Of a stretch of DNA of 64,000 bases, positions 1-64,000 are shown in pieces; position 1 is the first letter of the stretch; every line of letters begins with the position of its first letter. A program made the translations under genes and the position numbers. Under the pieces are notes generated by a model. The model was not told where the DNA came from, made no database searches, and worked only from the letters and a program-made list of their open reading frames with translations. Origin of the DNA: a bacterium (lineage in GTDB: Bacteria > Desulfobacterota > Deferrisomatia > Deferrisomatales > BM512); the NCBI GenBank assembly GCA_004322275.1, contig SCTA01000003.1, forward strand, positions 1-64,000, in the 5' to 3' direction.

Positions 1-235
1 CCGCTCGCTCTACGAGCGACCGGTCGCTACGGCGGGGGCGTGAGGGGGCACTCGTTCGCTGCGCTCACTAAGACCCCCCCGCCGCCCTTTCCGCCTCCGC
101 TCCCTGCGTCACCTACGGGCCACGGAGGGAAGACGTAAAGAAGGCTCGAACAAAAGCGAAATCTTTTTGAGCTTTTGTTCTCGAAGGTAGTCTATTTACA
201 ACTATCTCTAAGAATACGTGTAGAAATTCTACCTT
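1..235. repeat. Left half of large palindromic non-coding element (copy 1, truncated by window edge)
   Basis: This stretch aligns with 21576-21959, except that the roughly 170-bp cruciform at 21614-21779 is absent here. It contains a hairpin at 149-179 (9-bp stem AACAAAAGC/GCTTTTGTT) set in the frame GGCTCG...CTCGAAGGTA. The 48 bases at 143-190 are the exact reverse complement of 21960-22007. After the AT-rich spacer (191-228) the sequence CTACCTT is followed by a short GTGAT/ATCAC stem and then unrelated DNA, so the right half of the element seems lost or replaced. The left end lies outside the window. Confidence 0.8.
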
Positions 236-383
236 GTGATAGCATCACGCATCGCCGGTTTGTTCCATGCCGCGGGCGCTTCGGGCGGATCGCAAAAGCG
301 ATTTTACCCGCAAAGTTTTCTCTCCGGTGTAAAATGAATACAAAGGTTGCGAATCCGTTGTTTCAAAGACCAAAGCGGGGTGC
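236..383. other. Spacer upstream of cls, no gene seen
   Basis: No reading frame here looks like a protein gene. Together with the repeat half at 1-235 it makes a gene-free stretch of 383 bases. It should hold the promoter of the phospholipase-D family gene that starts at 384, but I could not fix a convincing -35/-10 pair. Confidence 0.5.
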
Positions 384-1802
384 ATGGACAGGGAAATATT
401 TAACACTATTGTATGGATCCTCATCTCCCTCCTCAACGCGGTGGCGATTTTCCGCGCCGTGTGGAGGAGTCACGGCGTCGAACGGACGCTGATGTGGATC
501 TTCGCGATACTTGCCTTCCCCGGCGTCGGCGCCATCGCATTTTTCCTCCTCGCCAATCCTTACGTCAGGCGCACCTCGCGAAGGAAGCGGCTGGCCGCGA
601 TGACGGTGCGCGACGCCTCGCGCAGAAAGCTCGAAGGCGAATCCCCCGCGCTTTTCGAGCAGCTCTTCTCCCTCGCCGCGACCCTTACCTCCTTCCCTCC
701 CCGCGAGTGCAACAGGGTCGAGCTTCTCGCCGACAACGACAAGGCTTTCGAGGAGCTCCAGAGCGCGGTGAAGGGGGCGAAACGTTTCGTCTGGGTGGAG
801 TACTACATCATACGCAAAGACTCCACGGGACTTCGCTTTCTTGAACTCCTCGCCGAAAAGGCCCGTGCGGGGGTGGAGGTGCGGCTCCTTTACGACGCCG
901 TGGGCTCTTTTTCCATCGACAGGGATTACATAGCGCCGATTATCGCCGCAGGCGTAAAGGCGGAGACCTTCCTGCCGATAAATCCCCTTCGGCGGCGCTG
1001 GTCGGTCCACCTTAGAAACCACCGCAAGCTCGTCGTCGTCGACGGCAGGCTGGGGTTCACCGGCGGGATGAACGTCGGCGACGAATACATCCATCTCGCG
1101 AGAAGGAAGGGGTCGGCCTTTTTCAGGGACCTGCAGCTCCTCATAGAGGGCCCCGCCGTGGCCGATCTTTGCGACATCTTCGCCGAGGACTGGTCTTTCG
1201 CGACGGAGGAGGCGCTTTCCGAGCCAGCCGTTCCCGAACACCCTTCCGTCTGCGGCGCGGTGGTGGCCGTCACGCCGAGCGGGCCGGACCAGGAAGACAA
1301 CGCCAGCGCCCTCCTTTACTTCGGCGGAATCTGCCAGGGGGCGGAGAAAATCTACCTGACGAGCCCCTATTTCATACCCGACGAGCCCGCCATGCGCGCC
1401 CTCAAGTGCGCCTCGCTGCGCGGGGCGGACGTGCGCATACTCGTCCCGGCTAACTGCGACGTTCCCTTTGTCGGCCCCGCCGGACGCTCCTATTTCCCGG
1501 CGCTGCTTCGCTCCGGCGTCCGCATCTACGAATACCTGCCCTCGATGCTGCACGCCAAGACCATGGTCGTTGACTGCAAGTGGGGTTTCATCGGCTCGGC
1601 GAACCTCGACATGAGGAGCTTTCGCCTCAATTTCGAGCTCGGCGCGCTTGTTTACGACGAATGTTTCGCTGCGGAGCTTGAGAAGCGGTTTCTGGAAGAC
1701 CTGGAGCAGAGCCGCGAGATCGATCCGGAGGTTTTTTCCAAAAGGGGATGGCTCGTCCACGTCGTCGAGCGCATAGCCCGGCTTGTCTCTCCCATCCTGT
1801 AA
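384..1802 (+). CDS. cls: Cardiolipin synthase, phospholipase D superfamily
   Basis: The 472-residue protein has the layout of bacterial cardiolipin synthases, which transfer a phosphatidyl group between two phosphatidylglycerols at the inner membrane. Two hydrophobic segments lie at about residues 8-24 and 36-58. Two HKD (HxKxxxxD) catalytic motifs follow: H213/K215/D220 (HRKLVVVD) and H390/K392/D397 (HAKTMVVD, followed by GFIGSANLD). The length is normal for the family. The ATG at 384 gives the usual N-terminal membrane anchor. It appears to stand alone, with the next gene 232 bases downstream. Another PLD-family phosphatidyltransferase is possible but less likely. Confidence 0.93.
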   Translation: MDREIFNTIVWILISLLNAVAIFRAVWRSHGVERTLMWIFAILAFPGVGAIAFFLLANPYVRRTSRRKRLAAMTVRDASRRKLEGESPALFEQLFSLAATLTSFPPRECNRVELLADNDKAFEELQSAVKGAKRFVWVEYYIIRKDSTGLRFLELLAEKARAGVEVRLLYDAVGSFSIDRDYIAPIIAAGVKAETFLPINPLRRRWSVHLRNHRKLVVVDGRLGFTGGMNVGDEYIHLARRKGSAFFRDLQLLIEGPAVADLCDIFAEDWSFATEEALSEPAVPEHPSVCGAVVAVTPSGPDQEDNASALLYFGGICQGAEKIYLTSPYFIPDEPAMRALKCASLRGADVRILVPANCDVPFVGPAGRSYFPALLRSGVRIYEYLPSMLHAKTMVVDCKWGFIGSANLDMRSFRLNFELGALVYDECFAAELEKRFLEDLEQSREIDPEVFSKRGWLVHVVERIARLVSPIL

Positions 1803-2034
1803 CAAAATCGCTGAGGCCTGGTATTTCGCGAAGCGCCGTTTATGGGGCTTTTCGGTTGAATCCATTTTTTAGATTTTTTATCTAAAGTATTTTCCCGGAA
1901 GAATCGATAAAAGCGCCTCAAGTCTTTGATACCAGAAGAAAATCTTTTTTTGACGGCGTCAAAAATATTTCCCCCCTTAAAAAGCAATTTTACAAAATGG
2001 GCGGGTATATTTGTAAAAAAACCCGGAGAGCAGT

Positions 2035-3111
2035 ATGTCAAGAAGTAAAGTATTGTTGGTCACCCTTGCAGGGGTTGCAGCCGCGCTCCTCGCGGGATTC
2101 GCGGCCGGCAAAAGCGTTGCGCCCAGAGGGGAAATTTCACCCGCCCGGAACGTTTACGAGATCCGCCTCTCTTCCGCCGGACTGACGGGCCCCCTGCTTG
2201 AGTGCGAAGAGTCCGCAAAGGGAGAAGCGAAGCCGGAAATCCGCTACTTCAACACCGAGCTTCGCGCTAAAGTCGCCGAAATCGAGGCGAGAGAGGGCGT
2301 GAAGCGGGTGGCGGTCTATTTCCGCGACCTGGAAAACGGCCTGTCCATAGGTGTAAATCAGGATGAGAAGTTCATCCCGGCCAGCCTTTCAAAGGTTCCC
2401 CTGCTCATCACCTGCCTCAAGATGGCCGAGCTGGACCCGAAGTTTTTCGACAGGAAGGTAAAATTCCCCGGTCTTCCCGCCGCCTGGATGAGGGAGTGCC
2501 ACTACCCGCCCGCCAAAACCCTCGAAACCGGCAAGGAATACACGGTTGCCGAACTGCTCGACTACACAATCTCCTATTCCGACAACGCCGCGACCTGGCT
2601 TCTTTACAACACCGTCACTTCGACCATGGTTGACAACGTCCTTTACGATTTCGGTTTCAACTGCGATATATACCAGTGCAGGATGTCGCCCGAAGCCTAC
2701 GGAAGGTTCTTCCGCATACTCTACAACGCCTCCTACCTGAGCGACGAGATGAGCGAAAAAGCGCTTACCCTCCTCGCGAAGTGTCAGTTTGATAAGGGCA
2801 TAGTCGCCGGATTGCCCAAGGGCGTGACCGTCGCCCACAAATTCGGCGAGATGTACAAGCAGACCGAGGCGGGAAAGCCCCTGCAGCTTCACGACTGCGG
2901 CATCGTGTACGCAAAGGGGAACCCCTACGTTTTGTGCGTGATGACGGCGGGAGACCGGCATTACAAAGAGCTGGAGACGGCGATACAGGAAATATCGAGA
3001 TTCGTTTACGACAAGGTATCGGAAAAGGTCGCGCTGTCGGCAAGCGAAACCGATTCGTTCAGAATAGCGAACGCTGATTCGATCCCCGCCCGGAAAAATC
3101 TTTCGGAGTAA
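2035..3111 (+). CDS. Membrane-anchored serine hydrolase, class A beta-lactamase-like fold
   Basis: The 358-residue protein has an N-terminal hydrophobic anchor (about 5-25), so the enzyme domain should face the periplasm. The penicillin-interacting serine hydrolase motifs are visible: SxxK at S117-K120 (within PASLSKVP), SDN at 182-184 (YSDNAA), and H268-K269-F270-G271 in the place of the KTG motif. These fit the PF13354-type beta-lactamase 2 family, whose members hydrolyse beta-lactams or peptidoglycan-related substrates; the actual substrate is unknown. The upstream CGGAGAG acts as the ribosome-binding site. The next gene is a paralogue that starts 3 bases after the stop codon, so the two are probably co-transcribed. 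Confidence 0.8.
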   Translation: MSRSKVLLVTLAGVAAALLAGFAAGKSVAPRGEISPARNVYEIRLSSAGLTGPLLECEESAKGEAKPEIRYFNTELRAKVAEIEAREGVKRVAVYFRDLENGLSIGVNQDEKFIPASLSKVPLLITCLKMAELDPKFFDRKVKFPGLPAAWMRECHYPPAKTLETGKEYTVAELLDYTISYSDNAATWLLYNTVTSTMVDNVLYDFGFNCDIYQCRMSPEAYGRFFRILYNASYLSDEMSEKALTLLAKCQFDKGIVAGLPKGVTVAHKFGEMYKQTEAGKPLQLHDCGIVYAKGNPYVLCVMTAGDRHYKELETAIQEISRFVYDKVSEKVALSASETDSFRIANADSIPARKNLSE

Positions 3112-3114
3112 TCC

Positions 3115-4140
3115 TTGAGCAATAAAAAAACGCTTTTACTCGTTATTATCGTTATCGCGGCGGCGTTCGGCGTCGGGCTGGCCATCGGTTACAAAGCCGG
3201 ACCCTCGAAAAACACAGCCGTAGAGGAGGGGAGTTCGGTTCGCAAGGGCAGCGCGGCCCTCACACACCCGCTGATCGAGTGCGACGTGGGCGAAAACCCC
3301 GCCCAGAAACGCGAAATAGCCTATTTCAAGAGCGAACTGGACCTCCTCACGCGCAATCTCGAAGCCAGGCTGGGCGTTTCAAAGGTCGCGGTTTACTTTC
3401 GCGACCTGCATAACGGCCCCTGGGTGGGCTCAAAGCAGGATCTCGCGCTCGCCTCGCCGCTGCGCTATAAACTCGCCCTCTCGCTGGCCTGCCTGAAAGA
3501 GGGGGAGAAGAACCTCACCTTCTTCGACAGGAAAATCACGTACACGGGCAAGGAGTCCAGCTACGATGATTTCTGGCCCCTGCCGCGCGGGTTTCGGATG
3601 AAACCCGGAGAATATACCGTCGGCGACCTCGTCGAGCGCGCCCTGGAGAACAACGACCCCGTCGCCGCCGACATCCTGGACGAATACGTGGACAAAAAGC
3701 TGCTCGAATCGGTTTTCACCGATCTCAGTATAAGCTCCGGCGATCCCTTTGTTTCGGAGGTCGCCATGACCCCTGAAATTCTGAGCAGGTTTTTCCGCCT
3801 TCTCTACAACGCCTCCTACCTTACGAAAAAGATGAGCGAAACCACCCTCACGATAATGTCGGAGAACATCTACAAGGACGCCCTCGTTGCCGGAGCGCCC
3901 CGGGGTACTACCGTTTCCCACAACTTCAGCATAAACCGGACCAAAGAGGATGATGACAATAGCGATCTCTGGCAGGTCTATGACGCGGGGATAATCTACT
4001 ACCCCGGGTTTCCCTACGTACTCGCGGTCATGACCCAGGGTTCCGACCCAAAGACCCAGATTAAGGCCATCGCCGAGGTCTCCGGCTTTATCTACGGCAA
4101 AGTGGAAAAGCATGTGAAGACCAAGGGCGGCGCCATGTAG
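3115..4140 (+). CDS. Tandem paralogue of the serine hydrolase, probable catalytically dead pseudoenzyme
   Basis: This 341-residue protein aligns along its whole length with the upstream gene product: N-terminal anchor, a VAVYFRDL...NG block, EYTV, and RFFR(I/L)LYNASYL. The catalytic positions are changed. The nucleophile S117 aligns with Leu116, SDN aligns with N-D-P, and the HKFG motif aligns with H-N-F-S. Only the SxxK lysine is kept (K119). I infer a non-hydrolytic role such as binding or regulating its neighbour or a cell-wall ligand. The start is TTG at 3115, with GGAG (in CGGAGTAATCC) placed correctly upstream. The reading frame is intact over 341 codons, so this is not a decayed pseudogene. 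Confidence 0.75.
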   Translation: MSNKKTLLLVIIVIAAAFGVGLAIGYKAGPSKNTAVEEGSSVRKGSAALTHPLIECDVGENPAQKREIAYFKSELDLLTRNLEARLGVSKVAVYFRDLHNGPWVGSKQDLALASPLRYKLALSLACLKEGEKNLTFFDRKITYTGKESSYDDFWPLPRGFRMKPGEYTVGDLVERALENNDPVAADILDEYVDKKLLESVFTDLSISSGDPFVSEVAMTPEILSRFFRLLYNASYLTKKMSETTLTIMSENIYKDALVAGAPRGTTVSHNFSINRTKEDDDNSDLWQVYDAGIIYYPGFPYVLAVMTQGSDPKTQIKAIAEVSGFIYGKVEKHVKTKGGAM

Positions 4141-4164
4141 GTGCTGGCGAGGGGTAGTTTAAAC

Positions 4165-4193
4165 AAAAAAGCCCGCGCGATGCGGGCTTTTTT
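4165..4193. terminator. Bidirectional intrinsic terminator
   Basis: A-tract, stem GCCCGC/GCGGGC and T-tract (AAAAAA-GCCCGCGCGATGCGGGC-TTTTTT as one unit). It lies between two convergent genes, so it can serve both the serine-hydrolase pair and the propeller gene. Confidence 0.9.
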
Positions 4194-4211
4194 GTTATCG
4201 CAGCATGCGGG

Positions 4212-5837
4212 CTATTTTTTCTTTTTGCAGACCTTAACCACGGCGGTGACGCCGGAGTCTCCGGTGACCTGGCCACCGTCCACGGTTTCGCAAAGGAAAA
4301 GAAGGCTGCCTTCGGGGGGTGTTTTCGCGGCCTTGAAATCCACCACCACGTCGGGATAGCCGTCGCGGTTTACGTCCTTGTAACGCGCCTTTATGGCGTT
4401 GTCCTTACCCTTGCGGAAGGGCGGTAGCCCCGCGAAGGTGGCGGTTTCGAGATTGAGGTCCGCTACGTCGAAAACCTGCGAGCCGTAGACGACGAGGTGA
4501 ACCGTGCGGTTGTTGGAGAGGTTTATCTTTCCTCTTTTCGCCCCGATCACCGAGACGTTGACGTTGATAACGGAGGGTTCTTCCGTTATCGCTTCATGAT
4601 CCGGCCCGAGCATTTCGAGGTAGGGAGAGAACATGTTGTAACAGGAGACGCCGTTTTGGGGCACGGCTCCGATAGTTCCCGCCAGAAGGTAGCCGCCGCC
4701 GGTGGGTTCGGCCAGGTCGTAGATGTACCTTTCGCCGGGTATCGGATAGCTGAAGGAAAATTCCGGGAACTGGTGGAGCAGGACCCACTGCTCGGCTCCG
4801 GTTCCGTCAACCTTGCGGTAGGAGTTGCCCGTGCCGATGAGGAGGCCGCCGTCGGTGGTGGCGAAAGCCGAGCGCGGGGTGGTGTTTACCTCCTCGACTA
4901 TAATCTCGGCAGTCTTGTTGCCGTTCTTGTCGGTATCGGTACGGTAGGAAACCCAGGCCATGCTCCACCAGTAGATGTCGGAGTTGGGAATCTGCCCGCC
5001 GCCGCCGGAGATGACGAAGCCGCCGCCACTTTTTTCCATGAACCCGTCCACGGGGTTCTGGTAGGCGTTAACCATGTGGCGCTGGTTCCAGAGCAGATTG
5101 CCGGCCGGGTCGAATCTTAGAAGTTCAATGCCCCAGTCTCCGGGAAAGGCTGCCGCGTAACCGCCGTCGGAGGTTTGCAGCACCTTGCCGTTTGTGTTGA
5201 ATCCCCAGACGAGGTCGGGAAGTTGCGTGCTCCAGAGCGGTTCTCCGTTCGGATCGAGCTTCAGAAGGCAGGGGAAGGTGGAGGAAAAGGGTTCTTCCAG
5301 CCAGACTTCACCGGCTATGACGTAGCTTCCGTCGGTGGTTGAAACTATATCGATGGCCTTGGCGAGAACTCCGGGGTTGAAGTACTTGCGCCAGAGTTCA
5401 TTGCCCCGGCCGTCGAGCTTGACAATAAAAGCGTTGTAGTAGGAATGGTAGACCGCGCCGGGGTAGGGGAGATGTACTTCGTAGGGAGCCCACGCGGTCG
5501 CGGCGACAAGGTAGCCGCCGTCAGGCGTCGGAGTGATCGACATCTTTTCATCCGAAAGTTCAGAGCCTATGACGGCGCGCCACTCTTCGGTTCCGTCGGC
5601 TGCGGTCTTCAGCACCAGAACGTCGAATTCCAGGATGGTTTCCACGGAAACCTGGCCGACGCTTATCGTTCCGCCGTCGGGGGTCGGGTCTACGTCGAAG
5701 AAATGGCCCCAGAGGTACGCGGGGGAGTTGGCGTCGATCGACCAGAGGGACTGCGGCGGCCCGGCGGAGAAGGAGACTCCCGCCGAAAGGAGGAACGCAG
5801 CCAGGAAGGCGAAAAAACGTTTGGCTTTTCTGTCCAT
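4212..5837 (-). CDS. Secreted beta-propeller-like repeat protein of unknown function
   Basis: The 541-residue protein starts with a clear signal peptide (MDRKAKRFFAFLAAFLLSAG, then a polar mature start). I chose the ATG at 5837 because CGAGGAGGG precedes it, rather than an upstream ATG that would bury the signal peptide. The body carries repeated blade-like units of the pattern (T/S)xDGG(Y/F/L)xxAG, for example TPDGGYLVAATA, TSDGGYAAAF, TTDGGLLIGTG and TGGGYLLAGTI. Between these come D-x-x-G-x-x-x-W strand units such as LDPNGEPLWSTQL. The spacing suggests a 6-8 bladed propeller. A C-terminal region of about 110 residues lacks the repeats. Function is not recognisable from sequence; an exported structural or binding protein is most likely. 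Confidence 0.7.
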   Translation of the reverse strand: MDRKAKRFFAFLAAFLLSAGVSFSAGPPQSLWSIDANSPAYLWGHFFDVDPTPDGGTISVGQVSVETILEFDVLVLKTAADGTEEWRAVIGSELSDEKMSITPTPDGGYLVAATAWAPYEVHLPYPGAVYHSYYNAFIVKLDGRGNELWRKYFNPGVLAKAIDIVSTTDGSYVIAGEVWLEEPFSSTFPCLLKLDPNGEPLWSTQLPDLVWGFNTNGKVLQTSDGGYAAAFPGDWGIELLRFDPAGNLLWNQRHMVNAYQNPVDGFMEKSGGGFVISGGGGQIPNSDIYWWSMAWVSYRTDTDKNGNKTAEIIVEEVNTTPRSAFATTDGGLLIGTGNSYRKVDGTGAEQWVLLHQFPEFSFSYPIPGERYIYDLAEPTGGGYLLAGTIGAVPQNGVSCYNMFSPYLEMLGPDHEAITEEPSVINVNVSVIGAKRGKINLSNNRTVHLVVYGSQVFDVADLNLETATFAGLPPFRKGKDNAIKARYKDVNRDGYPDVVVDFKAAKTPPEGSLLFLCETVDGGQVTGDSGVTAVVKVCKKKK

Positions 5838-6110
5838 GGAAAAACCCTCCTCGAAGACAATCCTGAAATTCAATTTCCAAAGGCTTCCGGCGAAGCGTCC
5901 GCCGCCGATGTATTCCTTATCGTTCGCTTTACAGAAATGATAAGGGATAATTACAATTTCCGAATGAGCGAGGCCCCGGGGCGAGATTTCCACGGCGCAA
6001 TTTACTCAACCTCCCGATTACATAAAGCAACTTCTCCCGGCGCTCCCGGATAAGGTAAACTGTTAGAGCATCTTTAAAAAAACCGGCACGCAGCGAAAGT
6101 GGATTTTGAC

Positions 6111-7232
6111 ATGAGAACATATCTTGACTGGAACGCCTCGGCCCCCCTTAGGACACAGGCCCGCGAGGCGCTGTTTTCGGCGCTGGAGCGCTTCGGCAAC
6201 CCTTCGAGCATCCACAGGGAGGGGAGGGAGGCGAAGGAGCTTCTCGAAAACTCCCGCGAGGAGGTCGCCGCCTTTATGGGGTGCGCCCCGAAGGAGGTCG
6301 TCTTCACCAGCGGCGGCGCGGAGGGGAACAACCTCGCCATAGCGAGTTTCGCCCTGGCGGCGAAGAAGCGCGCTTTCGCCGTATCGAAACTTGAGCACCC
6401 CAGCGTTCTTTGCAGGCTCGAAAAGCTTGAGGCTTCCGGGTGGAAGGGAAACTGGCTTCCCGTCTCACAGGACGGCGTAATCGACATAGACCGCCTGACC
6501 GGAGAAGAGGGGCTTGTCTGCCTTCAGGCGGCCAATCAGGAGACCGGCGCTCACCAGAAGATCGGCGAACTCGGCGAGAAGTGCGCGGCCCTCTCGATAC
6601 CCTTCCACTGCGACGGGGTGCAGAGGTGGGGAAAGTCTCCGCTTGGCGTCCGTGAAGCCGGGTGCTCCACCGCAAGCCTTTCGGGCCACAAGATCGGCGC
6701 TCCCAAGGGCACCGGGGCGCTTTACGTCAAAAGCGGCGTCGAAATCGAGCCGCTTATAATGGGCGGCTCGCAGGAGCGCTCGCGCAGGGGCGGAACCGAG
6801 AACGTGCCGGGTATAGCGGCCTTGGCGGCGGCCTGCCGCGCGGCAAAGAGCGACCTTCAGGGGTTCTCGGAGCGCTGCCGGGTGTTTTACGACCTTATGG
6901 CGGGGGAGGTTCTTCGCCTCTACCCCAAAGCCGCCGTCAACGGACCGTCTTCCCCCGAAAAGCGCCTCCCAAACACCCTCAACCTCTCCTTCCCCGGCCT
7001 TACGGGCGCCACTCTCGTCCCCGCCCTCGACCTCGAAGGGGTCGCTGTGTCGGCGGGCTCGGCCTGCTCCTCCGGCGCGGTAAAGCCTTCCCCGGTCCTC
7101 CTCGCGATGGGTCTCGGCGAAGCCAACGCCCTCGGGAGCCTTAGGGTAAGCATGGGGTGGACGACGACGAAAGAGGACATAGAGAGGTTTTTAAAGGCCC
7201 TCGAACTCGTTCTCTCCCGCATGGTTTTCTAA
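6111..7232 (+). CDS. Cysteine desulfurase, NifS/IscS family
   Basis: The PLP enzyme removes sulfur from L-cysteine and passes it on as a persulfide. Visible features are the family start MRTYLDWNASAP, the block FTSGGAEGNNLAI, the PLP-binding lysine K194 in SGHKIGAPKG, the NRGGTENVPG-like block RRGGTENVPG, and the persulfide cysteine C319 in SAGSACSSG. At 373 residues it has normal length. I prefer the ATG at 6111 over the in-frame GTG at 6099 because homologues begin at this YLD block. The mnmA gene starts 17 bases downstream, so this enzyme probably supplies sulfur for tRNA thiolation. The short active-site loop suggests the NifS-like group (inference). Confidence 0.92.
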   Translation: MRTYLDWNASAPLRTQAREALFSALERFGNPSSIHREGREAKELLENSREEVAAFMGCAPKEVVFTSGGAEGNNLAIASFALAAKKRAFAVSKLEHPSVLCRLEKLEASGWKGNWLPVSQDGVIDIDRLTGEEGLVCLQAANQETGAHQKIGELGEKCAALSIPFHCDGVQRWGKSPLGVREAGCSTASLSGHKIGAPKGTGALYVKSGVEIEPLIMGGSQERSRRGGTENVPGIAALAAACRAAKSDLQGFSERCRVFYDLMAGEVLRLYPKAAVNGPSSPEKRLPNTLNLSFPGLTGATLVPALDLEGVAVSAGSACSSGAVKPSPVLLAMGLGEANALGSLRVSMGWTTTKEDIERFLKALELVLSRMVF

Positions 7233-7248
7233 AGGAATACTTATCAAG

Positions 7249-8307
7249 ATGAGAATCGCCGTAGCCATGAGCGGCGGGGTCGATTCCTCCGTCGCGGCGC
7301 TCTTGCTGGCGAGTGAGGGGCACGAGGTGGTCGGCCTGACGCTCAAGGTCTGGGAGGACTCGCGCTGCTGCTCCGTGGACGACGCCGACGACGCCCGGCG
7401 CGTCGCCAGAAATCTTAAAATTCCCCATTTCGTCATCGACGCCCGCGAGGTCTTCGAGGAACTGGTCATAAACCCCTTCGTCGAGACTTACCGGGAGGGG
7501 CTTACCCCCAATCCCTGCGTCCTTTGCAACCGAAAGCTCAAGTTCGACTGGCTGGCGAGGAAGGCGGGGGAACTCGGCTGCGAGGCGGTCGCCACCGGCC
7601 ACTACGCGAGGATAACCGCCGGGCCCGGCGGACTCCCGCAGCTCTGGCGCGGCCTTGACCACTCGAAGGACCAGTCCTACTTCGTGGTTCCCGATTCCCT
7701 CGAACACCTCTCGCGCCTGCGCTTCCCCCTCGGAGGCTACACGAAGGCTAAAATCAGGGAACTGGCCGCCGGACGGGGGCTGCCGGTGGCGGGAAAGCCC
7801 GACAGCCAGGATCTGTGCTTCACCGGCGAGGGCGGTCTTGCGGGTTTTCTCGCACAAAGGGTGAAAAGGGCCGAACCGGGGGAGATTACCGACCTTACCG
7901 GCAAGCGCCTCGGAACCCACGAGGGGCTGCACGCCTACACCCTCGGACAGAGAAGGGGGCTTTCCGTATCCTCGACCGCCCCGCTTTACGTGGTCAAAAA
8001 AGACCTCGAAGGAAACCGGCTGATGCTCGGCCGGAGGGAGGACCTCTTCAGCCGGGAATTTCACGTCACCGGCGCGGTCTGGCTCGACCCGGAAATTGGC
8101 GGAAAGACATTCGACTGCGCGGCCAGGACGAGGTCCACGGGAGAGATTACCCCCTGCACGGTTACCCCCGAAGGCTCAGGCTTTCGCGTCGAGCTTGCCT
8201 CTCCCCAGTTCGCCGTCACTCCCGGCCAGTTGGCGGTTTTTTACGAGGGCGAAAGGGTTTTGGGTTCGGGCTGGATAAAGGCTCCGGCTTCTTCTTTCGG
8301 CGAATGA
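7249..8307 (+). CDS. mnmA: tRNA-specific 2-thiouridylase MnmA
   Basis: MnmA adenylates and then thiolates U34 of tRNA-Lys, -Glu and -Gln. The 352-residue protein shows the PP-loop SGGVDSS at residues 8-14, the catalytic cysteine C93 in NPCVLCNRK, the GHYAR block, KDQSYF, and the second cysteine C190 in DSQDLCFTG. It follows a cysteine desulfurase, which fits a sulfur-donor pairing. The last codons (PASSFGE, stop at 8305-8307) are encoded by a sequence nearly identical to the terminal repeat of the MITE-like elements at 27215 and 41973, so the C-terminus was probably reshaped by an insertion remnant. Confidence 0.95.
   Translation: MRIAVAMSGGVDSSVAALLLASEGHEVVGLTLKVWEDSRCCSVDDADDARRVARNLKIPHFVIDAREVFEELVINPFVETYREGLTPNPCVLCNRKLKFDWLARKAGELGCEAVATGHYARITAGPGGLPQLWRGLDHSKDQSYFVVPDSLEHLSRLRFPLGGYTKAKIRELAAGRGLPVAGKPDSQDLCFTGEGGLAGFLAQRVKRAEPGEITDLTGKRLGTHEGLHAYTLGQRRGLSVSSTAPLYVVKKDLEGNRLMLGRREDLFSREFHVTGAVWLDPEIGGKTFDCAARTRSTGEITPCTVTPEGSGFRVELASPQFAVTPGQLAVFYEGERVLGSGWIKAPASSFGE
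8283..8306. repeat. Solo terminal repeat of the MITE-like family
   Basis: CCGGCTTCTTCTTTCGGCGA matches the outer end of the element at 27214 with one mismatch over about 23 bases; the remainder of the element is absent. It overlaps the 3' end and stop codon of mnmA. Confidence 0.6.
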
Positions 8308-8408
8308 CCGCCTTTCCAGGAGTCTTTTCAAAACCCTTCCCCATCCTGCCGCAAACCCTGTTTCACGGAGTATTTTCGCTCTTTTTCCGTTATTTTTTCA
8401 CCTGGGTA

Positions 8409-8436
8409 TTGCCTAATCCCCTTACGGTATTAAAAT
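8409..8436 (+). promoter_or_regulatory. Possible sigma-70 promoter for the monohaem cytochrome gene
   Basis: TTGCCT (8409-8414), 16-base spacer, TAAAAT (8431-8436), about 48 bases before the start codon. The region is much more AT-rich than its surroundings. Pattern match only. Confidence 0.4.
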
Positions 8437-8483
8437 TTACATATGATTTTTTATAAGTGCATTTGGAAGGGGAGAAAAAAGAC

Positions 8484-8783
8484 ATGAAAGCTTTCATGAA
8501 CCTGACGGTTGCGTTTCTGGTCTCTCTCTTCATTTCCTCTCTCGCGTTCTGTGCGGAAGCCGCCCCGGACGAGCTCTTCAATGAGGGAATGGCGCTGGTG
8601 GAGAAAAACTGCAACACCTGCCACAACGGCGATATCTACTCCAAAGAGATGCGGAAGATTGAGAGCCTGGAAAAGCTGAAGGAAGGCGTCGAAAAGTGTG
8701 CGAAAGCCGCTGAGACCAACTGGACGGACAAGCAGAAGGAAGCCGTGGTTCATTACCTTAACGCGAATTATTACAAATTCTAA
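8484..8783 (+). CDS. Small monohaem c-type cytochrome, periplasmic
   Basis: The 99-residue protein has a signal peptide (about residues 1-24, cleavage near FCAEA) and one haem-attachment motif C43-N-T-C-H47. The rest of the mature part is Lys/Glu-rich helix ending in NANYYKF. The ATG at 8484 is preceded by AAGGGGAG at good spacing, which decides against the in-frame upstream start at 8457. No typical distal Met motif is obvious, although M36 could serve. It is probably a periplasmic electron carrier. It is monocistronic, with a gap to the next gene. The partner is unknown. Confidence 0.82.
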   Translation: MKAFMNLTVAFLVSLFISSLAFCAEAAPDELFNEGMALVEKNCNTCHNGDIYSKEMRKIESLEKLKEGVEKCAKAAETNWTDKQKEAVVHYLNANYYKF

Positions 8784-8847
8784 AAATCTCCCCGAGCCTG
8801 ATCGTCAGGATAAAACCCGTACGGAGTATTGTACCGCTTAGCCTGCC

Positions 8848-10350
8848 ATGAAGACTGACATCAACGCATTGCTTGTCTACCCGGAGTTTCCCGAAACCTT
8901 CTGGAGTTTCAAGCACGCCGTAAAATTCGTCGGGAGGAAGGCCGCAAACCCTCCCCTCGGACTCCTGACCGTAGCCGCCCTCCTGCCCTCCGAATGGAAC
9001 AAGCGTCTGGTGGATCTCAACGTCCGCAAGCTCGAAAAAAAAGATCTGGAATGGGCGGACGTCGCCCTCGTAAGCGCGATGACGGTACAAAAGGAGTCCG
9101 CCCGGCAGGTGATCAGGCTCCTCAAGGAAAACGGAGTGCGGGTCGTAGCCGGAGGACCGCTCTTTACCGTCACTCCCGAGGAATTCCCCGAAGTAGACCA
9201 CCTCGTACTGAACGAGGGAGAGCTTACCCTCCCGGCGTTCCTTTCGGACTTCGCCGAAGGAAGGGCCGGACGCCTTTACTCCTCCGCCGATTACGCCGAC
9301 CTCGGCCGCACCCCCGCGCCCCTTTGGGGACTCATAAACCCGAGAGACTACGCCGCCATGAGCATCCAGTACTCGCGCGGGTGCCCCTTCCGGTGCGAGT
9401 TCTGCAACGTAACGGCTCTCTTGGGCCACAAACCCCGCACCAAATCCACCGAACAGATAATAACCGAGCTCGATTCGCTGAGACGTCTGGGCTGGAAGGC
9501 CAGCGTCTTTTTCGTCGATGACAATTTCATCGGCAAAAAGCATGAGCTGAAAAACGAGCTTTTGCCCGCGTTGATTCGCTGGCAGAGGGAACACCGGCAG
9601 CTGAGCTTCTTCACGGAGGCCTCGATAGATCTGGCCGACGACCCTGAACTGGTTGACATGATGGTCGCGGCGGGTTTCAACATGGTCTTCATCGGAATTG
9701 AAACCCCCCACGAAGAGAGCCTTGCCGAGGCGAAAAAACTCAACAATTGCAGGCGCGACCTCCTCAGGGACGTAAAATACCTGCAGCGTTCCGGGCTTGA
9801 GGTGCAGGGGGGGTTCATCGTCGGTTTCGACAGCGACCCTCCCGACATCTTCCGTCTCCAGAGGGAGTTCATTCAGAAAAGCGGCATCGTGACCGCGATG
9901 GTGGGGATGCTGCAGGCGATACCCGGAACGCGGCTATACGAAAGGCTGCAAAGAGAGGGAAGGCTAAAGGGGCAGTGCCACGGAGACAACGTAGCCTCTT
10001 CCACAAACATAGTCCCCCTGATGGGTATAGAGAAGCTTCAAACCGGCTACCGCGATTTGCTGGAAAACCTTTACTCCCCGAAGCACTTTTACCGGAGGCT
10101 CGGCGTATTTCTCAGGGAATACCGGCTGCCCCGGATTCAGGCGAAGCTGGATTTTCAGCACAAAATGGCTTTTTTCAGGTCGGTATTCCATTTGGGGCTG
10201 GTCGGGAAAGAGAGGTTTCACTACTGGAAGCTCATCGCGTGGACGACGCTGACACATCCGCGCATGCTGCCGGTGGCGGTCACCCTCGCGATATACGGAC
10301 ACCACTTCAGGATAGTCTGCGAAAGAAACGTCCTTAAGGAGGGGTGCTGA
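8848..10350 (+). CDS. B12-binding-domain radical SAM protein (DUF4070-like C-terminus)
   Basis: The 500-residue protein begins with a cobalamin-binding-like Rossmann region (about 1-150: ALLPSEWNKRLVDLNV, VVAGGPL, HLVLNEGE). The radical SAM core follows with C179-x3-C183-x2-C186 (CPFRCEFC), and the C-terminal third resembles DUF4070-type proteins. The family contains methyltransferases and cyclases such as BchE and HpnJ-like enzymes; the substrate here is unknown. The stop codon lies only 3 bases from the stop of the convergent type III polyketide synthase gene. Functional linkage with that operon is possible but unproven because the strands differ. Confidence 0.85.
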   Translation: MKTDINALLVYPEFPETFWSFKHAVKFVGRKAANPPLGLLTVAALLPSEWNKRLVDLNVRKLEKKDLEWADVALVSAMTVQKESARQVIRLLKENGVRVVAGGPLFTVTPEEFPEVDHLVLNEGELTLPAFLSDFAEGRAGRLYSSADYADLGRTPAPLWGLINPRDYAAMSIQYSRGCPFRCEFCNVTALLGHKPRTKSTEQIITELDSLRRLGWKASVFFVDDNFIGKKHELKNELLPALIRWQREHRQLSFFTEASIDLADDPELVDMMVAAGFNMVFIGIETPHEESLAEAKKLNNCRRDLLRDVKYLQRSGLEVQGGFIVGFDSDPPDIFRLQREFIQKSGIVTAMVGMLQAIPGTRLYERLQREGRLKGQCHGDNVASSTNIVPLMGIEKLQTGYRDLLENLYSPKHFYRRLGVFLREYRLPRIQAKLDFQHKMAFFRSVFHLGLVGKERFHYWKLIAWTTLTHPRMLPVAVTLAIYGHHFRIVCERNVLKEGC

Positions 10351-10353
10351 AGC

Positions 10354-11412
10354 TCAGACCCGCAGGAGACACCCGTGCGCCGAAAGTCCCGCGCCGAAGG
10401 TGACCATCGCTATAAGCTCCCCCGGCTTTACGCCGCCATCGAGTATGTCCCTGAGCGAAAACCAGACTGTGGGCGAGGAGATGTTCCCGCAGCGCTCCAG
10501 AACCCTCCTGCTGGGGGCCATCGCCTCCTCCCGAAGAGAGAGTCTTTCGCGTATCTCGCCCAGTATCTTGTCTCCGCCCGTGTGAAAGGCCCAGTGGGCG
10601 ACCTCACCTTTTGTAACTCCCGCCTGCCCGAGCATATCTTCCACGACATCCGCCACCGCACCGGCGACTACGCCCGGAAGCGCCGGCGAAAGCTGGTTGT
10701 GAAGCTTCCCTCCCCGGTAGACGTAGCGGATCTTGTCGCGCTCCTCGGGCATGTGGCAACTTGCGGAGTTGATTATTTCAAGTCCCCCCGGCCCGTCGCG
10801 CAGGACGGCGGCGGCCGCTCCGTCGCCGAAGAGGGCGTTGGAGACGAGGAGGCTCCTGTCGTCTCCCACCTGAAAGGTGGCGCTGCAAATCTCGACGGAG
10901 ACCAGCAGCGCCGCCCCGCCGGAGGAGGCCAGATGCCCCCTCCCGACCCCGAGCGCGGGGAGCGCCCCGCCGCACCCGCTTCCGACCAGATCGTAACCCC
11001 TTACGTCGCGGGGAAGGCCAAGGTTTTCAATCAGGTAGCTGGTCAGGCCGGGGCACAGGTACCCCGTGCAGGTGTTGACGACGAGGGCGGAAATATCTTC
11101 GGCGTCTGTTTTCGCGCCGCAAAGAGCCTTGCGGGCCGCCTCAGCCGAAAGATTAACCGCCCAGCGGGTGTAGCGTTCCACGCGAAGGTCCGGGTCCTCG
11201 TCAACGAGGCAGTCGGGATTTTCCACGGCGAAGTGGCGGGTGCGAATCGAGCCGTGGCCGAGAACCTTGTCGAGCACGGCCAGGCTCCCCCGGCTGAGCC
11301 TCTCCCCGTAGTGGCGGCGGAAATACCTGCTTGCGGTCTCCTGATCCGCCCTGTAGGGGGGGAGAGCGGTCGCCACCGAGGCTATGCGGGCCGGATTTTT
11401 CACCGCCGTCAT
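10354..11412 (-). CDS. Type III polyketide synthase (chalcone/stilbene synthase-like)
   Basis: The 352-residue protein has the thiolase fold and triad of type III PKS enzymes: C147 in GSGCGGALPAL, H277 in AFHTGG and N310 in GNISSPT, plus the C-terminal FGAGLSAHG block. These enzymes extend an acyl-CoA or acyl-ACP with malonyl units and cyclise the chain; bacterial relatives make alkylresorcinols and alkylpyrones. The start ATG at 11412 overlaps the upstream stop as TGATG, which indicates translational coupling and rules out the longer frame. A KAS III (FabH) assignment is less likely given the HxGG and GN(I/L)SS motifs. The product is unknown. Confidence 0.83.
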   Translation of the reverse strand: MTAVKNPARIASVATALPPYRADQETASRYFRRHYGERLSRGSLAVLDKVLGHGSIRTRHFAVENPDCLVDEDPDLRVERYTRWAVNLSAEAARKALCGAKTDAEDISALVVNTCTGYLCPGLTSYLIENLGLPRDVRGYDLVGSGCGGALPALGVGRGHLASSGGAALLVSVEICSATFQVGDDRSLLVSNALFGDGAAAAVLRDGPGGLEIINSASCHMPEERDKIRYVYRGGKLHNQLSPALPGVVAGAVADVVEDMLGQAGVTKGEVAHWAFHTGGDKILGEIRERLSLREEAMAPSRRVLERCGNISSPTVWFSLRDILDGGVKPGELIAMVTFGAGLSAHGCLLRV

Positions 11413-12860
11413 CACTGAACCGTCCTTTTTTGAGGTATGTCGTTGCCGAGCAGCTTCAGGGCCGTGCGTATCAGGCGGGTGTGACGCCAGAGCGGGCGGG
11501 GCAGCGGCAGGCGGTTGCAGAGCCTGCTTATCGCGGGCAGCCACGGGTGGCTCAGCGAGGTGGAATTCAGGATGTTCATCTTCTCCGCCGCTACCTCGTT
11601 CAGCCGGGAGGCCGCCCAGCCGCGCTCCACCTCCGGCGAGAAATAGAAATGGGCCGGGAGCATCTCTTTCGCGGGCGTTTCTAGCACTCCCTCCCTCCGG
11701 GCGATGGACTCAAGCTTTGTACCCGGATAGATTCTTATGCCGAAGTTGAAAAAAGCCACGTCCCTCGGGCGAAGGACCCTCTTCGCGAAGGTAAAGGTCG
11801 TCTCCACCGTCTCCCTCGTTTCCCCCGGCCCGCCGAGCATGAAGATCCAGAAGCAGGGGAGTCCGGATTTGCGGATCGCCTCCGCCGCGCGGCCCAGCCT
11901 TTCCTCGCCGTACCCCTTGCCGAGCCCCTGAAGGACCCGGTCCGCCGCGCTCTCCGCCGTGACGCCGATGCCGGTGAAACCCGCCGCTTCCATCGCCGAA
12001 AGGAGTTCGCCGTCCACGAAGGAGGGGTTTAGCTCGACGCTCTGGATGCTCGCCCCGTGGTTCGCCGAGGCCAGTTCGGCGCAAAGTTCGAGGGCGTGGT
12101 CGTAAGGGGAATTAAAGACGTTGTCCACGAACTCTATATCCCTCATGCCCCTTTGGGCCAGCCCCTTTACCGCCGTCGCCACGGCCTTCGGGGGAAGAAG
12201 CCGGTACTCCTTGCCCTCCCGTATCCCGTAGGTGCAGTAGACGCAGCCGAAGGGGCAGCCCCGCTTGGACTGGACCGGGACGGGGGCCATGCGGGAGCGG
12301 TAGGCGGGCAGGTCGATCCACTCCTCCCAGCCGGGGTCTACAAGCTCCGGGTCGAGGGGATAGCAGACGGCGGCGCTGGTTTTTATCTCGTCCCCGTGCC
12401 GCCACGCCACGCCGGGAATATTTTCAGGGGATTTCCCGCCCTCCAGCGCGAGGAGGAGCTTTGGGAAGACGCATTCCCCGTCGCCGGTGACGGCCCCGTC
12501 AGCTCCGGTAAGCCGGAGCAGCGGCTCCGCCATCACCCCCACCGCCGCGCCCCCCAGAATCACTTTGGCGCGGGAGCTGCGGCGGATGATTTCCATGAGT
12601 GGGGGAAGCTCCCGGAAGTACTCCTTCAAATCCAGAAGGCTGTTGTTGTCGATGTTCCGCACCGAGAGACCAACGACCTCGGGGGAGAACCCGGCGAGGG
12701 CGCTTTCGAGGGCGCGGGCCGGGTCAGCGGCGAACATCAGGTCGAGAAAGCGGACCTTGTGACCGGCCCGCTTCGCGGCCCTGGCGGTAATGCACGCGCC
12801 GTAAGGCATTACCGTTACCGGCTCGTTCGCCCTGTTTGTGCTGACCATCAGGATGTCCAA
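11412..12860 (-). CDS. B12-binding radical SAM protein in the type III PKS operon
   Basis: The 482-residue protein has an N-terminal cobalamin-binding-type domain (VVGLSVRNIDN, ILGGAAVGVM, GDGECVFP). A radical SAM core follows with CxxxCxxC in RGCPFGCVYCTYG, then a typical TIM-barrel region ending with MLGGPGET. Such enzymes carry out methylations or ring rearrangements in secondary metabolism. Translation probably starts at TTG 12860 after GGCGGGGG; ATG 12848 is an alternative. The stop overlaps the PKS start by one base. It is distinct from the convergent radical SAM gene at 8848, and the two are only distantly similar by eye. Confidence 0.82.
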   Translation of the reverse strand: MDILMVSTNRANEPVTVMPYGACITARAAKRAGHKVRFLDLMFAADPARALESALAGFSPEVVGLSVRNIDNNSLLDLKEYFRELPPLMEIIRRSSRAKVILGGAAVGVMAEPLLRLTGADGAVTGDGECVFPKLLLALEGGKSPENIPGVAWRHGDEIKTSAAVCYPLDPELVDPGWEEWIDLPAYRSRMAPVPVQSKRGCPFGCVYCTYGIREGKEYRLLPPKAVATAVKGLAQRGMRDIEFVDNVFNSPYDHALELCAELASANHGASIQSVELNPSFVDGELLSAMEAAGFTGIGVTAESAADRVLQGLGKGYGEERLGRAAEAIRKSGLPCFWIFMLGGPGETRETVETTFTFAKRVLRPRDVAFFNFGIRIYPGTKLESIARREGVLETPAKEMLPAHFYFSPEVERGWAASRLNEVAAEKMNILNSTSLSHPWLPAISRLCNRLPLPRPLWRHTRLIRTALKLLGNDIPQKRTVQ

Positions 12861-12876
12861 ATGTAAACCCCCGCCT

Positions 12877-14049
12877 TCAGGTTTGCCGAAACGGGTAGGC
12901 CAGCGCGCGAACCGCCGCCAGAGGCAGGCCGCTGTACAACTCGATCAGGTACTTGACCCCTATGGCCCGTTTCAGGGCCGCCGCCGTAATCCCGGTGACG
13001 ACGAACCCCTTCAGTTCGCCGACTCCGTCAAAATCGCCAAGGGCCGTGACTTCACCGGACGGACGATAGGACGCCTCGCCCAGCACCTCGCCGCTTTCTT
13101 TTCGCGCGATGTTTTCGGCGGCGAGTTTGCCCTGGTAGATGGCGCGCTGCGCGCTTAAGAGGTTGGAGAACCTGTCTCCCTCCTCCACCGAGGCGAAATC
13201 GCCTGTGGAAAAGACCTCCGGGTGCTCTTCGCTCTGCAAAAACCCGTTGACGGGAAAGGCGCCTTCCCCCGCGCCGCGAAGGGGCGCCCTTCTCGTGCCG
13301 CCGCACCAGATAATCAGGTCCGCCTCGATCTTTTTGCCGGAGGCGAGGCGTAGCGAGGACTCCCCGGCCTCGGCTACGGGATCGTTTGTAACCGAATTTA
13401 TCCTTGCCCGCTTAAGGTATCTGATTACGCGCTCTCTCTCGGAGGGAAAGGACTCGAAGGGCACCAGCCTCTCCCCGGCTTCCACGATGGTTATCTCCAG
13501 CCGCCTCGCGCCTGCCTTGACCCGAAGCTGCGCGGCGACCTCAACTCCCGTCAGCCCGCCGCCGCAGACGACGACCCTTGAAATTTCACCGTTTTTGTAG
13601 CAAAGCAGTCCCGCCACCGCTCTCGCGCAGCGCTCGACGCCATCCAGGGAGTAGGCGTTCAGGGAGTGCTCCTCTACCCCCTTTATGGAGTGAAATTCAG
13701 CCCCTGCGCCCAGCGCCAGCACCAGTATGTCGTAAGGGTATTCACCCTTTTTGCCCGCAAGAAACTTCCTCTCGAAGTCCGCCGCCAGCAGATCGTCCCG
13801 TATGAAGCGAGCGCGGGACGCGAAGGCGAGGAGTTTCAGTGAAGCGCGCACGTGCTCCCTCGGGCAGGTAAGGGCCACCCTTTCGTGAAAGCGGAATTTC
13901 AGCGCGTGGTAAGGAGAGGAATTAAGCAGGCAAATGTCGTAGCCGCTCGAAGGCAGCAACTCCGACAGCCTCCTCATGCAGGCCAGTCCCCCGAAGCCGC
14001 CGCCCGCGATTAAAATGCGCCGCCGGGAAGAAAAATCAATTTTTGCCAA
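12877..14049 (-). CDS. NAD(P)/FAD-dependent oxidoreductase, type II NADH dehydrogenase-like
   Basis: The 390-residue protein shows an FAD-binding Rossmann motif near the N-terminus (IAGGGFGGLA), a second NAD-binding motif in the middle (VVCGGGLTGVEVAA) and the conserved block GDFASV towards the C-terminal third. This order fits NDH-2 or sulfide:quinone reductase-like flavoproteins. The paired cysteines of SQR are not evident, so NDH-2-like is preferred. The C-terminus lacks a clear long membrane anchor. The start overlaps the preceding CrtI-like gene by 14 bases. In this operon it may oxidise or reduce a quinone or polyketide intermediate rather than serve respiration (inference). Confidence 0.75.
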   Translation of the reverse strand: MAKIDFSSRRRILIAGGGFGGLACMRRLSELLPSSGYDICLLNSSPYHALKFRFHERVALTCPREHVRASLKLLAFASRARFIRDDLLAADFERKFLAGKKGEYPYDILVLALGAGAEFHSIKGVEEHSLNAYSLDGVERCARAVAGLLCYKNGEISRVVVCGGGLTGVEVAAQLRVKAGARRLEITIVEAGERLVPFESFPSERERVIRYLKRARINSVTNDPVAEAGESSLRLASGKKIEADLIIWCGGTRRAPLRGAGEGAFPVNGFLQSEEHPEVFSTGDFASVEEGDRFSNLLSAQRAIYQGKLAAENIARKESGEVLGEASYRPSGEVTALGDFDGVGELKGFVVTGITAAALKRAIGVKYLIELYSGLPLAAVRALAYPFRQT

Positions 14050-15469
14050 GGAAATCCTCGATAAGGTTTCGGGCGGCGTGGTAGCCGCACATGCCGTGTA
14101 CGCCGCCGCCCGGACGGGTGGAGGCGGAACACAGGTACCACCCCGGTACGGGAATCCGGTGCGGGGAGCGCCCCACGACGGGGCGAAAGAGCGTCTGCAT
14201 GAGATTGTTCGCCCCCGAGCCGATGTCGCCGCCGACGTAGTTCGGATCGTAAATTTCCATATTTTTCGCCGTCAGGGTGTGGCGGGCCAGGATGACGTCG
14301 CGAAAGCCGGGGGCGAAGCGCTCTATCTGCGCCTCGATTCTCCCGGTCATGTCGAAATCCGAGCCGTTCGGGACGTGGCAGTAAGCCCACCCCACGTGCT
14401 TTCCCCCGGGCGCACGCGAAGGGTCCGCGACCGTCGGCTGGACGACGATGACGAAGGGCTTTTCGGGATACCCCCCCTCATGCACCATCTTTAGGTTCGC
14501 CGCTATCTCCTCCAGCGTCCCCCCGGCGTGGACGCTAAGCGCCCTTTTGCATTCCTCGTTTCTCCACGGAATCGGTTCGGAAAGCGCCCAGTCCACCTTG
14601 CACACCCCCCCGCCGTACCTGAAAGCGCGTAGTTTTTCCCTGTAACCGGCCGGGAGTTCCTTTTCCCCGAAGGAAAGGAGCTGTCTGGGGGTGAAAGTGA
14701 GCACCAGAGGCCCGCCGCCTTCGATATCCGAGGGGGTTTTTACGGCTTTTCGCGTGATTATTTCGCCGCCGTTTTCCTTAATCCTCTGAAGCAGGGCGTC
14801 GGTGACTTTGTGGCTGCCTCCGCGGGCTACCGGCCAGCCGACCGCGTGGAGAGATACGCCGAGCACGAGGCCGAAAGCGGCGGAGCCCGGCGCTTCGAGC
14901 GTAATCATGGCGTGCGCGGCTATTCCGGCGAAGAGCGCCCTCGCCTCTTTCGTTTTGAAACGGCTTTCCGCGAGCCCCCGGGCGCTTCGGAGAGCCTTGA
15001 GGCCGAAGCGCGCCAGCGCCGGAGGGACCACCGGAGAGAAGGCGGGGGCCAGAAGGCCGGGGAGGAGGTGTTCCCACTCCCGGACGAAGGGAGCCATCAG
15101 TGAACGGTACGCTCCGCCGTCGGAGCCCAGACTTTTCGCGGAATCCTCAATATTCCCCGTGAGGAAGACGCACTCGCCCCCGTCGAAGGGGTGCGCAAGG
15201 GTCAGGGGAGCGGTCAGCCACTCCACCCCCGCTTCCTCCAGTTTCAGGGGACGGAAGGCGGGAGAGCTTATCCCCAGAGGATGCACGGTCGAGCATACGT
15301 CGTGGACAAAGCCGGGAAGGGTGAATTCCCGCGAGCGGCAACCCCCTCCGGGAGTGGCGTTGGCCTCGTAGACCGTTACGGGAAACCCCGCCAGCGCCAG
15401 ATGGGCGGCGGCGGCAAGGCCGTTCGGGCCCGAGCCCACCACAGAAACAGGAGGTAAGGTTTTTTTCAT
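14036..15469 (-). CDS. FAD-dependent phytoene desaturase/CrtI-like oxidoreductase
   Basis: The 477-residue protein begins MKKTLPPVSVVGSGPNGLAA with the GxGxxG dinucleotide-binding motif and the E-x-x-x-x-x-G-G-x-x-R extension (EANATPGGGCRS). It ends with the family C-terminal block RPGGGVHGMCGYHAARN. Both ends match the carotenoid desaturase / amine oxidoreductase family. The ATG at 15469 overlaps the stop of the upstream gene as TGATG and excludes the longer frame. No carotenoid genes such as crtB are nearby, so the substrate is more likely the product of the operon's type III PKS than phytoene (inference). Confidence 0.82.
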   Translation of the reverse strand: MKKTLPPVSVVGSGPNGLAAAAHLALAGFPVTVYEANATPGGGCRSREFTLPGFVHDVCSTVHPLGISSPAFRPLKLEEAGVEWLTAPLTLAHPFDGGECVFLTGNIEDSAKSLGSDGGAYRSLMAPFVREWEHLLPGLLAPAFSPVVPPALARFGLKALRSARGLAESRFKTKEARALFAGIAAHAMITLEAPGSAAFGLVLGVSLHAVGWPVARGGSHKVTDALLQRIKENGGEIITRKAVKTPSDIEGGGPLVLTFTPRQLLSFGEKELPAGYREKLRAFRYGGGVCKVDWALSEPIPWRNEECKRALSVHAGGTLEEIAANLKMVHEGGYPEKPFVIVVQPTVADPSRAPGGKHVGWAYCHVPNGSDFDMTGRIEAQIERFAPGFRDVILARHTLTAKNMEIYDPNYVGGDIGSGANNLMQTLFRPVVGRSPHRIPVPGWYLCSASTRPGGGVHGMCGYHAARNLIEDFLGKN

Positions 15470-16596
15470 CAGGAGCGACCGCAATTCTTGTCGCAGCAAA
15501 AAAGGGAGCGGACCCACCGGAAGAAGAGGCCGAAGGGGGTTAGAATCGCCGCGTTTCTGAAGGTGTTGGCCCACCCCGCCGCAATCGTGCTCGGGTCAAC
15601 GCATTCCTTTGCCGTCGTGACCTCGGCGGGAACCCTGAAAGCCGAGGCGGCGCGGGTGAGGGTGTCTTTCCAGAACTTCTCCTGATAGGTGTGGCCGAAG
15701 AGGCGAAACCCCGCGTCGAAAACCGGGTCGCCGGTGCGCGCGAGGGAGCAGATTCGTATCACCTGGCAACCGTCTTCCTCGAAAGCCGAGAAGTTAATGA
15801 AACCGGCGGCCATGTGGCCTTCGAGGGGGGCGAAGGTGAAGGAGGACGGACCCGCGTGGACCACCCGGACGCCCGTGGCGAGCGGCGCTTTTCCCGGCAT
15901 GGTGAGGCGGATTGTCCCCACCGCTCCGGGCGTTATTCCCGTTTCCCGGAAATTAATGAGGTTCCCTTCCGGCCAGAACTCCCCGATGCGCGTACGAAGG
16001 GCGGTCGCCACCTCCTCCAGCGCCAGCCCCTCCTTGCAGAGCCGTAGCGAATAGCGCTTTTGCATCAGGTTTCCATAGCCGTTGACGGGCAGTTGCATAT
16101 TGCGGCCCAGCACGTTGAGGCCGGGGTCCCCGGGTGGAAGTTCCGCCTCTCTCACCCGGCCGAACCCGGTCAGCCACTCGCCCGCAACGCAGATTTCATG
16201 GGAATCTTCGCCGACGGAGTTTTCGGGGGCGCTGACGCCCAGAGCGCGAAGGGCGTTTTGCTCCGTCGAGAAAAGGGAGATCACCTCACCCAGCCCGAGG
16301 CGCAGCAGGATGTTGCGGCTCTCGCCGCCGGTTCCGAAAGCCGCGAGCGAGAGATTTTTATGATTTGCGAAATATCCCAGGCGAAAGAGGCAAAGAAGCC
16401 CCGCGCCGTCGAGTCCTTCCCCCCCGGAGAAGTCGAGGGCGACAGCTTCGCCCCCCAGCCCCCTGATTTTGGCCACGGCGTCGAAAAGGCGGGGGTCGAG
16501 GTCTCTTCCCAGAGCCCCCCTGACTTCAAGAACGAATACCCTCGGCGCTATCTCGTGAAAATCACATACTGTTTCCCTGACTGCTTCCTGCTGCAT
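15469..16596 (-). CDS. STAS-like domain protein with DUF1990/SRPBCC-like C-terminal part
   Basis: The 375-residue protein appears to be two modules. Residues 1-120 resemble a STAS domain: VFVLEVRGALG, an AVALDFSGGEGLDGAGL block like the anti-anti-sigma Asp-Ser region, and a GxxxxxILLRLGL helix. Residues of about 190-340 resemble DUF1990/SRPBCC lipid-binding proteins (GTIRLTM, FTFAPLEGHMAAGFINF, ARTGDPVFDAGFRLFG). It is the first gene of the operon that ends in the type III PKS. A lipid- or polyketide-binding or cyclising role is possible, but the assignment rests on weak similarity. The start ATG at 16596 has no better alternative. Confidence 0.55.
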   Translation of the reverse strand: MQQEAVRETVCDFHEIAPRVFVLEVRGALGRDLDPRLFDAVAKIRGLGGEAVALDFSGGEGLDGAGLLCLFRLGYFANHKNLSLAAFGTGGESRNILLRLGLGEVISLFSTEQNALRALGVSAPENSVGEDSHEICVAGEWLTGFGRVREAELPPGDPGLNVLGRNMQLPVNGYGNLMQKRYSLRLCKEGLALEEVATALRTRIGEFWPEGNLINFRETGITPGAVGTIRLTMPGKAPLATGVRVVHAGPSSFTFAPLEGHMAAGFINFSAFEEDGCQVIRICSLARTGDPVFDAGFRLFGHTYQEKFWKDTLTRAASAFRVPAEVTTAKECVDPSTIAAGWANTFRNAAILTPFGLFFRWVRSLFCCDKNCGRS

Positions 16597-16771
16597 CGGT
16601 GCTTAAATCCTTCCGCTAAAGATATACACGTCACTCTTAATTCTAGCCTCGGATTTCCCAACTTCAAAAAATACGCCTAAAAACTTCCTCCGGTCTTGCT
16701 TCGGTCCAAACCGGGATTACGCTTTAATCCGACGTTCCGGCCGTGAGGCCTTATCCGAAAGAGGTGAAGCT

Positions 16772-17017
16772 ATGTACGAAGGTCATATGTGGGGCTGCGG
16801 CGCGGGATTCGGCGGCGGTCTTTTGTTGGTGCTTTTCTGGGTTATCATTATCTTCGCGATAGTCGCCGTCGTCCGCCGCATGTGGGGCGGGAAGTGCTTT
16901 CACCCAATGGGACAAATGCCTGGGGAGAGCGCGCTCGACATACTGAAGAAGCGCTACGCGAAGGGGGAGGTAACGCAGGAAGAATACGAGCGGATGAAAA
17001 AGGAACTGACGGAATAA
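16772..17017 (+). CDS. Small membrane protein with SHOCT domain
   Basis: The 81-residue protein has one transmembrane segment (about 16-36, LLLVLFWVIIIFAIVAVV). A C-terminal SHOCT motif of about 30 residues follows (ALDILKKRYAKGEVTQEEYE), a common short oligomerisation or targeting module. A Gly/Cys/Trp-rich N-terminus (MWGCGAGFGGG) precedes the membrane segment. The ribosome-binding site AAAGAGGTGAAG is well placed. The downstream BON lipoprotein gene is 28 bases away, so the pair may be one envelope-stress unit. Exact function unknown. Confidence 0.82.
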   Translation: MYEGHMWGCGAGFGGGLLLVLFWVIIIFAIVAVVRRMWGGKCFHPMGQMPGESALDILKKRYAKGEVTQEEYERMKKELTE

Positions 17018-17045
17018 AGCGCAACAGCCGGACAAGGAGAAAAAA

Positions 17046-17366
17046 ATGAGAAAGATCGCCTTTTGCCTCTTCATGGTTTTTTGTTTCGTTTTCCCCCTCT
17101 TCATCGCCGGGTGCGCGTCTACCCAGACTCAGGAAAGCACCGGCGAATTCGTTGACGATTCGGTGATAACGGCCAAGATAAAGGCCGAGATCGCCGGCGA
17201 CAAGCTGATCAGTCTCTACCAGATAAGCGTGGAAACCTACAAGGGAGTGGTACAGCTCAGCGGCTTCGTGAACACTCAGGAGCAGGTAGACGAGGCTATC
17301 GGCATCGCCGAAAAGGTTCCCGGCGTAAAGAAAGTCAAAAACAGCCTGCTCATAAAACCGCAGTAG
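17046..17366 (+). CDS. BON-domain lipoprotein
   Basis: The 106-residue protein carries a lipoprotein signal with lipobox FIAGC. A BON domain then covers nearly all of the mature part: DDSVITAKIKAEIA, VETYKGVVQLSGFV, EQVDEAIGIAEKVPGVKKVKNSL. BON proteins such as OsmY and Kbp bind phospholipid or envelope components and are often stress-induced. The start follows ACAAGGAGAAAAAA. It shares a likely transcript with the SHOCT gene and ends at a strong terminator. Confidence 0.88.
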   Translation: MRKIAFCLFMVFCFVFPLFIAGCASTQTQESTGEFVDDSVITAKIKAEIAGDKLISLYQISVETYKGVVQLSGFVNTQEQVDEAIGIAEKVPGVKKVKNSLLIKPQ

Positions 17367-17388
17367 ACTTGCCGCATCAGAAAAACAC

Positions 17389-17423
17389 AAAGGGGACGGC
17401 CTTCTCCGGGCCGCCCCCTTTTT
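17389..17423. terminator. Bidirectional intrinsic terminator
   Basis: AAAGGGG...CCCCCTTTTT stem with an inner GGCC/GGCC pairing, between the BON lipoprotein and the convergent cyclophilin gene. Confidence 0.85.
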
Positions 17424-17426
17424 CTA

Positions 17427-17930
17427 TTACACGGGCTCTATCGATTCGATTATCACCGGATTGGCGGGCACGTCGGAGTGCATACCCTTCTGAGTGGTGG
17501 CGACCTTCTCGATCTTCCCTACAACGTCCATTCCCTCCGTCACCCAGCCGAAGACGCAGTAGCCGTATTCGTCGGTGGTCTTGCGCTTGTGGTTTAAAAA
17601 AGCGTTGTCGGCGGTGTTGATGAAGAACTGCGCGGTGGCGCTGTCCACGTCGCTTGTCCTCGCCATCGCGATGGTGCCCTTTTTGTTGAGAAGGCCGTTG
17701 GCGGCCTCGTTCTTTATCGGGGCGCGGGTGGGTTTCTGGACGAAATCGGCGGTGAAGCCGCCGCCCTGAATCATGAAGCCGGGGATGACGCGGTGAAAAA
17801 TAGTGCCGTTGAAAAAGCCGTCGAGGACGTAGGTGAGGAAGTTGTCAACCGTCTTCGGCGCGGCCTTTTCGTCCAGCTCGACGGTTATGTCGCCGAAGTT
17901 TGTCTTGATCAGAACCTTGGGGTTTGCCAT
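17427..17930 (-). CDS. ppiB: Cyclophilin-type peptidyl-prolyl cis-trans isomerase, cytoplasmic
   Basis: The 167-residue protein is a single cyclophilin domain without a signal peptide. It contains the signature [13 protein letters not shown], the block [20 protein letters not shown] and the [14 protein letters not shown] strand. Known function: proline isomerisation during folding of cytosolic proteins. It starts with [15 protein letters not shown], typical for PpiB. It is probably alone on its transcript, followed by the shared terminator. Confidence 0.95.
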
Positions 17931-17971
17931 TTCTATCTCCTTGTGGAATTTGATTTTCTATTCCCGGCCTT

Positions 17972-18649
17972 TTACCAGAGCCAGCAAGACTTCTCCAAAA
18001 CTTTTTTATACTCCGGAAAAGCCGCCGCCAAAACCTCCTCCTCCCTGCGCGAACGGTAGAGCTGCACTGCGGCGAAGAGGACGAGGACGGCGGCGGAGAG
18101 GACGGAGAAGCGCCAGATCGCCACACCGGCGGCGGACAATATCTCGCCGAGGTAGATCGGGTGGCGCACGTACCGGTACGGGCCGCGAAAGACGGGGTTT
18201 CTGGCCTCGACGGTGATGGAGAAGGAGGAGCCCAGCGTCCACATCCCCCAGACGGTGAAGGCTGTGGAGACAGTCATGAACCCCAAAACCGCCAGAGACG
18301 CCCATTCCCTTTGCCATATCGCCGGGTTCGGAGGGCTGAGCAGCAGCGCGAAGGGCATAAGGCCGCCTATGAGCGGGACGATAATCCTCTTCACTCCCCT
18401 CGCGCGGTCTACGGGCGGCTCCCTCTTCGCGTAGGAGAGCGCGAGGACTATAAAAAGAAAGGACTCGGCGAACCAGAGAGGCTTGAAGATGTAGTCCCCG
18501 TACTCCCGGAGGCGGAAAGCGGCGAAACCGAGGCATACCAGCGCCATGAAGACGCGGATCAGGTTGTGCAGCGATTTTTCGCCGATGAGACACCCCGCCC
18601 AGCCGAAGGGGTCGAAGCAGAATTCCTTGTCCGGCGTCTTTTCTCCCAT
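17972..18649 (-). CDS. Isoprenylcysteine carboxyl methyltransferase-like (ICMT) membrane protein
   Basis: The 225-residue protein has about five hydrophobic segments and the family signature PYRYVRHPIYLGE in its C-terminal half, with the SAM-binding region and E-E tail (RSRREEEVL) that follow in ICMT/PEMT-like enzymes. Bacterial members methylate small lipids or are of unknown substrate. The stop and start relations place it 3 bases after the ABC permease gene, so the three genes 17972-20355 probably form one operon, perhaps modifying the exported compound (inference). Confidence 0.82.
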   Translation of the reverse strand: MGEKTPDKEFCFDPFGWAGCLIGEKSLHNLIRVFMALVCLGFAAFRLREYGDYIFKPLWFAESFLFIVLALSYAKREPPVDRARGVKRIIVPLIGGLMPFALLLSPPNPAIWQREWASLAVLGFMTVSTAFTVWGMWTLGSSFSITVEARNPVFRGPYRYVRHPIYLGEILSAAGVAIWRFSVLSAAVLVLFAAVQLYRSRREEEVLAAAFPEYKKVLEKSCWLW

Positions 18650-18652
18650 TTT

Positions 18653-19426
18653 TTACTTTATCAGCCTTTTTCGCATCTTGTGGATCGCGAGGGGGAAGAG
18701 AAGGGCCGAGAAGAGGAGAAGGTAAATAACGCTGAAAATGAGCCTGGACTCTACCTTCCCGAGGAAGGGGCCGCGCACCAGTTCCACCAGATGGGTGAGG
18801 GGAAGTACGTAAGCTATTTTCGCGGCCCACGGAGGCAGGTTTTCGAGGGGGAAGAAGGTGCCGCCAAAGAGGAACATCGGAGTGATGAAGAGAAAGACCG
18901 GGAGGTTGAAGACGTCTATCGTCGGCGTTATCCCGGTGAAGAACATCCCTATCGAGCCGAAGGCGATTCCACCCAGTATCGAGACCGGTATGATGAGGAG
19001 AGCGCCCTCGACGCTCACAAGGCCGAAGGGCAGAAGGACCGCCGTCATCGCCACCCCCGCCATCAGCGATTTGGTCGCACCCCAGAAAATTTCCCCGGCG
19101 ATTACGTCGCCCAGAGAGAGCGGGGTCGCCAGCATCGCGTCGAAGGTCTTCTGGTAGTACATGCGGACGAAAGAGGCGTAGGTGTTCTCGAAAAAGGAGT
19201 TCTGCATCACGGCTATCGCCACTATGCCGGGAGCGATGAAGCGGACGTAGGAGACCGATTCGGACCGGTAGGTCACCGCGCCCACCATCGCGCCGAGCCC
19301 GAGGCCGAAGGCCAGCAGGTAAAAGGCGGGCTCGAAGAGATTCGGCAGGAAGCTTATCAGCCAGGTCCGCTTGTAGACGGCGAAATTTCTCTGCCAGACG
19401 CGCCAGAGCCTTCTTGAGATATCCAT
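18653..19426 (-). CDS. ABC-2 type transporter permease (NodJ-like)
   Basis: The 257-residue protein has about six transmembrane helices and the NodJ-type N-terminus WQRNFAVYKRTWLISFLPNLFEPAFYL. It pairs with the ATPase gene just upstream, whose stop overlaps this start as TGATG (19426). Such two-gene exporters pump out lipo-oligosaccharides, polyketides or other hydrophobic compounds. The substrate is not deducible, though a link to the ICMT-like gene downstream is suggested by spacing. Confidence 0.88.
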   Translation of the reverse strand: MDISRRLWRVWQRNFAVYKRTWLISFLPNLFEPAFYLLAFGLGLGAMVGAVTYRSESVSYVRFIAPGIVAIAVMQNSFFENTYASFVRMYYQKTFDAMLATPLSLGDVIAGEIFWGATKSLMAGVAMTAVLLPFGLVSVEGALLIIPVSILGGIAFGSIGMFFTGITPTIDVFNLPVFLFITPMFLFGGTFFPLENLPPWAAKIAYVLPLTHLVELVRGPFLGKVESRLIFSVIYLLLFSALLFPLAIHKMRKRLIK

Positions 19427-20355
19427 CAGTCCCGCAGCTCCCTTCCCGTCAGCCGCAGGAAAACGTCCTCAAGCGTCGAGAGGCGCAGGCTGCACCCGCC
19501 GGTGCAGTAATTCTCGACTATCTTATGAAAGGCGGTGTCGCCGTCGCTGCCGTAGATAATCATCCGGTGGCCGAGGTCGTCCGCCATAAGCTTTTCTGCC
19601 CGGACGAATTCCCGTAGTGCGTCGTCGGGCTCCGCCACCTCTACGACCTGCCTGCCCGCGTGCTTCAAAATCAGGTCTTTGGGAGCCCCCTCCACCAGCA
19701 GCTTTCCCGAATCGACTATAATCAGCCTGTCGCAGATCCGCTCCGCCTCGTCCATGTAGTGGGTGGTGAGCAGAATCGTAATCCCCCGCGCCTTCAGCTC
19801 GCGGAGCCTGTCCCAGATCTGGTGGCGGGACTGCGGGTCGAGGCCGGTGGTAGGCTCGTCGAGGATGAGAAGGTCGGGGGTGTTTATGAGCGAGCGGGCC
19901 ATTACCAGCCTTCGCATCATGCCGCCCGAGAGGGAGGGGACGCGGTCGTTCTGCCGTTTTTCGAGGGCGATGAAGTACAAAAGCTCCTCGGCGCGTTTTA
20001 TTGCCTCTTTCCGGGGGATGTCGAAGTAGCTGGCGAAGATGAGGAGGTTTTCGAGAATCGTAAGGTCGGGGTCGAGGTTGTTCTCCTGCTGGCAGACCCC
20101 CACCCTCGCCGCCACCGCCCGCCTGTCCTCAATTACGTCGATCCCGAGGACGCGAAGCGACCCGGCGGTAGGCTTCATGTAGCCGTAGATCATCCGCACG
20201 GTGGTGGTCTTGCCCGCCCCGTTCGGCCCGAGGATGCCGTAGCACTCCCCGCGGTTCACGCTGAAGGTCAGACCGTCCACGGCGCGAAAGCCGCCGTAAT
20301 CCTTAACAAGGTCCCTGGCTTCCAGAGCCGGTCCGTTCGCCGTTTTTTCTTCCAT
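19426..20355 (-). CDS. ABC transporter ATP-binding protein (NodI/DrrA-like)
   Basis: The 309-residue ATPase shows Walker A GPNGAGKTT, Q-loop VCQQENNLDPDLT, signature LSGGMMRR, Walker B LLILDEPTTGLD and the H-loop TTHYMDEAERICD. A C-terminal extension of about 80 residues is typical of NodI/DrrA-type exporters. It is the first gene of a three-gene minus-strand operon with the permease and the ICMT-like methyltransferase. Confidence 0.92.
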   Translation of the reverse strand: MEEKTANGPALEARDLVKDYGGFRAVDGLTFSVNRGECYGILGPNGAGKTTTVRMIYGYMKPTAGSLRVLGIDVIEDRRAVAARVGVCQQENNLDPDLTILENLLIFASYFDIPRKEAIKRAEELLYFIALEKRQNDRVPSLSGGMMRRLVMARSLINTPDLLILDEPTTGLDPQSRHQIWDRLRELKARGITILLTTHYMDEAERICDRLIIVDSGKLLVEGAPKDLILKHAGRQVVEVAEPDDALREFVRAEKLMADDLGHRMIIYGSDGDTAFHKIVENYCTGGCSLRLSTLEDVFLRLTGRELRD

Positions 20356-20585
20356 CAGGGGAGTTTACACCAAAGCGGGGAGGAAGGGGAGGAGGGAAGG
20401 TATCGCTTCGACCCACCCGCCTGTGCCCTTTCCCCCACCAGGCCGCTAGAGAAAAATATTTCTGAAGCATACCGGCTGTATCTTTTTTCTCGGACGGACA
20501 TCTAAAAAGCAGTTAAGTTTTCTTTAACCATGCTTCGTCATCCCGATGAAGCGCTCACATAGTGGGAAATTCCGAAGGAAATCCG

Positions 20586-21350
20586 ATGAAAAAATACCTG
20601 CTCAGTTCTGCCCTCGCGGCCCTCTTCGCGCTCACCCTCACGGCTTGCGGAACAGGCGGTTCCGGCGGCTCCGGGGGCTCTACCGCCACTGTAGACGGGT
20701 CTGTGCTGGCTTCCGAAGTCACCCTCAACCACCAGCATGCCGTGACCGTTCCCTTTACCGACGTGACGGCCGATCCGGCCGATACCGTCTACCAGTACCG
20801 CTCGGACGAGGTTGACGGCCATTCTCACGTAGTCGCCTTTACCGCCGAACAGATGATAGACATGAACAACGGCATGACGGTGGTCACAACCTCTTCCGAC
20901 CCGCTTTCCGGCACACCTCACGCCCACGAGTGGACGATGACCGGGGCGACGATGCTTTACGACCAGTACTGTTACAACTGTCACGGCGACAACAAGAGGC
21001 TCAGCGGCAGCACGATGGAAGACCGGATGCTGACGAACCAGCAGAAGATGTCGATACGAAACCCCGGCGGCTCGATGATGTCCGGCTCCATGGGGATGAA
21101 CCCCGACCCCAACTACATTCCCGCCGGCAATCCCCCGCCCGCCGCCGACGGGGCCAGCCTCTACACCGCTGACTGTTCGGGCTGCCACCTGCTCGGCTCG
21201 ATGGACATGACAGGAAGCGCCCCCGACCTTTCCGGAATGGGAAACATGATGGGGACCAGGTTCCCGACCCCCGGCGTCGCCGGTCACAAGGGGTTTGTAA
21301 TGACGGCGGAAGAGATCGCCGCCATGACCGCCTACATGAACGAGAACTGA
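20586..21350 (+). CDS. Dihaem c-type cytochrome lipoprotein
   Basis: The 254-residue protein carries a lipobox (LTLTAC) and a Gly/Ser linker after the acylated cysteine. Two haem motifs follow, CYNCH (about residue 126) and CSGCH (about residue 200). The N-terminal half is rich in His (NHQHAV, DGHSHV, TPHAHEW), which may form a metal site. The C-terminal part, with MxxTAEEIAAMTAYM, looks like a class I cytochrome c fold. The ATG at 20586 follows GAAGGAAATCC. It is likely anchored to a membrane, facing the periplasm or outside. No close family is recognised; Met-rich and His-rich stretches are unusual. Confidence 0.8.
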   Translation: MKKYLLSSALAALFALTLTACGTGGSGGSGGSTATVDGSVLASEVTLNHQHAVTVPFTDVTADPADTVYQYRSDEVDGHSHVVAFTAEQMIDMNNGMTVVTTSSDPLSGTPHAHEWTMTGATMLYDQYCYNCHGDNKRLSGSTMEDRMLTNQQKMSIRNPGGSMMSGSMGMNPDPNYIPAGNPPPAADGASLYTADCSGCHLLGSMDMTGSAPDLSGMGNMMGTRFPTPGVAGHKGFVMTAEEIAAMTAYMNEN

Positions 21351-21403
21351 TAAATAATTACCGGCCTGCGCCCTGAAGAGCGCCGCCGTTAAGGTAAACT
21401 ACT

Positions 21404-21440
21404 CCGGCCCCTCGCCCAAAGCAGGGGGCCGGATTTTTTT
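21404..21440 (+). terminator. Intrinsic terminator after the dihaem cytochrome gene
   Basis: Stem CCGGCCCC/GGGGCCGG followed by a run of seven T. Confidence 0.9.
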
Positions 21441-21478
21441 AGTGTGTAGGGCGTGATTGAGCGAAGCGAAAATCCGAC

Positions 21479-22232
21479 AAAACATTAATGTAATTCTATA
21501 GTTGTGGGGCTCTGCCCCACACCCCTTGGTACTTCTTTTAGAAAGAAGTACCCAAGAAATCGGCCCGGGAGGAGACGCTCGCTCTACGAGCGACCGGTCG
21601 CTGCGGCGGGGCATTGCGTTACCATCGGCCAGGGATGCTGCATTCGTGCCACGCTTCATCCCGAGCCGCGTTGTTGCTCATCGCCCGAAGAGAGGCAAGC
21701 TATTCGGGCTCTTCGCTTCTAGCGGCTCGGGCGAATCGCGGCACTCTGTGACGACGCCTCCCCGGCCGATGGTAACGCCTGGGGCACTCGTTCGCTACGC
21801 TCACTAAGACCCCCCCGCCGCCCTTTCCGCCTCCGCTCCCTGCGTCACCTACGGGCCACGGGGAGGACGAAAGGATGGCTCGCACACGAGAAAGATTATT
21901 TGATCTCGTGTGCTCGAAGGTAATTTGTTTTATAGCTATTTGAGATATGTGCAGAAAATCTACCTTCGAGAACAAAAGCTCAAAAAGATTTCGCTTTTGT
22001 TCGAGCCTCCTTTTCGTCCCCACGCCCTCCGGCGCCAGCGAGTGAGGGAGCGAGGGTGTTCCGAGCGCGCCATGAGCCCGTGGCGATTTGCGCGCTCGCC
22101 GAGCGACGAACGAGCGCCTTGGCGGAAAGGGGGCGCGCCTTTCTTCTCCCCCATCTTCTTTTGGCGCTAAAAGAAGATGGGGTCCGGGCGCGGGGCGGAT
22201 AGCCCCGCAACTATATAATTACATTGATGTTT
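21479..22232. repeat. Large palindromic non-coding element (copy 2) with terminal inverted repeats
   Basis: The ends are inverted repeats: AACATTAATGTAATTCTATA on the left and, reversed, AACATCAATGTAATTATATA on the right. Moving inward, both halves carry the same order of hairpins with different stem sequences. GTGGGGC/GCCCCAC (21504-21520) faces GCGGGGC/GCCCCGC (22190-22208). The 11-bp stem at 21528-21552 faces a 14-bp stem at 22149-22182. CACACGAGA/TCTCGTGTG (21883-21912) faces AACAAAAGC/GCTTTTGTT (within 21960-22007). An AT-rich spacer lies at the centre (21924-21959). No coding frame is credible. It is probably a mobile or structured RNA/DNA element. Together with 21351-21478 it accounts for the gene-free stretch here. 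Confidence 0.85.
21614..21779. repeat. Cruciform insert within the large palindromic element
   Basis: Outer arms GCGTTACCATCGGCC (21616-21630) and its exact reverse complement (21764-21778), middle arms CCCGAGCCGC (21660-21669) / GCGGCTCGGG (21722-21731), inner arms GCCCGAA (21683-21689) / TTCGGGC (21703-21709). Copy 1 at the window start lacks this segment. Confidence 0.8.
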
Positions 22233-22265
22233 GCCGGTTTTTAGCTTTGCTCAAACCGACCGCGG

Positions 22266-22733
22266 CTAAACACAGTTGCTACCCGGCTTGCCGGACCATG
22301 AATTAGTTAACGACTGCATCAAAGTTGGGTTCTCCCAAACTCTTGTCACCATCACAAAAAAGTCATCAAATTCTTCGTCTAAACCGTCATAGGATACATC
22401 GATACGGTTCCAGAGACGGTCAGAGGGTGAGCGGTATTGGACTTTAAATGCTTCCGAAGATGTTTCAATTTTGAATATGCGATGCGAGTTCGCCCTGACA
22501 ACAGACAGATGGATAGCCTCTCTGATATCCCAAAACTTGCTGCCAGCATGTAAAACCAGGTGGTCTTTTTCAGAGATATGAAGCGCATACCATATACCCT
22601 GATATTTCCAAGCCCATCCTTTTTTCATGTGATTGCATGGCCAAATAGAAAGGTTGAAGGCCCTTTTGCCTATATCAAAATGGACTCGTATCCTCCGCCA
22701 ACTCCACCATTCTAGACAGATTTTACCGTTCAT
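22266..22733 (-). CDS. Hypothetical protein, AT-rich orphan
   Basis: The 155-residue reading frame, from an ATG at 22733 (after GGGAATT), encodes a Trp-rich protein beginning MNGKICLEWWSWRRIRVHFD. A second half contains KIETSSEAFKVQYRSP and a DGLDEEFDDFFVMV acidic stretch. No signal peptide or family is recognised. Base composition is clearly more AT-rich than the flanking chromosome, and the gene lies between the palindromic element and another AT-rich gene, which suggests recent acquisition. The 11 codons upstream of the chosen start overlap a repeat-like sequence and are probably not translated. Confidence 0.5.
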   Translation of the reverse strand: MNGKICLEWWSWRRIRVHFDIGKRAFNLSIWPCNHMKKGWAWKYQGIWYALHISEKDHLVLHAGSKFWDIREAIHLSVVRANSHRIFKIETSSEAFKVQYRSPSDRLWNRIDVSYDGLDEEFDDFFVMVTRVWENPTLMQSLTNSWSGKPGSNCV

Positions 22734-22747
22734 TTTAATTCCCAGTA

Positions 22748-22786
22748 TGTGGGTTGGGTGGAGCAAAGCGATACCAAATCCACCCG
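22748..22786. repeat. Imperfect direct repeat flanking the AT-rich gene (copy 1)
   Basis: GTGGGTTGGGTGGAGCAAAG followed by CGATACC, which matches 23610-23637 apart from a few changes. It has weak internal dyad symmetry (TTGGG/CCCAA-like in the second copy). Confidence 0.6.
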
Positions 22787-22809
22787 GCTACACGGCTTGT
22801 ACAACCGAG

Positions 22810-23586
22810 TTAATCAATTTTTGTTAATGATACAACTAAGTTCTTTTTTAAATTATCAGAATAAATATCTAAATTTTTCTCGCTTCGATTATAATAATAT
22901 TTTTTCGCAGCTTCAAAATGGTTTTCTTTCCAGAGATACACCATATCTTCGATAAAAGAAGTTTGATAATTGTAATTATCATTTAGCCAATAAGCAGTCC
23001 CATTATTTTTAAATTCGTATGTTCTTCCCATAGTGTCAATATAGTTGCCGCAGAATATAATATTAGTAACATACTTAATGGCACCATCAACAAATATATA
23101 CTTAAAAGGCTCAAATCCTTTTCGCCCATAATACAATTCCCTAGAATTTATTATGGCAAAATGTACTGGCACAGAATTGTTATCCACGACATTGATTTTT
23201 TCATTTCCGTAAACAGCACTCTGCTCAGCTATTTTGCCATCAGAATATATAACAGTGTCACCGGCCGCATCATTAAAATCAGATACGTACAAATATGCTT
23301 TTTCACTTGTCTTTTTATTAATTATAAGCATTCTGCAATTACAATATGCTAAATAGTCAGAGTCTTGTATTCCTTCTTTGCATTTAGTGTTTTCCGCAGC
23401 TTTAGAAGCAGAAAGCTCCGCCTTTAGAGTATTTACGTAATCTTCTCGCAAATAATCTCCAATAGATAAATTCTTATATTCTCCTTCATAATGATTAGAA
23501 TTACTCGCAGCTAGCGTGCAAGTCAGTGACATTGACAAAATCAAGCCCGCAGACAAACGCAAGATTTTTCTCGTTATAGGATTCAT
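22810..23586 (-). CDS. Hypothetical secreted protein, AT-rich orphan
   Basis: The 258-residue protein starts MNPITRKILRLSAGLILSMS with a plausible signal peptide ending near TLAAS; I prefer this ATG (23586) to one five codons upstream for that reason. The mature part contains CxxC-like pairs (YCNCRM), aromatic-rich strands (YGRKGFEPFKYIFVDG) and many Asn, Lys and Tyr residues, fitting the low GC content. No domain is recognised. It is flanked on both sides by GTGGGTTGGG-type repeats, so gene plus repeat looks like a cassette brought in by transfer. Confidence 0.6.
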   Translation of the reverse strand: MNPITRKILRLSAGLILSMSLTCTLAASNSNHYEGEYKNLSIGDYLREDYVNTLKAELSASKAAENTKCKEGIQDSDYLAYCNCRMLIINKKTSEKAYLYVSDFNDAAGDTVIYSDGKIAEQSAVYGNEKINVVDNNSVPVHFAIINSRELYYGRKGFEPFKYIFVDGAIKYVTNIIFCGNYIDTMGRTYEFKNNGTAYWLNDNYNYQTSFIEDMVYLWKENHFEAAKKYYYNRSEKNLDIYSDNLKKNLVVSLTKID

Positions 23587-23609
23587 GTCTTTCAAAGCCA
23601 ACGCTCACT

Positions 23610-23645
23610 CAGTCCGTGGGTTGGGAGGAACGAAGCGATACCCAA
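23610..23645. repeat. Imperfect direct repeat flanking the AT-rich gene (copy 2)
   Basis: GTGGGTTGGGAGGAACGAAG then CGATACCCAA; partner of 22748-22786. TTGGG and CCCAA can pair to form a short stem. Confidence 0.6.
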
Positions 23646-23894
23646 CAAATTTAAACATGCTCATTCGTCCGCCATCCCTTCGGGTAAATCCAGGCCAGCG
23701 CCCCGTGAATCTCCCCTCCTGAAATTCACAGTCACTCTAACCTTCATACTCTTCCAAAGAGGATTTTTCTATAGTTCTATAGTAATGGTTGGCCGCAGGG
23801 GTGGAATTTGAGCAGGCGGCGGCGAATCGGGCGGCATGACGGGCGTTGTCCTTCGGGCGTCTTCTCTTTTGACGGCGATGGAAAAGATAGTCCC
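23646..23894. other. Gene-free spacer between the AT-rich island and rplU
   Basis: No credible reading frame. Composition changes from AT-rich to GC-rich across this stretch, which marks the right boundary of the acquired segment. Confidence 0.5.
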
Positions 23895-23923
23895 TTGACA
23901 GCGGGCGGGCTATCTAATATATT
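23895..23923 (+). promoter_or_regulatory. Sigma-70 promoter for rplU-rpmA
   Basis: TTGACA (23895-23900), exactly 17-base spacer, TATATT (23918-23923), about 53 bases before the rplU start codon. Confidence 0.8.
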
Positions 23924-23945
23924 CCTCGCTCTTCACAGACAGCAC

Positions 23946-23964
23946 CCCCGCGCGCGGGGTTTTT
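23946..23964 (+). promoter_or_regulatory. Terminator-like hairpin in the rplU leader
   Basis: CCCCGCGCGCGGGG directly followed by TTTTT, lying between the promoter and the GGAGGA ribosome-binding site of rplU. It has the form of an intrinsic terminator, which suggests attenuation of the L21-L27 operon. Confidence 0.55.
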
Positions 23965-23976
23965 GGAGGATTTGTC

Positions 23977-24288
23977 ATGTACGCAGTAGTACGCACCGGC
24001 GGAAAGCAGTTCGTCGTCTCCGAAGGCGATTTTTTCAAGGCGGAAAAGCTTTCCGGCGAAGTAGGCGAAAAGGTGGTCTTCGACGACGTTCTTCTCGTTT
24101 CCCGGGACGGCGATCTCAAGATCGGCGCGCCCGTGGTCGCGGGGGCCAAGGTCACCGGCACCATCGTCGAGCAGGACCGTTTGAAGAAGATTATCGTTTT
24201 CAAGATGAAGCGCCGCAAGGGTTTCAGAAAGAAGACGGGCCACCGCCAGTACTATACCGGCATCAAAGTGGACTCCATAGAGGCGTAA
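23977..24288 (+). CDS. rplU: 50S ribosomal protein L21
   Basis: The 103-residue protein matches L21 from end to end: [12 protein letters not shown] at the N-terminus, the basic [16 protein letters not shown] segment that contacts 23S rRNA, and the final IKVDSIE. A strong GGAGGA site precedes the ATG. It is followed by rpmA after 13 bases, the standard L21-L27 operon, and then by obg further on, as in most bacteria. Confidence 0.98.
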
Positions 24289-24301
24289 GGGAGAATATCT
24301 C

Positions 24302-24574
24302 ATGGCTCATAAAAAAGCAGGCGGCAGTTCAAGAAACGGACGCGACTCAGCCGGTCAGAGGCGCGGCGTCAAGCGCTTCGGCGGCGAAGCGGTTCTCGCG
24401 GGCAACATCATCGTGCGCCAGCTCGGCACGAAGATAATCCCCGGCAAGAACGTGGGCCTCGGCACCGATTTCACCATCTTCTCCCTCGTGGACGGAGTGG
24501 TGCAGTACGAGACCAAGGGCCGCGACAGGCGCACCTACGTAAACGTGACCCCTCTCCCGGAGACCGCCGCTTAA
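24302..24574 (+). CDS. rpmA: 50S ribosomal protein L27
   Basis: The 90-residue protein begins [20 protein letters not shown], the flexible L27 tail that reaches the peptidyl transferase centre. There is no extra cleavable N-terminal extension of the Firmicutes type. The middle has [17 protein letters not shown]. Partner of L21 in a two-gene operon ending at the terminator at 24609. Confidence 0.98.
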
Positions 24575-24608
24575 GGCGCTTTCCCGAGGGTCCAAGGCAA
24601 AATTTATC

Positions 24609-24642
24609 GGCCCGGACGGGTTTGCGCCCGCCGGGCCTTTTT
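24609..24642 (+). terminator. Intrinsic terminator of the rplU-rpmA operon
   Basis: Stem GGCCCGG...CCGGGCC followed by TTTTT. Confidence 0.9.
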
Positions 24643-24687
24643 GCGTCTTGAAGTTCGGCACATCCTTTCCGCCCCCGGTTGTTTTGT

Positions 24688-24803
24688 CTTCGGCTTTTTC
24701 CGCCATGCAGCGTTGCCGCCTGCGCCGGACGCTCGCCGTATAAACGATACTGTCTTCGCGTCCTTGCTCGGCGGCGCCTCGCCTGACGAAAAAATCCAAA
24801 GCC
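24688..24803. mobile_element. MITE-like repeat, diverged copy
   Basis: The core CGCTCGCCGTATAAACGATA followed by CTGTCTTCG matches the core of the copies at 24949, 27215 and 41973. The ends are only weakly inverted (GGCTTTTTCCGCC versus GGCTTTGGATTTTTT on the opposite strand). It lies head-to-head with the copy at 24949-25068 in the gap between rpmA and obg. Confidence 0.6.
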
Positions 24804-24948
24804 AAATGAAAAGCAAGGTTTTATATCGCCTTTCGCTGCGGGATTCTCGCCGGGAACAAAAAACCGCGCCGGTAAATTCTTATCTTTTTGACGACATGAA
24901 AGGGCTAAGCCTTTATAATGATATTCTCAATGCCAAGTCGCCGTGCTA

Positions 24949-25068
24949 CGGCAAACTGTTTCGGCGAAGGGCAAGGAGCCCGCAGGGGGCGCGACGAGAC
25001 AGTATCGTTTATACGGCGAGGAGCGCGCCCGAGTAGCGACGCGGCCATTTCGCCGAAAGAGGAAGCCG
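24949..25068 (-). mobile_element. MITE-like repeat, inverted copy abutting the obg start
   Basis: This 120-bp segment is the reverse complement of the copy at 41973-42094 with scattered mismatches. Ends: CGGCAAACTGTTTCGGCGAA on the left and the inverted TTCGCCGAAAGAGGAAGCCG on the right. The right terminal repeat ends one base before the obg ATG and provides AGAGGAAG as its ribosome-binding site. Confidence 0.8.
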
Positions 25069-25069
25069 T

Positions 25070-26086
25070 ATGAGGTTTGTTGACGAGGTCGAATTACTTC
25101 TTGGCTCCGGAAAAGGAGGCCGGGGAGCCGTCTCCTTCCGCAGGGAGAAGTTCGTCCCGAGAGGGGGGCCCGACGGCGGCGACGGCGGCGACGGCGGCTC
25201 GGTGGTCCTTCTGGGCGATTCGGGCATGCAGAGCCTGCTGGATTTTCGCCAGAAGAAGATGATCCGCGCCAGCGACGGCGAGGCGGGGATGTCCACCAAT
25301 AAAAACGGCAAGATGGGAGAGGACGTAATTATCCGCGTCCCCGTCGGGACTATGGTCTTCGACGCGGCGACCGGCGAGTTGATGTCCGACATCACGAAAC
25401 CGGGCGAGCCTTACGTACTCCTCGAAGGGGGCAAGGGAGGCCGGGGGAACTCGAAGTTCGCCACCTCCACCAACCGCGTGCCCGTCTACGCCCAGCCGGG
25501 TCTACCCGGCGTAGAGGTGAAGGTGAGGCTTGAGCTGAAGCTGATGGCCGACGTGGGGCTTCTGGGCTTTCCCAACGCCGGCAAGTCCACCCTCATCTCC
25601 CGCATCAGCGCCGCCCGCCCCAAGATCGCCGATTACCCCTTCACCACCCTCATCCCCAACCTCGGCGTCGTCCCCTTCCGGGAAAGCTCTTTCGTGGTCG
25701 CCGACATTCCGGGGATTATCGAGGGGGCAAGCGAAGGCGTGGGGCTCGGCCTTCGGTTTTTGAAGCACGTAGAGCGGACGAGGTTTCTGCTTCACCTCGT
25801 CGACGCCTCCGACGGCCATGACCCGGTGGAAAAGTACCTCACCCTGCGGCGCGAGCTGGTTAATTTCAGCGAGGAGCTTTCCGTAAAGCCGGAGCGGGTG
25901 GTCATAACCAAGACCGACGTCACCGAGGTGCGCGAAGGCCTGCCCGAGCTTCGGAAGCGCTTCGCCGAAGAGGCGGGGGTGAAGGAGCTCTGGGCGATCT
26001 CCGCCGTCACCGGAGACGGGCTTGCGGAACTGGTCAACATGACCGGCGAGCTGGTCATGAAACTTCGCGAAGAGGAGGCCGGATGA
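25070..26086 (+). CDS. obgE: Obg family GTPase
   Basis: The 338-residue protein has the glycine-rich Obg fold (about 1-158, with GSGKGGRGAVSFRREKF and GGPDGGDGGDGGSV). The GTPase domain carries G1 GFPNAGKST, G2 region DYPFTTL, G3 DIPGIIEGA, G4 ITKTD and G5 ISAV. There is no C-terminal OCT domain, consistent with 338 residues. Role: late 50S assembly and stringent-response coupling. The ribosome-binding site is supplied by the adjacent repeat. The stop overlaps the proB start (ATGA). Confidence 0.97.
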   Translation: MRFVDEVELLLGSGKGGRGAVSFRREKFVPRGGPDGGDGGDGGSVVLLGDSGMQSLLDFRQKKMIRASDGEAGMSTNKNGKMGEDVIIRVPVGTMVFDAATGELMSDITKPGEPYVLLEGGKGGRGNSKFATSTNRVPVYAQPGLPGVEVKVRLELKLMADVGLLGFPNAGKSTLISRISAARPKIADYPFTTLIPNLGVVPFRESSFVVADIPGIIEGASEGVGLGLRFLKHVERTRFLLHLVDASDGHDPVEKYLTLRRELVNFSEELSVKPERVVITKTDVTEVREGLPELRKRFAEEAGVKELWAISAVTGDGLAELVNMTGELVMKLREEEAG

Positions 26087-27210
26087 GCGCCGCCCTGCCG
26101 CAGACCCTAAAGAGGATAGTCGTAAAGCTCGGGAGCCAGGTGCTCACCGACGAGAACCACAACCTTCGCCGCGAGGTTTTCGAGCAGCTCGCCGACGACG
26201 TGAAGTGGCTGAAGGAGCAGGGGAAGCAGGTCGTTATAGTCACCTCCGGCGCGGTCGCTGCGGGGCGCGGGAGGCTTGGTTTTTCCGAGCGCACGGCGAC
26301 CATTCCCGAAAAGCAGGCTCTCGCGGCGGTCGGCCAGTTAGACCTTATGTGGACCTACCGCGAGGTCTTCGGCGAAAGGGGCATGGTGGTGGGGCAGGTT
26401 CTCCTCACCGGCGAGGACCTTCGCAACCGCTCCCGCCACGAGAACGCCTCCAACACCCTGACCGAGCTTTTTTCGCGCGGCGTCGTCCCGGTGATAAACG
26501 AAAACGACACCGTGGTGGTCAAGGAGATAAAATTCGGCGACAACGACAACCTCTCCTCTCTCGTCGCCAACCTCGTCGAGGCGGACTGCCTCGTAATCCT
26601 CTCCGACGTGGAGGGGCTCTACGACAAGGATCCGAAGGAGTTTCCCGACGCGAAGCTCGTCCCCTGCGTTGAAGCGATAGACGGCGAGATACTCGGGCTT
26701 GCGGGAAAATCGAAGTCCAAGGTGGGAACCGGCGGGATGTCCACCAAGCTCTCCGCCGCCATGCGCGCCCAGCACGCCGGGGCTTACGCGGTAATCGCCT
26801 CGGGCAAGATTCGGGGCGTCCTCAGAAAGATTTTCTCCGGCGAAAACATCGGAACCCTCTTTATCCCCGGCCAGTCCTGCCTCAACCGCAAGAAACACTG
26901 GATCGCCTACACTGTCGAGACCAAGGGCGCCATCGTAATAGATACCGGGGCCGCGAGCGCGATAACGGTGAAGAAAAAGTCCCTCCTGCCGAAGGGAATC
27001 GTGGCCGTCAGCGGGGAATTCTCCAGAAATGACGGAGTATCCATAGCCAACGAAAACGGCGAAGTCGTGGCGAAGGGGCTGACGCGGTACTCCTCCTCGG
27101 AGATACGCAAAATCGCGGGACTTTCCACGACCGAGAGCGTTGAAAGACTTGGTGACAAGTATTACAGTGATGAGGTCGTCCACCGCGACGATCTCGTGGT
27201 GCTCGGCTGA
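26083..27210 (+). CDS. proB: Glutamate 5-kinase
   Basis: ProB phosphorylates glutamate in the first step of proline synthesis. The 375-residue protein has an amino-acid kinase domain (KRIVVKLGSQVLTD, VTSGAVAAGRGRLG, NENDTVVV, FGDNDNLSSLVANL, GTGGMSTKLSAA) and a C-terminal PUA domain from about residue 275. The ATG overlaps the obg stop. The pathway partner proA follows after a 227-base gap filled with a MITE-like repeat, so the two may now be transcribed separately. Confidence 0.97.
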   Translation: MSAALPQTLKRIVVKLGSQVLTDENHNLRREVFEQLADDVKWLKEQGKQVVIVTSGAVAAGRGRLGFSERTATIPEKQALAAVGQLDLMWTYREVFGERGMVVGQVLLTGEDLRNRSRHENASNTLTELFSRGVVPVINENDTVVVKEIKFGDNDNLSSLVANLVEADCLVILSDVEGLYDKDPKEFPDAKLVPCVEAIDGEILGLAGKSKSKVGTGGMSTKLSAAMRAQHAGAYAVIASGKIRGVLRKIFSGENIGTLFIPGQSCLNRKKHWIAYTVETKGAIVIDTGAASAITVKKKSLLPKGIVAVSGEFSRNDGVSIANENGEVVAKGLTRYSSSEIRKIAGLSTTESVERLGDKYYSDEVVHRDDLVVLG

Positions 27211-27214
27211 GTCC

Positions 27215-27334
27215 CGGCTTCCTCTTTCGGCGAATGGCTGCGTCGTTTCTCGGGCGCGGGTCTTGGCGTATTCACGATACTGCCTTCGACCGCGCGCCCT
27301 GCGGACTCCTTGCCCTTCGCCGAAATAGTTGCCG
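27215..27334 (+). mobile_element. MITE-like repeat between proB and proA
   Basis: A 120-bp element with imperfect terminal inverted repeats (CGGCTTCCTCTTTCGGCGAA left; inverted CGGCAACTATTTCGGCGAA right). The internal part is almost identical to 41973-42094. No coding capacity. It separates proB from proA, which are adjacent in many bacteria. Confidence 0.85.
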
Positions 27335-27437
27335 TAAGAATGTGTAGTAAATTTTGATCCGAAAGCATGGAGAACTCTTCTCGCGACGTTTTCAAAGTCT
27401 GTTTTGTTGGCTGAACTGATAATCTAAAGGAGTTGTA

Positions 27438-28694
27438 ATGGCTCTTAAAGACGATATGCTGGAAATGGCGAAAGTTGCCCGCGAAGCCGGGAGAAAGCTC
27501 GCCCGGATGGGGTCCTTGCAGAAAGAAAAGGCCCTGATTGCCATGGCGGACGCCATTTTGGCGGCGCGAGAGGAACTCAAGGCGGCGAACCGCCTCGATC
27601 TGGCCGCCGCGAAGGAATCCGGCCTGGCCCCGGCGATGGTGGACAGGCTCACCCTCTCTGACAAGACGATCGACCAGATGGCGAAGGGACTTTGCGAGGT
27701 CGCCGCCCAGCCCGACCCGGTTGGCGAGGTGACCAGGATGTGGAAGCGCCCCAACGGCCTCCTTATCGGCAAGAAGCGGATTCCCCTCGGCGTTATCGGG
27801 ATAATCTACGAGGCGAGGCCCAACGTCACCGCCGACGCCGCCGCCCTCTGCCTGAAATCCGGCAACGCGGTTATCCTGCGCGGAGGCAAGGAGGCGATCA
27901 ACTCCAACCGCGCCATCTCCGAAGTCCTCTGCCGCGCCGCCGCCGAAGCCGGAATACCCGAGGGGGCGATTCAGGTCGTCCGGACGGTGGAGCGCGAGGC
28001 GATGGTCGAGCTTTTAAAGCTCGAAGACTACATAGACCTCATCATCCCGAGGGGCGGAGAAGGGCTCATCCGCTTCGTCTCGGAAAACTCCAGAATCCCG
28101 GTGATAAAACACTACAAGGGGGTCTGCCACATCTTCGTGGATTTCTCCGCCGACCTCGACATGGCGGAAAAAATAGTGATAAACGCCAAGACCCAGCGCC
28201 CCGGCGTCTGCAACGCCGTGGAGACCCTCCTCGTCCACTCCGGCCTCAGCCGCACCTTCCTTCCCCACATCATAGGAAAGCTCAGGGAGAAGAGAGTCGA
28301 GATACGGGGGTGCAGGCGCACCCTGGCGATAGTTCCCGACGCCGTTCCCGCGACCGAGAAGGACTGGGACACCGAGTACGTGGATCTTATCCTCTCCGTC
28401 CGGGTCGTAGACTCTCTGGACGAGGCGATAGAGCACATCGACCGCTGGTCGAGCCTTCACACCGAGTCGATAATCACCTCCGATTACGCCAATTCCCAGC
28501 GGTTTCTGGAGGAGGTGGGCTCCTCCACGGTGATGGTCAACGCCTCGACGCGCTTTTCGGACGGCTACGAGTTCGGCCTCGGCGCTGAGGTGGGCATCTC
28601 GACGACAAAGATTCACAGTTACGGGCCGATGGGGGCCGAAGACCTCACCACGACCAAGTTCATCGTCTACGGCCAGGGGCAGGTAAGGGAGTAG
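27438..28694 (+). CDS. proA: Gamma-glutamyl phosphate reductase
   Basis: The 418-residue NADPH-dependent dehydrogenase of proline synthesis. Landmarks: IPLGVIGIIYEARPNVT, the SGNAVILRGGKEA cofactor-binding stretch, the active-site cysteine within NAKTQRPGVCNAVETLLVH, and the C-terminal FGLGAEVGISTTKIHSYGPMG. Normal length. The start follows AAAGGAG. nadD begins 6 bases downstream. Confidence 0.97.
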   Translation: MALKDDMLEMAKVAREAGRKLARMGSLQKEKALIAMADAILAAREELKAANRLDLAAAKESGLAPAMVDRLTLSDKTIDQMAKGLCEVAAQPDPVGEVTRMWKRPNGLLIGKKRIPLGVIGIIYEARPNVTADAAALCLKSGNAVILRGGKEAINSNRAISEVLCRAAAEAGIPEGAIQVVRTVEREAMVELLKLEDYIDLIIPRGGEGLIRFVSENSRIPVIKHYKGVCHIFVDFSADLDMAEKIVINAKTQRPGVCNAVETLLVHSGLSRTFLPHIIGKLREKRVEIRGCRRTLAIVPDAVPATEKDWDTEYVDLILSVRVVDSLDEAIEHIDRWSSLHTESIITSDYANSQRFLEEVGSSTVMVNASTRFSDGYEFGLGAEVGISTTKIHSYGPMGAEDLTTTKFIVYGQGQVRE

Positions 28695-28700
28695 CATCCC

Positions 28701-29348
28701 TTGAAGGTCGGCCTCTTCGGCGGGACGTTCAATCCCATCCACCTCGCCCACCTTCGGGCGGCCGAGGAGGTGCGCGAGGCGCTTTGCCTCGACTCCGTAA
28801 TTTTCGTGCCCGCCAAGACCCCGCCGCACAAGGTTCCCGATACCGTCTCCGACGCAAAAAGGCGGCTCGGTCTGGTGCGGGCGGCGATAGCCGACAACCC
28901 TCGCTTCGAGGTCTCGGAGATCGAGCTTCGGCGCGAGGGGCCGAGCTACTCGGTGGACACCCTCAGGGCGATTCTCGGCGGGAATCTTGCCCCGGCGCGC
29001 CTCTGGTTCATCGTCGGGGCCGACGCCTTCGTGGAGATGGATACCTGGAAGAGCGCGAGGGAAATTTTCAGCCTTACCGACATTGCGGTAATGGGAAGGC
29101 CCCCGTGGAACGCCTGCCCGCCGCCGCCTCCCGCCTTCGCGGGCGATTTTGAACCCCTCCCCACCGGCTACCGCCATCTTTCGGGCAGGGAGATACGCTT
29201 TATTCCCGTTACACCCCTTGATATATCGTCTACATTAATCCGGCAGGCGCTGGCGGAAGGACGTTCGGTCCGCTATCTGGTCCCCGAGGGCGTCCGCGCC
29301 CTCATCGAGGGACGCCAGGGCTCCGGCACCGGAGAGGATAATGGCTGA
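28701..29348 (+). CDS. nadD: Nicotinate-nucleotide adenylyltransferase
   Basis: The 215-residue protein catalyses NaMN + ATP to deamido-NAD. It has the nucleotidyltransferase motif FGGTFNPIHLAHL, the PAKTPPHK block and the C-terminal ISSTLIRQAL ((S/T)xxxxR) motif. Translation starts at TTG 28701 shortly after the proA stop. The end overlaps rsfS by 8 bases. This nadD-rsfS pair is conserved in many bacteria. Confidence 0.95.
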   Translation: MKVGLFGGTFNPIHLAHLRAAEEVREALCLDSVIFVPAKTPPHKVPDTVSDAKRRLGLVRAAIADNPRFEVSEIELRREGPSYSVDTLRAILGGNLAPARLWFIVGADAFVEMDTWKSAREIFSLTDIAVMGRPPWNACPPPPPAFAGDFEPLPTGYRHLSGREIRFIPVTPLDISSTLIRQALAEGRSVRYLVPEGVRALIEGRQGSGTGEDNG

Positions 29349-29736
29349 CAAGACCATTCTGGAAAACGTATTTGAGAGCGTAAGGGCCGCCATCGAAAAG
29401 AGGGGCTCGGAACCCGTGGTGCTGGACGTGTCGAATCTGACCAGCTACGCGGATTACTTCATCTTCATAAGCGGCTCTTCCGACCGCAGGGTAAAGTCGA
29501 TCGCCGAGGCGATCCGCTCCGAAATGAAAGAAAAGGGAGTGAAACTCGTCGGCTCGGAGGGGCTTCGCGAGGGCAAGTGGGCGCTTCTGGATTTCGGCTC
29601 GTTCATCGTCCACGTCTTTTACGAGGAGTCTAGGAAGGTCTTCGACCTCGAAGGGCTCTGGTCGGACGCGCAGAGGGTTACAATACCCGCCGGGTATCTA
29701 AAGCCCAGACCGCTTGCAGGGAAGGAAGAGGAATGA
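29341..29736 (+). CDS. rsfS: Ribosomal silencing factor RsfS
   Basis: The 131-residue protein binds L14 and blocks subunit joining in stationary phase. Family blocks: VVLDVSNLTSYADYFIF, GSSDRRVKSIAEAI, and the conserved EGLREGKWALLDFGSFIVHVFYEE region. It overlaps nadD upstream and gpsA downstream (ATGA), so it is translationally coupled to both. Confidence 0.96.
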   Translation: MADKTILENVFESVRAAIEKRGSEPVVLDVSNLTSYADYFIFISGSSDRRVKSIAEAIRSEMKEKGVKLVGSEGLREGKWALLDFGSFIVHVFYEESRKVFDLEGLWSDAQRVTIPAGYLKPRPLAGKEEE

Positions 29737-30767
29737 AGTGCAGGGTAGCCGTAATCGGGGCGGGGGCGTGGGGAACCGCGCTCGCGCAGGTTCTGACCGT
29801 CTCGGGAAACGAGGTCCGCCTCTGGTCCTATGAGGCCGAGGTTGCCGATTCCCTGAATACTTTTCACGAGAACCGGCAGTACCTCCCCTCGGTGCCGATT
29901 CACCCCGGCGTGGTCGCTTCCACCGACCTCGAATGGGCGCTCAAGGGGGCCGGGATAGTGGTGAGCGTCAGCCCCTCTCAGGCGGTGCGCTCCGTAATGG
30001 AAAAGGCGAAGCCTTTCATGCCGGATGGCGCTCCCATTGTAAGCGCCTCCAAGGGCATAGAGGTGGGGACGCTGATGCTGATGAACGAGGTGCTGGAAGA
30101 CGTTCTCGGCCAGGAATATTCGCCGCGCATCGCCGCCCTTTCGGGACCCTCCTTCGCGAGGGAATCCGCCCTCGGCATGCCGACCGCGCTCAGCCTCGCC
30201 TGCAAGGACCCGGAGCTCTCCGACAAACTCCAGAGGGCGCTCTCGGGGCCCTTCTTCCGCGTTTACACCCTCACCGACGTGGTCGGCGTCGAACTCGGCG
30301 GCTCGCTCAAGAACGTCATCGCCCTCGCCTCCGGCATAGTCGACGGCCTCGGCTTCGGCTACAACAGCAGGGCCGCCCTCATCACGAGGGGCGTGGCGGA
30401 GATGGGGAGGCTCGGCGCGAAGATGGGCGCGGACCCCCTTACCTTCCTAGGCCTTTCGGGGCTCGGCGACCTCGTTCTCACCTGCACCGGCGACCTTTCC
30501 CGCAACCGGATGGTGGGGATGCGCCTCGGGCAGGGGGAATGCCTTCCCGAGATACTCGGCTCGATGCGTTCGGTAGCGGAGGGCATTAAGACCTGCGATT
30601 CCGCCAAAGCCCTCGCCGAAAAGCTCGAAGTGGAGATGCCGATAGTGCGCAAGGTCTGGGAGGTTCTCCACGAAGAGAAATGCCCGAGGGCCGCCGTCGA
30701 GGAACTGATGGGAAGGCCGATGCGCCGGGAGTTCTGGGACCTTGAGAAGGCCGGGGAAGATGTCTGA
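29733..30767 (+). CDS. gpsA: Glycerol-3-phosphate dehydrogenase [NAD(P)+]
   Basis: The 344-residue enzyme makes sn-glycerol-3-phosphate for phospholipids. Visible are the Rossmann motif VIGAGAWGTALA, the SGPSFARE block, catalytic lysine in LGGSLKNVIALASG, and NSRAALITRG. Normal length. The ATG overlaps rsfS by 4 bases, and the stop overlaps the tmk start by 8 bases. Confidence 0.97.
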   Translation: MKCRVAVIGAGAWGTALAQVLTVSGNEVRLWSYEAEVADSLNTFHENRQYLPSVPIHPGVVASTDLEWALKGAGIVVSVSPSQAVRSVMEKAKPFMPDGAPIVSASKGIEVGTLMLMNEVLEDVLGQEYSPRIAALSGPSFARESALGMPTALSLACKDPELSDKLQRALSGPFFRVYTLTDVVGVELGGSLKNVIALASGIVDGLGFGYNSRAALITRGVAEMGRLGAKMGADPLTFLGLSGLGDLVLTCTGDLSRNRMVGMRLGQGECLPEILGSMRSVAEGIKTCDSAKALAEKLEVEMPIVRKVWEVLHEEKCPRAAVEELMGRPMRREFWDLEKAGEDV

Positions 30768-31407
30768 AGGACTTTTCATAACCTTCGAGGGCGGGGAGGG
30801 CGGCGGCAAGACCTCCCAGTCCCTGCTTCTGGCCGAAAGGCTGCGGTCGCTGGGCCAAAAGGTGGTCCTCACACGCGAGCCCGGGGGAACCGAGCTGGGT
30901 AAATACATCCGCAAGGCCCTGGTGGGGCGCACGGACGACCCTCCCTCTTCCCGCGCCGAACTCTTCCTTTACGCCGCCGACCGCGCCCACCACGTCGAAA
31001 AGGTGATAAGCCCCGCGCTCGATGCAGGGAAGGTAGTCCTCTGCGACCGCTTCACCGACGCCACTCTGGCCTATCAGGGGTACGGCAGGGGCATCGACCT
31101 CGGAGTGATAAACACCCTGAACGAGCTCGCCACCGGCGGCCTTAAGCCCCACCGGACCCTCTGGTTCGATCTCGACCCCGAGATCGGCCTTCGGCGGTCG
31201 CTGGAGCGGGAGAACGGCAGGGGCACCGGGGAGCTTCGTTTCGAGGAGGAGGCTCTCGATTTTCACCTCCGGGTGAGGAGCGGCTACGCGGAGATCTGCC
31301 TCCGGAATCCTGAGCGGTGCAGGCGCGTGGACTGCCGCGGCTCGGTCGAGGAGGTCGCAAAAAAGGTCTGGCTCGGCGTCTCCGACCTCTTCGGCGGCGA
31401 AAAATGA
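30760..31407 (+). CDS. tmk: Thymidylate kinase
   Basis: The 215-residue enzyme phosphorylates dTMP. P-loop FEGGEGGGKTSQ (about residues 8-19), DR(F/Y) motif LCDRFTDATLAYQGYGRG, and LID-like region. The ATG at 30760 is chosen because the protein then begins MSEGLFITFEG like homologues; the longer frame would lie inside gpsA. Its stop overlaps the holB start. Confidence 0.96.
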   Translation: MSEGLFITFEGGEGGGKTSQSLLLAERLRSLGQKVVLTREPGGTELGKYIRKALVGRTDDPPSSRAELFLYAADRAHHVEKVISPALDAGKVVLCDRFTDATLAYQGYGRGIDLGVINTLNELATGGLKPHRTLWFDLDPEIGLRRSLERENGRGTGELRFEEEALDFHLRVRSGYAEICLRNPERCRRVDCRGSVEEVAKKVWLGVSDLFGGEK

Positions 31408-32333
31408 GCGGTTTTGAAGGAATCACCGGCCACGAGCGCCCGAAGAGGGTGCTGGAGAGGGCGCTCCGGTCGGGGCGCGTTCCCCACGCCTACCTCTTCT
31501 GGGGGCCGGACGGCATAGGCAAAGAGCTTACCGCGCGCGCGGCGGCCAAGGTGCTCCTCTGCCGGGACCCCGGCGCGATGAAAAACGCAGCTTTCTGCGG
31601 CCGGTGCGACGGCTGCAGGAAAATCGAGGCGGGAAGCCACCCCGACCTCCACCTCCTGGCTCCGGGGGAAAAGGCGATCTCCGTGGACGAGGTGCGAAAG
31701 CTCCTTGAGGCCCTTTCCTATCAAGCCTTTGAAAGGGGCCGCAAGATTGTTATAATCCGCGACGTATTCCGGATGAGCAGGGAAGGGGCCAACGCTCTTT
31801 TGAAGACCGTCGAGGAGCCGCCCGAGGAAACCTTCCTCTTTTTGCTGGCCCACCACCGAAGCCAGCTCATCCCGACGCTGGTATCGCGCTGCCAGCCGCT
31901 CCGCTTCGACCCTCTCCCCGAGGGGGCCGTGGAAGCCTTATTGTCAGAACGCGGGATAAAGCCGGAGGCGGCGAAGAGAATGGCGGCGCTCTCGGGAGGG
32001 TCGCCGGGGGCCGCTTTGGCGGAAGACCCGGAGACGCTGGTCAAACTCGACGAGGAGGCCGAAGTTGTGGCCGGAAACCTCGAAAGGATGACTCCCATCG
32101 AGCGCCTTGAAACCTCTGAAAAGTGGTCGAAGGACAAGGAGAACCTCGGCCTTCGCCTCGACTGCCTTGAAAGAAATCTACACGCCAGGGCCAAAACGGA
32201 TGAAAACGCCCTTCAATCTCTTGAGCGCCTCTTCGCCGTAAGAGCCCTCATTGACAGAAACGCAAACTTGCAGCTTGCCCTCGACGCCCTCTTTTTAATG
32301 GCGGGTAAAGAGGGATGGGAAGTGACGATTTGA
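31404..32333 (+). CDS. holB: DNA polymerase III delta' subunit
   Basis: The 309-residue clamp-loader subunit begins MSGFEGITGHERPKRVLERA. It contains a degenerate P-loop (WGPDGIGKELTARA), a zinc-binding CGRCDGC, and the sensor block ANALLKTVEEPPEE...SRCQPLRF. The start overlaps the tmk stop (ATGA). The tmk-holB pairing is common. It partly overlaps the next gene (32315). Delta' is expected to lack ATPase activity, in keeping with the altered P-loop. Confidence 0.93.
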   Translation: MSGFEGITGHERPKRVLERALRSGRVPHAYLFWGPDGIGKELTARAAAKVLLCRDPGAMKNAAFCGRCDGCRKIEAGSHPDLHLLAPGEKAISVDEVRKLLEALSYQAFERGRKIVIIRDVFRMSREGANALLKTVEEPPEETFLFLLAHHRSQLIPTLVSRCQPLRFDPLPEGAVEALLSERGIKPEAAKRMAALSGGSPGAALAEDPETLVKLDEEAEVVAGNLERMTPIERLETSEKWSKDKENLGLRLDCLERNLHARAKTDENALQSLERLFAVRALIDRNANLQLALDALFLMAGKEGWEVTI

Positions 32334-33427
32334 AAACCGTTGGAGTGCGCTTCCGGCGCGCCGGCAAGGTATATACCTTTGAAGCACCCGAGGCGGAATG
32401 TTCGTCCGGGGACCGGATAATCGTGGAGACCGAGAGGGGGCTCGCCCTCGGCAAGGTCGTAACCGGGCCAAGAGAGCTTACCGGAACGCCCCCCCAGCCT
32501 CTGAAGAAGGTCCTTCGGCTGGCCGGTCCCGAGGAGATAGCGCGGGAGGAGGAGAACGTCCGCATCGAAAAGGACGCCTTCCGGCACTGCCAGACCCTTA
32601 TCCGCGAAAAAGAGCTTCCCATGAAGCTCCTCACCGTGGAATCCCTCTTCGACCGCTCGAAGATGATCTTCTACTTCGCCTCGGAGGGCCGCGTGGACTT
32701 CCGCGAGCTTGTCCGCGACCTCGCGAGGCTCTTTCACACCCGCATCGAGATGCGCCAGGTCGGCGTGCGCGACGAGGCAAAGATAATCGGCGGCGTCGGC
32801 TGCTGCGGCAAGGAGCTTTGCTGCGCCCAGTGGCTCACCGATTTCGCCCCGATAAGCGTGCGCATGGCCAAGAGCCAGAACATCGCCCTCAACCCCGCCA
32901 AGATATCCGGCATCTGCGGCAGGCTTCTTTGCTGCCTTTCCTACGAGCACCAGATGTACGAGGACCTCAGCCGGGGCATGCCGAAGGTGGGAAAGAAGGT
33001 GATGACGCAAAAGGGCGAGGGCAAGGTCATACGCCGCAACGCGCTTGACGGAAACTTCGTCATCTACGGCGAACACGGCGAGACCGAGGTGGACCTTGAG
33101 CAGTACAAGAAATTCAAGCTGAGCCAGGGCGGCGTCCCCGGCGCCGACGACTCGGGCGACGACCACGACGAGGGCGAGGAAACGGAGGCCGGGAAAGTGC
33201 AGCCCGCTCCGGCTCCGCCCGCTCCCGCTCCGAGGGCTGAAACCCAGCCGAGGCGGGAACCTTCCCGCCAGCCCGAGAGGGGCGAGCCCCAAAAAACGCA
33301 AAATCCACCGGCAGAGGAGGGGGCGGAGCCGGAATCCGCGGCCGCGCCGCCGGGAGGTCACGGCAAGGGCAAACGGCGCAGGCGCAGAAGAAGGCCGCCC
33401 GGCGCGCGGGAGAATAAAAATGACTAA
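32315..33427 (+). CDS. PSP1-domain protein, RicT/YaaT-like, with long low-complexity tail
   Basis: The first 260 residues match the PSP1/YaaT family: VGVRFRRAGKVYTFEA, GLALGKVV, and two cysteine clusters GCCGKELCCAQW and CGRLLCCLSYE that in Bacillus RicT help carry Fe-S clusters with RicA/RicF. Residues of about 275-370 are a disordered tail rich in Asp/Glu, then Pro/Ala, ending in a very basic GKGKRRRRRRRP-type stretch that could bind RNA. The tail is not part of the core family. It overlaps holB and metG by a few bases, so it is in one transcription unit. Confidence 0.87.
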   Translation: MGSDDLKTVGVRFRRAGKVYTFEAPEAECSSGDRIIVETERGLALGKVVTGPRELTGTPPQPLKKVLRLAGPEEIAREEENVRIEKDAFRHCQTLIREKELPMKLLTVESLFDRSKMIFYFASEGRVDFRELVRDLARLFHTRIEMRQVGVRDEAKIIGGVGCCGKELCCAQWLTDFAPISVRMAKSQNIALNPAKISGICGRLLCCLSYEHQMYEDLSRGMPKVGKKVMTQKGEGKVIRRNALDGNFVIYGEHGETEVDLEQYKKFKLSQGGVPGADDSGDDHDEGEETEAGKVQPAPAPPAPAPRAETQPRREPSRQPERGEPQKTQNPPAEEGAEPESAAAPPGGHGKGKRRRRRRRPPGARENKND

Positions 33428-34961
33428 GAGTTTTTACGTCACGACGCCTATCTACTACGTCAACGACGTGCCCCACATAGGCCACGCCTACACCACCGTG
33501 GCGTGCGACGCGCTGGCCCGCTTCAAGCGCTCCGAGGGGTTCGAGGTCTTTTTTCTCACCGGCACCGACGAGCACGGCCAGAAGGTCGAAAAATCCGCCG
33601 ACGAGCGCGGGGAGACGCCGATAGAGTTGGCCAACCGCGTCGTGGTCCGCTTCAAGTCGCTGTGGGAGAAGCTCGGCATCACCAACGACCGCTTCGTCCG
33701 CACCACCGAGGAGGACCACAAGAAGGCGGTGAGCGAGCTTTTCCTCCGGGTGAAGGAGAAGGGCGATATCTACCTCGGCGAGTACGAGGACTGGTACTGC
33801 ACCCCCTGCGAGGCCTTCTGGCCCGAGACCCAGCTCATCGAGGGGACCTGCCCCGACTGCGGCAGACCCACCCAGAAGCTCTCCGAGCCCAGCTACTTTT
33901 TCCGCATGTCCAAATACGGAGAAAAGCTCCTCCAGCACATCGAGAGAAACCCCGATTTCATCCAGCCGGTGAGCCGGAGAAACGAGATAGTCTCCTTCGT
34001 CAAGGAGGGGCTTCGCGACCTCTCGATATCGAGGACGACCTTCTCCTGGGGCATTCCCGTTCCCGGCGACCCGAAGCACGTTATCTACGTCTGGTTCGAC
34101 GCCCTGACCAACTACCTCACCGGGGTGGGATATCCCGACGAGGGCGGCGACTATGCGAAGTTCTGGCCCGCCGACGTGCACGTCGTCGGCAAGGACATCC
34201 TGCGCTTCCACACCGTCTACTGGCCGACCTTTCTCATGAGCGCGGGGATTCCTCTGCCGAAGAAGGTCTTCGCCCACGGCTGGTGGACAGTCGAGGGCAA
34301 GAAGATGAGCAAGTCCCTCGGCAACGTCGTCGATCCCGGCGCGATGGCCGACGAGTACGGCGTGGACGCGATACGCTATTTCGTCCTCCGGGAGGTTCCC
34401 TTCGGCCTCGACGGCGATTTCAGCCGCGAGGCGCTTGTCCACCGCATCAACTCCGATCTCGCCAACGACCTCGGCAACCTCGTCTCCCGCGTCCTCTCTA
34501 TGGTGGACAAGTATCGCGGCGGGGTGGTGCCGGAACTCGGCGGCTGCGGGACCGCGCCGGAGGACGTCGAGCTTGTCGAAACGCTGAAAAGCGCCCTTGC
34601 CGAGATGCGCTCCTCGATGGACGAACTGGCCTTTCACAAGGCGCTCCTCGCCGTCTGGGGTTTCGTGCGGCTGGTAAACAAGTACGTGGACACCACCGGC
34701 CCATGGGCGCTGGCGAAGGACCCGGAAAAGGCGAAGAGGCTCGACGAGGTGCTCTACAACATGTGCGAGTCCCTCCGCGCCATCGGCCTTCTTGTCTTCC
34801 CCTTCATGCCCAAAACCGGCGACGAGATCTGGGCGAGGCTCGGCCTCGGCAGAGCCGCCTCGGAAGGGCAGCTCAGCGAGATAGAGCACTGGGGAGGGCT
34901 GCCCGGCGGCCTCAAGGTCCGCAAGGGAGAAGCCCTCTTTCCGAGGATAGAGCTTACGTGA
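33420..34961 (+). CDS. metG: Methionyl-tRNA synthetase (short form)
   Basis: The 513-residue class I synthetase has the HIGH-type motif PHIGHAY, four zinc-type cysteines (CTPC...CPDC), and KMSKSLGN for the KMSKS loop. The anticodon-binding helical domain follows. There is no C-terminal tRNA-binding (Trbp111-like) domain, so this is the short, probably monomeric type. The start overlaps the RicT-like gene by 8 bases, and the stop overlaps the next gene's GTG (GTGA). Confidence 0.97.
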   Translation: MTKSFYVTTPIYYVNDVPHIGHAYTTVACDALARFKRSEGFEVFFLTGTDEHGQKVEKSADERGETPIELANRVVVRFKSLWEKLGITNDRFVRTTEEDHKKAVSELFLRVKEKGDIYLGEYEDWYCTPCEAFWPETQLIEGTCPDCGRPTQKLSEPSYFFRMSKYGEKLLQHIERNPDFIQPVSRRNEIVSFVKEGLRDLSISRTTFSWGIPVPGDPKHVIYVWFDALTNYLTGVGYPDEGGDYAKFWPADVHVVGKDILRFHTVYWPTFLMSAGIPLPKKVFAHGWWTVEGKKMSKSLGNVVDPGAMADEYGVDAIRYFVLREVPFGLDGDFSREALVHRINSDLANDLGNLVSRVLSMVDKYRGGVVPELGGCGTAPEDVELVETLKSALAEMRSSMDELAFHKALLAVWGFVRLVNKYVDTTGPWALAKDPEKAKRLDEVLYNMCESLRAIGLLVFPFMPKTGDEIWARLGLGRAASEGQLSEIEHWGGLPGGLKVRKGEALFPRIELT

Positions 34962-36334
34962 TCGTAGATACCCACGCGCACCTCACCTACAAGGGGCTCG
35001 TGGAGGATGTAGACGGAGTGCTGAGACGGGGCAGGGAGGCGGGCGTCGGTGCTTTCATCACCGTCGGCGTGGACCTTCCCGATTCCCGGAAGGCGGTCGC
35101 CCTCGCCCAGAGGGAGAACGACGTCTGGGCCGTGGCCGGCGTCCACCCGCACGACACCGTAGCGATGACCGAGGCGACGCTGGACGACCTCTCAACCCTC
35201 GCGAAGAGTGAAAGGGTCGTTGGCTGGGGCGAGACCGGGCTGGATTTTTTCCGCGATCACTCGCCGCGCGAAACGCAGAAAAAGTGGTTCAGGGCGCAGG
35301 CTGCGCGGGCGCGTGAAATCGGACTTCCCCTCGTCGTACACGACAGGGAGGCGCACGCCGAGACTCTGGAAGTCTTGAAAGAGGAGGCCCGGCGGGGGCT
35401 TCGGGGGGTGTTGCACTGCTTTTCAGGGGGGGTAGACTTCGCCAGAGAGGTTCTGGCGCTGGGGTTTTACATCTCCATACCCGGCACCGTCACCTACCCC
35501 TCGAACGGGCTTCTCCGGGAGGTGGTGAAAAGCGTCCCCGTCGAGAAGCTCCTCCTCGAAACCGACTGCCCCTTTCTCTCGCCGCAGCCGCTCCGGGGAA
35601 AGAAAAACGAGCCCGCGAACATAATTCATACCGCCCGCAAGGTGGCCGAGCTGAAGGGGCTGACCCTTGAGGATGTTTCGCGGATCACGACGGCGGCCAG
35701 CCGGGAGCTTTTCGGAGTGGGAGAGGCGGCGGCCCCCGAGATAGCGTATCCGATACGGGATTCGCTCTATCTCAACATAACGGCCAGATGCACCAATGCC
35801 TGCGTCTTTTGCCCCAAGCACCGCTCGGCCACGGTAAAGGGCCACGATCTCACCCTCACCCGCGAGCCCTCGGTTGAAGAGGTTTTGCAGGCGGTGCAGG
35901 AGCGCGGGGGGCCGGGTAAGTGGGCGGAGATAGTCTTTTGCGGCTTCGGCGAGCCGCTCACGAGGCTCGACGAGGTGATTAAAATCTCTTGGGAGCTTAA
36001 AAAGCTCGGCGTGAGGAAGATACGGGTAAATACCGACGGCCTCGCCAACCTCTATCACGGCAGGGACGTGACAGGGGAGCTGGCGGGAGCCGTGGACGCC
36101 CTGAGCGTCAGCCTCAACGCCCCCGACGAGGAGCAGTACGAGAGGATATGCCGCCCGGCGCTAAGGGGCGCGTATCCTTCGCTTCTTGATTTTCTGAAAA
36201 AGAGCGCCGAAAAGATAAAGGACGTGACGGCGACCGCGGTCGCCCTGCCCGGAGTGGATATCGCGCTTTGCGCGAAAGTAGCTGCGAAAACGGGTGTGAA
36301 GTTCCGCGAGCGGCCCTACAACGAAGTAGGTTAG
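34958..36334 (+). CDS. TatD-family metal-dependent hydrolase fused to a radical SAM domain
   Basis: The 458-residue protein joins two enzymes. Residues 1 to about 258 are TatD: DTHAHL metal site, GVHPHD, GETGLDFF, LVVHDREA, HCFSGG and ETDCPFLSP. Residues of about 265-458 are a radical SAM domain: LYLNITARCTNACVFC with C-x3-C-x2-C, FCGFGEPLTRLDE, and SLNAPDEEQYERICRP. Separate TatD-associated radical SAM proteins are known, so the fusion is a natural but less usual form. Start is GTG 34958 overlapping the metG stop. The substrate of the radical SAM part is unknown. Confidence 0.9.
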   Translation: MIVDTHAHLTYKGLVEDVDGVLRRGREAGVGAFITVGVDLPDSRKAVALAQRENDVWAVAGVHPHDTVAMTEATLDDLSTLAKSERVVGWGETGLDFFRDHSPRETQKKWFRAQAARAREIGLPLVVHDREAHAETLEVLKEEARRGLRGVLHCFSGGVDFAREVLALGFYISIPGTVTYPSNGLLREVVKSVPVEKLLLETDCPFLSPQPLRGKKNEPANIIHTARKVAELKGLTLEDVSRITTAASRELFGVGEAAAPEIAYPIRDSLYLNITARCTNACVFCPKHRSATVKGHDLTLTREPSVEEVLQAVQERGGPGKWAEIVFCGFGEPLTRLDEVIKISWELKKLGVRKIRVNTDGLANLYHGRDVTGELAGAVDALSVSLNAPDEEQYERICRPALRGAYPSLLDFLKKSAEKIKDVTATAVALPGVDIALCAKVAAKTGVKFRERPYNEVG

Positions 36335-36479
36335 GAAGTTGTTTGAAAAACTGCTGCGAGCCCCATTTACTGCGTCGCGTGCTCGCTCTCCGCTCGCCGT
36401 ATTGCCGCATACTGTCTCGCGTCTCGCTCCGCGTCTCCTTGTAACCGGGGCTTCTCGCGACGTTTTATAAACAACTTCC
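36334..36479. mobile_element. MITE-like repeat, second subfamily
   Basis: 146 bp bounded by exact inverted repeats GGAAGTTGTTT (36334-36344) and AAACAACTTCC (36469-36479), extended inward by an imperfect match around GCGAG...GCCCC. The interior GTATTGCCGCATACTGTCTC resembles the core of the other family members. It starts at the stop codon of the TatD fusion gene. Confidence 0.75.
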
Positions 36480-36542
36480 GAAGTTTTTTCAGCGCCGGGA
36501 TTGAACAGACCAGTGCATCTCCCAATGGAGGATTCGACCAAA

Positions 36543-37013
36543 ATGGAAAGAACCCCGATTACCCGAGAAGGTTTTCAACGGCTTCGCGAGGAACTCGACA
36601 GGCTCAAGAGGGCGGAGCGTCCCTTTGTGATTCAGGAGATAAAGGAGGCCCGTTCCCACGGAGACCTCTCCGAGAATGCCGAGTACCATGCGGCCCGCGA
36701 AAAGCAGGGTATAATCGAGGCCAAGATACGCGACATCGAGACAAAGCTCGCGAGTTCCGAGATCGTCGACTACACGCCGGGGCCGAAGACCAAGGTCCTT
36801 TTCGGCTGCAGGGTCAAGCTCGAAGACCTCGACACCGGAGACGTCTCGGTATACCGGATAGTCGGCCCCTTCGAGGCCGATATCCACAAGGGGCTTTTGT
36901 CGGTGACCTCCCCCATAGCGCGTGCGCTGATCGGCAAGACTCTGGACGACGACATCGTGGTCAACGCGCCGGGGAACGTGAAGGAATATGAAATTCTTGA
37001 GATAGGGGACTAG
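36543..37013 (+). CDS. greA: Transcription elongation factor GreA
   Basis: The 156-residue protein rescues backtracked RNA polymerase. It has the N-terminal coiled coil with the tip acidic residues ([14 protein letters not shown]) and the C-terminal FKBP-like domain (ISSP-type [26 protein letters not shown]). The ATG at 36543 follows GGAGGATTCGACC; an upstream in-frame ATG would add unrelated residues. Confidence 0.97.
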
Positions 37014-37021
37014 GGATACGC

Positions 37022-37903
37022 ATGGCGACTGTCTTCAATACCGATTTTCCCGGACTAAAAATGGTCTCCAGGGGCAAGGTGCGCGACATCTACGACCTTG
37101 GCGAGAGCCTTTTGATAGTAACCACCGACAGGCTCTCCGCCTTCGACGTGATTTTGCCGACGCCGATTCCGGGAAAGGGCGAGGTGCTCAACAACCTCTC
37201 CCTCTTCTGGTTTCACAAGACCTCGGACATAATAAAAAACCACGTAATCACCGCCGACCCCGCGAAATACCCGGAAGAGGCGAGAAAGTACGCCGACATT
37301 CTGCGGGGCCGCTCGATGCTGGTGAAAAAGGCCAAAACCCTTCCCGTCGAGTGCATCGTCCGCGGCTACCTCTCGGGGTCGGGGTGGAAAGAATACGCTA
37401 AATCCGGCACAGTCTGCGGCATGCCTCTGCCCGCCGGGCTGAAAGAGTCCCAGCAGCTTCCCGAGCCGATCTTCACCCCCTCCACGAAGGCCGAAATCGG
37501 CCTCCACGACGAGAACATCACCTTCGAGAGGACCGTGGAGATTATCGGCAGGGAACTGGCCGAAAAGGTTCGCGACGCGGCCATCGCCGTCTACAAGCGC
37601 GGCGCCGAGTACGCCCTCTCGCGGGGAATAATCATCGCCGACACCAAGATGGAGTTCGGCCTTCTGGACGGCGAGCTGATACTTATAGACGAGGTCATGA
37701 CTCCCGACTCCTCCCGCTTCTGGCGCGCGGCTTCCTACAGGGTCGGCGAGGCGCAGGATTCCCTCGACAAACAGTACATACGCGATTATCTGGAGGGGCT
37801 CGACTGGGACAAGACCGATCCCGGCCCCGCGCTTCCCCCCGAGGTCGTCGCCGAGGCGTCACGGCGCTACGCGGAGATTCTCGATATCCTCATCTCACCC
37901 TGA
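37022..37903 (+). CDS. purC: Phosphoribosylaminoimidazole-succinocarboxamide synthase
   Basis: The 293-residue SAICAR synthetase of purine synthesis. Landmarks: the N-terminal [51 protein letters not shown], and the metal-binding [14 protein letters not shown]. The length fits the longer (yeast-like) class. It starts 8 bases after greA. Confidence 0.97.
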
Positions 37904-37917
37904 GACGGAGAAGGCAG

Positions 37918-38790
37918 ATGACTCATCTTTCGAGGGTGGTTGCTGCGGTCGATCTTTCCGAGATATCTCCGGCGGTCTTATCCACGGCGATAAGGATCGC
38001 CCGAAAGCTCGGCTGCGGAGTCCGGCTCCTTCACGTCTCGGAGAGCCTTCTGGGCGAAGAGGAGAAGGGGCCTTTGCTTCCCGCCCTCAAGAAGATGGTG
38101 GACGAGGCGCGTAGCGAGACCGAGCGTGATTTCGCGGCTCTGCTCTCCGGCGCTTCGGCGGAAGGAATAGACATCCACGGCTCCGTCGAGGAGGGGCAGG
38201 CGGCGCAGAAGATAATAGAGACGGCGAGGCGTTGCAGGGCTCCCTACATAGTCGTCGGCGGGCCCCATCCGGGCGGCGGCTCCGTCGCCGCTACCCTCGG
38301 CAGGGTGCTCAGAAGTTCGACCACGCCGGTTCTCATCGTGAGAAAACCCCCGAAGCACGGCTACCGCAAGGTGCTCCTCGGCGCGGACATCTCAGACGAG
38401 GCTCCGGCGGTCCTCGCGGCGGCCATGCAGAAAATCTGCGAGCCGGACGCGAACTACACCGTGCTCAACATAGTCTCCACCGGGCGCTTCCACCACCTCT
38501 TCACCAACATAGACAACCTCCTCGCCGAGAGGCGAAAGAAACTCGCCGAGTGGGCGGCCGCCCTCAACCTTCCCGGCGCGGCCGTGGCGGTATCGGCGGG
38601 CGACCCGAAAAAGAAGCTCCTCGAAGAGGCCCAGACCCTCGGCGCGGATCTGCTCGTCGTCAGCAGCCACGCCACCACCGAGCTGACCGAACTCTTTCTC
38701 GGCTCGGTGGCCAGATCAGCCGCCAACAAGGCTCCCTGCGACGTGTTGGTCTGCTCGCCTCGCGGGCAGAAAACCTCCGGACTGCCGTGA
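37918..38790 (+). CDS. Tandem universal stress protein (UspA-like)
   Basis: The 290-residue protein consists of two Usp domains (about 1-143 and 150-290). The first has VVAAVDLSEIS and VVGGPHPGGGS and the second VLLGADISDEAP and VVSSHATTELTELFLGSVA, close to the ATP-binding G-x2-G-x9-G(S/T) pattern. Tandem Usp proteins act in stress survival, usually cytosolic. It is followed by an acyltransferase gene with an overlapping GTGA junction. Confidence 0.9.
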   Translation: MTHLSRVVAAVDLSEISPAVLSTAIRIARKLGCGVRLLHVSESLLGEEEKGPLLPALKKMVDEARSETERDFAALLSGASAEGIDIHGSVEEGQAAQKIIETARRCRAPYIVVGGPHPGGGSVAATLGRVLRSSTTPVLIVRKPPKHGYRKVLLGADISDEAPAVLAAAMQKICEPDANYTVLNIVSTGRFHHLFTNIDNLLAERRKKLAEWAAALNLPGAAVAVSAGDPKKKLLEEAQTLGADLLVVSSHATTELTELFLGSVARSAANKAPCDVLVCSPRGQKTSGLP

Positions 38791-39515
38791 TCTTCCTCCG
38801 GGGGCTCCGGTGGGCGGCGGGGTTAACGGCGCTCGTCGCTCTTTTGCCCCTGGTAGCCCTCTTTACCGCCCTCGGCGGACGCCATTTCGCCACCCGCAAC
38901 TGGTGCGCCCTCGCCCTTCGGATTTTCCGGATACGGGTGCGAGTCAGGGGCGAAATCCCCGCCCCCGGCTCCTTCGTAGCAATGAACCACCTCAGTTACT
39001 TCGACCCCATCGTGGCGGGCTCAGTCCTTCCGGGCAGATTTATAGCCAAGGAGGAGGTCTCCCGCTGGCTGCTCGCGGGGCTTGTCGCCCGTACGGGAAG
39101 AGTCGTCTTCATAGACCGCACCTCGGCTCGCCGCTCGCAGCAGACTCTCATGAAGGTCGCCGGTATACTGGCCGGGAAAGAGAGCGCTCTGGTCTTCGCC
39201 GAGGGGGGAATACGCGGCGACGGAGATAAGATTGCGCCCTTCCTGCCCATGCTCTTCGAGGCGGTGGTCAGAGCCCAAGGTCCGGTGGTTCCGCTGGCGA
39301 TAAAATACCTCAGGCCCGCCGATCCCTCGGTCTGGCGCTGGGGCGAGGGGTCGATGTTCGAGCACCTCCTTAAAAAGGTCCTCGGCGCGGGAGAGATTTT
39401 AGTGGAGCTTCGCTTCGGCGACCCCATAGTCCCCGGCAGGGAGCAAAACCGCAAGGAACTGGCGTTCCTGGCCCACAAGGCAGTGAGCGAACTCTACAGC
39501 GGGGCGGCGGAATGA
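38787..39515 (+). CDS. 1-acyl-sn-glycerol-3-phosphate acyltransferase-like (PlsC family)
   Basis: The 242-residue membrane protein starts at GTG 38787 overlapping the Usp stop. It has an N-terminal hydrophobic segment (LTALVALLPLVALFTAL), the HX4D catalytic motif as NHLSYFD, and the later block FAEGGIRGDG in the place of FPEGTRS. The altered EGGI motif suggests a substrate other than the usual lysophosphatidate. It overlaps the acyl-AMP ligase gene (ATGA), so the two probably cooperate in moving an acyl chain. Confidence 0.87.
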   Translation: MIFLRGLRWAAGLTALVALLPLVALFTALGGRHFATRNWCALALRIFRIRVRVRGEIPAPGSFVAMNHLSYFDPIVAGSVLPGRFIAKEEVSRWLLAGLVARTGRVVFIDRTSARRSQQTLMKVAGILAGKESALVFAEGGIRGDGDKIAPFLPMLFEAVVRAQGPVVPLAIKYLRPADPSVWRWGEGSMFEHLLKKVLGAGEILVELRFGDPIVPGREQNRKELAFLAHKAVSELYSGAAE

Positions 39516-41269
39516 AGACCGCGGCGGGTGGTCCGGCAGGAGCGAAAACCCTGGCCGACGTGCTCACAATGAGGGCGAACCTCTCAGGGGACAAGCGCTG
39601 GCTCACCCTCTACGAGAAGGACAGCGCCAGAGAGTCCTTCACCTTCGGCGAATTCTACGAAAAGGCCGCGCGCGCGGCGGGTTCCCTTGCCGGGAGGGGA
39701 ATTCTTCACGGAGACCGGGTTTTAATAATCCTTCCCACCTCCATCGGCTTTTTCGAGACCTTCTTCGGCGCTCTTCTGCTTGGAGCCGTCCCGGTTCCCC
39801 TCTACCCGCCGGTCAGGCTCAACCTCCTCGGCGATTACGAGGAGAATCTGAAAAAGCTCGCGGCGGTGACGAGGGCCAAAATCCTTGTCACCGAAGAGTT
39901 GATGCTGCCCATCGCCCGTGGCCCCGTCGAGGCGGGCGGGACGCTGATTCTGGCCTCGCCGGAGGAGCTTCGGAAAGGACCCCCCTTTATCCCGTCAGCC
40001 TTCGACGGTTCCTCGCTGGGTCTTTTGCAGTTCACCTCCGGCTCCACGGGGGTCCAGAAGGGTGTCGCCCTCACCCACTCTAACCTTCTCGCCAACATCC
40101 GCGCCGTAGGCTCGGTCCTCGGCCTCGGCGAAGAGGACGCGGGGGTAAGCTGGCTTCCCCTCTATCACGACATGGGACTCATAGGGATGGCGATAGCCCC
40201 CCTCTACTGGGGGCTTCCCCTCTACTGCGCCTCTCCGATGGATTTCCTGCGCCGTCCGGCGAGGTGGCTGCGGATGATCTTTGAAAACCGCGCCACGGTG
40301 ACCGCCGCTCCCAACTTCGCCTACAGCCTCGCCGCGAGAAAGGTGCGCGACTCCGAAATCGAGGGGATCGACCTCTCCTCCCTGCGCGTAGCCCTTTGCG
40401 GCGCGGAGCCCATAAACCCCGAAACGGTGCGCGCCTTTACCGGCAGATTCAAGGATTACGGGCTTTCCCCAAAGTCCTTCCTGCCCGCCTACGGGCTTGC
40501 GGAAAACACCCTGGCGGTGACCTTCTCCGGCCCCGGCGAGGGAGCCGGAATCCTCGGCTTCGACCGCGCCCTGCTCGACGGGGAGGGGAGGGCGGTCAAA
40601 GCCGCCGAAGGAACTCTGGCGAGGGTTCTGGTCTCGGTGGGCAAGCCCCTTCCCACGGTTGAGGTGAGCATAGTGAACGAGTTGGGAGAAGCTCTGCCGG
40701 AAGGGAGGAGGGGCGAGATTTGTGTAAAAGGCCCCTCGGTGATGGCGGGGTACTTTGAAAACCCCGAAGCTACCGGGAAAGCCCTTGCGGGAGGCAGGCT
40801 CCACACCGGAGACCTGGGCTTTGTCCTCGGCGGCGACCTCTACATCTGCGGGCGGCTGAAGGATCTGGTCATAAGGGCGGGAAGGAACTACTTCGCCGAG
40901 GACCTCGAAGCCGCAGCAGCCGTTGAGGGTCTCCGGCCGGGAGGGGTGGCTGTCTTTTCGACCAGGGAAACGAAAAGGGGCGTCGAGGAGATTGTGGTTG
41001 TCGCCGAAACCGCCCGTCCCCGCGAGGGAATGGAGGAGGAGATAAGAACATCCATCGTAAACGCCACCGGCTGCCGCCCCGACAGGGTCGTCCTCGTCGC
41101 CCCCCATACGATTCCAAAAACCTCCTCCGGAAAGATTCAGCGCTTCATGCTGAAGAACTGGTACGAGGAAGGAAAGCTCGCCGGGCGCGAGGGAAAGCGG
41201 GGGAACCTGCCCTTTGCGAGCTACCTCCTTGCCGCTCTGAAGGATTTCTTTTCGCGCATCAAGGGATAA
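39512..41269 (+). CDS. Fatty-acyl-AMP ligase (FAAL) family enzyme
   Basis: The 585-residue AMP-forming enzyme has LQFTSGSTGVQKGV (P-loop), LPLYHDMGLIG (a FAAL hallmark), YGLAENTLAV, and the GDLGF...RLKDLVIRAGRNYF hinge and C-terminal lysine region (PKTSSGKIQR). FAALs activate fatty acids to acyl-AMP and load them on an acyl carrier protein or PKS. No carrier protein gene is adjacent. The upstream PlsC-like gene may use the activated acyl group (inference). Its stop is 66 bases before the next gene. Confidence 0.87.
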   Translation: MKTAAGGPAGAKTLADVLTMRANLSGDKRWLTLYEKDSARESFTFGEFYEKAARAAGSLAGRGILHGDRVLIILPTSIGFFETFFGALLLGAVPVPLYPPVRLNLLGDYEENLKKLAAVTRAKILVTEELMLPIARGPVEAGGTLILASPEELRKGPPFIPSAFDGSSLGLLQFTSGSTGVQKGVALTHSNLLANIRAVGSVLGLGEEDAGVSWLPLYHDMGLIGMAIAPLYWGLPLYCASPMDFLRRPARWLRMIFENRATVTAAPNFAYSLAARKVRDSEIEGIDLSSLRVALCGAEPINPETVRAFTGRFKDYGLSPKSFLPAYGLAENTLAVTFSGPGEGAGILGFDRALLDGEGRAVKAAEGTLARVLVSVGKPLPTVEVSIVNELGEALPEGRRGEICVKGPSVMAGYFENPEATGKALAGGRLHTGDLGFVLGGDLYICGRLKDLVIRAGRNYFAEDLEAAAAVEGLRPGGVAVFSTRETKRGVEEIVVVAETARPREGMEEEIRTSIVNATGCRPDRVVLVAPHTIPKTSSGKIQRFMLKNWYEEGKLAGREGKRGNLPFASYLLAALKDFFSRIKG

Positions 41270-41334
41270 AGGGATAATCATCGTTGCACGCTTTTTGATT
41301 GCGCAATATTTCACCTGTGTCATAATCACTGCCT

Positions 41335-41967
41335 ATGAGCAGGACGTTTTTTCTTTATGTATTCCTTTTTCTGTTCCTGGCGTGCTTTTTTTCCTCCGCC
41401 GCTTCGGCCGGAGAAAAAGACAAAGCTCCCTTCCACGATTTTATCTTTACGGACCCCGACTCCTATCAGTCCCTCGTAGATCCCGAACACCCGGAAATCG
41501 TCAAGAAGGTCAAGGAATTCAAGACGATCGAGGAGGCGTATCTCTTCGTCAGGGACAAAGTGGATTACGCCGGGCACATTCCGGCGTCAAACCCCGGAAC
41601 GGCGCTCAGGGACGGAGAGGCGAGCTGCCTCGGCAAGGCGGCGCTTCTGGCGAGCATCTACCGCTGCATGGGGATACCGGCGGAAAAGATAAGAATCGTG
41701 ACAGGGATAGTGATGAGTCCCGAGGGCCCCACCGACCATGTCTGGATCGACTTTGAACACCAGGGAGTCTGCCTGCAGCAGGACCCCTCCGGCCTTCTCG
41801 GGAGCTTCGCCTTCGGGGAGTTCTGCGGCAACGGTTTCGTCGACAACTTCGTAATAAAAGAGATTTTCTGCTTTAACGACGAGGATTTCGGCATTCTCTC
41901 GCAGATTAACCGGATCCGGCATTCGATACCGGCGCCTATGAGGCAGCAGATGATCGAGTCTAAGTAG
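41335..41967 (+). CDS. Exported transglutaminase-like protein
   Basis: The 210-residue protein has a signal peptide (about 1-25: FFLYVFLFLFLACFFSSAASA). A transglutaminase-like core follows: a cysteine in GEASCLGKAALLASIYRC, a histidine in DHVWIDF and an aspartate in QQDPSG. These could form the Cys-His-Asp triad. Such proteins cleave or link peptides in the envelope; the target is unknown. A MITE-like repeat follows the stop codon. Confidence 0.8.
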   Translation: MSRTFFLYVFLFLFLACFFSSAASAGEKDKAPFHDFIFTDPDSYQSLVDPEHPEIVKKVKEFKTIEEAYLFVRDKVDYAGHIPASNPGTALRDGEASCLGKAALLASIYRCMGIPAEKIRIVTGIVMSPEGPTDHVWIDFEHQGVCLQQDPSGLLGSFAFGEFCGNGFVDNFVIKEIFCFNDEDFGILSQINRIRHSIPAPMRQQMIESK

Positions 41968-41972
41968 CCCTC

Positions 41973-42094
41973 CGGCTTCCTATTTCGCCGAAGGACCGCG
42001 TCGTTTCTCGGGCGCGGGTCTTGGCGTATTAACGATACTGCCTTCGACCGCGCGCCCTGCGGACTCCTTGCCCTTCGCCGAAATAGTTTGCCGG
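41973..42094 (+). mobile_element. MITE-like repeat after the transglutaminase-like gene
   Basis: 122 bp, nearly identical inside to 27215-27334 (the segment from CGTCGTTTCTCGGGCGCGGG through CTTCGCCGAAATAGTT). Ends CGGCTTCCTATTTCGCCGAA and, inverted, CGGCAAACTATTTCGGCGAA. Confidence 0.85.
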
Positions 42095-42149
42095 AAGTTT
42101 AGGTGCGGTTTTCTCCAGTGGCCTTAAGCCCCTTGAGAGGCTGCACAAA

Positions 42150-42169
42150 AACGTCGCGAGAAGCCCCGG
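42150..42169. repeat. Fragment of the second MITE-like subfamily
   Basis: AACGTCGCGAGAAGCCCCGG is the reverse complement of the inner right end of the element at 36334-36479. A shorter piece (CTTCTCGCGACGTTTT) also occurs at 27377-27392. Confidence 0.5.
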
Positions 42170-42258
42170 CGACAAAATCCTGTGCCGTTAATAAACCAGT
42201 CTTAAATTTGTCCTTCGTCTTTAAATATCAAACGGAAGCCACTGACCGCACAGGACAC

Positions 42259-43635
42259 CTAGAGCAATGTCCCCCTCAGCAGCAGCATCGCCGAGCCGAA
42301 ATAAATAATCAACCCCGTCACGTCAACCAGCGTCGCCACGAAGGGGGCCGAAGCGCTCGCCGGGTCCATGCCGAATCTTCTAAGGACGAAGGGAAGGAGC
42401 GACCCCGCGAGGGTCCCGAAGGTGACTACGCCGATAAGGCTTGTCATAACCGTGAGGGCTATCAGCATGTAATGCTCGCCGTACATGGGATAGATCGACT
42501 GCCAGATTACCACACGGGAAAAACCTATCACGCCCAGAAGACCTCCAAGCACGAAACCCACCGAAAGCTCGCGCCAGAAGACCTTCCACCAGTCCCGCAG
42601 GGTGACCTCTCCAAGCGCCATCGCGCGTATGACGAGGGTTGAGGCCTGCGAGCCGGCGTTGCCTCCGCTCGATATGATGAGGGGCACGAAAAGGGCGAGG
42701 ACCACCGCCTTCGCTATTTCGCCCTCGAAATAGCCCATAGCCGTGGCCGTGAGCATTTCGCCGACGAAGAGGGTCGCGAGCCAGCCGGCCCGTTTCGAGA
42801 ACATCCTTTTGAAGGTGGTGTTCAGGTAGGGATCGTCGAGGGCCATCATGCCGCCGGCCTTCTGCATGTCCTCGGTCGCCTCGTCCTGCACGACGTCGAC
42901 TATGTCGTCGACGGTGATTATGCCGACGATCCGCCCGTCGTCGTCCACGACCGGTATTGCGAGAAGGTCGTACTTGCCGATGGTGATGGCCACCTGCTCC
43001 TTGTCGTCGGAGAGGCGGACCGAAATGGGGTTCGGCACCATCAGTTCTTCGACCTTCGTTTCCGGGCGCGCCAGAATCAGGTCTTTGAGAGAGGTGGAGC
43101 CGATGAGTTCTCTGTCCTGGCCGAGGACGTAGGCGTAATAGATGGTCTCCCGGTCGGGAGCCTCTCTCCGGATCGAATCTATAGCCTCGCGCGCGGTCTG
43201 GTTCGGGAGGAGGGTGACGTAGTCGGTGGTCATGACAGCCCCGGCTGTCCCCTCGGCGTATCCCGAAAGCCTTCTTATGTCCTCGCGCTCGGCCCACGCC
43301 AGTGCGGGCCAGAGGGCTTCGAGAGTCTCTTCCTTCAGCTTTTTCACGAGGTCGGCGCGCTCGTCAGGACTCATGTTGGTGACGAGTTCGGCAAGCTGGT
43401 CGCGCCGCATGGAGTGGGCAAGATTGACCTGCACGGGGACTTCCAGATAGGAGAAAACCTCGCCGCGCTGAAGCGGAGGAAGGCACTGGAGGAAGGAGGC
43501 GAGGTCCGGCGCGTTCATGGGGCCGACGAATTCGGCCAGCATCGCGGGGTGAAAATCCTCGGCGAACTCCTGGATTACCTTCTTGTCACCGCGCGCGAGA
43601 TGAAAGCGGATTTCCTGGATGAGAATTGGATTCAT
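42259..43635 (-). CDS. mgtE: Magnesium transporter MgtE
   Basis: The 458-residue protein has the MgtE layout: cytoplasmic N domain (about 1-130, DLASFLQCLPPLQRGEVF), two CBS domains (about 130-255, including DDDGRIVGIITVDDIVDV), then five transmembrane helices from about 280. The pore helix motif GGNAGSQASTLVIRA is present. It imports Mg2+ (or Co2+), gated by cytosolic Mg2+ through the N and CBS domains. The upstream 328 bases show no recognisable Mg2+ riboswitch to me. Confidence 0.96.
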   Translation of the reverse strand: MNPILIQEIRFHLARGDKKVIQEFAEDFHPAMLAEFVGPMNAPDLASFLQCLPPLQRGEVFSYLEVPVQVNLAHSMRRDQLAELVTNMSPDERADLVKKLKEETLEALWPALAWAEREDIRRLSGYAEGTAGAVMTTDYVTLLPNQTAREAIDSIRREAPDRETIYYAYVLGQDRELIGSTSLKDLILARPETKVEELMVPNPISVRLSDDKEQVAITIGKYDLLAIPVVDDDGRIVGIITVDDIVDVVQDEATEDMQKAGGMMALDDPYLNTTFKRMFSKRAGWLATLFVGEMLTATAMGYFEGEIAKAVVLALFVPLIISSGGNAGSQASTLVIRAMALGEVTLRDWWKVFWRELSVGFVLGGLLGVIGFSRVVIWQSIYPMYGEHYMLIALTVMTSLIGVVTFGTLAGSLLPFVLRRFGMDPASASAPFVATLVDVTGLIIYFGSAMLLLRGTLL

Positions 43636-43963
43636 CGGCGTCTTTCGGTTTTACACGCTCCGAAAACGCCGTGAGAGGGGTGTTTTGACCTCGGGAGGGG
43701 TTTTTAGAGCGCGGTTATGTCGGAAAACTTTCTAGGGTGACTACTGGAATCGTCCATGGAAAAACTTTTTCTCCTTGATGAGTCAGGGCTTAAAGCGGGC
43801 CGTCGCCCGTTAGCGGGGCAGATATTAAACCTATAAAATATTATGCGCAAGAGCACAATTTTTGAAATCCGCGCCCTGAAATTTTTGTGGCTGGCCGGAA
43901 ACGGATGAGTTACCGTAAAATCCGAAAAAACTGTTACATTCATAGGACACCGGGAGGTTCCTG
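43636..43963. other. Divergent intergenic region between mgtE and a small lipoprotein gene
   Basis: Contains no coding frame I trust. It is AT-richer in its right half and should hold promoters for both directions. I see no M-box or other riboswitch consensus. Confidence 0.5.
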
Positions 43964-44101
43964 ATGTTTAAAAAGGCGATTGCCCTGTTGCTGACCGTCC
44001 TCGCGCTTGCGTTTTTCGCCGGATGCCGGAAAGGCCCGGCTGAAAAGGCGGGCGAAAAGATCGATAAGGCGATGGAAGACCTGAAGGACAAATTCAAATA
44101 A
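43964..44101 (+). CDS. Very small lipoprotein (45 residues)
   Basis: MFKKAIALLLTVLALAFFAG is followed by the lipobox cysteine (FFAGC) and a 24-residue charged helix (EKAGEKIDKAMEDLKDKFK). The ribosome-binding site GGGAGG lies 8 bases upstream. The next gene encodes a longer lipoprotein of the same design (lipobox plus amphipathic charged helix), which supports a real gene. Function unknown; entericidin- or Lpp-like envelope peptides have similar form. Confidence 0.72.
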   Translation: MFKKAIALLLTVLALAFFAGCRKGPAEKAGEKIDKAMEDLKDKFK

Positions 44102-44171
44102 TCCGCTTCCTTCTTTTGCGTTGAAGGACGGGTCAAACAGCATTCACCCTTTACCGCGCCGGAGGGCTGTC

Positions 44172-44372
44172 ATGGCAAAGATAACAACGGCAATGACCCT
44201 TGCAGTCGTCCTTGCCTTTATTACGGGTTGTGAATTGCCGCCGGAAAAATCCAGCAAGGAGATCAACGAGAGTCTGGAGAAAACCCGGGAGAAAACGAGG
44301 GAAGCGGTGGAGACCGGCAAGGAGAAGACAAGGGAACTGATGGACTCTATAAAAGAAAAATTCAGCGACTAG
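44172..44372 (+). CDS. Small lipoprotein with charged coiled-coil-like helix
   Basis: The 66-residue protein has the lipobox FITGC. The mature part is one continuous amphipathic helix with repeated EKTRE units (ESLEKTREKTREAVETGKEK). The ATG at 44172 follows GGAGGG; a longer in-frame start at 44121 would place basic residues before the signal and lacks a site. Related in design to the 45-residue lipoprotein upstream. Possible envelope spacer or stress protein; not assigned. Confidence 0.75.
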   Translation: MAKITTAMTLAVVLAFITGCELPPEKSSKEINESLEKTREKTREAVETGKEKTRELMDSIKEKFSD

Positions 44373-44381
44373 GGAGGTTCG

Positions 44382-44741
44382 ATGGCGCTCATAAATTGCC
44401 CGGAATGCCGCGCCGAGATTTCGTCCACGGCTGTCTCCTGCCCCCGCTGCGGCTGCACCGTGCCCGACGCCGAAACCGTCATAATCGACACCCCGAGGCC
44501 GGCGGCCCACGCGGTGAGGTACGCCACCACCAGATTCGGCGGCTGCTTCACCCAGATTATCGGCCTCGTCATACTCCTCGGCGGCCCTGAAAACCCCTCG
44601 TGGTTCCGCCTCGCCCTCGGAGCCGTCCTTATCCTCGCCGGGGGCGTAACTTTCTACGGCTGGGCGTGTAGCAGGTGCGGAGGGAAGCTCAAAAGCGGCC
44701 TCGTCGTCAACTGCCCCCACTGCGGCGCCGACATACGCTGA
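44382..44741 (+). CDS. Zinc-ribbon membrane protein
   Basis: The 119-residue protein carries a zinc ribbon at each end: CPEC...CPRCGC near the N-terminus and CSRCGG...CPHCGA at the C-terminus. Two hydrophobic stretches lie in the middle (about 57-66 and 76-91). Both ribbons would lie on the same side of the membrane. No specific function is known for this arrangement. It starts 9 bases after the small lipoprotein gene. Confidence 0.75.
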   Translation: MALINCPECRAEISSTAVSCPRCGCTVPDAETVIIDTPRPAAHAVRYATTRFGGCFTQIIGLVILLGGPENPSWFRLALGAVLILAGGVTFYGWACSRCGGKLKSGLVVNCPHCGADIR

Positions 44742-44953
44742 TTAAGGGCTTATCCGTAAATAGACCTTTAAGCCCTAAAACATTAAATGATCGCCTGAAA
44801 AACAGGTTTTCACTGGATAGGCATGAAACTCCGCCTCCCGGCCGAACCGGCCCGCAGATATCGTCCTTTTAGGGCTTTCGGAAACGACGGAGATAACTTC
44901 TATTACTTCGCTTATTACAGAAAATAAGTGATTAAAGCGAACAAGCAGGCTTA

Positions 44954-45916
44954 ATGGATCATTCGAGGAATAAAAGCACGGCCCGGATAGCGCTCCGTAT
45001 CGCGGTAGCAGCTTTTTACGTCGTCACCGCGGCCGTCATCGTCGATTACGTCCGCAAGATCGACGTGGAGGCCCTGCTGTCGCTCTCCTTGGAGTGGCGA
45101 TTCCTTTTCGCGGCTCTTATTTTGTCGATTCTTTCAAGGTTCGTGATCTCCGGCACCTTCAGGGTGATCCTCTCGACCATCTCGGGAGGGGGCATAAACT
45201 GGAACCTCTGCAACTACGCCTACGCCCGTTCGTGGATAGGGAGGTATTCTCCGGGAAAGGTGGCGGGGCTTCTGGCTCGCATGGTCTTCTTCTCCCCCCT
45301 TGGGGCGACCCATGAAGGGGTCATCCTCGCGAGCGTGCTGGAGGTTTCGCTCAACATCTTCATGTGCGCCCTCTTCGGCTTCGCCGGGCTTGCCCTCTCC
45401 GGCTCGATACTGGCGCTCGACCCAATGCTCCAGAAGTTCGCCGCCCTCGTCGCCGTCTCCTCGCTTCTCATCCTCTGGCCCCCGGTACTTAATTTCCTTT
45501 TGCTCATCGCGCTCAAGCTGCTCGGCAGGAGCCATCTCGCCGAAGGCCTTAGGGTGGATTACAAGGCGGTGATGGGAGGCTTCTGGGGGTCGCTTATCGT
45601 CCAGATTGTCTGCGGGGTGATGTACTGGTTACTGGTCGCGTCGCTGAACCCCGAAGCGCCGATAACCCTCCTCCCCTTCCTGCTGGGCGTCTTCGGGCTG
45701 GCGGGAGCGCTGGGGCTGGCCGCGTTTTTTACTCCTGCGGGCCTTGGAGTAAGGGAGATGGTGCTGTTGCCGTTTCTGACGAAAATACTCTCCGCCGAGG
45801 CTTCTCTGGCGATGCTGGGGCTGGTGCGGCTGGTGGAGCTGGCGGCGGATCTGGTCTATCTGGCGATGAGCATAGCGATGGTGAAGCTCAGGAAGCCCGC
45901 CGAAAAAACCGTTTAA
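44954..45916 (+). CDS. Lysylphosphatidylglycerol synthase TM-region-like protein (UPF0104/AglD-like flippase family)
   Basis: The 320-residue protein has about eight membrane segments and family traits of PF03706: an NxxxxARxWIGRYSPGKVAG block near residue 100, and the C-terminal TPAGLGVREMVLLPFL motif. It lacks the soluble aminoacyl-transferase domain, so it is not a complete MprF. Relatives are thought to handle lipid-linked substrates. The convergent neighbour at 45919 is another multi-spanning membrane protein. Confidence 0.8.
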   Translation: MDHSRNKSTARIALRIAVAAFYVVTAAVIVDYVRKIDVEALLSLSLEWRFLFAALILSILSRFVISGTFRVILSTISGGGINWNLCNYAYARSWIGRYSPGKVAGLLARMVFFSPLGATHEGVILASVLEVSLNIFMCALFGFAGLALSGSILALDPMLQKFAALVAVSSLLILWPPVLNFLLLIALKLLGRSHLAEGLRVDYKAVMGGFWGSLIVQIVCGVMYWLLVASLNPEAPITLLPFLLGVFGLAGALGLAAFFTPAGLGVREMVLLPFLTKILSAEASLAMLGLVRLVELAADLVYLAMSIAMVKLRKPAEKTV

Positions 45917-45918
45917 CT

Positions 45919-47427
45919 CTACTCGCCCTTTTCCCCGCTGCTCCCCCAGAGTTTCGATCTGTACAGACGCCACGCGCCGCTGTCGGTGACGGGCTCGAAA
46001 TAGCCGGTTTTCCGGAGAGAAGCGTGCGTCTCTTCGGTCCCCCCGGCGATGACGTGGGTGAAGTATTTAAGGTCGCCGGTTTTAAGGTTCTGGGGAAACC
46101 AGGTCAACTGCCGGGTCCAGGGCCTTTCCCGCTTGGGGCTGTAGTAGACGAGGCTGTTGGCGTAATCGGCGAAGGAAAAGCTGAGGGTGGCCCCCTTGAC
46201 CGCCTGCGCGTAAGCGAAGGTCTGGAGAAAGGGCCTTTGGGTCTTTAAATATTTGCTCTGCTGGAGGTAGTCGAGGCCGAGCACGGAGGAGTTATCCGGC
46301 AGGGCCGCGAGGACTTCTTCGAGGCCGGAGTATTCGTTCTTTTCCACCTCTTTCCAGGCGATGGTTGTGAAGAGGGCGAGAGAGGCGAAGGCCGCAAGCG
46401 CAAGGGCCGTCCCCGCAAGCGGCTTGATCGAGGGCGCGGGAAGCCCGAGAAGCAGGAGGACCAGCGCGGGGGAGAGCCAGCGCTGGGCGAAAAGGGTGGT
46501 GTTCGAGCTGACGTATGGGAGCAGCAAAGCGGCCAGCAGGAACAACCCCGCGGGCAGGAGAAGCTCCGGATCGACTCTTTTTCTGATCTCTCCACGAGCT
46601 TGCCACAGCCCTGCGATAATCCAAATAAGGACGAGCACGAGAAAGACCGGCTCGAACCAACCTTCCAGCCCTCCGAGGGACCATTCCGCGAACCATGACG
46701 GGGCAAGCCTCTCCCAGGGCATAACCGCCATCTTGCTCGGCGACTCGAAACCCGAATCCCGCAACTTCAGATACCAGTAACCAGCGAAAAGCGCGAAGGG
46801 AAGGATTCCGATGGCGAGCGGCAGGGCAAAGCGCCTCTTCTCCCTGAAGAAAATGAGCCTGAGGCCGAACCATAGCAGTCCGGCGGCGAACCAGAGGGAG
46901 TGGGAGAAGAGCAAAAGTCCCCATAAAGCGAAACCCAGAGCGGTTTTCTCGCCGAAGGGACGTTTTTCAAAGTCTTCCCCGGCGACCTCCGAAACAAAAA
47001 AAAGAAACATGGGAAAACCGAGAAGAAAGCCGTAAAAACCCCAGTAGAGGCTCGGACCGAAGAAGAAGGCGGAAGAGAGGATCGCCGAGGAGACCGGGCG
47101 GTTCCGTATCATCGCAAGATGGTGAACCCCGGCGAAGAAGATAAACGCCGTAAGGCAAAGGGCGATTCTGCCGACGGCGAGGGGGGAGAAGAGGGCCCAG
47201 CAAAGTCCCAGAAGCGCGTAGGAGAGGTGATTCGGCGCCAGCCACTCGACCGTGTAAGGGGAAGCGGGGTCGCCGGAGGCTTCCGCAAGGAGGCGGAGCT
47301 GGGATACCTGCTGCGGAAGGTCGGTCACGGGGGCAAATTTCACCGCCAGAAAGGGCAGGGCGGCAGCCGCGCAAACCAGCAGCATCAAGAGGGCGCGGCC
47401 CTTGCGTCCGCCGGTATCTATAATCAT
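45919..47427 (-). CDS. Multi-spanning membrane protein, possible GT-C-type glycosyltransferase
   Basis: The 502-residue protein has about 11 hydrophobic helices in the first 400 residues and a soluble C-terminal part. An acidic-proline motif just after the first helix (FAPVTDLPQQ) sits where GT-C enzymes have their catalytic Asp in the first periplasmic loop, and a hydrophobic F-rich block follows. This is suggestive only. The stop lies 2 bases from the stop of the convergent gene, with no terminator between them. Confidence 0.55.
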   Translation of the reverse strand: MIIDTGGRKGRALLMLLVCAAAALPFLAVKFAPVTDLPQQVSQLRLLAEASGDPASPYTVEWLAPNHLSYALLGLCWALFSPLAVGRIALCLTAFIFFAGVHHLAMIRNRPVSSAILSSAFFFGPSLYWGFYGFLLGFPMFLFFVSEVAGEDFEKRPFGEKTALGFALWGLLLFSHSLWFAAGLLWFGLRLIFFREKRRFALPLAIGILPFALFAGYWYLKLRDSGFESPSKMAVMPWERLAPSWFAEWSLGGLEGWFEPVFLVLVLIWIIAGLWQARGEIRKRVDPELLLPAGLFLLAALLLPYVSSNTTLFAQRWLSPALVLLLLGLPAPSIKPLAGTALALAAFASLALFTTIAWKEVEKNEYSGLEEVLAALPDNSSVLGLDYLQQSKYLKTQRPFLQTFAYAQAVKGATLSFSFADYANSLVYYSPKRERPWTRQLTWFPQNLKTGDLKYFTHVIAGGTEETHASLRKTGYFEPVTDSGAWRLYRSKLWGSSGEKGE

Positions 47428-47571
47428 CTTGTTTCTACCCTTGCATTGAATTGTATTCCTTAGTCAATCTCACAGAGGCTCTCTTCGCGTCAAGGAGCAG
47501 GAGGCTCTTTTTTAGCTCCAGAACCTGTGTTATCTTCCTCTCCTTCGCCGATGGCGGGAAGGCGCGCTTGC

Positions 47572-48057
47572 ATGATTGCATCCGGAATTGCTACATGTTA
47601 TCTTGATGAACCCTGGCTCTCGGGGGCAATGTCCATCGCCCTCGAAGAGGCCGAAAAGGCCTTCGCCCTGGGAGAAGTTCCCGTGGGCGCTGCGATCTTC
47701 AGGGATGGGGAGCTTATTGCGAGGGCGCACAACCTGCGCGAGACGCGAAACGACCCGCTTGGACACGCCGAGTGCATCGCCCTTTGCAAGGCCGCGAAAA
47801 AGCTAGGTTCGTGGCGGCTGGAGGGGGCGGTGATGGTTGTGACCCTCGAACCGTGCCTGATGTGCATGGGCGCTCTTTTGCAGGCACGGGTTCCGCTCCT
47901 CGTCTACGGAGCGGACGACCCCAAAGCCGGCGCGGCTGGAAGTCTTTACGACGTATCGGACGATCCCCGCCTCAACCACTCTATAAAAGTGGTGAGGGGC
48001 GTGCTACGGAGTGAGGCCTCGGAAATTTTGAGCCGTTTTTTCAACGAACGGCGCTGA
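47572..48057 (+). CDS. tadA: tRNA-specific adenosine deaminase TadA
   Basis: TadA converts A34 to inosine in tRNA-Arg(ACG). The zinc and catalytic motifs are HAE (in GHAECIALC) and PCLMC, and the N-terminal block is ALGEVPVGAAIF. Start choice is uncertain: ATG 47572 follows GGGAAGG, while ATG 47626 would begin just before the core helix and ATG 47527 is longer. With the 47572 start the protein is 161 residues, which is usual. tRNA-Ser follows 26 bases downstream. Confidence 0.93.
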   Translation: MIASGIATCYLDEPWLSGAMSIALEEAEKAFALGEVPVGAAIFRDGELIARAHNLRETRNDPLGHAECIALCKAAKKLGSWRLEGAVMVVTLEPCLMCMGALLQARVPLLVYGADDPKAGAAGSLYDVSDDPRLNHSIKVVRGVLRSEASEILSRFFNERR

Positions 48058-48083
48058 CAATCTGCAATATTCCGGTTAAGCGC

Positions 48084-48172
48084 GGAGAGGTGGCCGAGTG
48101 GTCGAAGGCGGTTGATTCGAAATCAACTGTACCTTACGGGTACCGGGGGTTCGAATCCCTCCCTCTCCGCCA
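48084..48172 (+). tRNA. tRNA-Ser (anticodon CGA)
   Basis: 89 bases with acceptor stem GGAGAGG/CCTCTCC, encoded CCA at the 3' end, anticodon loop TTCGAAA (anticodon CGA), T-arm GGTTCGAATCC and the long variable arm characteristic of serine tRNAs (TACCTTACGGGTA region). Confidence 0.97.
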
Positions 48173-48217
48173 ATTTATTTTAAGGGCTTGTTTGCGGACA
48201 GGTCCCGAATTGTGAAA

Positions 48218-48344
48218 GACTGGGTCCGGGGATGGCTGGGCCCTGCGCGGCGGAGTCCGGTGAATCCCGTCAGGTCCGGAAGGAAGCAGCGGCAGCCGGA
48301 TACTTCGGGCGCCGCAGGAAGCCCAGCCATCCCCGGACCCAGTC
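48218..48344 (+). ncRNA. ffs: Signal recognition particle RNA (4.5S type)
   Basis: The two ends form one long stem (GACTGGGTCCGGGGATGGCT pairs with the 3' end). The apical domain carries the conserved GGTCCGGAAGGAAGCA and AGCAGC internal-loop sequences that bind Ffh. At about 127 bases it is the short bacterial type. Its place between tRNA-Ser and dnaX is a known arrangement. Confidence 0.96.
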
Positions 48345-48380
48345 TTCCTGCGTTAACCACAAAATCCTCAGGAAGGGTCT

Positions 48381-50057
48381 ATGACCTATCTCGTTCTGGC
48401 GCGCAAGTGGCGTCCCCAGACCTTTGACCAGATTCGCGGGCAGTCGCATATCGTGCGGGCCCTCAAAAACGCCATAGCGGGCGGCAGGATTGCGCACGCC
48501 TATATCTTCACCGGGACTCGCGGAGTGGGCAAGACCTCCGCCGCGAGGGTCTTCGCGAAGGCCCTGAACTGCCAGGAGGGGCCTACTCCCGCGCCCTGCA
48601 ACCACTGCGAGGCCTGCCTTTCAATCGCCGAGGGCAGGCACCCCGACGTTCTCGAAATCGACGGCGCCTCCAACAACAGCGTCGACGATATCCGGAGGCT
48701 CCGCGACATCGTCCGCTACGCTCCCTCGCAGGGCAAATACCGCATCTATATTATAGATGAGGTCCACATGCTCTCGGGAGGGGCCTTCAACGCCCTTCTG
48801 AAGACTCTGGAAGAGCCTCCGCCCCACGTCGTCTTCATCTTCGCGACCACCGACCCGCACAAGGTTCCCGTCACCATACTCAGCCGCTGCCAGCAGTTCG
48901 ACTTCAAGCGACTGACCTCGAAGGAACTCAGCGGTCTTCTGGGAGACATCTGCCACTCCGAAGCGATAGAAATCGACGACAAGAGCCTGATGGCGATAGC
49001 GAGGGAGGCGGAGGGAAGCGTACGCGACTCCCAGTCCCTGCTCGACCAGGTTATCTCCTATGCGGGGCAGAAGGTCACCTATCAGGACGTGATGGACGTG
49101 CTCGGCGTCGTGGACAGAGAACTTCTCTTTTCCGTCGCGAGAGACATAACCGGGCATAACGGGGCGGGCGTGCTGGAGCGGCTGGGCGAGGCGGAGGAGT
49201 TCGGCTTCGACGTAAAGCGCTTCGCGCTGGATCTGCAGGACCTTTTCAGGGACCTGGCGGTGCTGAGGACCTCCCGCGAGTCGGTGAATCTGGTAGACCT
49301 GACCGCGGAGGAGATAGCCGAGGTCCGGGATATCCTCGACAAGTGTTCCTGGGAAGAGCTTCACGCCCTTTTTGACATGATCTCCGCCGGACTGGAAAAG
49401 CTCCGCTCTGCGTCCCGGCCCGGCGTCGTCTTCGAGATGACGCTTCTGAAGATGACCAGAATGCCCTCCCTGATAAATCTCTCGGAGATACCGCAACGGG
49501 CGGCCGCTCTGGCGGCGAGGACTCCGCAGGTCGCGGCCTGCCCGCCTCCGGCGGCCGTCGCGCCTTCCGTGGCGGTTACCCCCAGGGCGGAGATTGCAAG
49601 GCCTCCGGCCCCCGCGCCCGCCGCCCAGGAAGTTGCGGTCGAGCCTCCTCCTCCCGAGCCGCAAAAGGATGTCGTCCATACCTCCGAAACCCTCTGGGCG
49701 GAGATTTTAAAGCGGCTCGGCCCTTTGTCGTCCGCGACTTTCAGGGAGCACGCGAAGATTGTCCATTGGGACGCGGGGAAGCGCGCCCTCGCGATTGAAG
49801 TCGAGCCTGACCACAGACCGACCGCCGAAAACGCGGAAGAGGAGCTCGGACGAATAGCCTCGGAGCTTTCGGGCGGGAAGGTGAGCCTTTCCCTTACCGT
49901 CGCGAGCGGCAGCGAATCGACCGCCGACAGGAAGAGGCGCGAAACGGACCTCGAACGAAAGAACTGGCAGGAGGCCATTTCGTCTCCCGTAGTCAGAAAA
50001 GTCCAGGCGCTTTTGGGCGGCGAAATCCAGAACAGAGCCGAAAACTACAAAAAGTAA
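48381..50057 (+). CDS. dnaX: DNA polymerase III subunit gamma/tau
   Basis: The 558-residue clamp-loader ATPase has Walker A GTRGVGKTS, zinc cysteines CNHCEAC with the preceding LNC, Walker B IIDEVH, and the SRCQQFDFKRL sensor region. A Pro/Ala-rich linker (about 375-430) leads to a C-terminal tau-like domain. I saw no A-rich slippery heptamer, so a separate gamma form by frameshifting is not indicated. It is followed by ybaB. Confidence 0.97.
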   Translation: MTYLVLARKWRPQTFDQIRGQSHIVRALKNAIAGGRIAHAYIFTGTRGVGKTSAARVFAKALNCQEGPTPAPCNHCEACLSIAEGRHPDVLEIDGASNNSVDDIRRLRDIVRYAPSQGKYRIYIIDEVHMLSGGAFNALLKTLEEPPPHVVFIFATTDPHKVPVTILSRCQQFDFKRLTSKELSGLLGDICHSEAIEIDDKSLMAIAREAEGSVRDSQSLLDQVISYAGQKVTYQDVMDVLGVVDRELLFSVARDITGHNGAGVLERLGEAEEFGFDVKRFALDLQDLFRDLAVLRTSRESVNLVDLTAEEIAEVRDILDKCSWEELHALFDMISAGLEKLRSASRPGVVFEMTLLKMTRMPSLINLSEIPQRAAALAARTPQVAACPPPAAVAPSVAVTPRAEIARPPAPAPAAQEVAVEPPPPEPQKDVVHTSETLWAEILKRLGPLSSATFREHAKIVHWDAGKRALAIEVEPDHRPTAENAEEELGRIASELSGGKVSLSLTVASGSESTADRKRRETDLERKNWQEAISSPVVRKVQALLGGEIQNRAENYKK

Positions 50058-50079
50058 ATAATAACTGAGGAGACTTGAG

Positions 50080-50394
50080 TTGAAGGGACTTGGAAACATG
50101 CTGCGTCAGGCCCAGCAGATGCAGCAGAAGATGGGGCAGATGCAGGAAGAACTCGCCAAAAAAACGATCGAGGCAAGCTCGGGCGGCGGCATGGTCACCT
50201 GCAAGGTCAACGGCAAGCAGGATATCCTTTCTCTCAAGATATCCCCCGAGGTCGTAGACCCCAACGACGTGGAGATGCTCGAAGACCTCATCGTCGCCGC
50301 CGTGAGCGAGGCAATAAAGAAAAGCCAGGAGATGGTGGCCGCCGAGATGAACAAGATAACCGGCGGAATGGGACTAAACCTTCCGAAATTCTAG
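50080..50394 (+). CDS. ybaB: Nucleoid-associated protein YbaB/EbfC
   Basis: The 104-residue protein starts at TTG 50080 (after GAGGAGAC). It shows the family pattern: Gln/Met-rich helix MLRQAQQMQQKMGQMQEEL, then a short sheet (VTCKVNGKQDILSLKISPEVV) and a C-terminal helix. It binds DNA as a dimer. The usual dnaX-ybaB pair is present, but recR, normally next, is replaced by a cobalamin adenosyltransferase gene. Confidence 0.96.
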   Translation: MKGLGNMLRQAQQMQQKMGQMQEELAKKTIEASSGGGMVTCKVNGKQDILSLKISPEVVDPNDVEMLEDLIVAAVSEAIKKSQEMVAAEMNKITGGMGLNLPKF

Positions 50395-50402
50395 GACGTC
50401 GA

Positions 50403-50930
50403 ATGTCTCGCAAGGGTCTGGTCATAGTCAACACCGGCAACGGCAAGGGTAAAACCACAGCCGCTCTGGGTCTTGCGCTTCGCGCCGTGGGGCAGGGGCT
50501 CCGGGTCTCGATGGTGCAGTTCATAAAGGGAAGCTGGAAGTACGGGGAACTTAGGGCCCCGGAATTTCTCCCCGGCTTCGAGCTGCACCCGATGGGGCGC
50601 GGCTTCGTCGGCCTCGGCAAGGAAACCCCCGCCGCAGAAGACATAGAGGCGGCGCGGGAAGCCTTCCGGGCGGGGCGCGAGAGGGTTCTTTCCGGCAAGT
50701 GGGACATGGTCATACTCGACGAGCTCAATTGCGCGGTGTCGCTCGGTCTCGTCTCCATAGACATGGTGCTTGAATTGATAAGAGAAAAGCCCGAGAATGT
50801 CCACCTTGTCATTACCGGAAGAGGGGCGAAAGAAGAGCTAATCGAGGCCGCCGACCTCGTGACCGAGATGCGGGAGATAAAGCACCCCTACGCGAAGGGG
50901 GTAAAAGCCCAGCGTGGGATAGAGTTTTAA
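50403..50930 (+). CDS. cobO: Cob(I)alamin adenosyltransferase, CobO/BtuR type
   Basis: The 175-residue enzyme forms adenosylcobalamin. It has the P-loop NTGNGKGKTTAALG near the N-terminus, VQFIKGSWKYGE, and the DELNCAVSLGL and ITGRGA blocks of the CobA/CobO family. It begins 8 bases after ybaB. A supply of cobalamin cofactor fits the two B12-type radical SAM proteins at 8848 and 11412, though those use a methyl- or cob(II)alamin form. Confidence 0.96.
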   Translation: MSRKGLVIVNTGNGKGKTTAALGLALRAVGQGLRVSMVQFIKGSWKYGELRAPEFLPGFELHPMGRGFVGLGKETPAAEDIEAAREAFRAGRERVLSGKWDMVILDELNCAVSLGLVSIDMVLELIREKPENVHLVITGRGAKEELIEAADLVTEMREIKHPYAKGVKAQRGIEF

Positions 50931-51037
50931 TGGCTTTGACAGCCGCGTGAAAATAATCACCGGCCGATGAATTTAAAACTAAATCTTTAATCCTTTTCAG
51001 ACGAAAAGAAGAAGATTAATTGCCCGGAGGTAAAAAA

Positions 51038-51151
51038 GTGTCTATCAGCGAAAGAGCAAGAGAGATCAAGCGCCGCAGAAAAGTCCGCAAGGAACGCATC
51101 AGGGAGGCCGTAAAGGCCGCCAAGGCCGTAAAGACCAAAAAGACCAAGTAA
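51038..51151 (+). CDS. Very small basic protein (37 residues)
   Basis: GTG start with GGAGG 7 bases upstream, then a 37-residue lysine/arginine-rich peptide: an N-terminal SERAREIKRRRKVRKERIRE helix and an alanine-lysine tail ending KTKKTK. It resembles the SxxxREIRRRR pattern of short DUF6800-like proteins (weak). A perfect terminator follows 2 bases after the stop, so it is its own short transcription unit. Possibly nucleic-acid binding. Confidence 0.6.
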   Translation: MSISERAREIKRRRKVRKERIREAVKAAKAVKTKKTK

Positions 51152-51152
51152 T

Positions 51153-51194
51153 AAAGAGGGGGAATTCCTTAGGGGAATACCCCTCTTTTGTTTT
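51153..51194 (+). terminator. Intrinsic terminator after the small basic protein
   Basis: Stem AAAGAGGGG...CCCCTCTTT with further pairing GAATTCC/GGAAT and a T-rich tail. Confidence 0.85.
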
Positions 51195-51291
51195 CGGGCG
51201 CGAGCTTTTCTCAGGGAGAGCCATGCCCGCGGAGTAATTTTACCCAAAAGACGACATGCCGATGAAAGGCAAAACCGGAGGTGCTCTCAAG

Positions 51292-53007
51292 ATGAGAATT
51301 TCAGCAGGAAAAAGGACGCCGGCTCTTTTGTGCGCGGTGTTCTTCATATTAACGGCCGCGCTTTTGGCCTCAGGATGCGCGGGAACCGCCGTCACGGAAA
51401 CCGCTACGGCCGAAGAGAAGGTTTGCAGGTACAAAGACACCGATCCCATCCTCAAGTTCAAGGATGAGGTTCTTACCTACGGAGAGGTCAAAAAAATCTG
51501 GGCCTACTCGACCAGTAACGAAAACCCGGATCAGTTCGAGGATGTTGAAGAAAGCTTGAAAGAAGCCAACATAAAGCAGATAGCTGTCAATCATCTTGCA
51601 GCCAAAAGAGCCCGGGGCATGGGGCTTGCTTCGGACAATTATTACGCCGCCAGAGAATACGAGATGATCACGCGGTATATGCCTGCCGTATACGCTGAGA
51701 AGGTCATCGGCGTTGAGGTCAGCCCTACCGATGCAGAATTGCTTGCCATGTCTCCCCCCGCCTTGCCCGAAGTCGTAGTAAGGATTTTTGTCGCAAAGGA
51801 AATGGACAAGGCAAAAGAAGTCTACGAGCGGATCAAGTCCGGCGAAGACATGGAGGCCCTGATAATAAAGGAAAGTCTCGGTCTGTCCGCCCAGACGGGC
51901 GGACAGACGCGCTGGATGACCGTGCAGAACGCGGATAAATTTCCCGCTCCCGTCGTCCAGAAGTTTCTCGACGCCGAAACTGGTCATGTCTTCGAGCCCT
52001 TCTTTCAGGATGTCGGTTTTCTGGTTATTCGGGTAGAGGAGAAGCACTCTCCCGAGGAGGTTCAGCAGATATGGCTGGCGAACAACCGTGGGGAAGCCGT
52101 CTTCAAGCTTCGCAAAGAGGCCTTTGAAGCTCGTGTAATCGAGCTGGTCGACAAGCGCAAAGACGTCGATTTCGACAATGAAAAGGTCAGGGACATTCTG
52201 AGTGGTAAATTGCCCAAAACCGAACCCGTGGCGAAAATCAAGGGGATGGATTTCACGCTTGATATCCTTGTACCTGAACTTATGCGCATGAGTTCAAGTC
52301 ATGGAGAAGACAAGATCGCAAATCATCTGAGCAAGTTTATCGAGCGGGCGGTTGTAACTGAGGAAGCCTACAGTCTCGGCCTCGACATATCCGATACGAC
52401 AAAAGAGATGATCAGGGTAAAGGGTGAAAGAAACCTCTCCAAACTTCTCAAGGACAAGATTGCCAGGGATGCTGAGGAGCAGCCCGTCACAGATGAAGAC
52501 ATGAAGAAATATGTCGAGGAGAATCAGGCGGATTTCACCGAGCCGATGCGCTGGTGTATAAGCCTCATGGAGTTCGATACCCAGGAGAGCGCCGCAGAGA
52601 TAAACGTGAAGGTCAAGGCGGGAGAAGATTTCTCCGGACTCGCCAAGGTCAGCGGAATAAGTGCTGCCAAGGAGTCTTCCGGTGCGATAGGGTGTTACCC
52701 CAAAGTTGAAATTCCCGCTGAGATTTACAACGTGATTGAGCCTATGTCCAAGGGGCAATGCTCACAAGAGCCGTTCAGCGTTGAGCTGAAGGAAGGCGGA
52801 GACCGCTGGCTGCTGGTTCAGGTGTACGATGTGTTAAATCCCTCACCTGTGCCCTTTGAAAGGGTGATAAAACCCATAGTAGAAGGACGCATAAAAACCC
52901 AGCGGCGCGCAAAGGCCATGTCAGAACTGATTAATTCACTTGCTGATGAATATGGGTATGAAAATTGCTTTATCCCGAATAGTGGAAAGGAGAACGTCTC
53001 GCAATGA
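51292..53007 (+). CDS. PpiC/SurA-type peptidyl-prolyl isomerase lipoprotein of the cytochrome locus
   Basis: The 571-residue protein starts at ATG 51292 (GGAGGTGCTCTCAAG upstream) with lipobox LLASGC. It has a SurA-like N-terminal helical region and two parvulin-like segments. The first, about residues 160-260, includes LPEVVVRIFVAKEMDKAKEV and GFLVIRVEEKHSPE. The second, about 425-530, includes PMRWCISLMEF, GEDFSGLAKVSG and GGDRWLLVQVYD. It should sit on the periplasmic face or outer membrane and help fold exported proteins. It overlaps the next gene (ATGA), tying it to the multihaem cytochromes that follow. PPIase genes are known beside extracellular cytochrome filament genes. Confidence 0.83.
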   Translation: MRISAGKRTPALLCAVFFILTAALLASGCAGTAVTETATAEEKVCRYKDTDPILKFKDEVLTYGEVKKIWAYSTSNENPDQFEDVEESLKEANIKQIAVNHLAAKRARGMGLASDNYYAAREYEMITRYMPAVYAEKVIGVEVSPTDAELLAMSPPALPEVVVRIFVAKEMDKAKEVYERIKSGEDMEALIIKESLGLSAQTGGQTRWMTVQNADKFPAPVVQKFLDAETGHVFEPFFQDVGFLVIRVEEKHSPEEVQQIWLANNRGEAVFKLRKEAFEARVIELVDKRKDVDFDNEKVRDILSGKLPKTEPVAKIKGMDFTLDILVPELMRMSSSHGEDKIANHLSKFIERAVVTEEAYSLGLDISDTTKEMIRVKGERNLSKLLKDKIARDAEEQPVTDEDMKKYVEENQADFTEPMRWCISLMEFDTQESAAEINVKVKAGEDFSGLAKVSGISAAKESSGAIGCYPKVEIPAEIYNVIEPMSKGQCSQEPFSVELKEGGDRWLLVQVYDVLNPSPVPFERVIKPIVEGRIKTQRRAKAMSELINSLADEYGYENCFIPNSGKENVSQ

Positions 53008-54605
53008 GCAAAACCATCGCTAAATTTTTAATTGCCTTGGCAATAATCTGTTCCGCCAGCCTCTCTTTGGCGGCCGGTCCCAGTTGGATGCCCGGTTTCC
53101 CGATGCGCATGGGAACCAACGTAATGCTTATGTGGTCGCCCATTCCCGGCGCTACCGGCTACAACCTGTATCGCAGTGAAAAAAGCGGCGATATTGGCAA
53201 GCTCCTTACCTCAATTCCCATGAACAACCACATGGATATGAACGTCCCCATGGACAAGGACGCCGCCTACACCGTTAAGGCAGTCATCGGCGGCGCAGAG
53301 GGCGATGCAAGCCCGCAGAGCGTTATCGCGGGCGTCAAGCCTCTTGATGCCCCCAAGTTCACCGGCGACATCTTCCAGAACGATCAGCTCAACGTTCGTT
53401 GGGACCGCGTTAACGGCGCGGCTTTCTACAACGTCTACAAATCGGAAACCAAGGAAGGTCCCTTCAGTCTGGCGGGTTCCATACAGGAGGTCATGTACGT
53501 CGACGCTGGAGTCACCGCAGGCAAGACTTACTACTATCAGGTCTCCGCCGTAGACAAGAACAACGTCGAATCTCCCCGGTCGGAAACCCGCGAAATAGCG
53601 ATAGCGAAAGCGGCTGTAGTAGCCAAGAGGATCACTTACGAGCACGCCGAAAAGCTCATGAAGCACGATGGCGACGCATACGGCGGCACCCTCGGCCCCT
53701 ACAACGGGCCCGGCAACATGGTCTACAATTCTTTCGACAAGAAAGTCTACGTGGCCGGAGACAACTACTTCTTTTCGATGGATATGGCCGGCAACATCGT
53801 CATGACATTTCTCGCCCCCGCCGATTACGTGGGCAAGTGGGGAAAGCCCCTCCAACTCGCCATCGACCAGGATAACGGAAACATCTGGACCACTTGGCGT
53901 CAGGGCGCTTCCATGGTCAAGGTCTTCAATACCGCGGGCGCGCTTGTCGGCGAGGCCAGCCTCGACTTCCCCAAGGAAGACTACGAAGCCGAAGGCCGCG
54001 AGGCCGACATGAAGGAAGACGCGGGCCTCGTCCCCGCAGCCGCCGGGATAGCGGTTGACGCAGAAGGCGAGATATGGGTCGCCGACAACGTCTTCGGCCA
54101 GATCATCATCTACAACTCGAATTTCGACCGCATCGGCAGGCTCCATTCCCCCCGTTCCCGCACCAAGGACGATGCGAAGATCAACGGCATAACCTCTATC
54201 GTCTACGACGCCAAGCACAACCGTATAATCGCTCTCGATGCCCTGGCAAACCGCTTCCGCCCCTACGACGCCGCCAAGAACGACTTCGTCAAGAACGAGG
54301 CGGGTGAGAACTTCTACGGCTGGGACAAGAGCGGCACCGGCGCGGGTTACTACCAGCTTTCAAAGGGGATTTCCACCACCGACGACGGACACCTTCTGGT
54401 CGTGGCCGGCGAATCCGGCGCGATCCAGGCCCTGGACCTCAACTCGAAGGATCTTGCCTTCTCGTACTTTCTTCAGACCGAGTCCGGCAAGGACAAGATC
54501 CGCTCATCCGCAATCGACGCTCCCGCCGGAGTGCTTTCGGTGGGCAACAAGGTTTTTGTCAGCGACAAACTGTCGGACTTAATTGGCATTTTCACCGTCC
54601 AGTAG
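53004..54605 (+). CDS. Secreted fibronectin III / NHL-type beta-propeller protein (A)
   Basis: The 533-residue protein has a signal peptide (about 1-23). Two fibronectin type III-like domains follow (about 28-110, with WSPIPGATGYNLYRS; about 113-200, with WDRVNGAAFYNVYKS and TYYYQVSAVDKNNVES). The rest is an NHL-like propeller of about 320 residues with blades such as AGIAVDAEGEIWVADNVFGQIIIYN and GISTTDDGHLLVVAG. A protein of the same design is encoded at 60748-62286. Likely exported to the cell surface, perhaps as a partner or assembly factor of the cytochromes. It overlaps the PPIase gene. Confidence 0.83.
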   Translation: MSKTIAKFLIALAIICSASLSLAAGPSWMPGFPMRMGTNVMLMWSPIPGATGYNLYRSEKSGDIGKLLTSIPMNNHMDMNVPMDKDAAYTVKAVIGGAEGDASPQSVIAGVKPLDAPKFTGDIFQNDQLNVRWDRVNGAAFYNVYKSETKEGPFSLAGSIQEVMYVDAGVTAGKTYYYQVSAVDKNNVESPRSETREIAIAKAAVVAKRITYEHAEKLMKHDGDAYGGTLGPYNGPGNMVYNSFDKKVYVAGDNYFFSMDMAGNIVMTFLAPADYVGKWGKPLQLAIDQDNGNIWTTWRQGASMVKVFNTAGALVGEASLDFPKEDYEAEGREADMKEDAGLVPAAAGIAVDAEGEIWVADNVFGQIIIYNSNFDRIGRLHSPRSRTKDDAKINGITSIVYDAKHNRIIALDALANRFRPYDAAKNDFVKNEAGENFYGWDKSGTGAGYYQLSKGISTTDDGHLLVVAGESGAIQALDLNSKDLAFSYFLQTESGKDKIRSSAIDAPAGVLSVGNKVFVSDKLSDLIGIFTVQ

Positions 54606-54716
54606 ATAACAGCTTGAAAGGAGGGAGCAGGATTTATTGCTGTTTTGACGTATCTCGGGCCCGAGTGGGCCAAAAAAACCAGGTAAAGTAAACCGGCCCT
54701 GAATCAACCGGGCCGA

Positions 54717-54737
54717 CAGTCTAAGGAGGAAAGACTG
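54717..54737 (+). promoter_or_regulatory. Hairpin that holds the ribosome-binding site of the 9-haem cytochrome gene in its loop
   Basis: CAGTCT (54717-54722) pairs with AGACTG (54732-54737); the 9-base loop is AAGGAGGAA, a full Shine-Dalgarno sequence. The start codon ATG 54738 follows directly. Translation could be tuned by this structure. Confidence 0.55.
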
Positions 54738-56234
54738 ATGAAGAGGACTCTCAAAGCATTGCTCGCCGGCGCTGTCATGCTGGCACCGATGGCAGGCTGG
54801 GCCGCCATCGACGGTACCCATCACGACATGACCGTTTATCCTGGCGGCGCTGGTACCAGCACACAGAAGTGCGCGTACTGCCACTCGATAACTCTCCCCA
54901 GCGTAGCTACGCCTGGGTTGGGCACCGTCGGCGTTTTCTGCGCCCTCGTCTGCCATGACGCCACCCGTATAGCGAATGCGGCCGTTGACGCCCCCGGCTT
55001 CATCACCCCCGCCGACCTCACGACCACCGTCGGCGGCTCCGGCCTTGCCGTTCTCACCGCCTCACATGGTCTCATGAAGGCCAACATCGTCAACTACGGC
55101 AACCTTGACACCGTAGCGGCGGTTACCGGCACCAACTGGCCGCACGCCGGTGAAGCTTCGATGCAGTGCACCACCTGCCACGCGGTTCATGACGGCACCA
55201 ACCCCCCCTTCCTGAATGCCCCGCTGGCTACCGGCGACAACACCACGGCTTTCTGCAACCGCTGCCACACGGGCGCGAACGCCGGCGCACTCGCCGTCGC
55301 AGGCCGCTGGCAGAACATCGCCAACCAGGGCGCGCACCCGACGGAGTTCGTCTACTCCGCCACCGGCGACGCTTACGCAGCCGCCCCGGGCAAGTCCGGC
55401 CGCTCCATCTCCTTCAAGGCCCCCCTAGTCAACACAGTGGCCGCGCAGCTCACGGTGCCGCTGTTCAACAACGCCAGCAACGACGCCTGGGTGACTGGCG
55501 GACATCTGATCGACACCGTCGCGAACATGCCCAAGACCGCGGTCGGCGCCAACGCCACCACGCGTTTTGGCTGCTACTCCTGCCACAGCGCCCACCAGAA
55601 TGACGGCGCTCTCGCAGCCACCCTTACCCTCGGCGCGACCAACGCCGCGCACGTAGGCGGCGCTTCCTCCGTAATCTGCATCTCCTGCCACGGCGCGGGC
55701 GCTGCGAATACGGTGATCTGGAACGTGGGCGACACCAACTTCGGACACCCGGCCAACGAAGCCGCTGCCCAGCCCTACGAACACGATCACGCCTCTCACG
55801 GCAACGTCCATCCCAACATTCCCTCGGCCGGCACCTTCCCCCTCGACGTGGTCAACCCCGTCGGCGGCATCAGCGGCGCTGATAACCTGACCGCCGTTCA
55901 TGTCGGCGCCAACCAGGAAATTCTCTGCGAAACCTGCCACGACGTCCATGGCGGCGTAGTGGGCCAGATGGCGATCCGCCAGATCGGCACCGTCGACACC
56001 GCCACCGAGCTTATCTGCAGGGCCTGCCACGGCACCAATCCCCAGCCCGCCGGCGGCGCCGGCATCAACCGCCACCATCCGACCGTCGCTCTTGCCGGCA
56101 TCGACCCCGGTTACAACACCGCCGCCGCTCTCGCCTGGGACGCCCAGTACGGTAACGCAGGCAACATGACGATGGCTGACGGCCTTGGCTGCGCGGACTG
56201 CCACGCTTTCGGCAACACCGCCCACAACTGGTAA
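54738..56234 (+). CDS. Nine-haem c-type cytochrome (A), with one CX3CH motif
   Basis: The 498-residue exported protein (signal peptide about 1-23) starts its mature part with IDGTHHDM. It has eight CxxCH motifs (first at 45-49, then 143, 172, 278, 313, 396, 426 and 484) and one CX3CH (C68-ALV-C72-H73). Many additional histidines (HHDM, HPTEF, HDHASH, NRHHP) can be distal ligands. It ends in NTAHNW, shared with the paralogue at 59301-60743. No transmembrane anchor is visible, so it is a periplasmic or extracellular multihaem electron carrier. Alternatives: soluble periplasmic wire or filament subunit. No close match to OmcS, OmcE or OmcZ is claimed. Confidence 0.88.
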   Translation: MKRTLKALLAGAVMLAPMAGWAAIDGTHHDMTVYPGGAGTSTQKCAYCHSITLPSVATPGLGTVGVFCALVCHDATRIANAAVDAPGFITPADLTTTVGGSGLAVLTASHGLMKANIVNYGNLDTVAAVTGTNWPHAGEASMQCTTCHAVHDGTNPPFLNAPLATGDNTTAFCNRCHTGANAGALAVAGRWQNIANQGAHPTEFVYSATGDAYAAAPGKSGRSISFKAPLVNTVAAQLTVPLFNNASNDAWVTGGHLIDTVANMPKTAVGANATTRFGCYSCHSAHQNDGALAATLTLGATNAAHVGGASSVICISCHGAGAANTVIWNVGDTNFGHPANEAAAQPYEHDHASHGNVHPNIPSAGTFPLDVVNPVGGISGADNLTAVHVGANQEILCETCHDVHGGVVGQMAIRQIGTVDTATELICRACHGTNPQPAGGAGINRHHPTVALAGIDPGYNTAAALAWDAQYGNAGNMTMADGLGCADCHAFGNTAHNW

Positions 56235-56264
56235 GTGCAACTGAGAAGAGAAGGGAGATATATA

Positions 56265-57503
56265 ATGAAAAAACTTGCAGCAGCAGTTGCGGGCGTAACC
56301 GCTCTCATTGCTTATCCCGCCATAGCGGGTCTCAACCCCTTTGATCCGGGCCTGCCCCAGGGCTGGACCTCCACCGTTTACACAACGGTCGTGGGCGACG
56401 CAGCCGTTCTTCCCGGCACCATCGACGGCACCGCCGCCACCACGAAACTCTCCGTGCTCGATTCCTACACTTCCGCCATGTGCGTGGAGTGCCACAGCCG
56501 CAACCCCTCCGACAGGATTACCGCTCCGTCCACCCACGCCGGCGGCATCGCGATACTTCCCGGTACCCATCAGGGCAGCCACACCGTCGCCGGCCCCAAC
56601 GCGGCTGGCAGATCCAACTCCGGCGGCGGCTGGAACCCGGCCCGCGTCGCTGGCCAGTACGAGAAGACCACTCTTTGGCTGCCCGGTGCATCGGCAGGCA
56701 AGGGCTTCTCTAAGTACGGCACTCATGACGCCGTCTACTCCGACAACGATCTCCTCGCGGCGGCGGCGGCATCCGTTCCCGGCGACGTCACCTGCGAATC
56801 TTGCCACAACATCCTCGTAAACCGCGGCGACCAGCTCCTTCTCGGCGCTTACGCCGACGGACCTTCCTCTGCCGCGGTCGGCGCGGAAGCCGGCGCCCGC
56901 AACGGCGACCAGATCTGCGTAGCCTGCCACGGCAAGGGCGCTGAGACCTACGCGGCCTTCCACGCCAACGGAAACATGCGCAACTTCAACAACACCGCCA
57001 TGAAGCGCCATCACATCCTCAGCGACGGCGCGGCCGCGATGGTCGACGACCTGGTCAACGCGGTCAACTACGACCCCGATGTCAACGCCGCCACCAACGA
57101 CTCCGTCATGTGGGCGCCGAATTTCTCCTACGAACAGGGCAACGTCGGCACCTACAACGCTTGGGTCTATACCAATACGGTTGCCAGCAACAACACCGTT
57201 CCCTACATCTTCCGTGATCGCTGGAACGTCACCGGCGCCGGCACCCTGGCCGCGGCTATCGCGACGGGCGACATCCCCACGACCACCGAGGTCATGTGCG
57301 TCTCCTGCCACCGCCCGCACAACGCCGAGACCACCACCGGCGCGTTCGTCCTCCGCCGCGGCACCCTTGCCACCGCTTTCCCGGCCGGCGGCGCCGCCAC
57401 CGGCATCCAGCGTCAGAGCGAATTTGACAACACTTTCGCGACCAAGCTGTATGTCGAGTACGTCCCGCTTTGCAAAGGTTGCCACACCGGTTACGGCAAC
57501 TAA
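56265..57503 (+). CDS. Five-haem c-type cytochrome (A)
   Basis: The 412-residue exported protein starts at ATG 56265 (GGAGATATATA upstream), signal peptide about 1-21, and mature start GLNPFDPGLPQGW, a block shared with the 5-haem protein at 58274. Haem motifs: CVECH (73-77), CESCH, CVACH, CVSCH and the near-terminal CKGCH. Long haem-free stretches rich in Asn/Thr/Ala suggest a sheet-type or solenoid part. It follows the 9-haem gene at once, 30 bases after its stop. Likely a partner in the same extracellular electron route. Confidence 0.88.
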   Translation: MKKLAAAVAGVTALIAYPAIAGLNPFDPGLPQGWTSTVYTTVVGDAAVLPGTIDGTAATTKLSVLDSYTSAMCVECHSRNPSDRITAPSTHAGGIAILPGTHQGSHTVAGPNAAGRSNSGGGWNPARVAGQYEKTTLWLPGASAGKGFSKYGTHDAVYSDNDLLAAAAASVPGDVTCESCHNILVNRGDQLLLGAYADGPSSAAVGAEAGARNGDQICVACHGKGAETYAAFHANGNMRNFNNTAMKRHHILSDGAAAMVDDLVNAVNYDPDVNAATNDSVMWAPNFSYEQGNVGTYNAWVYTNTVASNNTVPYIFRDRWNVTGAGTLAAAIATGDIPTTTEVMCVSCHRPHNAETTTGAFVLRRGTLATAFPAGGAATGIQRQSEFDNTFATKLYVEYVPLCKGCHTGYGN

Positions 57504-57518
57504 TATCCTCCAGGTATA

Positions 57519-57540
57519 GAATCTTTTGAAAAAAAGATTC
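57519..57540. promoter_or_regulatory. Hairpin between five-haem gene A and the thioredoxin-like gene
   Basis: GAATCTTTT...AAAAGATTC stem-loop. A second, GC-rich stem (CAGCGGGAGG/CCTCCCGCTG) follows at 57558-57580. Together they may stabilise the upstream mRNA or weaken read-through; neither has a clear T-run of a terminator. Confidence 0.45.
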
Positions 57541-57645
57541 CACTTAGAAAAAAATTCAGCGGGAGGGCGACCTCCCGCTGGACTTTCTAAATTTCCGGGG
57601 TACTCTATCAGCAAGCTCTGGACACTTTTTAAGGAGGAGAAATTT

Positions 57646-58110
57646 ATGAAAAAGATTTTAGGGGTACTCGTAGCGTTGGCTCTGGTCTTCACGTTCTGCG
57701 GTTCCGCTCTCGCGGCCGACAAGATGCTCAGCGCATTCAAGCTCAAAACCGGCGCGGGCGGCGAAATCACACAGGCGGCTTTCAAAGACAAGAAGGTCAT
57801 GCTGGTCTTTTCCCAGATGGCTTGCCGTCAGTGCCGCTTCGAGATGGAAGAGCTCAACGCCAAGGCCGATGAGCTCAAGGGCAAGGTTTTCATCGTCCTC
57901 GTCGACATGAATACCGAGGCCGCCCTCAAACAGTACAACGAACTATACAAGCTTGAAGTCATCCTCGATCCCGATTTCTCGATTCCCGCATCCTTCGCAC
58001 TCATGACCACCCCCGCCACCGTCGTCCTCGACAAGACGGGCAAGGTTAGTTTTGAGAAGGTCGGTTACGTCAGAGGCACGGTCGACGACCTGCTTAAGAA
58101 TCTCCAATAA
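57646..58110 (+). CDS. Exported thioredoxin-like (TlpA/peroxiredoxin-type) protein with CRQC
   Basis: The 154-residue protein starts at ATG 57646, directly after AAGGAGGAG; the longer frame upstream is untranslated leader. Signal peptide about 1-24. The thioredoxin fold has C60-R-Q-C63 after VMLVFSQMA, a cis-proline at MTTPATVVLD, and the end region KVGYVRGTVDDLL. It probably reduces or isomerises disulfides in exported proteins, for example keeping CxxCH cysteines reduced for haem attachment. It sits at the exact centre of the mirrored cytochrome locus and ends at a strong terminator. Confidence 0.88.
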   Translation: MKKILGVLVALALVFTFCGSALAADKMLSAFKLKTGAGGEITQAAFKDKKVMLVFSQMACRQCRFEMEELNAKADELKGKVFIVLVDMNTEAALKQYNELYKLEVILDPDFSIPASFALMTTPATVVLDKTGKVSFEKVGYVRGTVDDLLKNLQ

Positions 58111-58124
58111 CACCTTAAAAATTT

Positions 58125-58170
58125 CCAAAAAAAGAAGGTCATGCCGTGAGGCCTGACCTTCTTTTTTTGG
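58125..58170 (+). terminator. Strong intrinsic terminator in the middle of the cytochrome locus
   Basis: 17-bp perfect stem CCAAAAAAAGAAGGTCA with its complement ending CTTCTTTTTTTGG. It separates the upstream transcription unit (PPIase to thioredoxin-like gene) from the downstream one. Confidence 0.9.
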
Positions 58171-58233
58171 TACGTCATAAAGTTGGTAAACGTCGTTTAT
58201 ATGCCCTGTAACATTGAAGTTCTTGTGTGGTAA

Positions 58234-58239
58234 TATAAT
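58234..58239 (+). promoter_or_regulatory. Possible -10 element for the second cytochrome operon
   Basis: TATAAT about 35 bases before the TTG start codon, in an AT-rich stretch after the terminator. The best -35 candidate (TTGAAG, 58214) is only 14 bases away, so the assignment is weak. Confidence 0.35.
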
Positions 58240-58273
58240 TAAAGTCGATTTTATTGCGTCCGGGAGGTAAATC

Positions 58274-59317
58274 TTGTTCAAGCGCAGTCGGGCTTCCCGT
58301 TTTGTCATGGTTTTTGCGCTGGCGCTCGCCGGAAGCTCTCTGGTCGAGGCGGGTCTGAACCCTCTCGATCCCGGCCTTCCCCAAGGCTGGACGCCGACTG
58401 CGGGAAACGGCTACGCGCCGGTTATAGTCGGAATTCCCGCCGACAGACTTTCACTGACCAACAGTTGGGGGTCGGCGCTTTGCGTCGAGTGCCACAACGC
58501 AAATCCCTCGACCAGAACCCTTCTGCCGATGCCCGGCCCGTTGCCCGCAGGCGACCTCGAAACCATGTACCGCGGGAGCCATTTCGTAAAAAATTACTCG
58601 GCGGGCGCCTGGAGCGCCGCGACAACGACGAGCAACACCTTCACCGCGGAAAAAGTCACGGCCTGGGCCGGAAGCGGCGCTTTCTCCCAGTACGGCACGC
58701 TCGGCACGAACGCAACGAATGCCATTCCTCCCGGCGGACCCTCCGTCGCAGGTGAAATGATCTGCGAGAGCTGCCACAACGTTACGAAAAACGTCGGCGA
58801 CCAGCTTTTGCTGGAAAACTGGAACAATGCAACCGGCGTCGCCACGGTTTGCGAAGGCTGCCACCCGAACCCGGCGCTCGGCCCACCTTACCACCACGCG
58901 CTCTCCAGCGGAGCCGCCTCTCCCACCTCCAATGACGTAGGACCCGACACGGAAAACCCGCTTAAGCACGACCTGAACACCGGTCATGCCTCTCACGTGC
59001 TCGCCACGCCGCGGGTGGACAGCGGCGGAATAGCCTATTTCACGGGTACCGTCACCTGCGTCACCTGCCACAAGCCTCATGACGCGATGTCGGCCTCCGC
59101 AGCCAGGATATTGCGAAGGGGCAATTGCCAGTTTACCGGCGTCGCCGGGATGATCGGCAGGCAGCTTAACGTCGTCTACTACGACAACATACCTCCGGGC
59201 TTCATCAGCGGAAGCGTCGTCGAAAGATCGGCGACCGGCATCGGAAGGCAGTCCGATTTCAGCCCTCTTCAGCTGATTACCAATTCAGATCCTCTATGCG
59301 ATGCATGCCATATTTAA
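58274..59317 (+). CDS. Five-haem c-type cytochrome (B)
   Basis: The 347-residue exported protein starts at TTG 58274 after GGGAGG, with signal peptide about 1-26. The mature start GLNPLDPGLPQGW is the same block as in five-haem protein A. Haem motifs: CVECH, CESCH, CEGCH, CVTCH and a C-terminal CDACH one residue before the end. It is shorter than A by about 65 residues. It overlaps the next gene by 17 bases if that gene starts at its ATG. Confidence 0.87.
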   Translation: MFKRSRASRFVMVFALALAGSSLVEAGLNPLDPGLPQGWTPTAGNGYAPVIVGIPADRLSLTNSWGSALCVECHNANPSTRTLLPMPGPLPAGDLETMYRGSHFVKNYSAGAWSAATTTSNTFTAEKVTAWAGSGAFSQYGTLGTNATNAIPPGGPSVAGEMICESCHNVTKNVGDQLLLENWNNATGVATVCEGCHPNPALGPPYHHALSSGAASPTSNDVGPDTENPLKHDLNTGHASHVLATPRVDSGGIAYFTGTVTCVTCHKPHDAMSASAARILRRGNCQFTGVAGMIGRQLNVVYYDNIPPGFISGSVVERSATGIGRQSDFSPLQLITNSDPLCDACHI

Positions 59318-60743
59318 AGGCGGCCACATAAGCGGATATTTTTCAGGCCGCAGACTGTCCGGCTTGCGAAATCCGAAAAAATCATCCCTCCGCACAAAAG
59401 GGGTATTTTTCGCTTTTTTGATATTTTGCGGTCTTATCGCCCATGCCGGCGTTGACGACACCCACCACGATATGTCCTGGCTTACCGGGCGGCAGGGAGT
59501 TGACGATCCTAATTCCTGCTCCTATTGCCACGTGCCCCGGCAGGTGTCGAAAAAAGCCGGAATTTTCGAGAGGGTCGGCGTTTACAGCGGCGAACTGGAT
59601 TCTCTCGGCGCGTTTTGCTACAACTGCCATGACGGAACGGTCTTTCCCACCGCGCTGGTCGAAGCGCCGGGGGGGTTCATCGGGGTAAACGCCCTAACCA
59701 ATTCCCACGGCTTCGATCTGACGAGAATGCCTAAGAGTACGGGCAATCTCGAAGGGATGCCAAACATAGCCCTGGGCGGCCTTGTCGAGCCCGACCCGTT
59801 GACGGGAAAATATCCCGATCGTTTCTCCTGCAACGCCTGTCATGACGTGCATTCCAGCGTCAACCCGCCTTTTCTCCGCGTCCCCCTCGGGGATCTCTGC
59901 CAGCGCTGTCACAGCGGCTCGGACGGCCTCGGCAAAGGACGGTGGACAAAGCCGGAGAACACCGGGCTCGACAACGGCCCTCACCCTATCGGCATGCCCC
60001 TCAAGGACACCGGCCTCGACAGGGTGAGGGGGCTTGGCGCCGAAAAATCATTTCATTCGCCCTTCAGCTATTATCAGGTTGCAACCCCCTCCGAAGATGA
60101 TTTGCGCTACATCGACACCCACTGGGAAACCGGAGGACATCTCATTGGCGCCGACAGATTCGTTTCCTGCGCCACCTGCCACAGCGTTCACCTTCCCGCC
60201 GAGGACCTGCTCGTATCGCTCATCGCGCCGGATTCAAATATGACGACATGCACAGGCTGTCACAGCGACGGCGTGAACTATTCCAATCCCGGCGTGACGC
60301 CCTATTACCACCCGGTGAACGAAGAATCTCTCCCACCTTACATCCATGATCACTCGACGCATGCCGACGTCCGCCATCCGAATCTTCCGGACTCGGGATA
60401 TTTGGAACTGTTCGTCAACATTCCCAAGGAATTTGTCCTCGGTCAGCAACGCGAACTCCTGTGCATAACCTGCCACAAGTCTCACTCCACGGTTCCGGGG
60501 AAGAGGTGTCTGCGTGGCGGAAATGAAGAGAAATTGGTTCAATGCAACTACTGTCACGGAACCGGCGACGATTTGAGCCCGATAAACCGTCACCATCCTG
60601 TCAGGAACCGCGATGTTTCGCTGCAGGGGTTTCCCGCTATGCCGGCTTGGGGAAGCGGCAGCGGGCTTCCCGGCGATCTGACCGACGGCCTGCAATGCGT
60701 GGATTGTCACACCGAATGGGCTAAGAACGCCCATAACTGGTAG
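59301..60743 (+). CDS. Nine-haem c-type cytochrome (B)
   Basis: The 480-residue protein has nine CxxCH motifs (first CSYCH at about 73, CYNCH about 106, CNACH about 177, then CQRCH, CATCH, CTGCH, CITCH, CNYCH and CVDCH) and the same frame as protein A, from the VDDTHHDM start to the KNAHNW end. At the place of A's CX3CH it has a normal CYNCHD. Start is uncertain: ATG 59301 gives a long basic N-terminus, whereas TTG 59364 (MRNPKKSSLR...) would give an ordinary signal peptide. It is followed 4 bases later by propeller gene B. Confidence 0.87.
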   Translation: MHAIFKGGHISGYFSGRRLSGLRNPKKSSLRTKGVFFAFLIFCGLIAHAGVDDTHHDMSWLTGRQGVDDPNSCSYCHVPRQVSKKAGIFERVGVYSGELDSLGAFCYNCHDGTVFPTALVEAPGGFIGVNALTNSHGFDLTRMPKSTGNLEGMPNIALGGLVEPDPLTGKYPDRFSCNACHDVHSSVNPPFLRVPLGDLCQRCHSGSDGLGKGRWTKPENTGLDNGPHPIGMPLKDTGLDRVRGLGAEKSFHSPFSYYQVATPSEDDLRYIDTHWETGGHLIGADRFVSCATCHSVHLPAEDLLVSLIAPDSNMTTCTGCHSDGVNYSNPGVTPYYHPVNEESLPPYIHDHSTHADVRHPNLPDSGYLELFVNIPKEFVLGQQRELLCITCHKSHSTVPGKRCLRGGNEEKLVQCNYCHGTGDDLSPINRHHPVRNRDVSLQGFPAMPAWGSGSGLPGDLTDGLQCVDCHTEWAKNAHNW

Positions 60744-60747
60744 ACAC

Positions 60748-62286
60748 ATGAGACGTGAAACGATTCTTGTAATCAGATTTTCGGCTTTTATTGTCATGGT
60801 GCTCGTTTTTGCGGCAACCACCGCTTTTGCTCTCGGGCAGGTTCAGTGGCAGAAAAATTCTCCCCAGAGAGTCGGCGGGCAGGCGATAATAATGTGGAAC
60901 GCCCTGCCCGGGGCTTTGAAATACTCGATTTCCCGCACGGATATGCTGACCAACAAGACCGTTTCCTGGGAGACTCAGTCCCTCTACTACGTCGATCTTC
61001 GGGCCGAATCGGGGAAAGCCTACAAGTACCTGATCACCGCGCTCGGCGCCGATGGCCGTCCGCTGGGCGTTTCGGAATCCCGCCTGCTCGAGGCCTTCAA
61101 GCCGCTGGAGCCTCCCAGATGGGGAGGAAGCTATCAGGAGGGCGGCCGCCTCTATCTGGTCTGGGACGGCGACCCGAGAGCCAAATTCCACAACCTCTAC
61201 CGCATTGATCAGGGATCGAAGGAAGCGAGTAAAATCGCCTCGGTTCAGACGGGCAAGTACGTCGATTCAAATATCCTGCCGAGGGCGAAATACACCTACT
61301 ATATCCGCTCCGTTGACAGGGACGGCAAGGAGTCGGAATCTTCCAACTATCTGGACGCTGAGGTCGAAACCTGGGAGGGCGCACCGGCGGTCGGGGTGGT
61401 GGCAAAGAGATACGTAAACGCTGTCGGAATGATTGTGGGGCAGGCGAACAGCCTCTTCAGCGAGCCAACCGACATGGTTTTCCGTCGTGGCAAACTCTTT
61501 GTCACGGATATGGGGAGCAGGGCGATTCAGGAATTCACGCCCGAAGGAGCCCTCGTGCGCCGCATCGGCGTGAAGCCCCCGAATTACCCGAAAGAGTGGG
61601 GTATTCCCTGGGGAATGGATTCCGACATAGAGGGCAAGGTCTTTGCGGTCACCTATCTGAAGACTCCCTACGTCAGGATCTTCGACCGGAACGGAAAGAT
61701 GATCCTCGACCTCGAGGTATTCAAGCCCCGGGAACTAAAGGATTACCCGCTCGTCCCGCAGGCGATGGACGTGCTTCTCGACGGTAACGGCGGGTTCTGG
61801 GTGAGCGAGTTTTCCTACGGACAGCTCATTCACTATGACGAAAGGGGCACCGAAATATTGAGGGTGGGCACACCGAAATTCCTCGAAGAGGGAGAGCCCT
61901 TCAAGACCCCGACCTTCCTCGCCCGCCAGCCAAAAACCGGCGACATCTGGGTTTCGGAATCCCTGCAGGGCAGGATTTACAGGATCACGCAGGAAGGGGA
62001 GATTATCGGCTTTATGGATAACCGGGACAGCGAGCTGGGCGTCCTGATCATGCCCAAGGATATCGCGCCCGGCAAGGAGGGCGAACTGCTCGTCATAGAC
62101 GGCATGCTCGGCAGCCTGCAGTCCTTCGACGAAAAAGGCAACCTAGTCGCGGTTTACTACACACCGGAACTGGAATATCTCGAACTGCCCAGCATAGTCG
62201 CCGTAGCCTACGACCCGACCACCGGAGACATCTACGTATCATCGAAGATAGAGAGCGCGATCTTCAGGCTCCAGCTCATCCAGTAA
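60748..62286 (+). CDS. Secreted fibronectin III / NHL-type beta-propeller protein (B)
   Basis: The 512-residue protein matches the design of propeller protein A: signal peptide (about 1-31), the WQKNSPQRVGGQAIIMWNALPGALKYSIS-type fibronectin III domain, a second such domain (PPRWGGS...YYIRSVDRDGKES), then a propeller of about 300 residues with NHL-like blades (DMVFRRGKLFVTDMGSRAIQEF, AMDVLLDGNGGFWVSEFSYGQLIHY). It is 4 bases downstream of the 9-haem gene B, and it closes the mirrored gene order. Probably surface-exposed; role inferred from context only. Confidence 0.83.
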   Translation: MRRETILVIRFSAFIVMVLVFAATTAFALGQVQWQKNSPQRVGGQAIIMWNALPGALKYSISRTDMLTNKTVSWETQSLYYVDLRAESGKAYKYLITALGADGRPLGVSESRLLEAFKPLEPPRWGGSYQEGGRLYLVWDGDPRAKFHNLYRIDQGSKEASKIASVQTGKYVDSNILPRAKYTYYIRSVDRDGKESESSNYLDAEVETWEGAPAVGVVAKRYVNAVGMIVGQANSLFSEPTDMVFRRGKLFVTDMGSRAIQEFTPEGALVRRIGVKPPNYPKEWGIPWGMDSDIEGKVFAVTYLKTPYVRIFDRNGKMILDLEVFKPRELKDYPLVPQAMDVLLDGNGGFWVSEFSYGQLIHYDERGTEILRVGTPKFLEEGEPFKTPTFLARQPKTGDIWVSESLQGRIYRITQEGEIIGFMDNRDSELGVLIMPKDIAPGKEGELLVIDGMLGSLQSFDEKGNLVAVYYTPELEYLELPSIVAVAYDPTTGDIYVSSKIESAIFRLQLIQ

Positions 62287-62296
62287 ATCCCAGAGG

Positions 62297-63298
62297 CTAA
62301 CCGAAAATATCCCACCACTCGAAGCCTGCCCCGCACAGCCCCGGCAAAGGCGACCTGTAGCGCGTCCTCCGCAGCGCTCCGGCGCGTTCTTCCGCTACCG
62401 GTGAAAGGCTCGAAACCGGCACCTTTCCCGATCCGTCCGGCAGGTCTATCACGTAGGGCGGCGCCTCTGTGCGTGAAATGACCGAGAGACGGCTGTGGGC
62501 GGCGAGACCGGAAGGTATCGTCAGCCGAAAGCGCTTGTTGCCGGGAGCCCTGTCGGTATGGTGGAGGTAGCGGGTGTCTACTCCAAGTTCGCCAAGCCGG
62601 TAGAAAAGCTCATCCAGAACCTCCGGCCGGTCGTTCACCCCCTTTAAAAGCACCGTCTGGTTCCCGAGGGCTACGTCCGCTCTCCGAAGTTTCAACAGCG
62701 CGTCCTCGAAGGAAGGCCGTATTTCCGAGGGATGGACGGCGTGCAGGACCACTTCGACGGGTTTCCCCGCCCTGGTCAGAACGGCGAGAAGGTCCGCGTC
62801 TATACGTTCGGGAAAGACCACCGGCGCGCGGGTGTGGATTCGGAGGCGCTTTACGGTTTCGACCCTTGCGAAGAGTCTCAGAACTTCCTCAAGCTGCGTG
62901 TTGCCCAGGGTAAGCGGATCGCCGCCGGAGAAGATGACCTCCCCAATCTCGCCGTTTTTCGCGACGTAATCTTGTATCGCGCGAAGGCCGGCCTGTGAAA
63001 CCTCGCGGCTTTCACCCGGCGGGTTCCCCCTCCGGAAACAGAACCGGCAATAGAAAAAGCAGCGCGAGGTGAGGAGTATCAGAACCCTGTCGGGGTACTT
63101 CCTGAAGAGGAAGGGCAGGGGAGAAACCTTCGACTCTCCGGTCGGGTCCGGGAAACTCTCAGGATCCTCTTCCTCCTCTTCGGGCGACGGGTTTCCGATA
63201 CGAAGGAGCGGGCTTTCCACACCCAGAGAATTTGCGTGGCCGAGGTATTCCGGGGGCCAGAAGGCGGGGAAGAGAAATTTTTTTCCCGAAAGGAGCAA
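62297..63298 (-). CDS. epmB: EF-P beta-lysylation protein EpmB (KamA-family radical SAM aminomutase)
   Basis: The 333-residue enzyme converts lysine to beta-lysine for EF-P modification. Radical SAM motif RCFFYCRFCFRRG (CxxxCxxC), the PLP-type lysine 2,3-aminomutase blocks VIFSGGDPL, HTRAPVV and YLHHTDRAPG. I place the start at TTG 63298 (CGGAGATTCCCCT upstream) since longer frames would run into the divergent efp gene, and the resulting length is typical of EpmB. The short form without the C-terminal KamA dimerisation part fits EpmB rather than a catabolic lysine aminomutase. Confidence 0.85.
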   Translation of the reverse strand: MLLSGKKFLFPAFWPPEYLGHANSLGVESPLLRIGNPSPEEEEEDPESFPDPTGESKVSPLPFLFRKYPDRVLILLTSRCFFYCRFCFRRGNPPGESREVSQAGLRAIQDYVAKNGEIGEVIFSGGDPLTLGNTQLEEVLRLFARVETVKRLRIHTRAPVVFPERIDADLLAVLTRAGKPVEVVLHAVHPSEIRPSFEDALLKLRRADVALGNQTVLLKGVNDRPEVLDELFYRLGELGVDTRYLHHTDRAPGNKRFRLTIPSGLAAHSRLSVISRTEAPPYVIDLPDGSGKVPVSSLSPVAEERAGALRRTRYRSPLPGLCGAGFEWWDIFG

Positions 63299-63313
63299 AG
63301 GGGAATCTCCGCG

Positions 63314-63342
63314 TTGACATATAAGCCTAAAACGATTATTAA
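63314..63342 (+). promoter_or_regulatory. Sigma-70 promoter for efp
   Basis: TTGACA (63314-63319), 17-base spacer, TATTAA (63337-63342), 44 bases before the efp start codon. Confidence 0.75.
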
Positions 63343-63385
63343 CTAGCCCCGAATATGATAACAGAAAATCAGGGAGAATTTCGAC

Positions 63386-63949
63386 ATGTACAAAGTTGGT
63401 GAGCTCAAGAAGGGGCTTAAACTGGAAATAGACGGCGAGCCCTATCTCGTCGTGGGTTTTGAATTCTCGAAGCCCGGCAAGGGTCAGGCGATGTACCGCT
63501 GCAGGCTTCGCAACATGATATCCGGCGTGCAGATCGACCGCACCTACCGCTCCGGCGACGTGTTCAGACCCGCCAGCCTCGAAGAGCGCGAGATGCAGTA
63601 CCTGTACACCGACGGTCATTTCTACACCTTCATGGACAAGAAGACCTACGACCAGGTCAACATGACCGAAGAGCAGCTCGGCGACGACCGCTTTTACCTC
63701 AAGGACAACCAGGACGTCGACATCCTCCTCTGGCAGGAGCGTCCCATCGGCATAACCCTGCCGAACTTCGTCGTCCTCAGGGTGACCAAAACCGAGCCCG
63801 CCGCCCGCGGCGACACCGCCACCAACGTCACCAAGCCGCTGACCCTTGAGACCGGCTACGTGGTGCAGGGCCCTCCCTTCATCGAAGAGGGCGAACTGGT
63901 GCAGGTGGACACCCGCACCGGCGATTACGTAACCCGCGTCAAAGGTTAA
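63386..63949 (+). CDS. efp: Elongation factor P
   Basis: The 187-residue factor relieves ribosome stalling at polyproline. Domain I carries the loop SKPGKGQA with K32, the residue aligned with the beta-lysylated K34 of E. coli EF-P. Domains II and III follow with YLYTDGHFYTFMD and the C-terminal VQVDTRTGDYVTRV signature. The divergent epmB and the downstream probable epmA support beta-lysylation here rather than rhamnosylation (which needs Arg at this place). Confidence 0.97.
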   Translation: MYKVGELKKGLKLEIDGEPYLVVGFEFSKPGKGQAMYRCRLRNMISGVQIDRTYRSGDVFRPASLEEREMQYLYTDGHFYTFMDKKTYDQVNMTEEQLGDDRFYLKDNQDVDILLWQERPIGITLPNFVVLRVTKTEPAARGDTATNVTKPLTLETGYVVQGPPFIEEGELVQVDTRTGDYVTRVKG

Positions 63950-63960
63950 GCGGAGCTGCG

Positions 63961-64000
63961 GTGAACAAAGAGCTAGCGGGGCTCGCCGGAAAGAGGCGGG
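63961..64000 (+). CDS. Start of a gene cut by the window edge, probably EpmA (EF-P--lysine ligase)
   Basis: GTG at 63961 after GCGGAG, encoding MNKELAGLAGKRR before the window ends. It starts 11 bases after efp. The sequence is too short to assign alone; the setting (epmB, efp) and a basic L-x-x-R-type beginning make EpmA the best guess. Confidence 0.4.
   Translation, partial: MNKELAGLAGKRR

Follow-up and report, generated by a model that had tools for sequence, protein, structure and literature searches.

A conserved mirrored locus of nonahaem cytochromes with OmcE-type domains, a candidate extracellular electron-transfer module in Deferrisomatales

The window analysed here, a stretch of 64,000 nucleotides from a 2.88-Mb genome in 45 contigs, carries on its plus strand between 51.3 and 62.3 kb a locus of eight open reading frames. 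With a probability of roughly 0.6, this locus represents a dedicated module for electron transfer on or outside the outer surface, with two diverged nonahaem cytochromes at its core and its own helpers for folding and maturation. Each nonahaem protein is best explained as an OmcE-type tetrahaem domain followed by five more haems with predicted bis-histidine ligation, and because these proteins begin with a domain akin to OmcE, which builds an electrically conductive bacterial filament, the cluster probably encodes a so far undescribed form of the apparatus by which electrons leave the cell. We infer the extracellular location, the roles of the partner proteins and the direction of electron flow from features of the sequence. 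Structures exist for just a few families of cytochrome filaments, and their folding, export and anchoring are poorly known (PMC12307469). In the literature searched, no description was found of an extracellular electron-transfer apparatus in Deferrisomatales, nor of a nonahaem OmcE-domain locus, the original papers on OmcE, the osc operon and the archaeal filaments lying outside that search. The locus is regarded as a real, conserved and new variant among OmcE-type extracellular cytochrome loci. It places an OmcE-type domain within a larger protein, gives every copy a propeller to itself, and retains PPIase and thioredoxin genes alongside across families, which makes the set a natural comparison for which accessory genes accompany which cytochrome.

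The genes follow the order PPIase, propeller A, c9A (nonahaem), c5A (pentahaem), thioredoxin-like, c5B, c9B and propeller B (Table 1). By inspection, a signal peptide or a lipobox is carried by all eight products, and in both propeller proteins the Fn3-like domains lie N-terminal to the NHL propeller. Spacing is operon-like at three junctions: PPIase and propeller A overlap by 4 bp, c5B and c9B by 17 bp, and c9B and propeller B are a few bases apart. The reading frame of the PPIase is open already from 51256. Promoter and terminator scans yielded no more sites than shuffled sequence.

Table 1 Coordinates, within the window, of the genes and domains of the locus.
Feature	Position	Strand	Description	Basis
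PPIase	51292..53007	+	exported lipoprotein, two rotamase domains	Pfam Rotamase/Rotamase_2; lipobox LASGC in translation
Propeller A	53004..54605	+	signal peptide, Fn3-like domains, NHL propeller	
c9A	54738..56234	+	nonahaem; 8 CxxCH and CX3CH at haem 2	
c9A N-terminal domain	about 54804-55268		OmcE-type tetrahaem domain	
c5A	56265..57503	+	pentahaem cytochrome	
Thioredoxin-like protein	57646..58110	+	exported; CRQC motif, AhpC-TSA/ResA-like	
c5B	58274..59317	+	pentahaem cytochrome	
c9B	59301..60743	+	nonahaem; 9 CxxCH	
c9B N-terminal domain	about 59445-59921		OmcE-type tetrahaem domain	
Propeller B	60748..62286	+	signal peptide, Fn3-like domains, NHL propeller	

Together the four cytochrome genes encode 27 CxxCH motifs, five of them in each pentahaem protein, and one CX3CH (CALVCH, in c9A). 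At the nucleotide level the window holds 34 TGYN6TGYCAY sites, 27 of which fall inside these four genes, against a mean of 1.2 and a maximum of 4 in shuffled windows. Pairwise BLASTP identifies c9A and c9B (31% over 519 columns, E=2e-50), c5A and c5B (29%, E=8e-34) and propellers A and B (24%, E=4e-32) as paralogues, so that the two half-loci are paralogous sets with reversed gene order on one strand. The preliminary description had reported this gene order and strand, the motif totals, two paralogous sets in opposite order and the lack of a porin gene; all are borne out by the open reading frames, the motif counts and the BLASTP comparisons, and no barrel is encoded among the eight genes. Neither a simple tandem duplication nor an inversion gives opposite order on one strand; both were ruled out as sources of the mirrored layout, which requires rearrangement.

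When a profile of the three c9 proteins of the host (c9A, c9B and c9C, the last encoded on another contig) is compared with all PDB chains, the sole strong match is 7tfs, the OmcE filament of Geobacter sulfurreducens (E=9.2e-13); the second-best match reaches E=1.8e-4. The first 174 c9 positions align with OmcE residues 5-231 of 232, with all four haem motifs in register, and five further haems follow C-terminally, giving nine haems in 432-480 residues as against the tetrahaem OmcE of about 230. An hhalign comparison of 17 c9 with 21 OmcE-type sequences of the phylum returns 99.7% and a score of 183, again with the four motifs aligned. In the controls, scores lie at 48-63 and cover short stretches: c9 with OmcS gives 48, c5 with OmcE gives 63, chiefly over the signal peptide, and c5 with OmcS lies within this range. 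The OmcE query was the sequence in the 7tfs alignment, and the OmcS query is identical to 6ef8 over 407 residues. The pentahaem proteins were also considered as OmcS-like, a candidate dismissed since hhalign covers just a 45-column stretch; their profiles match no solved structure in the PDB. OmcZ is an octahaem protein with a long-loop haem-1 motif, and it is absent among the PDB matches of the c9 and c5 profiles. The cytochromes had at first been described as lacking an obvious match to OmcS, OmcE or OmcZ; this holds for OmcS and OmcZ, but the N-terminal domain of c9 does match OmcE. In a tree of the tetrahaem domain, c9A, c9B and relatives with 10 and 14 haems separate from OmcE and its 11-haem relatives (split 99/97), and from its place on the sister side c9 is taken as an OmcE-domain cytochrome and not an OmcE orthologue. 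Structure prediction from shallow alignments gave a mean pLDDT of 30 for c9B (5 sequences) and 27 for c5B (4 sequences).

Nine proximal and eleven free histidines are invariant in the 17 c9 sequences, enough for bis-histidine ligation of all nine haems, which argues for electron transfer and against a catalytic site. In the c5 proteins, only four distal histidines are well conserved for five haems, one ligand short. OmcE has exactly four invariant free histidines in 21/21 sequences, located at TxHD, CxxCHxxH (haem 1), DHP and CHxVH (haem 3). Those of TxHD and CHxVH are retained in c9, and the DHP position is uncertain in the alignment. The CxxCHxxH histidine (CHTPH in OmcE) is lost in c9A, c9B and c9C of the host and in 7/7 c9A orthologues; it is present in most c9B orthologues, and OmcS also has a histidine at the corresponding position. 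This histidine after haem 1, which resembles the subunit-bridging ligand of OmcS, may bridge the subunits of OmcE. An inter-subunit histidine-haem bond is common to OmcS and OmcE (PMC9473688).

Among 12 genomes of the order that were compared, c9 proteins are present in eight (E <= 1e-25), six of which have both c9A and c9B. They are absent from one genome of the same genus and two of the same family, where the module is thus accessory. A Deferrisomatales metagenome-assembled genome (JARGFW010000092) has a gene order identical to that of the host, and four families possess full or nearly full loci of the form PPIase-propA-c9A-c5-trx-c5B-(c5)-c9B-propB, the extra pentahaem gene before c9B occurring in two of them. 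The segment from PPIase to c5B (PPIase-propA-c9A-c5-trx-c5B) is retained across Deferrisomatales and partly outside the order. In another family of the phylum, the c9A half also occurs, with PPIase, propeller, pentahaem protein and in part the thioredoxin-like protein, and the CX3CH motif is present. The conserved neighbourhood on which the first proposal of an extracellular electron-transfer system depended is therefore found across Deferrisomatales families, and the proposal is kept as a conserved, dedicated locus of apparently extracellular type. Its further reading as two related filaments, or as a conduit with two outlets, is tentative. Trees of c9 (support 100/99) and of the propellers (100/100) each resolve an A and a B clade, every one of which has members from several Deferrisomatales families (four in the propeller A clade); the pairing is accordingly older than the divergence of those families, and the mirrored arrangement is, as judged from these trees, ancestral in them. 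In the c5 tree, c5B, the protein encoded after the thioredoxin-like gene, stands apart from the remaining c5 sequences. CX3CH at haem 2 is found in 7/7 c9A orthologues of Deferrisomatales and in no c9B; a sequencing error was ruled out, because the motif is kept in these seven and in four c9A homologues of the other family.

Related arrangements occur elsewhere. Within the same family, another genome has a unit of c5, c9 and propeller genes next to EF-P and EpmA-like genes, as at the host locus. A genome of the same order (L058:1990-12103) has two convergent pairs of a propeller and a 14-haem protein, and there c9 relatives with 14 haems apparently stand in for the nonahaem type. In a genome of another order, a related locus (L056:3316-19302) comprises three 14-haem proteins, two propellers, a thioredoxin and a PPIase-like gene, which suggests repeated expansion of one parts list. 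A further genome of the same order, G265, encodes two tandem OmcS homologues of 69% and 61% identity (L102:9998-12732) and also a c9 locus; with the 69%-identical OmcS at another locus, the two systems are separate.

Comparison with known cytochrome systems reveals partial likeness to several. In 20 OmcE-type loci taken from the phylum, OmcE adjoins NHL propellers, and nearly all contain a protein of 660-806 residues that matches no Pfam family (four tested) and, by inspection, looks like an outer-membrane barrel. Many also encode an 11-haem cytochrome that starts with an OmcE N-domain, and one carries the haem-attachment genes ResB and CcsA. OmcE and its locus share with the c9 locus the four N-terminal haem motifs in register, the TxHD start, CHxVHxxxxPFLR and the adjacent NHL propellers. 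Unlike OmcE, c9 is nonahaem, lacks the CHTPH histidine in the host and belongs to a sister clade; unlike the OmcE loci, the host locus includes PPIase and thioredoxin genes and is devoid of a barrel or a short OmcE. The 11-haem OmcE-domain cytochromes of Desulfobacterota resemble c9 in combining an OmcE-type N-domain with extra haems next to a propeller gene, but they group with OmcE in the N-domain tree and have a short OmcE and a barrel-like protein as neighbours. In the OmcS locus examined here, propellers of two kinds are encoded along with CsgG-like lipoproteins, a barrel-like protein of 755 residues and a PPIase that, as in the host locus, has two rotamase domains. With the OmcS/osc operon the host locus has in common an exported two-rotamase PPIase, NHL and other propellers, and multihaem cytochromes, but it lacks an OmcS homologue, the CsgG-like lipoproteins and the barrel-like protein; its propellers show no close sequence similarity to those at OmcS loci, and neither c9 nor c5 resembles OmcS in sequence. 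A paper citing the work on the osc operon assigns OscH to OmcS folding, OscEFG to secretion and OscD to morphology (PMC13194489). The MtrCAB, OmbB-OmaB-OmcB and ExtABCD conduits likewise bring several multihaem cytochromes together in Fe(III)-reducer lineages, and Deferrisoma is a known dissimilatory Fe(III) reducer (PMC10052568). In contrast to these porin-cytochrome conduits, no open reading frame of the host locus encodes an outer-membrane barrel or another route across the outer membrane, and the MtrB/PioB family (PF11854) has no match in the host genome. A profile of the OmcE-locus barrel also finds no match there, which is weak evidence since barrels diverge fast.

Within the proposed module, the exported thioredoxin-like protein would keep the haem-binding cysteines of Sec-exported apocytochromes reduced for haem attachment, and the two-domain PPIase lipoprotein would aid the folding of the long apocytochromes. 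Each Fn3-NHL propeller may serve the adjoining nonahaem protein as its cognate partner in export or assembly. Electrons would be exchanged between pentahaem and nonahaem proteins on or outside the outer membrane, and the nonahaem proteins would conduct them through the OmcE-like four-haem segment and the five further haems. In favour of the module are the OmcE match, the histidine supply of c9, the likeness to OmcE and OmcS loci, the conservation of the gene set, the haem-rich genome and the Fe(III) reduction of Deferrisoma. Against it count the lack of a barrel in the locus, the absence of c9 from three close genomes, and pentahaem proteins that resemble no solved structure and are one well-conserved distal histidine short.

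The form taken by the nonahaem proteins admits several explanations. Tentatively, c9A and/or c9B may polymerise outside the cell into filaments of nonahaem units, either a separate filament for each half-locus or a mixed one, with the PPIase and the propellers as assembly factors. Polymerisation of c9 is plausible, if doubtful, given the OmcE-type domain and a PPIase and propellers like the companions at OmcE and OmcS loci. The host genome yields no OmcE orthologue and no OmcS match better than E=0.002, which leaves the c9 proteins as the sole cytochromes of OmcE type that it encodes. On the other hand, c9 lies in a sister clade outside the filament-forming OmcE, the CxxCHxxH histidine of OmcE is gone from the three c9 proteins of the host and the seven c9A orthologues, and the available histidines suffice to coordinate all c9 haems without a neighbouring subunit. 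Fusions of an OmcE domain with extra haems also occur in the 11-haem proteins, whose genes accompany one for a normal OmcE; this hints that such fusions serve some purpose other than filaments. It is rather unlikely that c9A and c9B represent a new kind of filament subunit, namely OmcE-domain-derived nonahaem units with self-sufficient haem ligands, assembled as two wires or one heteropolymer with a propeller for each half. On that reading, the CX3CH haem would be a conserved feature of one partner only.

The 11-haem proteins, which share the OmcE-plus-extra-haems architecture and whose genes neighbour those for a short OmcE and for a large protein of barrel-like appearance, offer a model for another possible but uncertain role of c9, at the base of an electron-transfer chain on the surface or capping it, that is, as a docking cytochrome and not a wire. 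It fits poorly with a host genome in which no short OmcE or OmcS was found as docking partner, with a locus without a barrel, and with G265, whose OmcS and c9 lie at different loci. A periplasmic respiratory enzyme complex of the nonahaem and pentahaem proteins (a nitrite, tetrathionate or similar reductase) is very improbable. Weak local matches of the pentahaem proteins to NrfB/NapC-type models are typical of any paired-CxxCH protein, and Pfam matches to MtrC/MtrF, NapC/NirT, NrfB and cytochrome c554 were likewise short paired-CxxCH matches, dismissed as indicators of function. The locus has no multihaem reductase signature of the NrfA, Otr or Ttr type (CxxCK) and no catalytic-haem signature, every motif being CxxCH or CX3CH and ending in CH; candidate distal histidines exist for all nine c9 haems, and no match reaches the curated NCBIfam cut-off of any enzyme family. 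The preliminary description had named soluble enzymes as best matches that would speak against its reading; the best solved relative of c9 is instead the filament cytochrome OmcE.

The host genome is very haem-rich: TGYN6TGYCAY occurs 529 times and the reversed pattern about 99 times, an excess of some 430 CxxCH-type sites over this control. A third unit, c5C-c9C-propC, is located on contig C27, where an integrase-like gene (410 aa) and a helicase/primase-like gene lie directly upstream (L009:2628-6513); the unit may adjoin a mobile element. On contig C22, an 831-residue protein contains 31 CxxCH motifs (L012:7405-9900), and about 4.4 kb from its gene lies one for a [NiFe]-hydrogenase-like small subunit (L012:14330-15427). 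Near the end of contig C1 (L011:11994-12698), an exported Fn3-only protein resembles the N-terminal part of propeller A and carries no propeller.
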